From NCBI RefSeq assembly GCF_003073045.1, contig NC_037599.1:25148695-25212694 (forward strand): 64,000 bases of DNA, read 5' to 3'. Positions 1-64,000 of the stretch are shown piece after piece (the first letter of the stretch is position 1; every line of letters starts with the position of its first letter). The translations under genes and the position numbers were made by a program. Origin of the DNA: Pomacea canaliculata (taxonomy: Eukaryota > Mollusca > Gastropoda > Architaenioglossa > Ampullariidae). Under the pieces are notes generated by a model that worked only from the letters and a program-made list of their open reading frames with translations, did not search any database and was not told the origin of the DNA.

Positions 1-470
1 CTCGTATAGAAATTACAGTAGTTTTAACTCTTGTGTTTTCTCAAAACCTGTTTTTCTGTAAAGTCCAAGTACGATGTGTGCGACGAAGGGTGTAGCACAG
101 TCCCTGCAGAGCAGTGCATTCGGAAATAACATTGTTCTGAAATTAAGAAACTAAATCCAAGTCGTACTGAGAAATTCTTTTTGAAACAGTATTTGAGAGT
201 ATTAAATTTAATTAATTTTGTGTTCTCTGCTCTGTGAAAACGACATTAAGGGACACGTGTAACACCCTTTAGTCGAATACTTTTCCTGCATTCATATACA
301 AATGAGATAAAACATTGAGAACCTTAACACCATTAAGGTGACTGAAGATAAAGTCTGCAAATCCCACTTTGAGGTGGAGTTGTTAAGTAGGAATGCTAAT
401 TATAAGAATGTTGTAGCAATGAGGAGACAGTGGGTGTACGGGCTCTAATCTTGACATGACTGTCTGACAG
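1..470. other. intron or upstream sequence of the receptor gene
   Basis: No exon is supported here. It precedes the first placed exon of the receptor gene, whose acceptor AG lies at 469-470 after a short pyrimidine-rich stretch. A cysteine-containing open stretch near 60-130 has no convincing donor and is not annotated. Confidence 0.5.
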
Positions 471-3360
471 CTGACGAGGACAACACGCAAGACTCCAACA
501 AACAAAGCGACACAGCTGTCATCGCTGGCGCAGCTGTAGCTGGAGCTGCCGTTGTTGGTCTGTCGCATCTTCTTCACTGTGAGTCTTGGTTTCTTAAGCT
601 TCCTCCCATCTTTGACTTCTTGTTTTCTTTTTCTGTCAGAAGAACTGTGGCTGTTTACTTTTTTTGTTTACAACCCTTTCGTCTTGTTGCATGAACACGG
701 TATCCAGTTTACAAGTTTAAAAATAAATCGAGCTGAAAAAATGAAATCAAGTAGTGTAATATTTTTCTTAAAGTTTAAATATGTGAAATTAAAAGGAATT
801 GACTTTGCCTACTTTTTTTCTCTCTGAAAGGCTTTTTTGGAAGAAACGCAAACGACAGCGACTGTTGGCTGAGCAAGAAAAACATCGACATGGTGAGTTT
901 TTATCAGAGAGAAACAGAAGAAAGCAGATGCAAAAAGCACAGATATAAGTATATAATTACTGATGTAGTTAGGAAACAAAAAGGAAGTACTAAGAATGCA
1001 CATGTAAGTGTGCTAACGATCCTCATCATACTCATTGTCTGGGGACTCCATTCCCTCAGTTTAAAGGTCATTGGTTTACTTAACTTGCTGTCAAGTGTCA
1101 ACACCCACTGTTAACAGATTATTTGTGGTAAAATAGTTGCCCACAGCAGAGAAGAGGAAAGCTAGAAGCAGTTGTGTACATAATGATGGTGTCACAGTGT
1201 CGCATGTTGTTACCTGTTGCAGAAGAAGGATCGTTCAGACCACTCCATGATCCAGACGACGAGGAAACGTATGTGGAGATCCCGGATGTTGGCGACCAAC
1301 CAGGTAAGAATGGGACTTGGCGGAATTTGAGTTGGTATCCTCTCTTTGTCATCAGTCATCCCTCTGTTTTCATGATCATCTATCAGTTCCATGTGTGCGT
1401 ATCAATACCAACTCTCCGCTCCTTTGAGACAAACTTTTTTCTGTCCATAAAGCTAGAAGTGTTCTGTGTTCAGCATGTGTTGTGCATTCATTGTTCTCTT
1501 GCCCGTGTCATGTGTCATGTGTCATCACTCGGTGCATTCTGTTGTCGGAAGCAGCACCTGGAGATGAGTATGGCTACTCGGAGATCCAGGACGGGACAGA
1601 CAAGGGCCGGCGACATCAACCTCCTCTACCTAAGCGAGGTGAGTACAGGCGGCACAGAGAGAACTGCATGTGTGCACTCGGGCTGGTATTCGAGAGTGAC
1701 AGAGATTTGCATAGTGAGCCACACCAGACAGTGAGACAGCAAGTGAATTCGTAGTTCAGGTAAGAAATAAACCTCGACCCTATGTTGCAGATGGTCAGCG
1801 CACTGAAAACGGCGAGAACCCTTACGACCAGGCCAACAGTAGTTCAGAGGACGTGCGGCCCGGCCCGTCAAAGAAAGCCACGAAGAAAGTGTAAGGACAT
1901 TGCTTTATGACAAGCCATCGTCTACCATTTACTTATTGTCAATCGGGATGTGCATTATCTGAATAGTCTACAGCACGCCATTATTATTTTTGTTTACACG
2001 ATCATGGACAGCAAACACCACTGCGTAGACCACCTCTTTACTGTAGAGATATAGTTGGTGATGTTTGTTTGCTGCAGGTCCGTGAATCTTAACGGTGCAG
2101 AGATTCCCTATGATGTCTGCAGAGACACGGAACAGCGGCGATCGTCCAGCGAAACAAGTAGTCAAGAAAGTAGGTGGTGTGTGCATGGTGTACGATGTAT
2201 GCGTTGCACTGAGTCCCTTGCTTCTCTGTAACCAACAGGGGTTACCCCTTAAGTTGTGACGGGCTTGGTTCTCAGTAACACTCTCTCCTTCTTCAGGTCC
2301 TGCTTCGTCTTCTCCATCCAGTAAAGGGAATGAATCCGAGAGCTACACATACCCTGGCTCCCAGCACGGCCAAAAAGAAGACTATCTAACACCTGCCCCA
2401 TCCTCGCCGGGAGCGCAGAAGACAGGAAGCAGATCGCTAGCAGCTGCAGTTGTCAAAGGTGCAGACTACCTAACACCTACTTCTGCCGAAAGGCAGGGGC
2501 AGACACAAGTAGTCACCGCTGAGGTCAATCGAGCAGACGACTACCTCACACCTACTTCGGACACGACTGTAGAGGGCGTGAAAGTAGCGACTGATGATGT
2601 CGGACGGGCAGATGACTACCTCACGCCGACTTCAAACACAAGTGTAGAGGGCAAGCAAGCCGCCACAGCAGCAGACTACTATTTAACCCCTACTTCTGGG
2701 GAAACTCGAGACACTGCTGAAGTCGCACCAGCAAACGACTACCTCACGCCAGCTCCTGGAAAAAGCGAGAAAGGCAGCACACCTGGGGTACCTGACGACA
2801 AGCAGGCCCACATTTACACACCACTTCTGCAGCAACCCAAAAACCCACAATTCGTCCTCAGCGAAGAGATGAAAAAAGCGGGCTACCTGACTCCAGTCCA
2901 TATACCGACGACTCCTGACACACAGGAGACAGACAGCACGATCAGTGACAGGAAAAAGGCCGGCTACCTCACGCCGGTTGAAGTGCCTGGGTCACCCGAA
3001 CTCGGTACCAAAGGCCAGGAGAAGCCCGCCCCCAGTCAGGATGTCAAAAAACCACAAGACTATCTCACGCCAGTTTCTTCTTCTTCGCCGTCGTCGTCGT
3101 CGGTGGCGGCTCCAGCAAAGAAGAAAAAGGAGAAGTCCAGCATGATTCCTCTGGCGGAGTTCTGGAGCTCCAAGCGCCTGTCGTCGCAGAGAAAAAGCCC
3201 GCCCTCCTCCGAGGGAGAGACGGAGGCGACCCACACCTACGAGAAGATGGGGAACGTGAAATACACGGAGCCTGGCAACGACCCCGCCTACACTAAGATC
3301 GGGGAGGTGCCCGTGACAGTCTCCACTGACCCCGACCCCAGCTCCTATCAAAACTGCTAG
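471..3360 (+). CDS. transmembrane receptor, C-terminal part, with YxxP-rich cytoplasmic tail (5' partial)
   Basis: Family not recognised; the ectodomain lies off the left edge. Exons in one frame: 471-561, 831-892, 1223-1303, 1555-1638, 1791-1890, 2078-2169 and 2297-3360 (TAG stop). The first encodes a membrane span (AVIAGAAVAGAAVVGL). The second gives a basic stop-transfer stretch (FWKKRKRQR), so the rest is cytoplasmic. The tail carries TYVEIPD, YGYSEIQD, a PPLPKR SH3-type site, ENPYDQ, IPYDV, nine YLTP motifs plus YTYP and YTEP, then TYEKMG, AYTKIG and SYQN. YxxP is the known consensus for Crk/CrkL SH2 domains, as in the p130Cas substrate domain. I infer a tyrosine-kinase substrate that docks Crk-type adaptors. 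The 471 exon ends in a weak donor (GTCGCA). The stronger donor at 580 (GTGAGT) would put the basic segment out of frame. Confidence 0.75.
2461..2790 (+). repeat. coding tandem repeat (YLTP units)
   Basis: Five diverged repeat units lie in the last exon of the receptor gene. They start at about 2461, 2533, 2608, 2671 and 2731, with spacings of 72, 75, 63 and 60 bases, all multiples of three. Each begins with Ala/Asn-Asp, then Tyr-Leu-Thr-Pro-Thr/Ala-Ser/Pro, followed by 13-18 variable polar residues. Four further YLTP motifs (near 2384, 2883, 2964 and 3060) lie outside the regular array. The pattern suggests growth by in-frame duplication of a docking motif. Confidence 0.8.
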
Positions 3361-4824
3361 CTGCAGACAGACCCCAGCACATAGCAAAACTGTTAACTAA
3401 AGGCGTTGTGACAAGACACTGCTAATGGCAGAAGGCGTTGTGAAATGAGGCTAAGGGCAAGGGAGGTTGGTAGAGGAAGCTCATCATTTGAGAAGAGCAA
3501 ACTCCTCATTAGACTAATTAGATTATAATAAGCACACATCTTAAGCTAAATGTTGACTTACCTTAACTGGCAGCAACTGTTTGTTAGAACAAGATTTTGA
3601 ATTATAGACATGTCTACCATCACCCACATGAAGCATAATAAGGGGTTGTTTTTTTATTTATTTTTACTTTTGAATCCCGGAATCAGTGTTCACTCTAATC
3701 AAAATCCCTCTTGTTCATTATCGCATCTGGAGGGAGATCATCATGGTTGTCAGCATAAGTTCATTCAGACATCACGGCAAAAGGTATCTCAGGGATTCAG
3801 CAGCAATCTACTGGCAAATAGCTTGAAGGTTTCAACACTTTGCTCAACACCTATTGTCTCCAAAACATTTTTATTTAGACATCTCAGGAGAGTTAAATGC
3901 CTTTTTGGCTCCATTACTGCTATACTCCACACATTAAGCTTCAGCATTAACTTTTCCTGCTGCCAGTTTAGACTTCTAAAAGATGTGTAGTTTTGCTGAC
4001 CTTCTAGTACTATGAGGCAACTAAAAAATATTATTATTATTGTATTAAAACTTCTGATCAGTGATTTTTATAGCACAGAATAACGTGAGAATGGCTAATT
4101 ATTCTCAGAAAAGAACAGACAAGATGACCTGCTTTGTTTTGTTCCCTAAGAAGCTATCTTCCACAAAACACCAGACTTCCATCTTCCATTTTAGCAAATT
4201 GCAGGATAGCTTTTGACCTTTCTGTAGAAAGCAAGCTGCACCAATGGGAGTATTTACAACTCATTGAAATGTGCATGGTTGTTTCGTCAAGGCCAGACAC
4301 CTCTACAAAATGTTGCCAGTCTATAGCTACCTAGCAATGCTAGCATTGTGTCATGCAATATCTGCTACAAATACCTGCAGAGGCCACCTGTGGCATTAGG
4401 TGACCACCCCGAGCATGCATTCTCCTTCCCTCACATAAATGTCTACATACCATAATGGGCAACAAATTTGTTTGAAGTGAAACCAGTACTATTTATTTGA
4501 TGACAATATGTTGATTACATCAAGAAAGAAATAAAAGAATATTATAAGAAGATATGATTGAAGTTTGTTATGGATGACTGATGGTAAAAGAGAGGGGAGA
4601 AGACATTTGTCAGAGTGATGTAATAAATAACAAAATAAATAACTGAATGTGTATATCCCTGTGTGGAGACCAACTCAATGCGCTGTGCACAAAAGATTAC
4701 AGATGAACTGCCAGTCCACCAAACTACATAGAAACGCTGACAGATGACACCGTGCCAGACAGATGACAGCACGGCAGACATGAATGAATTCTACGGATGT
4801 AAAAGTAGGCGGAACTTTGGTTGA

Positions 4825-4912
4825 TTAATAATAATAGTACAAGGAACTTAGCGCCATATCCTAGTCCTATGGGTAGGCTCATGGCGCTTTACAGAAAAAA
4901 GACAGACATGAC
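4825..4912 (+). repeat. probable dispersed repeat fragment with AGCGC / GCGCTTTAC ends
   Basis: An AATAATAATA-type run is followed by a short GC-containing block that starts TAGCGCC and closes with GGCGCTTTACAG. The layout resembles a short inverted pair of GCGC-containing ends. A related AGCACTTTA...GTGCTTTACA pattern occurs near 11657-11690 in PIGW intron 1, which supports a dispersed family. Class not determined. Confidence 0.35.
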
Positions 4913-5358
4913 ATGCAGGGATGCACGCAACAAACATAGAATGTCATATGAGATGACAGATATCTTGCCAGAAGCTGCTCCCAGCGTACACAGTTCATTT
5001 GAAAAAAAAAAAACTTTCCTCACCACAGGTCCAGTCATAGATCGGATCTTATAAGTGGAAGCATTTTGCTACTCACTGGGTTGCCTACTTGAAAAACCAA
5101 AATGAGTTCACAAGCCGTGGGAAGATAAACAGTGCAAATCCAGCGATGTAGTAGTTTCCAGACGGTCAACTGTTTGTCATCCTTCATCACTCGCAAAACC
5201 AAACGTTTTGGTTTTAGTAAAAAAATAATTGTCGAAACATTGCTATAACCTTCAGTGGAAAATGATAAAATGGAAGATACACGTCTACTGCATGAATGCA
5301 CGAGCACCAAATCAATTCAATAATAGTCACAAATGTCAAATGCGGTAGTGTAACATTT

Positions 5359-5506
5359 GTTCACAGATTAACATGAACACTAATTACAGGTCTGTGTTCA
5401 CAGATTAACATGAGCACTAATTACAGGTCTGTGTTCACAGATTAACATGAGCACTAATTACAGGTCTGTGTTTACAGATTAACATGAGCACTAATTACAG
5501 GTCTGT
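5359..5506. repeat. 37-bp tandem repeat, 4 copies
   Basis: Four back-to-back 37-base units start at 5359, 5396, 5433 and 5470. The unit begins GTTCACAGATTAACATGAGC and ends GGTCTGT. Units differ by about one base each, so the array is young. No gene overlaps it. Confidence 0.95.
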
Positions 5507-7322
5507 AGCCTGTAGTTCAGCTCTACACAGTCATCATTAATCTGTGATGAAAGAAGAGCAAGATATAACCAGAGACAGTTCTTGTCCACATTATTGTAGA
5601 TAAGCTATGATATAAAGATATAACTTATCCGCCACCTGGAGTAAGAGTTGGTCGCCCCACTACTGTAATTAGGGTAGCTCATTAACTCATGACATTTCTC
5701 TCTCATGCACTGTCAGTCTGTCACACATACCCACCCTCCTTTGCACAAACTCTTTCACACAGTCGCGTGCGCGTACACCTTCCCGCATATTTCATCACAC
5801 GAGTAATAGCAGCAATCAACAGACATTCTCACCTGCCACTAGGAAAGCAGAAAAAAATTGCTCTCCTTTACTGGACAGTTGGGTGCAAGTAGTTTGTAAC
5901 AGTGAGTGTGGCTCAGTTCAGCAAATCTCCACGTCTTCAAGTCAAATGAAGAAACATCAGGTTGTGTTCAAGAAGCGACTTTTTTGGCTCAGAAAATGAA
6001 ATGGCTGATTTAGGAATACAGTCACACGCATTTGAGCTTTATGTATAAAAACTCCATTTGAAGTTTTAAAAAAAATTTAACAAGTCCAAATCCAAGTCCA
6101 ATTCACTTGACAAAGTAATTACGTAAATCTCCAGATCGAAATTTAATGAGGAACAATCACGGACATTGCAGTCTTCGTTACATTATTATTTTCTGTTACT
6201 AAGTGGGTGTATACGAGTTATTTTTCCCATTTGTATTATTAATTAAATATAGACACATTTCAAATGTCCATTTGTGTAACAGAAACTTACGTAATTTTTA
6301 TTTGATAGAAAGTTAAATTTCCAGCATTGCGTTTTTATTTTATAATTACAACTCACTGCTAATAGTTTAACCATTAAAAATATAACATTATAAAAATTGG
6401 ATACATATTTATCGATGTAAAAATTTATTTCTTCCTCACTTAGCTGCATGCACTATACATTTGTCACCCTCAATTCTATTTTCAGCCATTCCAAGCACAT
6501 ATCAATGGTCTACCCACACTGTCAGTCGTGTTTAGCATTGTGTTGGATAAGGATACGACTGATGATGTGTTTGTGAGTGTGTCACGATGACCACACGGTG
6601 TAGAAAGAGTCGATGTCGCATGTCTGGTGCTCGATCTTTGTTTATCAACAGTCGCAGTTGAACAGCTCGTACTTTTGTATAGTTGCCACTGCTGTAGGAA
6701 GATGTCTTCGTGTTACTTAAAGTCCATGGGTCACCTGAGCTGTATAAGTGACAGGATAACAATTAATCGCTTTTGAAATTTTTGAGCAAATTCTCGATTA
6801 TGGCGAGGACGAAGTTCACAGAACAAAGAAGAGGTCTTGCGTTTGTTGCCATTATCTCTAGGATTTCATGAGTACAAACTATAACTCCAACTGAGTTCCG
6901 AAGAGGACATTCAGCAACAGTACATTATGTCTGTTTTCCTTTACCTAGGATTGCATGTTTCCTCCTTGAATTCATGCACACGACACTATTTTTAGACATA
7001 CACTTTCAATCGTCACTTCCGGTTTTCTGCACAAATCCAGGTGGGATTTAGAGAAAAGACATTAATATTTCTCGAGTTTATTCGTCATAAAAAATACCAC
7101 CGGAATATGCCTTTGTGATACTTATGCTTTATTTATAGCGATCTTGCATTGCCCTTTATGAAATGTACTCACAGTTGCTTAAAGTGCATAAATACAATAC
7201 AGGGTAATGCTTGCTAATACATTTATTTCCTTATATCTTATACTCATTCTTCATGATGAACTTTTTGATTTTCAACATTGTCAACATTTTAGGAGAGAAA
7301 TGACACCTGCTTTTATAAAATA

Positions 7323-10300
7323 TCACCAGAATCGAGTAGCAACCTTCTTGTGATGTAAGTACAAAATCCCAACTGTCAAGACAAACATGTAGGCACTGAG
7401 CGTAAAGACTGCCATCAATGATGAGGCATGAATTGTTTTCATGGACATATTCACAAACCCTGTCAAAAGGTTAGCCATCAAGAAATACAACAGCCCATTG
7501 AAGTTGACTGCATGCAGCAGACAAAGTTTGTCGCTCTTCTTTTCCTTGTCTGAGAGCACATCATCCTCTGCCAAGAAATGAAGATACATGATTGAATCAC
7601 AAACTACACAGTATTGCTTCTACATTGTTGGCATCTTCTCCTTATCTAAGCTTTTACTTTTACATGCTATTTGTGAAGCTGATCAGTTGTACATTTAATT
7701 AATACTGCACACTGCATTTGCAAAGCTGTTTCTATAATAAAACTGTGATATATAAAGTTTGCCTTATCTGTCTTAATTTCCTTTTCATTGCTGCTTATCA
7801 ATATTAATATCAAGCCAATACAGATGTTGTGTGGCAGAACATAGTAGTATGGGATAATGTATTAGTCACACCTATTTTTATAGTAATTCTTTGGCAGCCA
7901 CAAACTACATTTATCTGGCATCCACTAATCCCCACGAGTACTGGTTACCCGAGAGTCTATGGAATTCAATAATAATAATAAGATGAAGTACTGGGTTAGC
8001 ATAAAACTTACAAAATTAGAAATATTTAAGAAAAATTGCATTTGTGTAAGAAACTCCCTCTTATTATATAAAAGTGTCCTCACCACATCCTGGCACTCCC
8101 TCCACCTTCTTGTTACTCACAGCTGACAGAACTGTCAAGACTGTGGTCAAAAGATCGATCAGCAAACATGAGGCTAGTACCTGAGTACTTAAAGCCACCT
8201 GTAAACAACACAATACTTTATGTCGTCTAACCGCTTCATAATTGCAACTCTTCAGACTTATTTATTAAACTTTAAGTAAAGGATGGAGTTTTGAGGAGTG
8301 AAAAAGAGAGAGCGAGAAGAAAGAGAGATCACTGATCAAATTTGATGGAGAGAAACTTCGTAGGAAAATATAATGCCATGGTCAAATATACAACTGCTTC
8401 TATTGCAATCTCTGCTGTAGGTAACTTAGAGGGAAATGTGTACTGCTGTAGTGCCATGTGTACTGCTGAAATGCATTGTGCACTGCTGTGCTGCCTGAGC
8501 CTTTAGCCTGCATGCATTTATTGCATATTATGTTCTCCACTAAGTGGCAAATGAATAAAAAGCAAATGGATGAGACCATGAAAAGAATGAAAACACCAAA
8601 ATAGGATAATATCTCAACTAAAAACATCTGAAACAAAGTGTTCAAGTCTAAATACATGAGTAGTACTTTTTCTCTGCTAAGTAAATGCATGTTTCCTTAA
8701 AAAATGTCAGTCCCAGAATCTAACTTACAATCCAGAGAACAAAGGAGAGGTTTGCCATCCGACGAGATGCAGGCTGAATGTATTCTGAAGAAATATGCAG
8801 GGCTCCATAAAATATGTAAGAAACACCAGCTAAAATGCACAAAATTCTCATCCAGTCACAGAATTTGGTCTTCCTGTTAGACAACAGAGTCATAAAAAAT
8901 CGTAACAGACATTCTACTCAAAATCTCTTTCGTGAGCAAAAGCAAGATAAACATGCTGAAAAAGGTGGAAGGTGCTAAAGAAAAATAACATTTTAACTGT
9001 AAAGTCCCACTAGTCACTGCCTCAACTGCCTTCTGCAATGCTTGTGTCTATAGTCCTTCTCTAAAATAATCCTTTCTATAGGCCTTCTCTTAATCCTGTT
9101 GATGAGGGAATGCTATGGTTCTTTTTCTTCAGTTCATGATTAAAAAAAAAATTTGGCATTTATTTTAAGTTCTGTAAGCTTAGAGCCTGCAGTTAGGTAA
9201 TTTCATTTTTTAAAAATAAAAATTCTTGTTTTGTCAATCCCATTGAAAAGCTCAAATACAGATGTATTACATTAGTATTGGCAGTCATACACTATTCCCA
9301 CCGGTCTTGACTTACTTCCTGTTAAAAATAAACCAGCCTATCTGAGCTCCAATAAGGTAGATGGAGATGTAGCCAATGCATGAGCAAATTCCTTCTCTGT
9401 TAGCATCAAGCAAATTAAGTCTTTGGCCAGTTCCATCAGAACCATAGAGGATGAAATCTGAAAGCCCCTTGGTTTGAAGAGCATGCTGGTAGATTGTCAA
9501 AAGTCCAGCAGCCAGCACTGAACTGAGCCACACAGGACACACACAGAGCAGCAGTGTTGAGACCACCTTGTCACACACAAATTTAAACATTAGTTATTGA
9601 ACATACCAGATGAAAATTGTAACTGCATTTTCTAAAAGTGGACACAAAAATCCAGTAGATTTGGCAAACATGCCAAACCATATGTATACACAAGCAGATG
9701 CATACTCGCTCAAACACACATAAACCTACCAGAAGTATGTCCATATCACACAGGTCAGCCTCAAATCACTTACCTTCACTGCAGTCAGTGTGAAAAAAAA
9801 ATTCCAATGAATCCCATACTCTGAGACATGCTCATGATAGTCCACTCCCTTCACAGTTACCAGACGCCCAAGCCCCAAGATCACAAGTGGAATGGAGGAC
9901 ATTACACACTTGAAAAGTCTTTGCAGCCCTTCAGACACTGACCTAGGCATACAAAACATTTGTAAAACAGGTATTTTACTGGCGTACTAAGTGATTTTTT
10001 TTATATATATATAAAGAAATATAAGGTATTGAAATGTCATTAACCATTTGACGGAGATCCAACTACCATGATAATGTATCTTTACTCCTAACTGTGTGTG
10101 TAAATGTCTGTATGAGTATGTATGCCTGCCCTTGTGAGCAAAAGAAAAATTTCTGTCTTGGGTCTCCTCGACAGACAATAAAGTCTGATTTGATTTGATT
10201 TGATTTGATGCAAGCTGTTGCCATGTAAAACTTCAAAAAGTTGGTCTAAATGTTTGTGAAGGGCAGTCAAGACTGAGACTATTATTGTTGTAGTTCTCAT

Positions 10301-12147
10301 TCTCCCTGCTTTTACTCCTGCAATTTCTTGAGTTAACATTCTCACAACAGTTTCCAGGCTAAAACTGTCACAGATGCAAAAGCTTGTACAGTTACAGAAC
10401 AAGTACATTTTTAGTTTACATTGTTGTAGTATACTTTTAGTAACAGAGTTTATATTGTTATACATTTTTGTAATTGCTGGTATACAATTTGCTGTTTGTT
10501 CCAACAAGTAAAGACCTTTTATCCAAGGCACCATAAAATTAAAAAAAAAATCTATGAATTGTCCAAAATGAGTTGCATTTTTTAGGTCTTTATATTCAGT
10601 ATTAATGCATATATGAAAAGAGCAACCTTGGTCACAACTGACTGGCAGCATGTTAGAGTGAGTTAAAACTCACATTTGTGTCAATAGTCAGGTAAATGCA
10701 GATGCCAGCTACCATGGTCAATGTTCATGGAGTCTTCTGTTGCTGTTGCAAATACATTACAAGAAACACTACTACTGCTGGCTGTTACTAAAAACACAAC
10801 TAATGTTGTTCTGCCTCCTGTCACCACAGTCACTTCAGTTTCTGCAGCAACTACTGTTTAAATTATTACTAACCACTAATTTCTGACATTCAGAACTAGT
10901 CATCAACTTACCGACATGATCCAACTTTTCCTCTTGCTTCTGGACAAACAATGGCATTTGTGATCACAAAGCATCCAACACCATTGTCCATAAAACCTAT
11001 CCCAAAAGTCTCTGTTTTGGCAAATCTGCGAGGGAAAATGGCAAAATCCACACCAAGAATAACAACAGCTGTCCCGATGTTCACCAGAGACCTCATGTTG
11101 GTCAAGAATGGTCTTTGTACTCTCATCTCCATTTGCATCAAGCAGGAAAATGTCTTCCGAAAACTTCTTGGTGGTGCCTTCTTTACACAGAGAATGCAGC
11201 AAACAAATGCTACAGCATACATTGTTACAAACACAGCTGTTGTCTCATTGCTCAACACTGTTGTGTGCAGAATCATAGGAATAATCATGACTGAATATTC
11301 CAGTGCCACCCTAGACCTGTAATAAAGAAAGAAAATTAATAGGGTTCCAAGAAGTTTTATTGTAAATGAAAAAAATAACTATTTAAAGCAATGGAAATTA
11401 CTCATCAGTGTGTTTATAGGTTTGCTTTCATAGGCAACAAATGTTGTCGATGCATTTAACTGCCCAGAACTCTGCCATGTTAAGCTTGGAGTATTAACAA
11501 TGTCTGATCAAGTGGACTGGTAAGGATGTATGTGTGACAGTCTAATGATCAACAAGTTACACATAAGAAAGTATGTAAGCATATAAATTCGGGATGATTT
11601 AGCTTTCAAGATTCAATAGTCTGAATGATAGTAAAAATAGTAAAGTTGATCAATATAGCACTTTACCCCACCATCAAAGTGCTTTACAAAAAATTAAAAA
11701 CACGCAGACATCATCCTCATAATAATAATGAAAGATGGCCTCAAAAGCAAGGAGTTTATTGTATGGCATGGTAGTGTAGCTACTCATGTTGAGCTAGATG
11801 TTGACCATACTTCAATTACTGAAGCAAGTTTAAACTTTTATAACTTTCTAAAAATGAAGATTAAAATTCATGCTTTGATACTGTTGGAATAAGTCATATT
11901 CTTAATGTGAAATGGTAAACCACTAGGCAGTTTGAATATGCCATAATTTACAGGATAATACCATGTCAAGAAAATCACTGTAAATGATTTCTTACCAAAA
12001 GGGCATAGTCTGCAGGTGGTATAAAAGAGAAACTGCATTGAGAATGAGGATGCTTGCACAGGGTGTCAGAGTCAAAATGGCAACCTCTGATACTGTGGTT
12101 CCATTGTGACCACTGATAAATCTTTCATGTTCCTCTTTATATGACAT
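7323..12147 (-). CDS. PIGW: GPI inositol acyltransferase PIG-W/GWT1, complete, 7 exons
   Basis: The protein acylates the inositol ring of GlcN-PI in the ER membrane during GPI anchor synthesis. Exons in transcript order: 12147-11996, 11316-10912, 9942-9774, 9566-9316, 8873-8729, 8198-8084 and 7567-7323. All phases agree and give 493 residues, close to the roughly 504 of human PIGW. Conserved stretches include NGTTVSEV near the N terminus, the [12 protein letters not shown] block, [43 protein letters not shown] and a C-terminal RFW. Many hydrophobic segments fit a multi-pass membrane protein. The ATG at 12147 begins [19 protein letters not shown], matching the family start. As I recall, the human coding region is a single exon, so six introns here is a real structural difference. 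Confidence 0.95.
10085..10209 (+). mobile_element. LINE 3' end fragment with (ATTTG)n tail, copy 1
   Basis: A 5'-truncated non-LTR retrotransposon tail sits in PIGW intron 2. It ends GACAGACAATAAAGT followed by four ATTTG-type repeats. The same end occurs in reverse orientation at 15958 and 58109, including the AAATTTCTGTCTTGG-like segment just upstream of the tail. Only about 125 bases remain. Confidence 0.75.
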
Positions 12148-13329
12148 TTTACAAAGTCTGTCAATAGTTCATCTCACAAGCCTGTCACTCAGATGTATTC
12201 TGTTGCGAAAAGAGAACATAACGTATGTCACAAAAACTACTACTTAATCTATTGATAACTTAGGTTTTTGTTTTATGTAACAAGTTTGTGCAATGCCAGA
12301 GTACACACAACACACATTTATTTTAAATGAGTCAGAATGAGAGAGATTATATGTGCACACAACCTCAATGAGAAAGACCACATTTTAGGGGCAGTGAAGT
12401 GGGACTGCATGTACTTTTTTCATCCAATATCTCATGATCAAATTTGATTTCACACAAACATAATATGATTATATGTTTCTTCATAATCAAATGTTTGTCT
12501 ATCAAACCAAAACACCTTGTGATGAAATGGGACTTTTCCTTCACATGTGGTTAGAACCAGGTTCCTTGCAGTGAACAGGTCTGTGGAAAAGTGATGGAGG
12601 GAATGACCACATTGAGTTGTGCATGGTGAGCTACAGGTGCACAGGAGGGGGAAAATTTGGTTTGGAAAGTGCTTCCACCTCCACCAAGAGCTGTATACAG
12701 GAGATTCAACCATGACAGTATGAAGGGTGAAAGAGGGATGAAGACAACAGAGCACCTTGAGAAAAGCCCCAACACTCATTCTGTGAACAGGTGTCAGACA
12801 AAATCTGAACCCATAACTCACTCCAAATGTTAGAGTACCAAAATGCTTTTGCTCAAAAGTACTAGAAATTCAGAAGGAAAAGTTTTCAGTTTTGCACCTT
12901 TACATTTTGATATTTTCAGCATATTTGGTATGTCAGAAACGATTGTTCATCAACGCGCTTACTATAGCAATATGTATATTTTAAAGTAAGAGTACAAGCT
13001 TACTACAGCCCTCCGTCTTTAGTGATTGCATGTCATTTATAATAATATTAGCGTGTTTGGTGCGTGCGACATCTTGACGTCTGCTGTGGGCGCCACTGGT
13101 GACGTCATCACAACACCGGAGACCTCCCGTTGAATTCTAGTAAGGTTAGGAGAAAATTCAATGGTTATACTCACATTCGTAAGGAGTATGCCTAAGGCAC
13201 CAAGAAAGAAGAGGTACAAAAAGCAAAGAGTAAGAACAAGAGCTGAGAGTGAAAAAGGGCTGAGATTCCATCTCGAAACGTTTTTGGTCACGCTTGTCTT
13301 GGATTAGAACACATTGGTATATTTCCCAG
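12148..13329. promoter_or_regulatory. divergent promoter region between PIGW and REX1BD
   Basis: This lies between the PIGW start codon (minus strand) and the first placed REX1BD exon (plus strand). A locally CpG-richer stretch at about 13060-13140 contains a palindromic CRE. The unplaced first coding exon of REX1BD should lie near here. An ATG at 13192 opens a short basic frame (MPKAPRKKRYKKQR) followed by GTAAGA, but that donor phase does not match the next exon, so I do not annotate it. The PIGW transcription start is not visible from sequence alone. Confidence 0.45.
13100..13107. promoter_or_regulatory. CRE octamer TGACGTCA
   Basis: A perfect palindromic cAMP-response element / ATF site lies in the CpG-richer interval between the divergent PIGW and REX1BD genes. 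A half site (TGACGT) lies about 25 bases to the left. Such octamers are typical of TATA-less divergent housekeeping promoters. Confidence 0.6.
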
Positions 13330-16300
13330 AAGGTGAACTAATAAAAAAGTTTCATGCTGTCCAGGAAGAAAGAGTGGAAGCCTATAAATTTTTGGAGAGG
13401 TACCTTACAACTTCTGGTTAATGGTTTAAATATTCTATTAGATTTACAGACATCAGCTAGGTAACTGTCATATTCATAAGCAGGTTTACTTTAGATGTAA
13501 CCCAAGTACTGATGTTACCCAACCAGAAGGCTACACAGATACCATCTACTAATTCTAGATACTTACAAACCACCTTACCAGTAAATACATAGATACTAAT
13601 TTTTTTTAAGGAGGACAGCAGTAGCTGCGATGACCGGCCCGCCCGCTGGCCCCCACCAGTAAATATACTATATATACAACTATATTATTTCATCATCCGC
13701 CCCTTGGGAATTAATTGCCCACCCCTGCTCTAAGGTGTATTGAAATATCCAGAAAATGTATACACACATATATTTACAGATGTGTAACACATGATTTTCT
13801 TACAAAAATCATAATACAAAAATTATAATCTGTTTACAGGCCAGCCGCCTTGCTGTGATATAGCTATGATTGTTGGCTTCATGTAAAACACCAATCTAAC
13901 CATTGTTTTACCATTATTACCATACTATGAGCGCATGTAACTAACTTAATAGAACCTAGATCATAACATAACTGGCATATGCAGTCTTCAAAAAATAAAC
14001 CAAAAATTTATCTATCAGTTTAATAATTGATGAGGTATATGATTTTTCTAACCCATAATTAACATACTATTATAAGATTTTCTACACATGGGACATACAT
14101 TTCCAGGGTAGGATCTAACTTTGCAAAAGAATTTAAAGAAATAGCTAGCAAAAGTCGGACATAAAGGAGATAAATGCATATTCATTTTAGTTAAATTTGT
14201 TAAAGACTAGCCAAAATTATTCGATTTTTTTCAAGCTGTTTTCAGATAAAGATCTAGTGGTTATTTTTAAAATCTGAACAATTAGTAAGGGAGATAAAGG
14301 CCTTCAAACATCAACATTTTGATCTGTGCATAGAAAGAGGTGAAATCCTACACAAACCCAATTTAAATGTGGTCCCAGATCTCCTATTGGCTGTAGTGTT
14401 GACAGTTAAAGTGTATCCCTGCTATAACTTGTAATGTCAGGAATTAGACTTTTATATTTCCCATGTAGAATTTATTTACTCAGATTTGTTGACTTACTCT
14501 CTTGTAATGAATTAGAAAATTTCACTCCTTGAAAGTGTTAATACTACTTTTCCTAAACAAGAGTTATACATGATAGGGTGTCAGGTATGTAGTGTAACAA
14601 AAACTAAATAGTGCTAGGCTTGCTGAGAAAGAAATCAAAATGCTGGCCTATATCTTGAGAACAAAAGTGGGTTCTTCATTTAGATTTTGTAAAACAGTAA
14701 CTTGTGCTTAGCTGAGAATCATTTGAAATAAAACTGGACACTAATAAAAACTTAAAACATTTAATTCATAAGACCATGCTGTTGATTTGGCCAGTGGCTT
14801 TTCGGCTTACCTGGAAGGAGCTCCCCATTACAACTTTGTAATGTATCGAAGTCTTGTGCATGAAGTGACACAGAGCTTCAAAACCATATCAGAGGAAGCA
14901 ATTTCCATTTCAAAGACACTGTGTGAGAAATACAAGTTGAACAAAGTTGCAGAATGTATTGACAGTATTCAGGCTGGAGAACAGGAAAAGCTGGAGCTGG
15001 TGAGGCTATGAGTATTTTGTGCTAATTAATGGTATACTATAAACTATGATGTAGTTTTGTGCTAATTAATGATATGCTTTTAAATTATAATGGAACAGCT
15101 GTTCGGCACAAGTGAATGTCCTTGCTTCAGCATAATTTGCTGCCAGTGTTTACATGTGGCTCATCCTTAGTGAATGTAGGTTGCTGCTACTCAGTAGTTG
15201 AAATAACTATTTAAAAGGGAAGTCTCCTACATTTTGCCATTTGGGGAGTGTGGTATTAGGCCCCCACATTTCCTGGGGCAAGGATTTTGTTAGGCCAGTG
15301 TCCTTTTCTCCTTTAACCTTTCCCAACCCACTATGAAGTCAGAGAAGTCAAGAGCTAGATTGACTGGGGAAAGTTCACTGTATCACATGGGAACTAAACC
15401 AATGTGCTTTCAGTTTTGTACATTATTTGGCTATCTGCTTCCTCAAAATTACATGTAAATTATAACAACTTAAGGTAATGGTTTATTGCTTTTTATGTAG
15501 GCACAAAAGATAACCACTCTGGCTGCCGTGCATTTGATGACAGCAAATGGTCATAGTGATGGGTGTTTTAATGCTCATTGTGTAGCCATAGTTGATACCT
15601 ACGTTTATGTGGTACTTTTCTCATGGTCCAGAGATTATAATTTGAAGAGGCAAATAGAGTAGTGATTAGAGAACCAGCATCTCAGGCTAGAAGCCTACAT
15701 ATTAGCCAGTTCAACGCATATTTTATGCAGCACACTCACCACAGTATATCCAGCTGTTAAATGGATAGCCATCACCTTGAGCAAGGGTTGGGAAACGAAA
15801 AGCAGCAAAGGAAAGAAGATGAGCATTGTTCTCACCAGAAGCTGGCTCTGACATAAGTACAGTCTCCAATGACCAAAAAGTTATGGGACCATCTTCTATT
15901 CATTTTTGAAAGACTACTAACTGTTGATACTGTGTGATGCTTTTGACATAGCCACAGAAATCAAATCAAATCAAATAAAACTTTATTGTCTGTCCAAGGA
16001 AGTCCAAGACAGAAATTTTTCTTACACTCACAAGCCCAAGCACATATACAAACATAATATGAGCATAGCAAATATAATATGAACATGACAAAACATAATT
16101 GCCAGACATACCCATTCAACACACACGCACACCTACACCTTCTCTCACATACATGGAGGATGCCAGGTAGTATTGCAGCTCTTCGAGTACTTATGCCTCT
16201 TATTTAAGATGGTGATTGCTGCTGGCATGAAGGACCTCTGATAGGCAGTTTTTTGCGCACATGGCACTTTGTAGCACCTGCCCAGGGGCCACAGCTGAAA

Positions 16301-16927
16301 TTTGGGATGGAGGGGGTGTGTTTGGTCTGAAATTATTTTATGTGCCATCTCTTTGACTGCATGAAGATACAAGAAATAGAAATAATGACAAGTTTTTTTG
16401 AATACTTTTCATTAATATGCAGACAGCAGAGCTACAGATAGCTCGTCAGGGTGTTGTCGATAACCCTGAGGATGAAAGCATGCCAGCACAGGTGGCAGGC
16501 CTCCAAGAAAAGTAAGCCAACTAATATCTTGCCTAAAAATGATTATATGGAAAAAAGTGCCTGTCTCATATTAACTGTGTTCTTTAAAGGCAGATTGTAA
16601 AATCTTTACTTGTTACAAGACGATAAATGGCTGCATGCAAAATATCAGAATATACCTTTATTTTTTATATCAACTTTTTATATCATAACCTAACACCATA
16701 ATATGCCTCCACATAGGTTTACTCTGTAATATAATTGTATGTACCATTACACTTTAGTAAACCTCCACATACGCTGTAATTTACTTCCTTGTACCATTAC
16801 ACAGCGGTTTCACATATTTCTCTTTCTTGATTTCAGACTTCAGAATGTTGTCTGCAGAATCAACGAGCATCTTGAAGACCTCAAGTATGAATCAGAAGAT
16901 CTGTACACCAATGGGGAAGGAAGATGA
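13330..16927 (+). CDS. REX1BD: REX1B domain protein (Required for excision 1-B), first exon missing
   Basis: This is an orthologue of human REX1BD (C19orf60), named after the Chlamydomonas Rex1-B excision-repair factor. Its biochemical role is poorly known. Exons: 13330-13399, 14795-14999, 16423-16511 and 16837-16927 (TGA). Phases agree (1, 2, 0, 2). The first placed exon encodes GELIKKFHAVQEERVEAYK. The second gives the family hallmark GAPHYNFVMYRSLVHEVTQ, matching the human GPPYDFPRYRSTVHEVTQ block. The last ends HLEDLKYESEDLYTNGEGR, matching the human tail. The protein is small, helical and cytosolic or nuclear. The 13330 exon needs an incoming phase-1 donor, so a short ATG exon upstream is missing from this model. 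Introns hold a SINE and a LINE tail. Confidence 0.88.
13640..13727. mobile_element. hAT-like terminal fragment
   Basis: The right end, ATTAATTGCCCACCCCTG, reads in reverse as CAGGGGTGGGCAATTAAT. This is a terminal sequence typical of hAT-type elements and their MITEs. A GC-rich block (GGCCCGCCCGCTGGCCCCCA) lies inside. No matching left terminus or 8-bp target duplication was found, so it is probably a broken copy. It lies in a REX1BD intron. Confidence 0.4.
13834..13910 (+). repeat. SINE module, copy A
   Basis: The segment GTTTACAGGCCAGCCGCC, then TTGCTGTGATATAGC and a GGCTTCATGTAAAACACCAA tail, recurs near 33522-33600 and partly near 58556-58590. The 33.4-kb copy follows a tRNA-like head, so this is probably the body of the same SINE family. 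Confidence 0.6.
15655..15875 (+). mobile_element. tRNA-derived SINE copy
   Basis: The tRNA-like head (GTAGTGATTAGAGAACC, then GCCAGTTCAACGC as a degenerate B box) is followed by a body (TATCCAGCTGTTAAATGGATA...AAGGGTTGGGAAA). The body resembles those at 36890-36960 and 60200-60270. It lies in the REX1BD intron between the exons at 14795 and 16423. Confidence 0.55.
15958..16385 (-). mobile_element. LINE 3' fragment with coding tail, copy 2
   Basis: Read on the minus strand, it starts within the C-terminal end of a LINE ORF2. Residues such as HPLHPKFQLWPLGRCYKVP, then QRSFMPAAITILN, match the widespread HPL..F..LPSGRRY...SF.P.AI..LN terminus of non-LTR retrotransposons. It runs into a 3' UTR ending AATAAAGTTTTATTTGATTT. 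It is 5'-truncated and lies antisense in a REX1BD intron. It is the longest of the three copies of this family in the window. Confidence 0.75.
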
Positions 16928-19496
16928 CCCCTAGAGTGTGACTGTCTTTTGTGAAACATAATTATGCAGTTGCTAGACACTGAAGAATTTTCACTTTATT
17001 CTGTTTTTCATGAGGATGCATGAACTACATCAGGTGGATCAAAGTCTGCAAGTGACATATGACCAACTTTATTAATTCCAATGGGCAATTAGGGAAGTGT
17101 GTTCTGTTACAAAAGTTATGGAAAAAAATCATAGAGAAAAAAGAAAGCAAGTGCTAGTTACAAGATAGGGATAAAGCAAGTGATGCATCATAGCAAAACA
17201 GAAAAACATACCATCTTGTGTCTAGAATTAGGTACTCCAAACTGAGCAAATTGCTGGATTGAGATTCAGTTTAGTGAAGGTTCCTTACAGGTATTGTCAG
17301 GTATGCACATTTATTTAATGTTTGGCAGTTCATTAATATGAAAAGTGCTGTTAGATGACTAGAAAATTAAACTGATTTGATGCAGGTGATCATTGTTGTA
17401 GTATGACAATAAGAAACAAAGGGTGGAGTTATGTTATTTTCTGAACTTTTTGTGTGAATATTTTCATGGTTAACTTGACAAACGAAAATTGTTATGTTGT
17501 TAGCAGTGTCAGCAGCTAAGGCCATATTATGGTAAGTTACGAAACAGTCACACCAGTCATGGCAACAGGAGAAACTTGTGCAAATGATGTGAGAGAAGTT
17601 GCTGCACATGGCAGGCTGATTAAGAAGATGCATTCTGGAGGAATTTGATGCACCACCATTACGTCAGCTCTGTTGGATCAGATCAGTTATCACAAACTTG
17701 TCTGAACCAAAAAGAAACCTTGAGGGTATCTGGGACTGTAGACCACCTATAAATCCATTCTATTGATGTCCAACAAGATGTTCTTGAGAGTGAGACAGGT
17801 GATGATATATCACTATCAGCAGTGTTGTTAGTTTTTAGCAGGCAAGACCAGTAGCTGGCCGTCTACTTTGACCAACAACACGTACTACGTACAATGAGCA
17901 GGTTGCGAACAATTTATTGTCAAATTCTGCAGTTTTCGAGTTTATTGAAGAAATGATTTTTTTCTGGTGACCATGCCAAAAAGATGATTAGAAGTAGATT
18001 AATGCTTCATGTTTCAGCAGGATTGTGACATTCTGCCAGTTGTCAGAATATAGGATGTTTCAGGTGTTAATGATAGCTATATGATTTAGGAAGACCCAGG
18101 TACTCCATTCCTTTCACAGGAGAATAGTATTGATACAAAATTGATACTAAAACCATTTTTATACCGTTAATATAATCAGTTACGTCACCTTTTAAATCTT
18201 TTTTTGGTTTTGTTTTGGAATGTGTTGCATAAATAAGTGTTATGGTTCAGAGCAGTGACATTTACTTGAAATTCCAATTTTAAAGCACTATTATTAATAG
18301 TTTTCAGTACCTGGGTGTCCTAAAATAAAAATTGTAGCAGTTCATTGTGTTAGGTAGTGCTTCCAGATGATTTCTAAGTGTTTAATACTTAACTGATGGT
18401 GTACTGACCTTTCATTTTAGAGTATAAAATTACTTGGAAATTAAAATATTTTAAAATGTACAGCTTGTAAACTTTGAAAAAAACTTGGTATCATTGAAAT
18501 GATGAAAAAATTATCTGTGTACGTGTTGTTTTGCTTATTATTAATTCAAAAATCAGCTTGGAGTACTTAACTAAAACTATTCTTAAGACACACCTGCTAC
18601 ACCACACACAATCGACAATATATTCTGTGGTTGAGCAGCTGGACTGCAGAGGGTACAAATGCCTCTGCATACAGCCATAGCAAAGTCTGCCTAAACTCAG
18701 TGAAACAAATTCTCCTGTTATAACATATTTTGGTATAGACAAAATGCTGGAAATTTCTGAATTTGCTGATCACAAAAAGAAACCAAATCCCTCTGGCACT
18801 TGTTATTTAAAACAAATATGAACAATACTGTTCGAACTATTCCAGTCATGGAAAAAATTATAATTAGCTTATTGAAGCTCTTTCATTTAGTGTCCTGTGG
18901 TAACTTCCAATCACCATTTAGCAGTTTTTTTGTGCTATACACAAACCTGAAAAGGGGGTTGAGTGTATGTGCATGGCTTTGCTGACAGCATTCTTTCACT
19001 CTATCTACAAGCTGCACCATTCTAGCTTTGTTGGCAGGGATAAAAAGTGATTTAAAAGAGTTCTTGTTCTTGCTGAAGATTGTACCAGAAACAAGGCAAA
19101 ATGAACAAAGCGAATCCTGACGGCCTGCTTAATGCATAAAAGTCTGGTATGGTCATTCTGTGCCGGGATCTTCCACCTTTGACATGCACTGATGAAGATT
19201 AAACTGCTGTCACTGTTCTCGATACCTTTCATCCCTAGTGATGATAGGGAGGGTGTTAATATCTACAGATACCTCAGTATAATTATGTCTACTTGTGTCT
19301 TTACATATGCTTTTTTAACACCTTGCTCTAAAGCTCAGTTTGGTGTGATAAGTATTCTCCGGGTATTGTGGACTATAAAAATCTTGTGTTTATTACCATT
19401 ACCCAAAACTCCTGCTCCTATAACTGAGAAGATATTTACCATATCAATTAATTAACCCACAACCCAAATCACAACACAACTAGTAAAAAATGTCAC
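16928..19496. other. 3' UTR of REX1BD and intergenic region up to BTF3
   Basis: No coding sequence is supported. It is AT-rich, with short open frames lacking splice or family support. REX1BD and BTF3 converge here. No clear mobile element was recognised. Confidence 0.55.
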
Positions 19497-19502
19497 TTTA
19501 TT
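19497..19502 (-). terminator. polyadenylation signal AATAAA of BTF3
   Basis: On the minus strand an AATAAA hexamer (GAAAATAAAGTGACA context) lies about 300 bases after the BTF3 stop codon. That is a reasonable 3' UTR length, and no closer hexamer was noticed. Confidence 0.6.
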
Positions 19503-19801
19503 TTCATTCAAAACTGCATTGTAATTGGGAGTCCAACTCAAGGTCACCCTCAAGATTAATACAGCCCTTGAACCACAAATACACTCAGGAAACGCAGAAC
19601 ATAAAGCAATGACAAAGCAACAAAGTTAAAGGAAAAAGAGTTGCTTGTATTTGCAGTTGGAATTTACAGAGGCAATTTACAAAGAGCTGTTTTCTCACTA
19701 AAAAGATGCAAACAAGGGCAGGCAGTGGATTCAGGGTGTGAAGAGGCCAGGGTGTTGATACACGAATATTGTGGATGTCAAGCTGCCTCTTGGGTTTGCA
19801 G

Positions 19802-21627
19802 TCACACCCCCTCCCCTTTTGAAGCTTCATCAAAGTTTCCAACCAACTCTGAAGCACAAAATAACAAGTGTAAATAAAACAATTTTCTTTGACCATTTGC
19901 TTGTCTTCTAATAGTAATCCAGAAATGTATAACTTTACAAGAAATGATCAAAAATGACAAGCCTTCCCTATATCTGTTATATCAAATGTATTAGTTACCT
20001 GGAACTTCATCATCGTCGTCAATATCTCCAGCATTTTGCTTTGAGGTATCACCAGCAGCTGCAATGACCACAGAAGGATTTAGGTAAGAAAGTTCACACT
20101 GCCTTTGCATAACATTAGAATATTGCAGTATAACTGTAGCAGTTTATCAGATAAACAATATGAGATTATTCCACCAGAAACTAGACATCCAGAATGTCAA
20201 TGAGATGCCAACATTGAGATACTGCTCCCAAAATGCACATAAATTCCACATTCACCACCTTTTGATGAACCCAGCCTTAGGAATAGTTCTCCAGACCTAA
20301 ACTAGGAAATTACTGAGAAAACGTAAGGGATGACAACTTACCCATACCACTGGCAACAGAAGAAGCCAATTTCTTGAGACTGCTCAAGCTTTCAGCCCCA
20401 AGCTGATTCAAAATACCAGGAAGCATTTCAGCTATTTCTGATAACACACAAATTAAAACGTAACAATGTTTACAGTGTTATATTAAATGTCAAATCACAT
20501 TTGTTGTATTTAAAGACTATTCCTCTCCTGCAAAATTGCAAGCTGATCGTCAGCACAATTACCACAAATGCCACATTTCAAATTATACCATCTGCATAAC
20601 CATCACAATCGCTTATGGCAGAATCATATTTTAAATCTGTACAATCATATTGAAATGTGCCTAGATACAATCATCATAATTAACATACATTGAAACCTAC
20701 ATAAAAGCATTTTTATTGCATCTTGTAATAACTTATTTCTATGAGAACATCAAACATATTCTGAAAACCTCTAGAATATTTTACTCTAATCAAACAAGAC
20801 CATCACTGTATTTTATGCTACAGATCTGCATCTCTTTATGTTTAGCAAAAATTATTACGTTTCATTTCGGCGTGTCCTGTGATTGCAAAGGTGTTGGCAG
20901 CTAAAGAAGCCTGAACTTTCGGGTTGTTAAAATGGATCACCTGTCCATCCTCCTTAATCATGTTTACCTGAAGAAAATAATCCACAGGATACAATACACT
21001 TCTACATAATACCACACACATGCAAATTTCACTAAAAAAAAAAAAAAAAAAAGTGATACTTGGTCCTTGCACTCAGGTTTCATAACAATGTCAACACACA
21101 ACTAGTTTACCTTGAAATTAAAGAGATCTGATGTGAAGAACATACCTCTTCAATGCCTGGTATAGAATTGACTGAAAGTTTTTTCAATGAACTTTGTAGT
21201 TTTTTATCATCTGTTGTAGCTGTTCTATGGATGACCTTCTTCTTTCGTCTGGCTGAGCCCTGCAGCGACCAGCCATTTAAAATTCTAAATATTGCAATAA
21301 TTTTTAAACAAGATATTGGTATAAATTACAAATAAACATTCTGACAATAGCTGTTACACTTCGTCAGCACATTTATAATCATCCAGTTAATAGCGACCAT
21401 TTCTTTGTGTCTACAGAGTTAGGTACTTAGTATATCTGGGTAGAATAAAGGAATGAAGTTGAAGGGATGTGTGAAGTAACTATGCATTTAGTTGAATCTA
21501 TTTAAGATACAGCTGCTCTTATTTATTTCCAACAGCTGGCATCCACTCATGGTGTTGCAATCACCTTGCCTCCAATTCGCACTTGGTCTGCCTTGGCCTG
21601 CAACTGCTTTAATTTTTCTGGATTCAT
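19802..21627 (-). CDS. BTF3: BTF3, beta subunit of the nascent polypeptide-associated complex, complete, 6 coding exons
   Basis: Beta-NAC pairs with alpha-NAC and binds nascent chains at the ribosomal tunnel exit. Exons in transcript order: 21627-21565, 21259-21146, 20967-20859, 20437-20342, 20058-19999 and 19848-19802. Phases agree and give 162 residues, the length of the short human BTF3 isoform. [21 protein letters not shown] starts at the ATG; the basic RRKKKVIHR motif known to contact the ribosome follows. The NAC-domain core carries [19 protein letters not shown] and ITGHAE. The tail has [14 protein letters not shown], an acidic [10 protein letters not shown] patch and a final [11 protein letters not shown]. 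The gene lies head to head with NASP and tail to tail with REX1BD. Confidence 0.97.
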
Positions 21628-23667
21628 GTTTGCCCTCTGGAGACAGACAACACATTATCATCTACATAAAATAAAGGATAATTGAAATGCTTACTCTATT
21701 TTCCCTGTAGTTCTGGCAGATCTTGCTCGCAGAAGTAAACTACTTACTAACACCATGAAAATGGCCACACATCTTATTAAAGTCTCAAAGAGACACAGGC
21801 TTGTCCTAGAGATGCATTGAAAACCATGTTACTTTGCTTTTGCACACAGAAAGCCACATGTCTGCACCCATTTCTTTGGATACAGAGTGAATCATGGACC
21901 TCCAAGTGGTAACTTTATGGAAATGTTTATAATTCTTATTCTCACTTTTTATGATGGTCAGACCTGTAAACCAGTGTCTCATTCAGAGACAGGATATGTT
22001 GGAGCTCAGATACAAATTCAAAAATGAAAATGACCAACTTTCTAACCCATGAAGTATGCACAGTTACAAAAATAAAGACAGAGCAAATGCTAATTAAAAG
22101 ATAAGGAAAAAAACACCTGATCCTTACTGACATGGTGACAGTGCATTAACCACTGCAACATCAACTGCCCTAAACATACTAACAAAAGTAAAGTGTAGAA
22201 CCACCAACAAACACTAGCACAAGGACATAATGGCACCCAATTACAATCAAAACAAAAGGCAAGCAAGATAGTGATGCTTCACCTTTCAGTTTCTGCAGGA
22301 TTCAGAACTGCTTATGTATCAGTAATAATGAGAGGTGGCACTGGGGAGTAATCATCAATAATGCAGGTTTGCCGTAACAGTACTGAGGCTAAACTCAGCA
22401 AAGTTTAATAAATTACTCATACTGTTCTACGAGTGCAAAATGTTAATATCAGTTATACAAGAAATAAAGAGTTGACAACACTGTAATTTTGTTTCTTCCT
22501 AAATAACAGGAACCTCTGTACTTTTGTTGCACATTCTTAAAGATTATTGGTACTTTAAGCCACTTCAGTACAGCTTTACTTTGTGAGGTCCCTCAAAGCC
22601 ACAAGACTTTTTACAAAGCAGAAAAAAGGCTAGAATTAAAGTTTTGTTTTCACAGGTGTTATGTTTCACATGGCGTCCATAACAACCTATCAAGGTATGT
22701 CAATGCGTATCCGTCTCTTATGTTGCTCCACGGAAGCTATCTCAGACCGCTAACCATGGTGACTACCAATTATACTACAGACGTTGAAAGCGAATCCTAT
22801 GATCTTCTGACTGTTAAGAAAGTTAAGAATTGGGTACATCTCATATTTCTAGCTGATTAACAATACAGTATGACTCTTCCCCCTGTCTTAAAAAAAAAAC
22901 GTCCAGATAGAACCATACTAAACTCTCAATGTTAACAGGCAAACCTAAACAAATCCTTACCTTATACCGCTCCTATAAAGAAAATAGCTCATATCGAGTA
23001 TCATAGTTGTCTTACCAATCACTTCTGACAATTTACCAAAAACAACTCTTGCCATCAACATCCAAAAAAATCGCACTATATATTTGTGGGCCGAGGCCGC
23101 CCAGGATGGAGTGGCAAGAGAAGTATTTAGTACAACTTGATTATACCTGTAGCTCGTTCACGATTCCATAACCATGCTTTCCACTTCTGACCGAACGATG
23201 AAGTTATAACAATTTTGAGGCTAAAATCGGCATACAGAGTTGCATCATACCATAAAAGAGTAGTAGAACAGTGAGTCTACATACAAACTACAAGATAATA
23301 ACAGAATACCTACGGCTTATTTGGCAGACTTGTGAGATCGCTTTCGCCCACGAGGTTGGAGTATGGCTGCCTCAGAAAAGAATTGTGACGTCAGAGATAC
23401 GGGTGCTCTGTGTCACAAATAGTCTCTAACTAAAGCAAACTAGTTTTCTTAATCAATTATTTTTTCAAAAATTGTAAGCAGTTTTAGGATAAAATATAGC
23501 ACGAAAAGATTTAATGTATTGCACATCTAATAAACACGTGTCGTTTTAGAAGGCGGGTGAAAGATTATCTACCCTTGAGGAGAGGAGCGCGAAATTCCCG
23601 TCCGCTGGCGGCTGTGCACAGGCGCTCACTGTACACTCTTGTCTTCTGCAACTCACTGTCAGTACTC
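21628..23667. promoter_or_regulatory. divergent region with BTF3 5' UTR and shared BTF3/NASP promoter
   Basis: It lies between the start codons of BTF3 (minus) and NASP (plus). The part nearest NASP (about 23060-23660) is locally richer in CpG (CGAGGCCGCCC, CGCTGGCGGC) than the AT-rich surroundings and probably holds both transcription starts. A 5' UTR intron of BTF3 is likely, because the ATG lies far from this block. A tRNA-like SINE head in reverse orientation is present near 22110-22180. No TATA box is evident. Confidence 0.5.
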
Positions 23668-26600
23668 ATGGCTTCACACGCTCCTTCCACTTCTGCAGTC
23701 GACAGCAAAGAAAAGTAAGACTATCATCACGCTATCACATTTCAGCAGCCGCCTATTTTTCTCTGAAACAAACAAACCGTGAAGAACTTGTTATTTTTTT
23801 TCCATCTCATTCCCTGACAGCAGACGATAAGGGCAATCCTTTACGCCATAAGGGTTGTTTTTTTTTTTCATTCTAAACTGCCTGGAATTGGCTTTAAACT
23901 TTCAGCAGGAGCATTGTAGGTTGGAAGTTCACCACTTCTAATTTATTAAAATATTTTGAATGATCACAAATTGTAATTCGTATGCAAGGTAATGAGTTAA
24001 AATGTAGCTGAAAGTGCAGTAGGGGGGGGGGTACAGAGTTGCCATCACCATGAGAATGTAAACCGACTGATTTTGCGCCGTCTTATACATGAAAGAAATT
24101 AAGTGCATTTTATTTAGTGGAAAATGGTGTTTGCTTTTCTCTTTCAAGCATATTCTCATCTGATTTATTGATTTCTCTTGGTCATTGCCTTGAAACTTGA
24201 AATCGGTGTTAATGCATTTTTTTCCTTGTGAGTCTAAAAACCCCGTAAGTCGATACATTATTTTAAAGAATCTCTCTGTTTGAAATATGTATACAGAAAA
24301 TGTAAAAAAAAAATTGCTGTTGCAGTTTGACAACGCGTAGACTACATTTTTTTCTTATTCAGCTCACAAGCAGTAGAAGGTTTAAAGATGATTTAACTTT
24401 TTTTTTCAGGATGGATGCCACTGTGCAGGCTTTTAACATGCTGGCACAAGGCAAGCGAAATTTGATATGTGGGGAAGTGCCTACGGCTGTCACACAGTTT
24501 CAAGAAGCATGCAAGTTGCTGTATGTACATCATATGCTACATGTTTTTTTTTTTAATTACTCAACAGCTGGACCCTGACCATTTACAGAAAACCATTCCT
24601 TTGCTAAATATACTCATTAGCAATTACTAGTAATATATGATTGTGTGATTGTTACCACCAATCACCTTAGTGAAGATGGTCTGTGGTTCAAGTGAAAGCC
24701 AGGGAACCTGCAGTTGTTCATGGAAAAATTGTACCAGAATTGTTAGTGGAGGTAAAAGGGCACACAACTATAGAACTTACTTTCTTTGTTAAGGGAAAAA
24801 AAATACAAAATTTTCTTTAACTTAAACTAAAAAGTATTTAAAAGCTTCAGGAATTAGTGGGGTAGGGATTTGGCCAATTACCAAAAGATAATCTTAACAG
24901 TAAAGTTTTCAGGAGGTTGCATTTGCAACTATCACCTGTCACCATTTTAAAAATAGTTTTGAAGTTAAGGGATTGAGCAGGTGTGCTTCCTGAGTCCTGC
25001 AAAGCAAGATTGAAGACTTGTGCTGATGGTCCCTGTTGGGTGTGGATGGGAGGAAGATAATGAGAAACAAGCCTATAATTAAACAGTTGGTTGAAAATGG
25101 ATTCCTCTTTGGACTTTTTTCCAGTTTTTTCTTTTGGCAGTTTGGTGTGGAGCTGTTCCTTTGAAGACTTTTGTCAGTACAATTATTTTCAATAATAAAG
25201 AATAATGTTTAAAAATTTGCATTATTTTTGGGGGGAAATTGGAAAAAGATATTGCTTTTGTGTTAGCTTAAATTGTGAAAATTTACGCTATAAGAATCGA
25301 AAGGAAAGCAGCTGTTACCTAGTTAGACCCTCAGTACAATTGCCACAGATACATTTCTGATGTTAATTAGAGTGTACATGCAAAGCACAAAAAACTGGTT
25401 CTAAAACCAGTTCAATGCTCATTAATACCATGGCCACTCCAAACTAGATATAAGTCTGTTGTCATTTCAGGTGATGACAGTTGTCAAAGGAAGTTCTTGT
25501 TTATGCATTATGACCATTGCCACTTAAAATTTTAGCATTTTGCAGATAATCTATACCAGTGATGCCCAACCTTTTTCGGCCTGCGGGCCATATCCATTTC
25601 GGACAGCCGTGTCGCGGGCCATATCAATTTCGGACAGCCGTGTCACGGGCCACTTCACCGCAAAAATACAAAAAAGAAAAAAAATATAGAGCAGATACCA
25701 TTTTTATTAGAAACAACCTTACCATTAATTATGTAGTAATTAGTGGGATATTTGAAGTTGTTTTCCCGAAACCAACTTCTGAATGTCCGGCCTCATCGTA
25801 GAGACACCAAGTCGGAGCACTGAATCGAAATGTTCGTCCATCGAAAAAAAGATTGGGAAACGCCCCTACGTGGGGATAAATACTTCTTCCCTTTTTTTCC
25901 GTTTTTTTTATTTTTATTTTTTTTATTATTATTACTAACATGCCGATTTCCTGCACTGTGGGCAGAAGTTTCGCGGGCCAGATATGGCCCGCGGGCCGTA
26001 GGTTGGGCATCCCTGATCTATACTATCATGCTATGACAGTAGACTGATATCTACTGAAAGCAACAGTATAATTGACTATGTTGCCACAGACAAAAGACTA
26101 AACATTACTGTAAATAGGCATTTTAAGTATAAGTGCTGCTCATGAAGTCTGTATGTAGATACTGAACACAGGTCTGTTAATTGGTCATAGATAAGTGGGG
26201 GAAAGTCCTTGCCAACTACAGTTTTGATTAAAAGGTAGGCAGTGCTGCATATATGGTACTTATTGTTAATGATCTGTGAAATTGAATGTGTAAGTAATGA
26301 AAGCTGTTACTTTTAGACACCATATATACACCTGGCTTACATTTAATTTTAAAATTCTTACAATGTTGTGTAACAGTGCAGAACATTATGGTGAGATGGC
26401 AAAAGAATGTGCAGAGGCATATTACTGCTATGGAAGCGCACTGCTCGACTTGGCACGAATGGAGAATGGTGTCCTAGGGAATGCTCTTGAAGGAGGTACT
26501 ATATTGTTACTGTAGTCACTTAACTGTTTTATGAATGACATGGAGTGAGGAGAATTTGTGTAGATTGCTGAAATGTTTAACTTTTCAAACTTGAGATATG

Positions 26601-29600
26601 GTTTTTGACTTTGATAATGTTTTTAAAGAAATGTTAAAGACTACAAAAGCTGATAATATTTCCAGAATTCCATGACTAGTTAAAAAAAATTATCACTAAG
26701 CATTTGCATTTAGCCAGTGAAAAGGAGGGCTTCCCTTGATCAGAATTGAAACAGAGTTAGATGTTAGTTTCCTAATGTTCCAGTTGATATTGATGCAGAT
26801 GATGGTGCAGAGTCTGAGGCTAACAAGGAAGAGACAGATGACAATTTAACAGGTTAGTCATAGAGAAGTCTGAACTTTAATGGAATCATGCTGGTAATGT
26901 ATCTTTTAGATGTACTTTTAGTTAACTATCTAGGGGATTTGGCCATTAGTACCACAACATAAATGCTTGGTCAGAATCAGTTGCAGCAACTATTTACAAG
27001 ATTTAAAATATGGTTTGAACTTGGATAAAGCCTCATTCTCCTCCATCTTGCTTGCTGAGATGTAGCCTTAGTTGCTGGCACAGTGTAAAACACTAACAAC
27101 TCATTCCTCTATCTTGCCAATAAGGAAAAACTTAAGAACTTTTTTGTAATAATTAGTTGAAGTAAATATGATACATGCTAAATTGGTGATGACAAATTTT
27201 TAAGAAAAGTTTTTTTTTTTTAAAGCGGTTTTCTTGCAGTGAATCTGCATGACAAGATTTGCACAATGCAGGATCAGAGTAGGTCACGAAGCACAAAATA
27301 AATTTCACGTCATCCATGATTAATACCCAATTTTACTAAATAAAAGTATAAATGGAAATGGAACATTTTTAGGCATTCTCTTTTTATTTACATCAGGAAT
27401 AATCTGTAAGCTGTCATTACTCAAAACATACTTTAACAACTGTTTTCTGTCGGCACAAATTAAACAGCATAAATGCCGTTTTACTTTCAGTGCGGTATTG
27501 ACATAGGGTAATACTTGGTTAGTTTAGTTTAGTCCTTGTTACTCCTCGAGGAGCATAGGACTGCCGTAATGCTAGGTACCGGAACGCAAAATTTTTGAAA
27601 TTGAGTTTTTTTCCTATGTTCTCAAGTACAAGAAATTTTTTTGGAAAAACCATAATAATGTATCTCTTATTCGTTTTTGAGCATTGATGTTTGTGATTTG
27701 GACCACATTTGAAACTCTTGTATACAATGAGTAGTCCCAAAGTACTTTATAAGAGAAGTTACCTACACTGACTTTCTATTCAAGTGACCGAAAAACTAAT
27801 TTGCAAAAAGGCATACTGGAAAAAAAACCACATCAAAATCTGGAAAACTAGTTTTGCTGTTCGTCATTTTGCATCAAGACACCAAATTTAAAAACTCATT
27901 TTCAAGGACCAAACCATTTACTTCAAAGTAATCATTATATAGTATTCTCCTGTACTTTGGTAGTCTAAAATTAAAATAGCTAATTATTTTCTACAAACTT
28001 GGAAGACCTCTTTTATAAAATATGCAGCTTGAAATACTACAAAATCAATCTTCCGGGTGGAAAAGTTTAAGGGTAATAAACTTAAAACTGTAATTTCTGA
28101 TCGACTGTACAGATTTGGTTAAAATTTTAAATGTTGATTTAAAAACAATGATATACTTTTCAATTTATGTTAAAAGTGTAAATTTTACATTAAAAAAATT
28201 ATCACATCCAGAACCTTTATGGGGTATGTGCTTAATGATGGTGTGACACTTGTAAAATGTCCTGTGTAATGATGAAAGTGCTGTTTATTTAAGCAGAAGT
28301 TATTCTTTTAAGAGGGCGATGTACATCTATATGCATTCTAATGTGACTTGGGTAGGTCGTGAAGATATTGTTGACTCTGCCGGTATAAACTTAAACTTCC
28401 CTCCCTTTTATGACATTCTGTTAGTCTCAACCTTTAGAATAGTCTCCTGCATCCAGAGACGCCATACTAGTACAATCTGCATTTTCTGTGCTGGTGTTTG
28501 CTGTCTGCTACATAGTTTCTGGTGTCCAATAGGCAGTGCTGCAAGCTTTGAGCGTGCTTTCTAAAGTCAGGTGGTCACATTGTAACAGCCTGTCTGCTAG
28601 TAGAACAGTATCACCATTTATATCAGTTGTGCACAGTGCATAACAATGTCACTGGTAGTTGTGTCCTCAGAACACAAATTCCTGTCAACAGTTTATTACA
28701 GCTGGCTGTAAAACTGGTTTGATACCCTCATATGTTTATTATAGTAACCAAGAAGGCGAATTTAGTCAGTGTTACTTAAAGCTGGGAAACCTGATGTTTC
28801 GCTATGACATCATTGTTACCAAGAAAGCTTCAGGGAGTTGTTTATAGAAATTTTGAAGAACCAAAACAAAAAAATCCAAGTCACGTTGGTAGTACATTGT
28901 AATGTTTATGGGCAACAGACATCCATAACCTTGTTTTGTATTCTTTCTTGTAGATTGCATTATTAATTTTTTTTCTCCAGTTGCCAAATTTCATTAATTT
29001 TTGTACATCATTGACTGGCACAGTTAAAATGCTTTTATGTTGCCTGTTGTAGAAGATGAGAGGGAGAGTCTTAGAAAACAAGTGTATGATGCCATGGGAG
29101 AAGATGAAGCTAAAAAGACAGAAGAGAAAGAAATGGAAAAGGGGCAAGAGATTAAAAAGGATAAAAATACAGACCAAGATTCTGAAGCTGAAGCAAAGTC
29201 AGAAAATAAACAAGATGCTCAAAATACAGATCAAGATTCTCTTGCTGAAGTGTCAAAGGAAAAGAAGAAAGATACAAATATGGAGACTGAATCTGTGGAG
29301 ACCGATCCAGTTGAAGAGCTGAGCAAAACTAAAGACAAGGAGAATGAAAACAGTAGCAGTGAAACCCAGACATTGTCGGCAAATGGCAACAAGATGTCTG
29401 GTGAATGTGGTCAAACAGAGCAAGGAACAGCTGAGCAGGTTGCTACAGACATGAAACCAGATGAGGCAGAGGTGAGGTCATCCTCCTCAGAGCCCTCCTT
29501 ACAGGATAACAAGCCAGCAGAAACTGACACTGCACAAAATACTGTTGATGACAAAACTTGTGCCAGCACAGACAAAGATAATGTAGAAGATCAGATTGAA

Positions 29601-32600
29601 ACTGCTGGTGGTGACTGCACGCAAAATGTTAAGGACTCAAAAGCAGAAGAAAGAAAAGCCATTAATGATGCAAATAGAGATACCAATGAGGAGGTGGGTT
29701 CCAAGGGGAGACTAAAAACAACCAGCAGAGATCTTAAGGAAGGCAGTAAAGAGGAGCCGGGGGATGCAAAAGATAAGGAAGAAAGCAACAGAAACAGCCA
29801 GCAGATAGAGGAAATGGAGATAGAAGTGAAGAAAGAAGAGTGTCTTGAGAAGGGTAATCACTTTGTTGTCACCAGTTTATTTCAGCTATGTGTTTGGAAA
29901 CCAACCAAAGTAATAAGTACAGCCCTGTTTTTCTGATAGTTAACAGCATGTACTTTATCACATATTGCAATGTTATCTACTTGTTTACTGATATCTTTTA
30001 TTTGTGTGATTTGCTCAGTTAACGTTACATGTTTACACTTGTCACATAGTAGTGTGATCTTGCTAACACATGTTTACAAATATCTCTTGTTTGATCACAC
30101 TAACCCTCAGTTATTCTTTTTTGTTAACCTACCAGACCACTGTACCAATTTTTTTCGGTAATTTCCGGATCTGTTCTTTACTGCTGTGCCTAATTTTTGG
30201 AACTTTGCCTAGTACGGGAAAATGCTCAGGCGCCCAGGTATAGGGGACATGTTCAGGGCCTCAGGTCTGGTAAGGTTAAGTGATCTCATTAACCATCAGT
30301 TGACAGATACTGTCCATGTTTGTGCAGACTGTTTCTCTAATGCTGTTGTTGCCAGATAACCTTTTTTCTAAATCTGCAGATAATCCTTGCTTGATTTATT
30401 TTGCATGGCTCAGGAATATGTTTCCCCATATTCTCACAACATAAGTAAAATTGTAATACATTGTAAATATCCCTTTAGCTTGTGGTAGGTTCTGATGCTA
30501 AGCAGTCACAAGTTTGCTCCTGGTTTTGTGTTGATTAAAATACATTTTGAATATGTACATACCGTTGCAGAGTATTCTCACATGTAGGAATTCATTTTGC
30601 TTTGTTTTGGTTTTTTTTGTTTTTTTTATGCTACAAGTAATCAAGAGCTTGTATGTGTATTTTCCATATAGGTATATCGTAAGAGTAATGGTTATTTTGG
30701 GTTGTTAGCAGTGTTTAGCTACAGTTGGGAAAATTGCAGTTCATTTCACTGTTCCCTTCCTGATGAATGTAAGACCATTGATCCTTACAAGCTAAATTCT
30801 GCCTTGGACACAGATTACAACCAGTGGTACTTTAAAGAAAAAAAAATGTTAGGTCTTGCTTCTTGTCCTTCAGAAAAAAATTTAGAAATTTTACTTACAC
30901 AGCACAGGCACAACTCGCAGGCAGTGAGGAGTACTCTTTTTTCTTTTTCCTTAACCTTTGCCACTACTAGACTACAGACAGTATACATTATTGCCCTTCT
31001 CAGACTGTGTGCTACTCATTAGTTTAATACATATTTTTTGAAGATCTTTAATATTCTTCACTTTGTTTTTCTTTTCATTAGTGTATATGTTTGCATTTTT
31101 GTTGTTGTTGTAATATTAGCTTTTATTTCTAAACCGTAATTTTTCAAAAACTGCTTTGATCACAGCTTTTACACTTTCATACAAGATTGGAGAATATTGC
31201 ATTTTACACAGCTCCCTAACAGCATTAAACTTGTTCCTTAACCTGCGTGGGAATTAGCCATCTGTGGTAATTTTCAAGATCCACAAGAATGTCTACACAG
31301 TTGCTGGCAACACGAGACTGGCCAGCATTCCCATCAGCAATAGACAGCAGACTTTCTAATATGGAGGCCTCTCAGCTAGAGAATACACATCCTTGTATCC
31401 TCTAGACATATTCGGAGGGAAAGGTTAAATGCAAAATTTAGGAAGCATCAGTGGCTTTTTACTTGTTTTTGTGATTACCAAAGGCAGCAAATTAATTGCC
31501 ATTACACGTATGGATGACTTGGTTTGATTCTAAAACTGATGTTTATGGTGCATGCTAATATTCTATTCCATCATTATTCCCCACACAGTCCTACACAATC
31601 AGTTTAGTGGTCTGGTTTTACTCCACATCATTTTGACATTAGCACCTTAAAAGTTTTGTTTTCATGCCTGTAAAACTGAGTGTTTACTTTCATTGCCACA
31701 TTTTCATCAGAACCTGATGGTGGTAACTCGCAGAAGGAGGAAAGAAAGATAATGAGACAACTTGTGAAGACAAAGAAAATGAAGATAAAACCTCAGAAGA
31801 CAAGGAAAACGAGGAGGAGGATGTAGAAGATGATGGGGATGATGAAAATCAAGCAGAAGAGGCTGAAGGTGATGATATAGAGAAGGAGGTATGTAGCACA
31901 GATATTGTGCAAATGTCTGGATTGTTGATGGGCAAATGGGAAATTTTTTTCTTTTGCTTTTGGTATGGAAACCTTTGTATACTTGTGTGTACCTCAGATT
32001 TTCGTGTCTGGTGGATCAATGGGTGCATGGTAAAGAGTGTGTGGTGGTCTTTAGTGATGCCTCATTTGAAAAGGATAAAAGGTTCTTTTTTTTTTTAAGA
32101 TGGCAAACCAGAAACTGCAGTAAGCACAAACTCTGATGCAAGCTATCAGCAGTCTGGACAAGTGGGAATTATAACTTTATATAAACACTTCAAAGTAAAG
32201 GTAAAATAATCTAGCTGATACAAGTCATCAACATTTGACTTGACTTTTGCAGGATCCAGATGATGTGCCCAACCTCCAACTGGCATGGGAGATGCTTGAC
32301 CTGGCTAAGGTCATCTATCTAAAGTATGTGGCAGAAGCTGTTAAAAAAAATTTTTTTTAGGTGTTAAGGTGAGCATTAGATCTTCCAGAGGAGCAAAGAC
32401 AGTTGGTGTAGTGACTGGTGCCATTTCTTTAATTTTTCAGTCATAAATGATATAAAACATCAACAGAAATGATTGACCATGCATCACTATTCTTTGTTTT
32501 GAGAATGCCCTTGCTAATTAAAAGGTATTTTCAATTTGTAACCCAGAGACCCCACTGGTGAAAACCAGTTGAAAGCTGCTCAGGCATATTTGAAACTAGG

Positions 32601-35600
32601 GGAGGTCAGCTTGGAGACAGAGAGCTATGAACAGGCAGTAGAAGATCTTCAAGCCTGTCTTAAAATCCAGAAAGACAATTTAGAGTCATGTGACCGGGCT
32701 ATTGCAGAGACGTATCCTTTGTGTGGCTTGCATGTGAGTGATGTGTTTAGCACATCTTGAAAAGCAGAAGGATTTGGGTTTTAAGTGATAATTTTTCTCA
32801 GGCTATGTTTGGCAGTGCATGTATAATATTGTCCCTAGACAGGGTCGATATATTTTGTGAATAAACCATCCTCCCCACTCTCGATATCTTGGCCATCCTG
32901 TTGGCTGTGCAGAGAGTGTATTCCAGCAGCATTGTTGTCCCTGACTGATCAGACACTATCAGCTAGGCTTGGCTTCCCAGCTGAACAAACAATATGATGC
33001 TGCCATCAGCAACTTCCATGCTGCTGTGAAGTGTCTAGAGAGTAAAATTGGTAAGTTGTTTTTTAGTTTTCTTTGTGTGTGTTGGGGTAGGGGGGGGGGG
33101 AGCAGAACCAAAGAAGTTTTGTTTCCTTTTTTAAAAATATTTTTTTTAAGAGTTAAGGGGTGTAGTCGGGGGTGGCTATAAAAGAGCTTTTTGAATTGTG
33201 AGATTGCTGTTATGATTGAAGACAGTTTTTTGCTTTATTCTCATTTATTTTTAGGGCTGTGCTAGATGGCATTGTAGAGATTGCCCTTTTATCCACCTTA
33301 ATTTCAGCTGTACAATAAAATTTTCGTAATACCCACGGTTGGCCAGAAAACAGATTTAGCTAACTCACCATCATGCCATGTTGCCTTTCAAGTAAATTTA
33401 CTTTCCTACTGTTTTGCCTGTTTTTACCAGTAATGCAGCGGTTAGTGCCTGTCTTCACTACAGTGAAGGCTGAATTAGGTTCAGCTCTTGTCATGGGCAC
33501 GCTGTTCTTTCTCTACATGTGGCTGTTTACAGGGCTGGCTGCCTTTCTGTGATATAGCTTTAGTTGATCGCTTGGCATAAAATGCCAATTCTCCCCACAG
33601 CCTGTTTTCAGTAGTATGGATGCAGGTGGTGAGAGGCAAATTGTGTTTAGAGCAAATGACACATCCTTGTAAGCATGGTATCCCTTCAGAAAAGCAGACA
33701 ACTGGAAATAAGCCACTGAAGACCAGGTTGTTACTTCTGCAAATTTGTGCGCTCACCACTAGAAATCGCCTCTGTTTAGGGTCGCAGTCTGTTGTGTCAA
33801 GCAATCATCCTTGTTGCCTTTTCTTGGTTTCCTTTATTGCCATTTGCCAGCAGGTGACCAGTTGGTACAAGTCAGCTATTTCATCTTGTATGGTCATTTT
33901 TGGTCTAGTCAGGTTCTGACTTGGAAAGAATGGATGAGGGGTGTGAAGAGAGAGTAAACATGCTTCTACTGAAGCTGAGGAAGACTTCTTGCTGGTTGCT
34001 TCTAGTTTTAAATTTCATCATTTAAATTTCACTGGCTCCCAATGAACAAGCGCATTGACCACAAAGTACTTTCTATTGCACAGTCCTGCATGTCTAAAAC
34101 TGCTCCTGACTATTTGCAAGAGATAGTTCCTACATACCAGCCGTCACGTAGCCTGCGCTCAGGCCCCCAGTCACGCTTCTGTCTCCCTGCAGTGGAAGAC
34201 ACCAGCAAGAAGCGCACTGGAGCCAGGGCCTTCAAACACGCGGCACCTAAGCTGTGGAATGCTCTGCCATCGTCGCTCATCTCTCATCTCATCTCACCAA
34301 CCACATTTCGCAAAAAACTGAAAACCCATCTGTTTCTTTCAAGCCAGTCTTAAACTACCAAGAAACACTTCTGTCTATATTTTTTACTTTCCTGGTGTTT
34401 TATATATTTGTTCACTTTATTTTTTCTTCTTTTGTTTTTTTTCTGCGCAATGAGCATTCTTCGGAATGGATACCTGCGCATTACAAATTGCCATCATCAT
34501 TATCATACTTACTAGCAGCAGAAGGTTATAAAAAGAGAAAAACTTAGTTTTTTGGGCTCACCACAAGCATTAGCTGCATGGAGATGGGTGGGAGATCTGT
34601 AGACATTAACCACTATGCTCTTGTGGACTACCTAGCCTGGCTCAGCAGCAGGAGAGCATCCAATGGAAAATAGGTCCTTGTACTTCAGTATCTGAGCTGT
34701 CAAGGGCATCTCCCCTTCAGTCCAAATATTAAAGGGGAATTTACTCAGATTCGACTGCACTTAACCTGTACGTGAACCAAGACAGAAGTCGCCTGGCAGG
34801 TACCATGCCCACTTGGGGCTTCATTTCTGGCACTCCAGTTGCAACCAACAGGTTTGTAGACACCTTAAGGTGAGAGGTAGCACGAAAAAATGGTGGTTTC
34901 GAGGTACAGTGGCCAAATTGAGAACTTTTCCACTGTATGTCTCATTTTTAAGTTTGGTTAAAAAAACAACTGGTCAAGTGAACTCTGCTAGTCAGGCAAG
35001 GTAATATTTGTGACAGCTGGAATTGAGCTGGCTAACCAGGTAACATTCATATATTCATATTATCTGGTAACTACAGAAATTGTGCTACATAAAAGGATGT
35101 TTTCTATTTCTGCTGTATTTTTTTCTCCAGAAAGTCTTAAGGTGGTTGTGGAGACAAAGTCTGCAAAAGGTAAGGATATTAAGCACATAATGGGTGTATA
35201 TTAAGAGCTTGTGCAGCAGAGCTTTTATACAAGCCTTTTATGTTTGATTTTTTTAAGACCAAGCGTTTACTCTTTTAAGTCCTACTAAAGGTTCTTTGAG
35301 TGAGTTGGGTCTCCTGAAGTTGTGGTCTCTTGAGATGGTTTTATGCCATTTTTAAATTCCATTAGAACAGGTCTTATATAGACTAATCTCTTTCTTCTCT
35401 ATCCTGATTGTATCTTTGTGAATTGTGCTTGATGTGCAGATGCAGACCAAAGTTTCACTCAACAAGTTTAATATGCTTGATGTTTAAAAATGTTCTAGGA
35501 CCATCGGACTTCATTGATCCTGCAGAAAAGGCAGAAAAAGAAATCAAAGACATCGAAGAGATTCTGCCAGAGATCCGCAACAAAGTAAGGAGTATTGTAT

Positions 35601-38600
35601 TAAAATTATTATTTTCTCAGGTGAGATGGTTTCCTTATATGATTGGTTGTTGAGCAAACCAGCAGAATACTTCAGTTATATTCCTATGCTTATTGGGAGA
35701 GAAAATCTAATATGTTGCCATTCGATGGTTGCTGGTTGAGACCACCACCATCTCTTTTTAATTGACATTTTGATGGAAGTGGTAGGTACTGTGTCTTTGT
35801 GCAGAACTATTATAGTCAATTATGGTCATTGCTTGCCTAAAATCATGCATTTAATTTTTTCATCAGTAGCATTCTTAGCTTAACTTGGTATGACTATGCA
35901 ATAACATTTGTGTCTAAAGGAAGTACAGTTATGAAAAGGTAATTTGTAAAACATGTTAAAGGAAAAATTTTTGATTAGGTACTTTTAATGTATTTATTAA
36001 AAATGTTTAGAGTGTGATAATGGGCTTATTCATTTCTTGTATTTTGTGTAGATTGAAGATGCACAAGAAGAAATGAAGAACATGGATAGTCTCAAGTCTT
36101 TGGCAAAAGAAGCCATGGGAGAACTGTTTGCTTCAGAAGGGGTGTGTGTCTTTTATTTATGTGTGTGCGCATACTTATATATTCAAATACTTATATATTC
36201 TTATACTAAAATATACTAAAATCTGAAAAAGAATGAAATTTGTTGCCCACAATAATCTAAGATTACTATTTGATTACTTGTCTAATGTTGACTGTCGCCT
36301 GAAACATGATGCACGTTATTTGGTTGGCCCAGTTGTATGTCTTTGAAAATGCAGAATGCTAGTTTTGTATGCAATTGTTTCAGGCTCAGCAAGAGGGATT
36401 TAGCACGTCTTCTGCAAAACAGATCACAGTAAGTGGCACACGCACTCAGGCCAGCCTAGTCCTGCTTTCCCTCCCCTAAAGAAATCACCAACAGTTGTCT
36501 GATTGTATTTAAATTTAAGCTGCTTTTTTTTATTTGTGAATAATTTATCATATTCTCATCCTTATTTGCAGTAAATGTTACTGAAAAGCAAGAATGACTT
36601 AAAATATATTATTAGTGCTAATCAGTGAATCTGAATTTCCCCCCCCCCCCTTCTTTTTTTTTTTTGTTTTTTCAAGGAGGAGAAAAAGCCTGTCTCTGAC
36701 ATCAGCCACTTAATCAGGAAGAAGGTATTGCTGGGTTTCCTTTTTTTGCCATGTGATGTGTGCTGATTAGAAATTAGTTTGATCAGAAATGTACAGGATG
36801 TGTTGCTTGTGAACGTTACATGTGGGAAAGCAGATAGGTGGTTAGAGTACTGGCATTCTCATCTAGAAGCAAGCCGGTTCGATACTCGTGTACCACAGTA
36901 AACATTTATCCCATCAGCAATGGGTATGTAGAAGATATAAAGGGATGGGGAAGGTAAGGCAGTAGGGTGAGGGAGGCTGATATTCTCGTTACAGCATAAC
37001 GATGTAATACTACATATATATCATACTGCTCTGACACTAGCAACATTAGTAAACACAGTGGACTAACAGTAAACACGATGTTTATCGGCGACATTGCTGT
37101 CATCCTTACGACATCACTTCCCCAAGGTATGCAGAAAACAAGGTGAAGGTTATCGCGTGTCACGATTTCGGCCTTTTGTCAGCGCCTGGGGACGCTCCTG
37201 TTCAGTAAGGCAGCTCACAGCAGACAACGGTTGACGGCTGTTTTTTTGTACAGTTCGCGGGGAAAAGGTCAAGGCCTTCTCCCGCTGACCATAGCCGTGC
37301 CTTACGTCATGTGACGTCGGCTTGAGTGCTGTGTGCTGCGGTGGGAGCTTTGGGGGTGCACTGGTCGGGCCCCTCCCTGCCCTGTCCAAGGTTTTGGCGT
37401 GAAAAGCGTTCACGCGCCTTGGCGTGGCCTGGGTGTCATGGGCGCTGGCGATTGGTCACAGCCCCTGGGCGACAGGAAGTGACCCCCAGAAAGCAGCGTC
37501 CCTCGTGGCAGTTCTGACCCGGGCTCTGTGGAGAGAGGAGCGTTTTGTGTCGGAAAGGACGGCGGGAGGCCGGGCGTGTAGGCTGTGCCGTTTCACTCAA
37601 GCCGTGTGGGCTTCGTATGGAAAGTGTCCGCGGATATCCACGGGAAAGTTTCTGCCATTCCTGTTGTGGAGGGCAGCTGACCGTCGGGTCGTAGCACAAG
37701 CCGTTTTGGGCTTCCATTTGTTTTCTTCTACATGTATTACGTCTTCTCCGTATTCCACGTATGCCACATGATTGTGATCTCGCTGGACATTTTGTGCTCC
37801 TCATCTGTGTCGTCGTCCTCTTTTGTGTGACTGTCCGCCATTGTGTCAACCCTGCGCCTTCATTGCCTTGTCAGCGCGTGAGCGCGACCCTGCTGTGCCA
37901 GTGTACGGCCTAGCCATCGGGGGGGAGCACCTAGGGTGGAGGCCGACGAGCGGAGACTCCGTGACCAAGGTCTACCCGGACGAGAGAAGTGAGGTCAGCT
38001 GGACAGCTGGTCCAGAGGGAGAGGGGGTGGCACCGCTGGTTCTGTGAACACCTTGAGCGGACACTTGACTGTGCTGTGTCGCAGTACACTTTGTATTTTC
38101 TCTGCTGTGTGAATTTTATTTGTAACTTCTTTGCGGGGAGGCAGTCCCCTGTTGTTTTTATATTTATTTGAGGAGTACTCGTAGGTGTATTTTTTGATCC
38201 GTTTTTCTGTGGGTGTACGTGTATTCGTGTTTATATTTTTTATTAAACTGCGTGTTTGTATCGTTTTTCCCGTTTTTTGTCGTGGTTTGTGCCGTGCATG
38301 GGTTCGAGAGGTAAGTTCGCTGCCTGCCTCTGGCCGAGTATCTGTGCGTGTCTGGCCGGCTGTTCGAGTGGCTGTGCACGTGCTTCCAGCGACGCTGGGG
38401 GTGGAACGCGACAAAGGTCACTCTCAGCATCAATGCGTCGTCATCATCAGAAGTGGTCATCGTGCAGTTTAACGGTGTGGTCTGTGTCTATCAGCTGTAT
38501 ACAGGAGTAGAGAAAGGTCGCAAAGATACAACCACAGTGCATCTAGCTCAGCACTGGCCAACAGGACTGCGGGTGGCTGTTAAACAGATTGGTCTAGAAA

Positions 38601-40229
38601 ACTTAGATTTCGAGTTCTCTTATGTTCAGAAAGAAGTTGTATTAACCAAGCAGCTACAACATGAGACTGTTCTCCCACATTTCTGTGGACAGTCATACCT
38701 GTTATGGGCTAATGCTCTTGCATTTGCTGCTAATGTGTGCCTGACTTTGCAGCGATCTGCCGGAGCAAGCGGTCACATATCTTGCGGGGTGTACATGTAC
38801 ACTTGTACTGCATGCTGTGGAATACTTGCATAGCAAAGGTGTCATAAGTAGGAGTGTGAAGGTAGCCATGTTTTAATATCAGCTAGCGGAAAGGTATGTC
38901 TCGTCCTCAAAAACTCGCTCCACAATCGTAGGAGGCCAGCCAGCGCTTGTGAACAGCCTAACTACCCCAACATGCTGATGGTTGCCTCCAGTATTTCAGT
39001 CCGGAAATTCTTGAGCAGAATCTGGCTATTTCTCAGTGATTGTAAATCTTGCTGCTAGAATTCGGCTATTTTTCAGTGATTTTTTTAGACCAGCATCCAT
39101 TATTATTTTGTTTGTGTGTTTTTCTTTTTAGTAAAATGCTTTGAGCCTACCTTTAATTGTGGGGAAAAGTGCTATATTAATTTATTATCATTCAGCCATT
39201 TACCAATTTGACCAGGTTGATTCGACTATCCAATTCTATAACACATTTGTTGTATGTAAAAGTTGCACTTTTTACATATATTGGCTGCCATTGTTATCAA
39301 ATGAAAAGAATACTATTAGATGTGGCGCATGGATATCTGTGTGTGAAAAAAAATTCCTTGCTTTACGCATACCATAACAATCAGCATGGCACAGCCATGC
39401 GGGTCATTCCCAAACTTTTTTAAAGTAAAGTGTTCAAGATGTTGGATTATATCGATAACTGATCCACTCTAAAACAAACAGATTGACATGCATGCATCAA
39501 CCAAAGATGAAAAAGGAAGAGTGCAAGTCATTTTTTTTTATTTTTTTTTTTTTTGTTGCCAAATTATCATGTAGATGACGATTTGTCAGCTACAGGCAGG
39601 GGTAAATTGGCTTAGGGTGGTGATGGAATTGGCAAATGATAGATTGTCTGGCTTGTTTTCAAATGCCTTAAGCAAATATTTTGATGTTCAGCGAAAACCT
39701 GAGGATGAAGAGTCTGAAGCTGCTGCTGAAAACAAGAAAATCCGCCAGGAACGAGGTGGTGGGGATGCAAAAGGAAGTCCATGTGATCAAAATGGGCATG
39801 AACAGGTGATGTCAACACCCACAAAAAAAAAAAAGTTGAATTGCGAGGGTGGGCGGGGGTTGCTTATTTACCTAGGTGTTGCTGAGATGTCTGTAAGGGC
39901 TGTTGCAGGATAAGGTAACTAAGGTGTCTTGCTATGGGTTAGACATTGACATAATCTCAAGTTCACATTAAGATCTGCTGATGTGCTCACCAATTTTGTA
40001 AATAAGGAAAATATGCTGGCAAGATGCACCATGCTTCACTTAAATGTATGGTATTGAGAGCATGTAGTTCCCCTCACTTCAAGAATAGTTGGAACCACAC
40101 TTTTTTGTATTGTCGCGCAGTAACAGCTGTAAGGTTACAAGTAACGTCCCCTTCTTGTTTGCGGTTCTGCAGAAGCCTGCAGAGACTACCACCACCACCA
40201 CAGAGGTGGAGCCCATGACAACAGGTTGA
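23668..40229 (+). CDS. NASP: NASP histone chaperone (SHNi-TPR), complete, 16 exons
   Basis: NASP binds H3-H4 and linker histone and maintains the soluble histone pool. Exons: 23668-23714, 24410-24520, 26377-26495, 26784-26852, 29053-29853, 31734-31888, 32253-32323, 32547-32711, 32953-33050, 35131-35169, 35499-35584, 36052-36141, 36384-36428, 36677-36724, 39692-39805 and 40173-40229. These give about 704 residues. TPR1 carries [19 protein letters not shown], then [15 protein letters not shown] long Glu/Lys-rich acidic region (exons 4-6) interrupts TPR2, as in the family. TPR2 resumes at [21 protein letters not shown]3 and TPR4 follow ([34 protein letters not shown]). A coiled segment [19 protein letters not shown] and a nuclear-localisation cluster RKKRKPEDEE...NKKIRQ follow. 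The tail is [17 protein letters not shown]. The exon 6 acceptor is uncertain. Confidence 0.95.
25557..26015. mobile_element. hAT-type MITE, 459 bp, with 8-bp target duplications
   Basis: Terminal inverted repeats begin CAGTGATGCCCAACCTTTTT on the left. On the right they read, in reverse, CAGGGATGCCCAACCTACGG, and both run on into GGCC..GCGGGCCATAT. The 8-bp duplication ATCTATAC is perfect at 25549-25556 and 26016-26023, the hallmark of hAT transposition. A direct repeat of about 31 bases (ATTTCGGACAGCCGTGTC core) lies just inside the left end. No transposase frame is present, so the element is non-autonomous. It sits in NASP intron 2. Confidence 0.92.
26853..29052. other. NASP intron 4
   Basis: Long AT-rich intron with no supported gene or clear mobile element. 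Short open frames near 28319 and 28659 have no family resemblance. Confidence 0.5.
29854..31733. other. NASP intron 5
   Basis: AT-rich intron with T-runs near 30600. No coding sequence or recognised repeat. It ends in two possible acceptors for exon 6: a strong one at 31710 and the frame-compatible one at 31733. Confidence 0.5.
33430..33610 (+). mobile_element. tRNA-derived SINE, copy B
   Basis: The tRNA-like head GCAGCGGTTAGTGCCTGTC and a degenerate B box (TTAGGTTCAGCTC) are followed by the body GTTTACAGGGCTGGCTGCC, then TTTCTGTGATATAGC and GGCATAAAATGCCAA. The body is shared with 13834 and 58550. It lies in NASP intron 9. Confidence 0.65.
34030..34510 (+). mobile_element. 5'-truncated LINE, ORF2 C terminus and 3' end
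   Basis: An open frame at 34042-34353 ends in the typical C terminus of CR1/L2/Rex-like LINE ORF2 proteins: [20 protein letters not shown], then [18 protein letters not shown] and [10 protein letters not shown]. The 3' UTR ends with a GCGCAATGAGC...GCGCATTACAAATTG block and a CATCATTATCAT microsatellite tail. The frame is open for its whole remaining length of about 100 codons, so the copy is fairly young. It lies in the sense direction in NASP intron 9. Confidence 0.85.
36827..36990 (+). mobile_element. tRNA-derived SINE copy
   Basis: The head GGTGGTTAGAGTACTGGC (A-box-like) and GCCGGTTCGATACTC (a good B box) are followed by ATCCCATCAGCAATGGGTAT, then AAAGGGATGGGGAAGG. The body resembles copies at 15655 and 60160. 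It lies in NASP intron 14, just upstream of the GC-rich block. Confidence 0.65.
37150..38450. other. GC/CpG-rich block of unknown origin in NASP intron 14
   Basis: This stretch of about 1.3 kb is visibly richer in G+C and CpG than the AT-rich introns around it (for example GGTCGGGCCCCTCCCTGCCC near 37364). Several frames are open for 60-140 codons, as expected of GC-rich DNA. None resembles a known protein. It abuts the STRAD-like pseudogene, so it may be the source gene's 5' UTR or promoter carried along, an independent element, or a CpG island. Confidence 0.5.
38470..39040 (+). pseudogene. decayed intronless copy of a STRAD-type pseudokinase gene
   Basis: Translation gives [20 protein letters not shown]-like sequence, [13 protein letters not shown], then [18 protein letters not shown]. 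These match the N lobe of STRADA/STRADB, the LKB1 partner. Other frames then give [28 protein letters not shown], a [17 protein letters not shown] segment and, after another frame change, [21 protein letters not shown]. At least three frame changes and several stops (for example TAA near 38874) break it. No introns interrupt these blocks, so it is probably a processed retrocopy. It ends before the activation-segment and C-lobe regions. It lies in the sense direction in NASP intron 14 and cannot encode a kinase. Confidence 0.8.
39115..39195 (+). repeat. dispersed repeat 3' end (GCTTTGAGC...GTGCTATATTAA)
   Basis: The block GTAAAATGCTTTGAGCC, then GGGGAAAAGTGCTATATTAA and an ATTTATTATCATTC tail, has the form of the 3' end of many LINE/SINE pairs (GTAAAGCGCTTTGAGC...GCGCTATATAAA plus ATT repeats). 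It follows the STRAD-like copy. Confidence 0.5.
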
Positions 40230-43200
40230 CCTGATTGATAGATGTCCCTGGGATGAAGACTGTTGAAAATGAAGAACTGCCTGAAGCCAAAACTCCATGT
40301 GCATCTGCCCTTGGATCTGTAAACAGCCGTATGTGGAGAGTTTCTAAGCTGTGGACATACCCATCTTGTCAGTGCCTGACTCATCCCTCTTGTCTGCTCG
40401 TATGAACGTCATTGTCTTGTCTTCTACTTATTTTGGTGAAGTCATGCACTTTGTTTCTCAGCATACCTGTCCTGATGTGGTGCATCTGTATAGTGCTTTT
40501 TGGCCTCAACTTTATTCAGCTCAAAAAGAAAAAAAAATTTTGTCGATGCTCTTCCTTAAATATTTTTTGGCAGCTGAACAGGATTCATGAACAGATCATT
40601 GTGTGGTCATTGATGTTCATTCATATTTTTCTCCTGCATCCACTAACACTTAAATTTTTTTTATATTATTTGATTGTTCAGTTTGTATTGGTGGATATAT
40701 GCACACCCACATGTTTTGTCAGGTAAGGTGACCTGTGCAGGAGTGAAATTTTCACCACTTGTGAACAAGTTGTGTGTTCAAGTAGAGGAAACTTAAATGT
40801 ATGAATGCTTTTACTTTTAATGTAACAAAGTTGCTCTTTCTGTGTCTTTTTAAAATTGCATTTTTCTTCAAATTTTTTTGAGGATGTTTCCATTTGCCCA
40901 AAACACTTTTTTTCTGGCAAGATTTATTTTCTCCATGCTCTGAAATACAGTATTACCGTATTGTCAGCTTTGGGGTTTATTATGAAAGTTTTCCATTAAA
41001 CATTTAGTTTCAGGTTGTGAAACATGGTCTGCATCAAATTTCAGCAGTAGGGTGTTCATAAACATGCTTCTGAAATTGCTTTAAGTTTAAAACTTCATTA
41101 AGTGATGCCCACTGTGTATCAAATAAAACACATTACACTATTTTGAAAGAGTATGACTATCTGTTTGCAAAATTTGTAGATGAGAAATGACAACATGAAT
41201 ATCATTATTTGATAACATTTTGTGGAAATTATTCCTTGTATTTGACTTTTTGGCATTTGTATTAATTTCTACAAGGCATGACATAGTAAGTGAGTATTAA
41301 TTTCAGGAAATTAGAAGTGAATTCCTCAGTATGCTGATAATGCTTGCCACATACCTTTCTATTAAGTAGAACATTTCACATCTTTCATTGGTTCTGTTGA
41401 TTCTATTATTTTATCTTGAGTACTAACCCAAAAGTTTGTTCGAAAGTTAGGTGCTTACTGGAGAAGTAAAGTCCGCTTAGTCAACAGTCAAACTTGCACT
41501 GTTTCATAAGCAAATAGGCTGCCATTAATGGAATACTATAACCTTACACATAATAATCACATTCCTTAACAATTTTGGAGCCACATTACAATTAATGTTT
41601 GTGGAAACCACATGCCTCCCATTGCTGCATGCACAAGATGTGCCTCGGTGGGATCCTCGGCCAAGAATTAAAGAAAACTGATTTTAAATGATATATTTTT
41701 ATAAGTGATTTAATGATGATTTGGTGCTTGCTTTTGAATCTACGATGCAAACCACATTTCATAAAAGTCAGCACTAGTGCTGCTGAAAGTCTTTACATGC
41801 AGCCTGACAAGCTTACAAGGTTCATTCTTATTATTGAAGGCTTAAGGTGCTCCGTCACTTGGTGTTGTATTATAAAGACGTGCTGATCAAATGCAAATGT
41901 AATAAAAAAGTAAACTTGTATATCAAACTAAAGGGAAATAAAAAAAATGATACTAAAAAAAAAGTAAGTGCTTGCATTAAAAATCTCACATAAATAGGAT
42001 GTTTATTGTGGTCTGGTCTGCTAAATGACAAACGTCACAAGGAAGAAAAAAAATGTTTGGCATTAATACATTTTTAACATGCAGCTGAAGCACATGCAGT
42101 TGTTATACCAAACTTATTCCTACATTTTATTTATTTACTATAGATGTTGTTCAATGATGATTTGAAAACAAAGCTGCTCTCAATCCAAGGGTATGATGGT
42201 AATGGCAAAAGGAAGAAAGACATGTCATCCTTTGTCTCCCTTATGCTTCACTCAAATTTGAAAAACTTTTCTTATACTTGAGCACAGACACGAATTTTTA
42301 TTTTTTAAGTACTCACGCAATAAAATCAAGTTTTTAAAATGCATTAATATACATAAAAAAGGAGTTCAAGGTTGTTTTCAAAGTCTAGTTGAAAGATTAA
42401 AGTTGCTGAACAAAATCTACTTACAACAGAAATCTATTGAGGTTTTTTCCTGTTAAAAATTACACATTCAGAAACTGGTGGAAACAATATCTGGACAAAA
42501 CTAAGGTGAGGTAACTTTTTCAGTCCTCCAGTTGCCATGAAAATGCAGCTAAAACACTTAACATTTTAAAAATTTCTCTGAAGACAAGACTTGAATGTGC
42601 AAAACATTTTTATTCTCATACCCGGTTGCATAGAATTTTGGTAGATACAGTGAATGTTGGCAATTTGCATTGAATTTTTAAAAATCTATTTCCTGATAAA
42701 TACAGGGACTGATGTAAAGTTTCCTTATTTTCAAAACAAATACAGGGACTGATGTAAAGTTTCCTTATTATCAAAACTAATGGCAGGTTTAATGAACTCA
42801 GGAGAATCCTGCCTGGGATGTTGGGTAGAAGCATCACCTCCCAAATTACCTGCCCCCCTCCCCCAAAAAGGACAACTCTTGGTAATGTAAACTTATTTTC
42901 CTCTAAGCTTAATGCACAAGTGATAATGCTGATTTAACATTTACATTTGTAATCCACAAAATCTATGGAGTATCACATTTAAAGTAGAGCATAAAGCAGT
43001 TTGATAATACTGTAACACAAGTCTTGGTGAAAGTAATTTCCTTGGAGATTGGTTGGATTGATTGGCTGTGTGACAATGGCCTTGTCACCACTAAAGATTG
43101 CACACAACAGCACATCAAAACAGATTATTCCAGTCTAATGCAAGTGCTTTGTAGTTGATTACTAAATGGTGCAGATTTTCGGGCCTTTCCTTATCACCTT

Positions 43201-45098
43201 ACCAGTCAGCACTGACTTGCATGACAAACCTTGTTTACAAATCCACTATTATGTTATCGGAGGCACCGAGCTGCTTTGACAGGCAATACATGAAGCCAAG
43301 CTTTACAACCTGCAGTCCAGATGCATCATATGGGATTAATGTTACTTGGTAATATCATTCGGTGTGGGCTCGCATGTTGCACTGACGGATGCAGGTGATG
43401 TTCAGGATGCACACAGATGTCCTAACATAGGGCCACACCAAACTTCTGGTCTTTATAAAAAGTAGCAGGGAGCATGGTGACCAATATGGTGCTTTTATCC
43501 TGCATCATACCAGTGCATGCTAGCCAATACAGTGCATGTATCTAGGACTTTTGTCCTCCTATGTTATAGTTTACATCTCAACTGCTGCATCTTGGCAGAA
43601 TGCATTCAATTCTAAAAACTGTTGGTAAAATATTCTCGATTTTGGAATCATCATGTTAGAAAATCATTTGAAAAAATTGGCCCATTCTATAATGAAGACT
43701 GAAGTGATACGCTGGGTATACATTCTCTGAACAGCCGTAAATATGCAAAAAAAAAAAAAGCATCATTAAACTGCCGCCAATCCTGGTGAGAAATTGAAAC
43801 TGAAAAAGAAGAAAACGGTTCAAGATGGAGAATGGTTCAGGCCAGCTAACTCCACAAGTCAAATGCTGACAGCTTGCACTCCCTTACAGCATATGGGTAA
43901 GTGCAAACAAACATCTGTACTTTGGCCCGAATTATTAAGAAATGACATAGTTTGAAAGACTTCAATGTTCACGTAAAATTATTAACTATAATAAAATAAC
44001 ATACAGTTCCCTCTTGTTCAAAGCTTTAAGTGATTGGATTTGTTTTATGTCATCAAGAATAAAAAACACAATCTTCTCAATAAGATCAGTCTTCATGTTT
44101 CTTGCTATAAGAAACTAAAGATTATGTGGATTAAACCTGTAATAATTTTAAGTCTGGAAACAACCAAATGCAATCCAGTCTAGCAAACATGATGCTGAAG
44201 AAATATTCCACTCTGCAGGTCTGTTTCTATGGCAACCTGTTGCTAGCTTCTGCTGCTTTGTATCCCAGGGTGTACAAGATCTAATCTCCAATGTTTAAAA
44301 ACATTCCAGTCCTTGAAAAACTGTGAAAGGTTGCAAACTTGTAGAGAGATGTAAGTTATTCTGAAGTTTTTCTGGTCTTGACAAGGCTGTAGTTCTTGGT
44401 CAGAAATGTTAAGTTCCTAACACGAACTTCTTCACAAAGCTCCAGAATCTTCATGACAGGTCCACACCTATCCCTTATTAGCCACACATCAGCTGCTAGA
44501 GTCACACATAAGCAGTAAGAAAATTTTGAAATGTAAACAAGATTAAAGCAGGCAAAAAAAGAAAAAGCAATTGTGATTGGTTCAGAAGTCGATCACCCAA
44601 GCTATGCACAAAGAAAGACACTTAAGTGCTACCATTTCAAACTCCTGGTGCTTTTTGCACCTATTCACAATAGCAACTGGCTATTTGATGCAATTTTGTA
44701 TCTCTTTGAGAGATATTTAAAAATATGCAGCTATCACGGCTATTTAAAAGTTTTATTTTTTTACATGTCAACCCAAAAGATTCTCCTTCGCTTATTATCA
44801 GTGCTCATCAACTGGCTTCTCAATTTGTTTGCTGGGGTCTCTGATGGGATGTCCTGTTGGCAATAGAAACAAAGATTTTTCACACAGCTTTTCACTTCAT
44901 CTAACAATGACGTTTTCAAAACAGAATTGACTTTCTAAGCGAGTGTTTAAAGAGGATAAAGTATCCAACAATGGTCAAGTATTTAAATGCTGAGATGATA
45001 ATTTGTGTGATTATAGACATATTTATTATGCCATAAATTATAAATATATAAAAATAACAAATCTTACGAGGCTATATGCCATTATTCTGTGATTCAAG
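40230..45098. other. convergent intergenic region with NASP and AGBL5 3' UTRs
   Basis: No coding sequence is supported. It is AT-rich. A candidate NASP polyadenylation hexamer (AATAAA) is at about 41122. It contains the 40-bp duplication at 42701-42780. The 3' part should include the AGBL5 3' UTR, read on the minus strand. Confidence 0.55.
42701..42780. repeat. 40-bp tandem duplication
   Basis: Two consecutive 40-base units, beginning TACAGGGACTGATGTAAAGT at 42701 and 42741, differ at about two positions. This is a recent duplication in non-coding sequence. Confidence 0.9.
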
Positions 45099-48000
45099 TT
45101 ACACTGACATATTTACCCATCTGATTGTCAATGTTGTTGCGGTTTGCTGTACTGAAACGCAAGAGCTGGGTCTGACAGCTGTTTTGGTGGTGCGTCTGAT
45201 TCCACAGGTACAGAAAAAAACAAACAGGTTTTAAAGTTAATGTGATGTTTCTTTGCTTTTGTGTAAAACCCTAAATACCCGACACAAAAGGCAAGTGGTA
45301 TATACTATTTTGCACACCTGGGAAAAAAAAATTTTACTTGGCATATGGGAGTGAAAGCTACACTCATTTGTTATAAATAATTTTTTCACAAGAGGAATGA
45401 AAATTACTCATTTTACTAATAGAAATTTTACTCTCAATATATCTTTTCTGTATGCTAGCCGTAACCATTTAATACCTACTTTCATTAACATATTTCCAAA
45501 CATTTCCTTGAGGCTTTGAACTAGTAACTTTGGCTCCATAGGTATATGCACTAAGCAGGAAGTTTTGGAGCATCCCCATAAAATATTTCATTCCATAGAT
45601 ATATTTAGCATCAATTTGCGACTGTGACCGGATGTGAGTACAAATGCACGGGTACACAGGAATGCATAAACAAGAAAAGGAGATCTAAGAAAAAATCCAA
45701 TGAGGTGGAAAAAAAAAGAACCTGTGATGCATAGTAGATGTAATCAAGCAAGATTCTCACTAATAACTTCACGAAACACGAGCAGACAAGCACAGGAACA
45801 TTAAAAGCATGTCAAACCCTGTTGGACACCTCATCTTTTTATTTATAACTTGTAGATGTTTCTTCAAAGACAGGACAAAGTAATGGATACACCAATAGTT
45901 GCTGTTTACATGATACATAACCAAACTTACAACTAAAAAAACTGACATCTGCCTGTCTTGTGCAAAAAGCAATAAACTACTTTGGTTTCCTTACTGTAAA
46001 CATTGTGTTGAAAAGCACTATATGCATATTATTATTATTCTTAAAAAGCTTAATGCTTTTAATGCTTTTGTTAAAAAAGCTGGCAGGAACATAGTGGTAG
46101 TAGCATGAGACAGAACATGGCCACATGGACACGCACAAGTGCACAGGAAACAGCAGATAATAACTACACTTATAAGGTGAAGGTGGCTTGGAAGGAGAAA
46201 AAGCAGTAAAGAACACAGCAGTTGCCAGCACCATCTGTAGTGTGTGAGTAAACCAGGAACATTTCTAAGATTAACATACCATTGACAAGGTGATGATCCT
46301 GTGCAAGTGTACAGAGAGATGGCATCTCATTACATGAACATCGCAGATTTCTTTCACATGACATAAAGAGCATGGAGCAGATGATGACAGGTTTGGAAAA
46401 AGGTTAGGTCGGGATGGTGGGGGCTGTAGGAGAAAAGTAGTATAAAGAGGCTGTAAGAGAAAGCAGTATAAGGAGGCTGTAGGAGAAAGCAATATAACGA
46501 GGCTGTCAGCAGTGTGAAGGCTGCAGGAGAAAAGCAGTATCAGAAGGCTCTAGATTCTAGAAGATGGCAGTAGGAGGGGACTTTGTTGAATGAGAAAAGC
46601 AATAAAATCAACACCTGGCTTATGTGGCAAGAGACTGAAATGGCAGGTGGGAAGAGCTATGGCAACAGAACCAGTTCAATGTCAAAATAATCAGATTGCA
46701 CATTAAAGGGGATAGAAAGTAGACTGGCAATAAAAGAAGATTCAATTCATTGGTAAGTTGGCAAACAGAGCCGCAATTTATCATTTATTTCCCATTTCTC
46801 TTAGGAAGGTGTTAACAAGGTCACAAAGGTTAAGCCTGGCTCTCATTTTCAATATCTGCAATAGTCTACCAAGCGCAAAATAAATATTGCAGAATGTAAG
46901 CACACAGTGACATTTCTTTTTGTGTTATTTACCTGCAAATTTAGATTTTTTTTCATATACATAAATGGGAAACACTTTCTGTGAGTATGATCTCATTCAA
47001 TGGGCATTAGCAGTCTAACAATGCCTGTAACTACCATTTGATGGTTAATGTTTAGTTGGATATATCGCTTCCACATTATAGTGATTTTGTTTTGACAGGG
47101 CTGGCAAAGAGAACTTTGAACAATCGATCCTGAGAAAATTACATTGAAATTATGATCCTTAAAGTGGTTTTAACAAGTACTTAATCAAGCCCTTTGATCA
47201 TATTTTTATAAACAGAAATACTATTTTTGTGCCTGGAGCCACTTTTGTAGTGAAGCACTTAACAATGTTCCACTTCGAAGGCAATATGTCAAATAGTTCT
47301 ACAATCACTAAACTTTACATTTTTTACAATCAAAATATAACAATTAAACTGTTTAAATCTAATAGAAACCTACCAAAGTGCAGAAATATTTTAAATGAGT
47401 TGTTTTAGTTCTCTCAAGAAGGCTGTGATCTTATGTCAACTTTGCAAAGTTTGGTCTAAGTAGTTGACCTGCCACTTGAGACCTCGCAAGCATGCACAGC
47501 CCTGCTATGAGGTAAGGCTAAATATAAAACCACGAATACACAAAACACACTGCAATGTTGATTGTGTGATGAGCAGGCATGAAGTCATTCACCTTTCAAA
47601 GTAGCATCTTTATTTAAATATAATATGGAAGGGAGATTCCATTTAACAGACTGCTCAATTAAGTTCATGATTCAACAAGATACATTTTTATAAAACTAAA
47701 AGAATTAGGAGCAAGGTATACAGTTACCTGGGTGTTAGTCTGACATATGGTGTATCTGCTTCCTTCCCATGATGCACTGAAGTCAAGAAGCAATCAGACA
47801 GCAATTTTAAATGAAAAGCATACATTAAATAAAATATTCTCTCGTGGTAAATTAGATGTCCCATCAAAATGCGATCATGTTTCTCAATGTAGACTTGAAT
47901 CTTCTTATATGTAGCAAAATAAGATAATAGTTATCCACAAACAGATGAAACATGTATAGCACATACAATGTAAGGAAATATATGCACATTGAAAGCTTCT

Positions 48001-51000
48001 CTTTTTCTAGACTTGTAATAATGGTGACACAAAATACTTATCAGATGGTAAGGAAATCTCACACGCACATCGAAGATCTTTTTCTCTTTTTGTGTGTGTG
48101 TGTACATAAATAAAGACTTGTAAACATGCAAACAAAATATGTTTAAAAAATTATTTATAGAGCTTTCTGCCTTTTAAAGGACAAAAAAAAAAGTAAAATG
48201 CTTTTTCCTCTTCAACTCTTTGTGAACTTTGTCCTATATCAGTACTTGCCCTATGTCAATATTTGTCCTACATTAGTATTTTCTTTAAATCCAAGAACTG
48301 AAATATCCAAGACAGCATCATGTGAATACTAACCATCAAAATGACGCTAGCAATACAAATCTGTAACTGATTGGTAAACTGCCAATCAATCCATGAAGAA
48401 GATGAGGCGAGGTCAGGGACAAAGGGCAGATAAATAAACTGGCAATGTAGAGGCAAAGGCGTACAATGATGAGGGGCGCCGACTGGCAAAGTAAGAGTCA
48501 GGTGGGGGCTGTAGACAAGGGGAGGAAGGGAAGGCCACACAAGCAAACTGGCAAAGAGGAGACAAGTTGTCAATAATTAAAAAGTTGTCCAGCTTTATTA
48601 TCTGCTGTAAATCCTGCAGTTATATTTTGTACAGATGAATATCACACAAAAAATTATAATAACAGCAATGCATTAGTATAAAACACCCAGGTTTGAGTGG
48701 GAGAAGCATTGTTTACCAGCGGTCAGTGCAAAATGTCCAAATCTGAAACCAGAAAGCCAACACAATACTGCGTGCTTCTTGTTCAGCAGCAGCAAGAAAT
48801 AATACAGGGCTGCTTGTCTCTTGTTATTAATGGCCAGAAATAATACAGGACTGCTTATCTCGTTATAAGTGACCAGAAATAATACAGGACTGTTTGTTGC
48901 CAAAAGCAAGAAAATAATGCATAGTTTCATTTAATGGCCAGAGACAACACAGTACTGTATACTGGTTTGTTAGTGGTTAGAAACAATACAGCACTGTTGG
49001 TCTGTTGTTATTACCACAAACACTATGGTAATGCTTGTTTTTATTCATTAGGAACCATAGACTATACAGCACTGCATGCTTGGTGTTCATTTGTTCTCAT
49101 AAACAATACAGTGTTGTAAAAACTATGGCCACATGAGTGACAATGCTAAGAAATGGATTACTATTGCTAAAAAATCCAATAAATACAAACAACTATTTCC
49201 TAAAATAAAAGCATGAAATTCTAACGTTTTATGTTTGATGTATAAATCTGTGTTAAAATGAGATACCAATAGATCCATTTGATCATAGTCACAAAAAATA
49301 ATTCCATTTTTGTTTAAACAGTTAAAAGAAAACCTTTAAATGCTTAATTTGGTCAAAGGAAAGGAATTGTAGAAAAACAGTCCATAAATTGTCTAATCGC
49401 ACAATCTTCCTTGTAATAACTCTTTTCTCGGTTTGATTTATCCAAACAGTGAGGCCATTGCTGAACAATATTTTCGTGCTTCATCTTCTTAACAGAGCAA
49501 AGGCAACATACTAGCAAAGTACACTATGTTCTGATTGGGTTATTTTAAATCTGTAGAGGCAAACTTGAAAATCATTTGGCTGCTTCACAAAATACTCCTC
49601 AATGCAAGAGACATTGGAAAACTACAGTGTGCCTAAGCTGCTGTAATAAAGCAAACATACATGCTATCTTCAGCAAACTACCAATGTCTAACATTCTTCA
49701 CAGCAAACAAAAGAGTGGATCAAATGTAAGACACAGTTTTGAGAACAGAAGAGATAGAACTGTATGTAAAGTGTAGCTGGCTCCAAATAAGTGCAATACA
49801 ATATACAATACAACGTTATCGCATACTGATTATTCTTAACAACCAGAAGCCAAGAAGCTTAAAACAGATTCTTGTGGAAGTAAAAGAGGAAGCTACTGAT
49901 ACCTTGCCCCATCTCTTCCTCCTGGACAGCAGTCATCTTAGATGAAACCACAACAGGTGCTTCATTTACTACAATGGGCTTACGAGGGCCTCGACGTTTA
50001 CACCTGTGTGATTTAGCAGGCTCAACATCACCACCACCACTAACAGCTCCCTTGTTCTGACCTTTAGCGACCCCAGGTTTGGGGCTTGCTACTTGTGTAC
50101 GACGTCTTACATTCCAATAGCGACGTCTGGGACTTAGGCATATTGCTGCATTAACAAAATATTTTTTTTAAGTTTTACAAAAAATCAGATGCATGGTCTG
50201 ACATTCTAGGATCTCAAAAACAGAGGCCCATGAAATCCGTCAAAATAAACAACGAGGCCCAATCAGAATACAAGAGAAAAACATCAAAGTGAAAGCATTT
50301 TTGATAATTTCATTTCATTTCTCCTTCTCTTTACATATTTTATATTCTGACTAGCCAAGCCCATTTCTGAATCCATTCACCCTGAACAAATATGAAATAA
50401 TACTTTTTAAACAATTCTATTATGACCAGCTCACCCCCATCCACACACACAATAGAGAAAAGAGTGCGTACAGGCTGGTAGCATCATAACATCTGCTGTG
50501 TTTAGTGCTAAAGGGCAAAGCAACACTTAACAAGAAACGAAAGCTCATTGAAAAATAACTCATCCAGTTATTGCAATCACAAGAATTATACTCAGAATAA
50601 GATAAACTTTATAATTATGTTAATCATATTCAAGGTTTGCACATCAATGTGCTACAAAGAACTTTGTCTTTTTTGATGAATGCCTTTGTTTTGTAATAGT
50701 GTTTCTTTTTCTTTTCTTTAGATCAAGTGCTAGATGTAAAAAAAAAAAAAGTAGAACTCTTGCTCATTCTGTTACTCTCATAAATAAAGATTTGTCATTT
50801 GCCTCTCTCTCTCTGTTCCTCTACTTTTTTGGTACTTTGTGAAAAATCACAGCTGAAGCCTTAATTGAGCTTGACTGGGGGGTGGGGTGGGGAAGGGGCG
50901 CAAACAGATAGTCTTGCCCCCTCAGAATTTTCTTTTTGAGGGGGCTGCTGCCTCCCTTTGCTGCCTAGTTATAATGCCAATGTCCTTACAACTATGATTG

Positions 51001-54000
51001 AGTTGATGAAAGGTATGATGTTCATTTGCAAGTTAGTCACGGTATATATATAGTTCAGATATGTGAAACATCTTCACCCATCCTGTCCAGTTCCTCTCAC
51101 TTGGAAACAAAGATGTAAAGGATAGTAACAAGTGAAAAATGTTTTTTTTTCTGCCAGAGCACAAAGTGAGAAAGGTCAAAGAGAAAGATGCTACTAGACT
51201 CCATCAGGCATTAACATCTGTGGTGCCATTTGTTCTCCGCAATGTACAATTATTTCTTCAACAAGAGCAGGCAATTTTAAAAGCAGCTGTCCCATCAGAA
51301 CCTCTTTTTGTTTTAAATCACTCTTTTAACATTTGTTTAAAAATATATAAAAGAAAAACCAGGAAACCAAAAATTATTTTTCTATGAAAGACAGCTGAAC
51401 ACATTTGACTTAGATATCGCACATATTTCTTTGATTCCTGCAGTTCAACAACATTTTGTTGTGGCTTTAGACAAATGACAGTTGACTAACGATGAATGCT
51501 CAGAAAGAAAAAAGGGATGCAGGAAAAGCAAGAGGGTGTGAGGTGAGCAGCAGTCTGTCAGCAAAGACGTTGACTCTGTGAGTTAACTGACCACCACAAA
51601 TAAAATATGACAACTATTGTCCTTGGTACTGAAATATGCTGATATTCTGAAAACACTGTCAAGGAAACAAGCACCTGCCAGAGCTCTCTACCCACCTCTT
51701 GGACTCTCCAATGCCTGTCAGAGACTTGAGGCCTGTTGGAGGCTGAAGCTGGTCTTTATGAAGCAAGGAGTGAGTTGAAGAGAGAGATGGCGCACCTGCC
51801 AGCGACATGAGTGCCCTTGAAGGCTGCGGAGCCTCCTGAGCCTGTGAATGGGTTGGAGATGGAGGTGGTGCACTTGCCTGTAACATCTGGGAGCCCACAA
51901 TGTGAACCTGGGCCAGTGGTTGGTTCTGCATGGTGGACTGCAGTAGAGAGGCAGGCAAAGTCCTGCTGAGGGAGGCATCTGCTGACTCCATGAAAGCAAA
52001 GTTTGATTTCTCTCTGCCATCAGTGCAAAACCAAAAAGCAGATACATGTTCAAGTAGACTTCCATGTATAAGCATTAAAGAGTCTACAAATCATCATCCA
52101 AAGATCACATGAATGCACTAGTTTGTGATGTGTTTGAGAAAAGCCTATATTGGATAAACTTGACATCTATGAAGAAATATACAACTGTCTTTATGTTTTA
52201 GAAGTTACTGAATAAACCTGATTTTGTTTAACACATTTGAAACTGAAAGGAAGGGTTTTACATTTTATTTTAAAATCTAAGCTTTGATAAATAGTTGGCT
52301 GACCTTTACGTATAGGAACATCGCACATTACAAAGGGATGTCAAACTGGTAGAAGGGTTGCATAACCGTGTATTTTTTTAATCTATACTGCTGTGTTCAG
52401 AGAGATGTAACTTGGTAATGCATGAATAACATAAAACAGCAAGCACAAGAAAAAACATACTGGACTCAAGAGACCTACAATTTGCCTTCTTTTCTGTACT
52501 GCTGTCATATGTTGGAAAGAAAATATACCTGATGACCATATACTTAGGTTCAAATTATACGAAATATACATTTGCTTATATATTGCTATTGAACATGCTG
52601 TTTTGTATTGTCAGTATACTCATATTTCTTCCATGTCATAATGGCCATGAGTCATTGGCATTCACTCACCAGAGTTGTGCCCCTTTATCCCCGGCCGTTC
52701 TCTTAGGATGCATGAGTTTTTATTATTTTCACCAAATTGTAAAAAATAACCATGTACGGTACAGCTATGGGTTTTGTTTTTCTAGACAGATAAACTATTA
52801 TTAGAATTCAAATTGTCTAACTTGAATTCATTTTTAAGCTTGTGTTTTGCTACAGTTAGATATCCAGGAAGGTAAGTGAATGGCATACAAAGTTGTTTTG
52901 GAGCATGCTACCACACCAAACTGGGTTCTATCACCACAAATCTTGCCGAAAACCTATTTTATTTGCAGAAATACACATGGAATAATCCATGAAGAATCTA
53001 AGCACATAGATTAGTGTTGCATATGATCCCAAAACATGCTTTTGTGCTAAGCGATGCAAAACACCTGATCTTTGACTAGCTGTTTTCAAAAGGTAGTGGC
53101 TAGTTCTGGAAAATTCGAAATTTCCGCCAAGAAACAACCAACGCAACAATGCTAAGAAAGGCAATTGCTGAAAAATTGATTCTTTAAGCTATATCTGCAG
53201 TTATTTCCCTTCATTTACCAATAGAAATCGGAAAAAAAAATATTGAACACCCTTCGTAATACTGTCTTATGCAGTAATCTTAGCGCTCGCGCGGGTCTTT
53301 GTAACAATCCTCTACGATGTGACTTTTATGAGTTAAAGATGTCATGTCATGTTATGAGTTATATGCTCTCACACACTAAACTTCTAAATTCCCATACAAG
53401 AAATAGAAAACTTGCAGAAAATAAGATGTTTTTGTTCCAAAGCTTACCTGACAGGTGACAAATTGGAAGTTCCAGTTTGTGTTTGCCCCAGAATTGTAGT
53501 CTTTGATAAGACTCTGACTGTCAAGCCAGCATCGGACAAAGAGTTGGCCTGTGCTGTCAGTGTCAGACGGGACTGACTGGTGGGAAGAGGGATTCGGCTT
53601 GTAGGTCCTCCGCGTCTGGCTATAGCTACCTGCAAAAACACAAATCACACAGGTACCTGAAAAGAGGTCATAGAATACAAAGAGCTGCCAGAAGAGAGAA
53701 GAAAAAAACATGCAGTCCTCTATCTGCAGGGTGAACAAGAAATACAACCATCTGCAGGAAAGGACAGCTGTAGGGAGAACAGAGAAGATATAGACAAGAA
53801 AGTATCAGCAATAAAATCAATCAAATATTTGTACAAACACAGTTTTTAAGTTGCTGCACTTTATCTTCCCCATGAAGCCGAAAACTGCTGTCTGCTGAAA
53901 AGTGTCGCATCACTTTTGTATCTGCAGCTATGGATGAGGTCGTCATCATAGAGTAATGCTCACTGTTGCCCTGCGTCTGTACTGGGGGGACAGGGAGGGA

Positions 54001-57000
54001 GGGTCCACTTAAGGAGCTCAGTTTTGGAGGGGAGCTGCTAGTACTGCTGTGGCGTCTCATCTGGGTGCGCATGTTGGAGAACGTAGTGTTCCGGGTGGCT
54101 GCACATACAAAGTGTGTATCAGCAAGTTACAAATTTTGTTTGCGTCTGTCCCCCTTTCAGTGATTAAGCAATAGTACTTGCACATGTGTACTGTGTGAGA
54201 GATAGAGACAACGCTTGTGCATGTGTGTACATGTGTCCTCATGCACCTTCATGTGTTTGTACAGCCATGTGTCTGAATAAGTCACTGATGTGTGTGTGTG
54301 TTTTCATGCACATTCATGTGTTTATTTATGCGGTTATTTAAAGCCCAAACTTTTAGCTTATGGCAGGTAAGAACAGTTTGACCCGAAGTGGGGAAGTGAG
54401 GAGCACACATTGTACTGGATGTCTCAGTGGATATTCTGGGGCAGCAAGCACTCTGGACTGACTCTATTCTTTCCTGTCTGAGGATGAAAGTTTGGCCTTT
54501 AACCTTATCATGAACATACAAGGGACTTGTTGGTTTGTTAGTGTTGATCCTTTTTTACTCCAAATCAAGGTCAGAGTAAAATGAAAATAGAAACACAGAG
54601 AAAATTAACGGGTCAACCTTCTTTGACTGGCGCCAGTTCACGTCTGCCAGTTGTGGCGCTATTCTGTGAAGTTTGTCGAATGGCACTTGCACGGCTGCTA
54701 GAATCAAGGCCAATAACGCGACCAGCGGATACTCTGGTGGTGTTCTGGACAGGTGTTAAGTCACTTTTCCCAGGTAAACCATTGTTGCTTAAACAGAATT
54801 AAACATCCCTGAGTAAGTCTGTATTGCCAAGAATTCACATAACAAGAAGCCAGTACCATCAGTAAGAACATTGTGAGAAATTGCCACACCATCATCATTC
54901 AGAAAACTGGGACCATAACAGCTGCTTGAAATATTTACCCATTCTTGTTCATGCTCTTCAGTGATGGATTACGTGGAATCCTTGGCCCACCACGCAAGCT
55001 GCGTAAATACCGCCGTACCCAGTCCCTGAGCCCATGAATGCTGTTGTATTCGGATAGACTAACTCGGGACCAGGGATTGGTATCTCTCATGTCCAGCACT
55101 GCCACAGCTACAGCTCTCCCAACCTGTCATGTCCAGAAATAATCTACAGCAATTGCTACATGCAGAAATAGTCTGTCTCAACTATCATGTACAAAAATAT
55201 TCTGCACACTGTCCAGATAAAAGTACTGCTACAAAAAGAAAACCTGCCTACACAGGACTGCTATATGATTGCCTACACAGGGCTGCTATACTGGGATTGC
55301 CTGCACGAGACTGCTATATGATTGCCTATGTGGAACTGCTATATAGGACTTTTATATGATTGCCTAGATGGGACTGCTATCTGGGTGCCTACATCGGACT
55401 GTTACATGATTGCCTACAAGAGTCATGGGACTGCTCTATAGCTGCCTACATGGGACTCCCACATGACCACCTACATGTAGGGACTGCCTCACAGTCACAT
55501 AATGAAAAAGGCTAACTACCCAGAGAAGTGACAGAAGCTAACCAATACGACATGAAAAAACGCACCAAACAGAACACACTTTTGGGAAAATGCTTTTCTG
55601 GCCTCCAAGGTCAGTTAATTGCCCATGTGTGGTAGATGGAAGGAAAAAAAGAACATAACACGAGGTATATTAGACTAGATAGCACATCTGATGCATACGA
55701 GTTAGAACTGGTATTAGGGCGTTTAGGAACTGCCACTAACTGATGGTCTGGCCTTAGTGTGTTTAGTAAGCTTTGTAGTCAAAATGCAGTTCAGTTCAGC
55801 TACAAAATATACCAGGGTATGTATATTATGTATCTACATATATTACAATAATCAAGATATGTATACTACATATGCTATGTTGCTATATATATATAATATA
55901 TCAAGGTGTACACATTACATATTCTATACACACACATACTACAACATATATATACACAAGATATTTATTTGTAAATTAAAATACAAAAAAGTTTCTAGAA
56001 AACCAAATCCCAATTAAGATGATTTGGAAATATGAACCTCTTCATAATGAGCCTGAGTGAACTTTGGTGGGAACCCTGCCAGAGGAGGGGGTGTGGCCCG
56101 ACCATCATCTCTGAAGGCAGGGGGCACTGAATTGACCAAGCGGCCCATGTTGTAATTACACTCCAAAGTGTAGCTGTAATGGTAAAACAAGAGTAACTGT
56201 CAAAGAAGTGGTGATACAATTCACAGAAGACGTCTCAAATTTTAACTGTTGAAAGACAACAAGAGAATATGGTATATGTGTATAGCATAAAGGCTCCTCA
56301 AGGCTTACACTGGCGAGGAACAGAACAGTCCCTCTGGCACGTTTATAAGCTTCGTCTTGTGTTTAATGTGAAATCAATGACTGAAATTTCCTTCATGTTA
56401 ATAAGGCATCCTGCAACTGAAATCACAATTCTCATCATCTATATTTACTTGTTGATAAACGACAGCATTAGATGAAATTTCAGATAAGATAATTCACCTC
56501 TGCACACTACGTTAGTGTTCAGAATATAGAATATTGGGTCAAAATATTGAAGTATTTCAAAAATCATGTATAACCCATGTTGCATAACCATGGACGTGTA
56601 TAGGTGGACTGCTGTCTGCCTGCCAAGACCAACGCTTAGCCTCAAGCTCTGGCACCAGTGAGCCTCCAGGACTTACAGACTCTGTGGATAGTTTGTCTTT
56701 GGGGCTACAGCCCTGTTCCTGTAATTCTTCATGCTGCTGGGATCACTGCGCATTGAGCGTATCTCTGTGATGCGGAAACTGGTGCGTTATAAAACTACAT
56801 CATCATCATCATCAAGAATTGTCATACCTACTCTTTATGCAACATCATGCATACATACATACAGTAAAACATCCTTATTAAGACCTTCCTAATCACAAGA
56901 TTGCCACACTTGTAGGACACCAAAAACCTTTACTTTCAACAGTCAGACGACACAAGCTGGTCTGTGGTCACGTGACCCAGCACGACACCCTGTCGAAGAC

Positions 57001-60000
57001 TGCCCTTCAAGGCACCTTGGTAGTGGACGCCGCGGTGGTCAGAGAAAGAACTGACTTATGAAAGTTAAAGACTGGACTGGTCATCCTGTACAGGACCTGC
57101 TGACTATCACCCACAGTAAACAAGAATGGTGGGCCCTGTCACCTGCCGCATCTATCCATGTGATGCCCACAACCACAGGTGGCGGTCAAGGGACGACTGA
57201 GGGACTGAGTCTCAATCCCCATGTGAAAAGCATTATGATATGGTTTTTAAGAGCTTTATTCAACATTGGACTAAATGAACTTGAATTTACAGGTGTTAAA
57301 GTCATGGTTCCTAGAGTGAAAGGAGACTAGTTGGTCTCCCTGTCAGTTACAACTCAGTTTTGGTGAATCATAGCAATTCTTAATAGTGAGGTTTTACTTC
57401 GTAGATGTTGGCACATCTGGGGATGATTATAATACCTACCCTTTATCAAACATCAAACCATGCAAATGTATATATATAATCTACCTGTGAATAATGCCAA
57501 TGGCTTTGTAGATGGCCACTCGTCCACTCCCTTCCTTGGAAAATCCATCTCGTTTGTCTTTGAGATACATGTTGCGTTCCGAAAAATTGCAGGCACCAAA
57601 GTCAAAGTGTGCTGAGTTGAGGGCGATAAGCTTAGCATACAGAATGCTCTCTAACTGTAATACAAAATATATTTTAACGTAACAAACTAGAACATAGTTA
57701 ATAAAAATGGCATAAAAACCAAGTAAAACTAATCTGTAATCACAACAATGGTGTCTTTTGGCAAATTAGCTGAAAGACTTTTTCTTGTTTCCCTAGGACT
57801 ATATTATGATGAACCAAAACTTTCATTCCTACCATTACATGTCTCTAATACTATTTTCACTATTATAACATCTGCATTATTTCATACATGCTGATATGTC
57901 TGACATTACTTCGACCATCAGAACAGCTGCATTTATTTCCTATGTGCTGAAATGTCCTCGAAACATCATTGTTTTGAAATTCTTCATTAACTATGCAAAA
58001 TTGATATATAAATAGCTTCAAAGTCAATCTAAAATATAAATTTCTATCAGTCTTCTTCCTTAGACATGAAGAAATGCATCTGAAAATGGGAAGGACAATG
58101 ACCTAACTAAATCAAATCAAACTTTATTGTCTGTCCGAGGAAGTCTAAGACAGAAATTTTTGGTTTGCTCACAAACCCAACCACATATACACAAACATAA
58201 CATGAGCATAACAAACACAATATGAGCACAGCACAACATAATTGCCAGACATACCCATTCAAGACATTCAACACACATGCACACCTACACCTTCTCTCAC
58301 ATGCATGTGAAAACTCCTAAGGAGGATCCCAGGTAGTATAGCAACCCTACGAGTCCCTGTGCCTCTTATTTAGGATGGTGATGGCTGCTGTCTAAACTCG
58401 AATAAAGCCTGCTCATAAACATGTAACCTGATTTTGTTTGGGTTTAGTTAAGTCTCTGTCAGCGGACATTATATTTCCACAACATAGTTTAAATGGCGTC
58501 TACATAGTTTAAATGGCGCCACTTATTTGAATGAGATTTCAAGAAGCATCTGTTCACAGGGTCAGCTGTCTTGCTATGATATAGCCTCCTCCCCCTTTCT
58601 CTGAGTGACAGAGAAAAACAGAGAGAGGGGAGTGAAAGCATAGTTCTAGATCTGTTGCATTCTCTCTCCAGTTATGAGTCTTTGTCTATTTACTTGCATC
58701 CTGTTTGTATGACTATGTCATTTACATATACTGTTACATGCTCAATGCACATACATATATGTGCACACACACACACACACACAAAGACACGCACACAAAC
58801 ATGGGTGGGTGTGTAAACAATAATAGTATTTTCCAACCTGTATATCTTCATTGTCAAAATAATTCCCATAGATGAAGCAGCCTCGTTTTGACGCGTGTCC
58901 GTGCAGATCCATATAGAAGGCAACACCACTGTCATGAGGATGAATTTCAAGTAGTTGAGCATCCGATAAATGAGGCGAGCAGTTTCCTGACAGCCCTTCT
59001 AATGTTACTGGAGATGCTTCTTCATCTTCAGAACCTTCATTTCCAAGCCTTTCTGTTGCTTCTGTATCAGAATCAAAAGAGGCATCATCAGCCAGGGTGT
59101 TACTGCATAAATCTTCTGACATGTTCAGTTCTGACAAATGCAGGCAAAGCTCACTATCCACATGATGCATCTCAGCCTGGCCATTGACCATGCCAGTTGC
59201 TGGCAAGTGAAGCTTGTCAAGGCTGACTACGCTGCTGCTAGATGAGCTCACATGAAAAATCTGATTGTTTTCAAGACCTGCTGGAGGGCAGGAGTCACTG
59301 GCAGACTCATCTGACATGTATAAGTCAGTAAGATTGAGAGGCTCCACCTTTGCTGACTCCTGCTGGGAAAGCAGCTCCAAGCTGGTAGTGCCACCTGCTA
59401 TATTTGCTTCCAGCCACTTTTCAGAATTTGACTGAATGGCAGGCACATGTTTCAAAGAGGCTGACACAAGAGGATGCTGATATGATTTCGTCTTTGTCTC
59501 ATTCTGTCTCCTAGTGGTTTGCTTGTGGCTATCTGAGGACAGAGTGATATCATGCTCACCACTTTGCAAAACATCTTGGTCCCCGCCACTTCTTTCTTGA
59601 GGTGAATTTGGGACACCAGGGCCATCTTTACCAGAACTTTGTTCATCACATGGAAAATTGATATGAATTTTCAAAGGCTCTCCTCCAAGGCGAGGAAGCT
59701 GATTCATAACATGGTGGTATACAAGAAGGCTTTTGGCTGCATAAATAGATGGGTGAAGGATAGGACTAGGGTCCAGGTACATGCGATTCAGGTTCATGCC
59801 TCGCTGGTCTGTTCGATAGTGACCTCGCATGACCCCATCAGGATTTAACATGGGGATCAGCTTGAAAACATACTGCTGTCGAAGCTGCGCTGCTCGGAGG
59901 TCATTTTCACGCAAAATAAAGTCCAGGAAACCATTGAACACAAAGCTTCCTGGTGTCTCGCCTGGGTGAACTCTACTGCTGAGAAGAAATACCTGAAGAT

Positions 60001-63000
60001 TAAAACAAAATCAAGCTATTCACTGGTGGGTGATGCTACTGGACATAAAATTTATAAAGACTGTAAAGGACTATACGTTATACTAGGTATGCTTCAATTA
60101 CCATGGAGGCTTCAAAGAAGGTACTAAGCACACTCCATTGTGGAGCAGAAGGTCAATAATTTAAGGCCTGCTTGGGTCTATGGCTGAAAACTTCCCCCCA
60201 CCACTGTCCACCCATCAGATTTCCAAAAGAAATGGGTACCTGCTTTATTAGGGAAGATAAAGGAAAGGAAGGAAAGTGTTGGGCTCCACCTGCTGTGTCA
60301 ACACACACTGCACCACTGTCAGCCATTGTCTTTATGGCCATTAAGTTATGAGACAAGACATCCCTGACCATTATTTTCAGCTAGCAGCTGTGATTGGTGG
60401 AGGATAATTCATGCAGCAAACTAAACCAGCAATAACCTGACAGTAGTGGCTTTCCTACTGTCTTCCCCGCCCCCATAAAAACTTTATTATTGATACAGTC
60501 CTGTCTTTGAGATGTCATTTTTGCCAATGCATAAGGTGTGTCTACTTTTTCAGAGGCCCACCAGAAAGAAAATAGATTTAAGAAACTTCAGTTATTAATT
60601 TAAAAAAAACAATACACCAACTGCAACTGAGCTCACCCTTTTGTCCTTGAATTTGTAGCATCGTGGAGTGTCTTGATCTGGAAACAGGTGCTTGTCAAAT
60701 CGAGTTTCTCGACAGAATGTATTACCATGACAGGATGTGATAGTCAATAAATCAACACGTAGCTTGTCCAGAGAGTAGCACAGTAGTTCTCGATGGTAGT
60801 AAAGTCTTTCTGGTGGGCTGGAAAAAATTTGAAGTTATGATCATCACTGTCACTGACATGCATTATAAACATACATATATATATATATGACAATGCTGTT
60901 ATTGGTACTATTTATGACCTTTGTGACTGTATATATATATATGACAATGCTGTTATCAGTACTATTAATGAGACCTATCACTCTGAAAGTACTGGTAAAT
61001 ATGCTGCTGTCGAGACTGGTGAATAGTACATGAACAAGAATCCTTGGCTGCATTATTATTACAGCATGCCATTAACTCAAATACTACTCTGCTGACCATA
61101 TTTGTATGATCATTATCTCTTGGCTTAACTTCATACTGAATCTGTAATCCACTTACAGGTCATTAAAGTCAAACAAGTAATTAAAGTCAACAATTCCATC
61201 CTGCACAGTGCAGTGCATGGGTCAACCATGGACATGTAACTAATGAGGCCCACAGGCCCCAGAGTGCCTAATACAGGGACACAACAGCTGGAGCCCATAA
61301 GACCCGTATTGGTGACAGGCACTAATCATTGTGCCACCAGACTGCCCCTATAACAACTGAGGCCCTTAGTACACACATTGACAAGCACATAACAACTAGA
61401 GCCTACAGGGTCTTCACAAACATATCTATACATAATGGTAAACAGGACAGGTGCCAGGCTTCACCACCCTGTAATTCTATGCAGTGACATTAAAACTACC
61501 CTAGTATATCCTGTTCTACTGCAGTACCTGACATAAAATCCACCCAAAGACATTACACTTTCTCTGGAATGTCCTGAACTGTGCAGGGATTTATATAAAT
61601 TCTAGAAGTAGCAAATTCTCCTGGCATGTTCTGAACTCTGGCATTACTAGTTCAAGGTGCTAATGGCGCTGCCACAGCATGCCACTATGAGACTGAGCAG
61701 CTCAACAGTGCAAGTCAAAACCTCATCAAAAACTAAAGCCAAAGCACTTATTCATGTAGGAAAGTCACCACCACCTACCATAGAACTAAATTAAAGACTT
61801 GTCAGGGTGTATCAGGTCACCCACCTGCCTGGGGACATGTGGAGACAGTGTTCAAATCTCTTGTCCAGGATCTGTAGCTGCTCCTGTGACTCTGTGTATG
61901 ACCATGGGTAGCTGAAGGCAAAGTAACATGTCCCTCCCTTGAGGTCGGGGAATCGGTAGGTGAAGGTCAGAATGAACTGGTTGTCTATTACCTAAACGGA
62001 ATGTTAGTGCCAGCAGATCGTGAGCATTTTACACAGAAAGAGGGAGACCAAATGGCCATTTAAACTATGTAAAGCTGCAACGGCGATAACTGTGCAAGCC
62101 ACCGAAAGAGACAAAAAACAACTCATCATAAACTAGTGAGTGTGTGTGTTTTCTTGGCTAGCAGTCTCATTCAGTTCCTAAACAGAGACAGTTACATCAT
62201 AGATTGTTGAATCTTCTATTCATCATCTGTCACTAAACAGTAACTTTCTCTGTAAAATTAATAAAACTAATCTTGTGCTTACCTCAAATGTTGGTTTGTC
62301 TCGTATGCGCTCCCACTTGGGTCGACTAGGAAGAAGGCGCGTTAAAGGAGTGTAACCTTGACCGTAGAGCTTGCCCTGTCGATTCATATTCATGATGTTG
62401 AACTTAATCAACCGATTGGGCACCCACCCACGAACTCCAAAGTAGAACCAGGATCTACAAACAGAGGAAGGTTTCTTACTGTGTCATCTGGCATGCTAAT
62501 GGTGTAGGTGTAAGGCCTCACTGGAAACAAACTACAGGTCAAAGTTTATTAATGAGGCAAGAGTCATTTCTACCTGTTACTGTTTTCTGCAGGGGATCCA
62601 GCACAGTCAGGTTTTGTCCACAGATTAAACTCTGCATCATGTCTTAGATCTCCAAGGTAGTAATTAACATCTGTCACAAACAAATCAGGAGGGAAACTGA
62701 TATAGACATGTAGTTACATGAACATAGAGATACGTCTAATTATTTGTACACACAATGTGGTTGTACTGGCTACCTGGATCTGTTTTAACTATCTCCAGTC
62801 CACACACACTACAAAAGTATGCTACACATTCTCATATACAGCCATACCATATTTGCAGAGATCAGCAACCATAGTTTCTGTGATTTTAACAGTTGCAATG
62901 TTGTTGTGGGCATGAAAATAAGGTGGAAATCGCTACAGATATCAAATGACTTCTTCCTTAACTCATTGGCTATGTGACCTTCACATTTATGTCTCTTCTC

Positions 63001-63322
63001 ATTCTCATATTTAATTCATGTTATAATTCAGATACTCATGATTTTAAGCAATATCAAAATTCATAATTTAAAATCCCATCTTGAGTTAAGAGATGTAACT
63101 CCATCTACCAATGATGTCACAGATTTTTGTCAACATAATTACATTTCTTTATACATGGACACAAACCAAATATATAAAATGTAAAAAAAGATTAAAGTTA
63201 TGTTACCACTCACTTGCATTGGACACCTCCTCATCATCTTCTTTAGAAACTTTCTCCACTCTGGCCAAATTACCAGAATCAAACTTTGACGTGAAGGTTA
63301 AATTTCCAAACCGCGCTTCCAT
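45099..63322 (-). CDS. AGBL5: AGBL5, cytosolic carboxypeptidase 5 (tubulin deglutamylase), near-complete multi-exon model
   Basis: An M14 zinc peptidase. CCP5 removes branch-point glutamates from tubulin. Exons in transcript order: 63322-63214, 62670-62574, 62454-62283, 61991-61825, 60817-60637, 59992-58838, 57654-57485, 56173-56038, 55123-54939, 54763-54618, 54098-53860, 53629-53448, 52013-51696, 50145-49903, 47776-47728 and 45195-45099. This gives about 1,215 residues. The N domain carries [11 protein letters not shown] and [12 protein letters not shown]. Zinc ligands are H251 and E254 (RVHPGE) and H606 ([11 protein letters not shown]). Substrate-binding N311-R312 lies in GMNLNR, and the catalytic E688 in YTLECNYN. 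An acidic Ser-rich insert of about 250 residues splits the catalytic domain. The Ser/Arg-rich tail is less certain. The exon ending 51696 leaves phase 2 but 50145 needs phase 1, so a small exon is missing. The terminal exon is tentative. Confidence 0.93.
46423..46552. repeat. about 26-bp minisatellite, 5 units
   Basis: Units begin GGCTGTAGGAGAAAGCAGTA and are 27, 26, 26, 18 (shortened) and 27 bases long, moderately diverged. The array lies in the tail-end intron of AGBL5 between the 47728 and 45195 exons. Confidence 0.85.
48736..49125. repeat. diverged minisatellite, about 40-60 bp unit
   Basis: The core GGCCAGAAATAATACAGGACTGC recurs with spacers such as TTGTCTCTTGTTATTAAT. At least seven recognisable copies run from about 48780 to 49115, increasingly degenerate to the right (CAGAGACAACACAGTACTG, AGAAACAATACAGCACTG, AAACAATACAGTGTTG). 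It is in an AGBL5 intron and older than the other arrays here. Confidence 0.75.
55240..55500. repeat. diverged minisatellite, about 25-30 bp unit
   Basis: The motif GGACTGCTATATGATTGCCT (and variants with ACATGG) repeats about nine times with variable spacing. It lies in the AGBL5 intron between the 56038 and 55123 exons, close to the acceptor of the latter. A related CATGTCCAGAAATAATCTAC pattern occurs just before it. Confidence 0.75.
56580..56820 (+). mobile_element. LINE/SINE 3' end fragment
   Basis: It ends GCGCATTGAGCGTATC, then GTGCGTTATAAAACTACATC followed by ATC repeats. This is the same architecture as the end of the LINE at 34440-34510 (GCGCAATGAGC...GCGCATTACAAATTG plus ATC/ATT tail). 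The body is degenerate. It is antisense in an AGBL5 intron. Confidence 0.5.
56939..57230 (+). mobile_element. LINE ORF2 C-terminal fragment
   Basis: Conceptual translation gives [20 protein letters not shown], then [15 protein letters not shown], an in-frame stop, and [47 protein letters not shown]. This is the common C terminus of endonuclease/RT non-LTR retrotransposons (GRRRGRQRK..W.DN.K.WTG......A..R..WR). It is a different family from the 34-kb LINE and from the ATTTG-tailed family. It is antisense within the AGBL5 intron between exons 57485 and 56173. Confidence 0.85.
58109..58395 (-). mobile_element. LINE 3' fragment with ATTTG tail, copy 3
   Basis: Same family as 15958-16385, close in sequence: both contain AACATAATTGCCAGACATACCC and the ACACCTACACCTTCTCTCAC block in plus-strand order, plus the tail AATCAAATCAAACTTTATTG. 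5'-truncated. Same orientation as AGBL5, in the intron between exons 58838 and 57654. Confidence 0.8.
58548..58600 (+). repeat. SINE module, copy C (partial)
   Basis: GTTCACAGGGTCAGCTGTC followed by TTGCTATGATATAGCC matches the SINE body at 13834 and 33522. Only the core is recognisable. Confidence 0.5.
58763..58784. repeat. (CA)n microsatellite
   Basis: About ten CA dinucleotides, continuing as imperfect CACACAAAGACACGCACACA. It lies just past the donor of the large AGBL5 catalytic exon. Confidence 0.8.
60160..60330 (+). mobile_element. SINE-like body fragment
   Basis: CCACCCATCAGATTTCCAAA, then AATGGGTACCTGC and GGGAAGATAAAGGAAAGGAA resemble the bodies of SINE copies at 36890 and 15740. 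The head is weak. It lies in the AGBL5 intron between exons 60637 and 59992. Confidence 0.4.
60873..60972. repeat. tandem duplication with AT microsatellite
   Basis: Two copies of a unit of about 55 bases, (TA)n TGACAATGCTGTTAT followed by GGTACTATTTATGA or CAGTACTATTAATGA. It lies in the AGBL5 intron 4 region, between exons 61825 and 60817. Confidence 0.7.
61189..61345 (-). mobile_element. tRNA-derived SINE copy
   Basis: On the minus strand the head reads GGTGGCACAATGATTAGTGC, then CTGTCACCAATACGGGTC. This is an A-box-like start followed by a divergent body. It is related in its head to the 33430 copy. It lies in the same AGBL5 intron as the tandem duplication at 60873. Confidence 0.5.
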
Positions 63323-64000
63323 TGCTACCTACTAACAATGTAATATAAAGCAATAGAAGTAAGCATCTATAGAAACATAAATTAGCATAAAATTAACTGA
63401 ATTCAAGATTTTAATTGCGGCCCTATGCTCCACTGAGGGTGATTAAGAAGAAGGAGGAGAAGATTTTAATATTGAAGTCTTGAACAAGCAAAAAAAGATT
63501 TTCACGATTCATGACTGTGTGTGCCACTAAATGAGTATCAACTGGGTAACCACTCAACACTGATGTGCTATTTATTATATGGATGTAAATGTGATGTTAC
63601 TTGTCTGTTGACAATTATTTACTGGGGGACATGGATGGCTGGGGAAAGCAGAGTAGTTACAGGACTGGCAACAAAGGGTGGAGGTTTAAGTGCAACCAGT
63701 TTGATACCCACATAGCACAACATGCTTCTCACGGTTGATGATGATTAAATGAGCACCTGACACTTCAAAGAGTTGATGAAAGAAAGGCAGGGATGGAGAG
63801 GAGACTGGCCTGCAGATGAATGTAAGTTTCTATAACATCTGAATCCAACAACTGATAAGTTGATACAGGACTACTTTACTTTTTCTTAATTTACAATGCA
63901 ATTAAGCATATCTCACAAATCTGCTACCACTTAGCCCACTTTTTTGGCTAAAGGACTCACAAAATAATTTACAATAAATTAACTTCTATTTTAAGCATAA
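63323..64000. promoter_or_regulatory. AGBL5 upstream region with SINE fragment
   Basis: This is sequence 5' of the AGBL5 start codon (the gene is read leftwards). No CpG-rich core or TATA box is visible, and a 5' UTR exon could lie off the window. A tRNA-like SINE fragment is at about 63635-63800 (AGAGTAGTTACAGGACTGGC, then CCAGTTTGATACCC as B box). Confidence 0.4.

Follow-up and report, generated by a model that had tools for sequence, protein, structure and literature searches.

Multiple YxxP motifs in the tail of a membrane protein have been described for DCBLD1/2 (ESDN), with seven cytoplasmic motifs in DCBLD2 and eight in DCBLD1, and the SH2 domain of CRKL is bound after SFK or Abl activity (PMC6029619). 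Five YxxP transmembrane proteins have been predicted in choanoflagellates, namely PTSG_05573, PTSG_12435, PTSG_12436, A9VAL3, and A9V449; they combine a predicted span with several cytosolic YxxP motifs (ten in PTSG_05573), while SH2-like domains are found in three of the five and known extracellular domains in several (PMC5043372). The peptides of PTSG_05573 that were assayed are of the pYDVP type, and two of them bound the choanoflagellate Crk SH2 domain (PMC5043372). A dense array of 15 YxxP motifs is present in p130Cas/BCAR1 (PMC2689226), which is a soluble protein with SH3, serine-rich, and C-terminal domains. In the membrane receptor EGFR, pY992 is a YxxP site that has been called a canonical CRK motif and that correlates with CRKL binding (R2 = 0.88) (PMC4841779). 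On YxxP transmembrane proteins in molluscs, no report was found in the literature searched.

The gene described here lies at the beginning of a stretch of 64,000 nucleotides of the snail Pomacea canaliculata (C10:25148695-25212694; genome of 440,159,624 bases in 24 contigs). This stretch is called the window in the following, and negative positions lie upstream of it. Judged from its sequence, and with a probability of roughly 0.6, the product would be a single-pass, membrane-anchored docking scaffold, whose YLTP motifs, upon phosphorylation by Src/Abl-type kinases, would load Vav and/or Crk for Rac-type actin control. It would give a mollusc example of the membrane-anchored YxxP scaffolds that are known in vertebrates and choanoflagellates. 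A preliminary description of the locus had considered this an unusual signaling design. That view has to be given up, since DCBLD1/2 (PMC6029619) and the choanoflagellate transmembrane proteins (PMC5043372) precede it, and that a membrane protein can recruit Crk in the absence of Cas is, as a general idea, already in the literature. Worth testing is the contrast between the uniform YLTP, with its Leu at +1, and the YDxP motifs of the animal's own Cas protein.

The YLTP array and the exons of the tail

The exons starting at 831, 1223, 1555, 1791, 2078, and 2297 join via GT-AG sites in one frame, and the joined tail (831-3360) comprises 493 residues, including 22 Tyr and two Cys. The features of the gene are the following.

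471-578, + strand: probable exon of the membrane span (DEDNTQDSNKQSDTAVIAGAAVAGAAVVGLSHLLH), entered and left in phase 1 (hydropathy, position)
831-892, + strand: juxtamembrane basic exon LFWKKRKRQRLLAEQEKHRH (GT-AG sites, in phase with exon 1223)
1223-1303, + strand: tail exon with YVEI (splice sites, phase)
1555-1638, + strand: tail exon with YSEI and with PPLPKR, an SH3-type site of class II (splice sites, phase); its start is uncertain by 3 nt due to a double CAG acceptor
1791-1890, + strand: tail exon with NPYD (splice sites, phase)
2078-2169, + strand: tail exon with IPYDV (splice sites, phase)
2297-3360, + strand: last coding exon with 11 YxxP motifs, YEKM, YTKI, YQNC, and the TAG stop (open frame, splice site)
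2344-2355, + strand: YTYP (motif position)
2383-3072, + strand: array of nine YLTP motifs, spaced by 20-48 residues (motif count), the copies starting at 2383, 2467, 2542, 2617, 2680, 2740, 2884, 2965, and 3061 (motif positions)
3238-3249, + strand: YEKM, of the pYxxM type (PI3K p85 class) (motif position)
3262-3273, + strand: YTEP (motif position)
3346-3357, + strand: C-terminal YQNC, of the pYxN type (Grb2 class) (motif position)

Along the tail, the motifs follow each other in the order YVEI, YSEI, PPLPKR, NPYD, IPYDV, YLTP array, YEKM, YTEP, YTKI, and YQNC. Asn at +2, as in the last of these, is preferred by Grb2 (PMC3514216). The last exon is part of an open frame from 2260 to 3360; it begins with the acceptor cttcag followed by GT at 2297 and runs to the TAG stop at 3360. 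Both the 11 YxxP motifs reported before (nine YLTP plus YTYP and YTEP) and the YVEI, YSEI, NPYD, IPYDV, and PPLPKR motifs of the earlier tail exons are borne out, the former by the open frame and the motif count, the latter in compatible frame; YEKM, YTKI, and the C-terminal YQNC are additions to that list.

The array of docking motifs is real and uniform to an unusual degree. With 17 Tyr and 38 Pro among the 353 residues encoded by the last exon, 11 YxxP motifs were reached in none of 100,000 shuffles (mean 1.8, maximum 8), and in the same shuffles YLTP occurred with a mean of 0.009 and a maximum of two copies, versus nine observed. The tyrosine of the 11 YxxP motifs is followed by Leu in nine cases and by Thr in two, and the Leu at +1 of the YLTP copies is spelled by four different codons. 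Within YLTP, 96 of 144 codon pairs differ between the nine copies and every difference is synonymous, whereby the lack of amino acid changes inside the motif is given by construction, the copies having been chosen by their letters. Among the differing codon pairs of the flanks, 229 of 247 change the amino acid at positions -8 to -1 and 281 of 304 do so at positions +4 to +12. The synonymous turnover within YLTP shows that the copies did not arise by recent duplication of the DNA; the DNA of the array is partly tandem (a 75-nt unit in 1.9 copies, and also five-copy repeat families). Asp precedes Tyr in six of the nine copies, and acidic residues near Tyr are reported as favored by many tyrosine kinases (PMC3514216).

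A paralogue of the last exon was not detected in the genome at E up to 0.001, the one match being the exon itself. When the early part of the tail was searched against the genome at E up to 10, eight matches were obtained, six of which are exons of the same gene; the other two are weak (C3, E 0.52; C5, E 3.65). In positions 1-3362 of the window, Pfam (three frames, E up to 5) recognized no family and hence neither a kinase nor an adaptor domain.

Probable membrane anchoring and the upstream DNA

According to the preliminary description, the array is located directly downstream of a membrane span. This holds in so far as a hydrophobic exon (471-578; best 19-residue mean Kyte-Doolittle value, 2.0) is followed, after an intron of 252 nt, by the basic, stop-transfer-like LFWKKRKRQR encoded in 831-892, but in the assembly the two exons meet one base out of frame, with donor 578 leaving phase 1 and acceptor 831 needing phase 2. 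All four phase-2 donors within 520-690 score -1.0 or less, versus 6.3 for donor 578. The published P. canaliculata assembly was built from long reads with bases corrected by short reads (PMC6129957), for which reason the mismatch would most likely be a matter of the assembly or of the allele. By codon-plus-splice scoring, exon 471-578 reaches 23.3, while the best scores of three control stretches are 27.5, 28.2, and 28.5, the controls being opposite-strand and downstream DNA that is possibly coding in part. Since the score of the exon is within the range of the controls, its designation as span exon is based on hydropathy and position. The intron that follows the span exon has a strong acceptor at 640. 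Splicing from 578 to 640 would halt translation just past the span, and a tailless form of the protein is possible.

The frame mismatch, the control-range score of the span exon, and an acceptor at 640 whose use would terminate translation right after the span could also be explained if the tail were a soluble scaffold and the hydrophobic exon part of another product. Such an arrangement is quite unlikely, however, considering that a basic, stop-transfer-like stretch opens the first tail exon, that the hydrophobic exon is located only one 252-nt intron upstream of it, and that a residual one-base error is possible in a long-read assembly (PMC6129957). The membrane span probably anchors the tail.

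The nearest gene upstream on the same strand is HSDL2-like, with short-chain dehydrogenase and SCP2 domains (about -26.4 to -21.2 kb, the SCP2 match ending near -21.2 kb); beyond it, at about -29.9 to -28.1 kb on the - strand, there are open frames that are thiolase/SCPx-like by eye. Pfam (three frames, 10-kb blocks) identified no ectodomain in the about 21 kb that separate the span exon from this HSDL2-like gene, the sole match being a sub-threshold one to a plant family (E 0.41). The step as such works, since for the HSDL2-like gene it recovered the expected families (dehydrogenase and SCP2-type) at the limit of E 1, though on genomic frames Pfam could miss domains divided among short exons. 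A filter for cysteine-rich exons applied to 60 kb upstream yielded 70 candidates, 54 of them within the stretch from the HSDL2-like gene to the span exon, and no EGF, Ig, or LDL-receptor module was seen among these 70 by eye. Thirty-eight of the 70 are overlapping versions of one 9-residue repeat at about -18.9 to -18.4 kb. This repeat has one Cys per unit (HNGNCHLKV type) and, by eye, is probably a 27-nt minisatellite.

Codon-plus-splice scoring of the DNA between -20.5 kb and the span exon gave a best value of 22.4, which is under the best controls (27.5, 28.2, and 28.5), and a signal-peptide scan for phase-1 first exons returned eight candidates, none of which is convincing. A signal-peptide-like open frame at -9201 was set aside by eye as putative retroelement debris. 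The region from -8388 to -5983 is occupied by a 40-nt minisatellite (60 copies, 91% matches); three frames of the 10-kb upstream block holding it had no hits in the PDB with phmmer at E 0.1. Overall, neither a start nor a signal peptide nor an ectodomain was identified upstream by Pfam, exon scoring, and signal-peptide scan. The idea of a ligand-gated receptor, which was to be checked on the upstream exons, consequently finds no backing in the about 21 kb of upstream DNA, in which no Pfam ectodomain, by eye no known module, and no convincing signal exon were found. An adaptor with a short extracellular part is possible, as is an ectodomain of an unfamiliar type that is encoded in short exons.

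Comparison with known YxxP proteins

By the Pfam domains sought, the snail gene does not qualify as a Cas, a DCBLD, or a receptor kinase gene. It shares with Cas proteins a YxxP-rich substrate domain (11 motifs) and the density of the array, whereas the SH3, serine-rich, and C-terminal domains of p130Cas/BCAR1 are opposed to zero Pfam families in window positions 1-3362. Multiple YxxP motifs are present in the cytoplasmic tails of DCBLD1/2 (PMC6029619) and in the snail tail, for which the probable span joins one base off frame in the assembly. The CUB, LCCL, and FV/FVIII domains, which constitute the ectodomain of DCBLD1/2, are not found in the about 21 kb upstream of the snail tail, and unlike DCBLD1/2 the snail array consists of a single four-residue motif repeated nine times. 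A genome-wide search for LCCL gave one match, on C2, with trypsin domains from about 4.6 kb downstream; within 30 kb around this match, no open frame of at least 25 residues with at least two YxxP motifs is present on its strand. As the lone LCCL match is associated with trypsin domains and not with a YxxP-rich frame, no DCBLD gene is seen by this LCCL-based search.

A kinase domain is absent from the tail (Pfam, window 1-3362), which sets the gene apart from receptor tyrosine kinases. The Y992 site of EGFR, a kinase receptor, reads YLIP and is solitary, as opposed to the array of the snail tail. Transmembrane adaptors of the LAT/PAG type have a juxtamembrane CxxC palmitoylation site, for which there is no Cys in exon 831-892 (tail frame). 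They also have a very short ectodomain; here, neither an ectodomain domain nor a start or signal exon turned up. The choanoflagellate proteins are akin to the snail tail in their predicted span and several cytosolic YxxP motifs, and differ from it by the pYDVP peptides of PTSG_05573, as compared to YLTP, and by the additional SH2-like and extracellular domains (PMC5043372). As far as the sequence can say, the snail gene would work like DCBLD1/2 and the choanoflagellate proteins; membership in either group is not implied.

Candidate SH2 readers and proposed function

For YLTP as an SH2 phosphotyrosine site, no report was found in the literature searched. The consensus motifs listed in Table 3 of PMC3514216 are pY-D-[V/L]-P for the CRK, pY-D-phi-P for the CRKL, pY-[V/E/L]-x-P for the VAV1, and [pY][phi][X][D/phi] for the RASA1_N SH2 domain. 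To the letter, YLTP matches the row of VAV1, and at +3 only those of CRK and CRKL. In the same source, Pro or Leu at +3 is named as a requirement of the Crk SH2 domain, with other residues at +1 not being excluded in the passage concerned, and two YELP peptides are given with weak binding to Crk (44 and 23.7 uM, Table 2); its text states 380 nM for Crk with one YELP peptide, which conflicts with that table (PMC3514216).

The genome provides the loci needed for comparison. A Cas gene, separate from the YLTP gene, is located at C12:21.13 Mb; at E up to 0.001, PF08824 and PF12026 each match the genome once, with about 1 kb between the two matches on C12, and the former family (Serine_rich) also gave a match under its cut-off in one control genome out of 14. 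At the Cas locus, Asp or Glu occupies +1 in 10 of 12 counted YxxP motifs (exceptions, YKQP and YFPP), the count being taken from two overlapping open frames with unmodelled exon borders and leaving out a third one (21126596, two YxxP) of uncertain exon status. In the tail of the YLTP gene the same applies to none of 11; the Fisher p value for this contrast, 7e-5, is too small, since repeated copies are not independent. Within 1.8 kb, a Crk-like locus (C3:8459204-8460949) has, in order, two pieces of SH2 and one of SH3, with an internal stop codon in two of these three matches. The best genome match to the human VAV1 SH2 domain is an SH2 exon at C1:3917831 (37% identity over 80 residues, E 7e-8).

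A Crk-specific array, in which YLTP would recruit many Crk molecules and do the work of Cas at the membrane, is possible but somewhat doubtful. The requirement for Pro or Leu at +3 is satisfied by all 11 sites (PMC3514216), a Crk-like locus exists in the snail genome, and Crk-type binding is on record for the CRKL SH2 domain with YxxP of DCBLD1/2 (PMC6029619), and for the choanoflagellate crka1 SH2 domain with YxxP peptides (PMC5043372); CRKL binding is also tracked by EGFR pY992 (PMC4841779). Against this stand the Asp at +1 in both the CRK and the CRKL row, the weak YELP peptides of Table 2, albeit with 380 nM in the text (PMC3514216), and the acidic +1 residues of the snail Cas motifs (10/12, versus 0/11 here). 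The preliminary description had named Crk as the reader; the Crk-like locus and Pro at +3 in 11 of 11 sites agree with this, Leu or Thr in place of Asp at +1 does not, and Crk would be one option only, not the obvious one.

A docking array for Vav (or the RasGAP N-SH2), which would be distinct from the snail's Cas/Crk system, is put forward tentatively. It conforms to the VAV1 and RASA1_N rows of Table 3 (PMC3514216), to the Leu at +1 that is kept in nine of nine YLTP copies via four different codons, and to the SH2 exon at C1:3917831 as best genome match, which is a candidate Vav exon by its SH2 match. YTYP and YTEP fall outside the VAV1 row, however, and the domains behind the SH2 table are human, with a limited set of peptides (PMC3514216). 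That the membrane array would be read by a Vav-type and not a Crk-type SH2 domain, so that two separate YxxP systems existed in one animal, is rather unlikely; if true, a soluble Cas with YDxP would serve Crk and a membrane scaffold with YLTP a direct Rac activator. The two YxxP arrays of this genome, which differ almost completely at +1, offer a natural test of SH2-reader assignment. Very unlikely is a conserved unit L-T-P as site of a proline-directed Ser/Thr kinase with Tyr being incidental. TP is as invariant as Y, the invariance of which is no evidence against such a site in copies picked by YLTP, and Ser, Thr, and Pro are abundant in the tail (57, 45, and 50 of 493 residues), but Asp before Tyr in six of nine copies and the further tyrosine motifs populating the same tail speak for the tyrosine.

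The preferred reading, i.e., a docking scaffold for Vav and/or Crk, would proceed from a single-pass protein sitting in the membrane with a tail devoid of enzyme domains. Upon clustering of the scaffold, Src- or Abl-type kinases would phosphorylate the YLTP tyrosines, and the nine near-identical sites would load many copies of one SH2 class reading Pro at +3, namely Vav, Crk, or both. Vav, which is a Rac activator, would act directly, and Crk through DOCK180, on Rac-type actin control. DOCK180 is bound by the SH3n domain of Crk (PMC5043372). Src-family kinase, PI3K, Grb2, and SH3 partners would be added via YVEI/YSEI, YEKM, YQN, and PPLPKR, respectively. What we infer is that exon 471-578 anchors the protein, that the tail is phosphorylated and bound by SH2 domains, and that the output is Rac. 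Directly seen are the YLTP array and its number of motifs far above chance, the tail exons joined in frame, a hydrophobic exon in the right place, the Cas gene, and the SH2 loci. From the preliminary description, the dense YxxP array and the probable anchor are retained, along with a Crk-like locus and a Cas gene in the genome, while its novelty and the ligand-gated receptor are not.

Downstream of the gene, a 37-nt tandem repeat is present in four copies with 98% matches (window 5358-5506). Further along the window, an acidic, Lys/Glu-rich open frame without a Pfam match is found on the + strand (29028-29870), and an open frame on the - strand (58745-60010) matches zinc carboxypeptidase (Peptidase_M14, E 9e-9).
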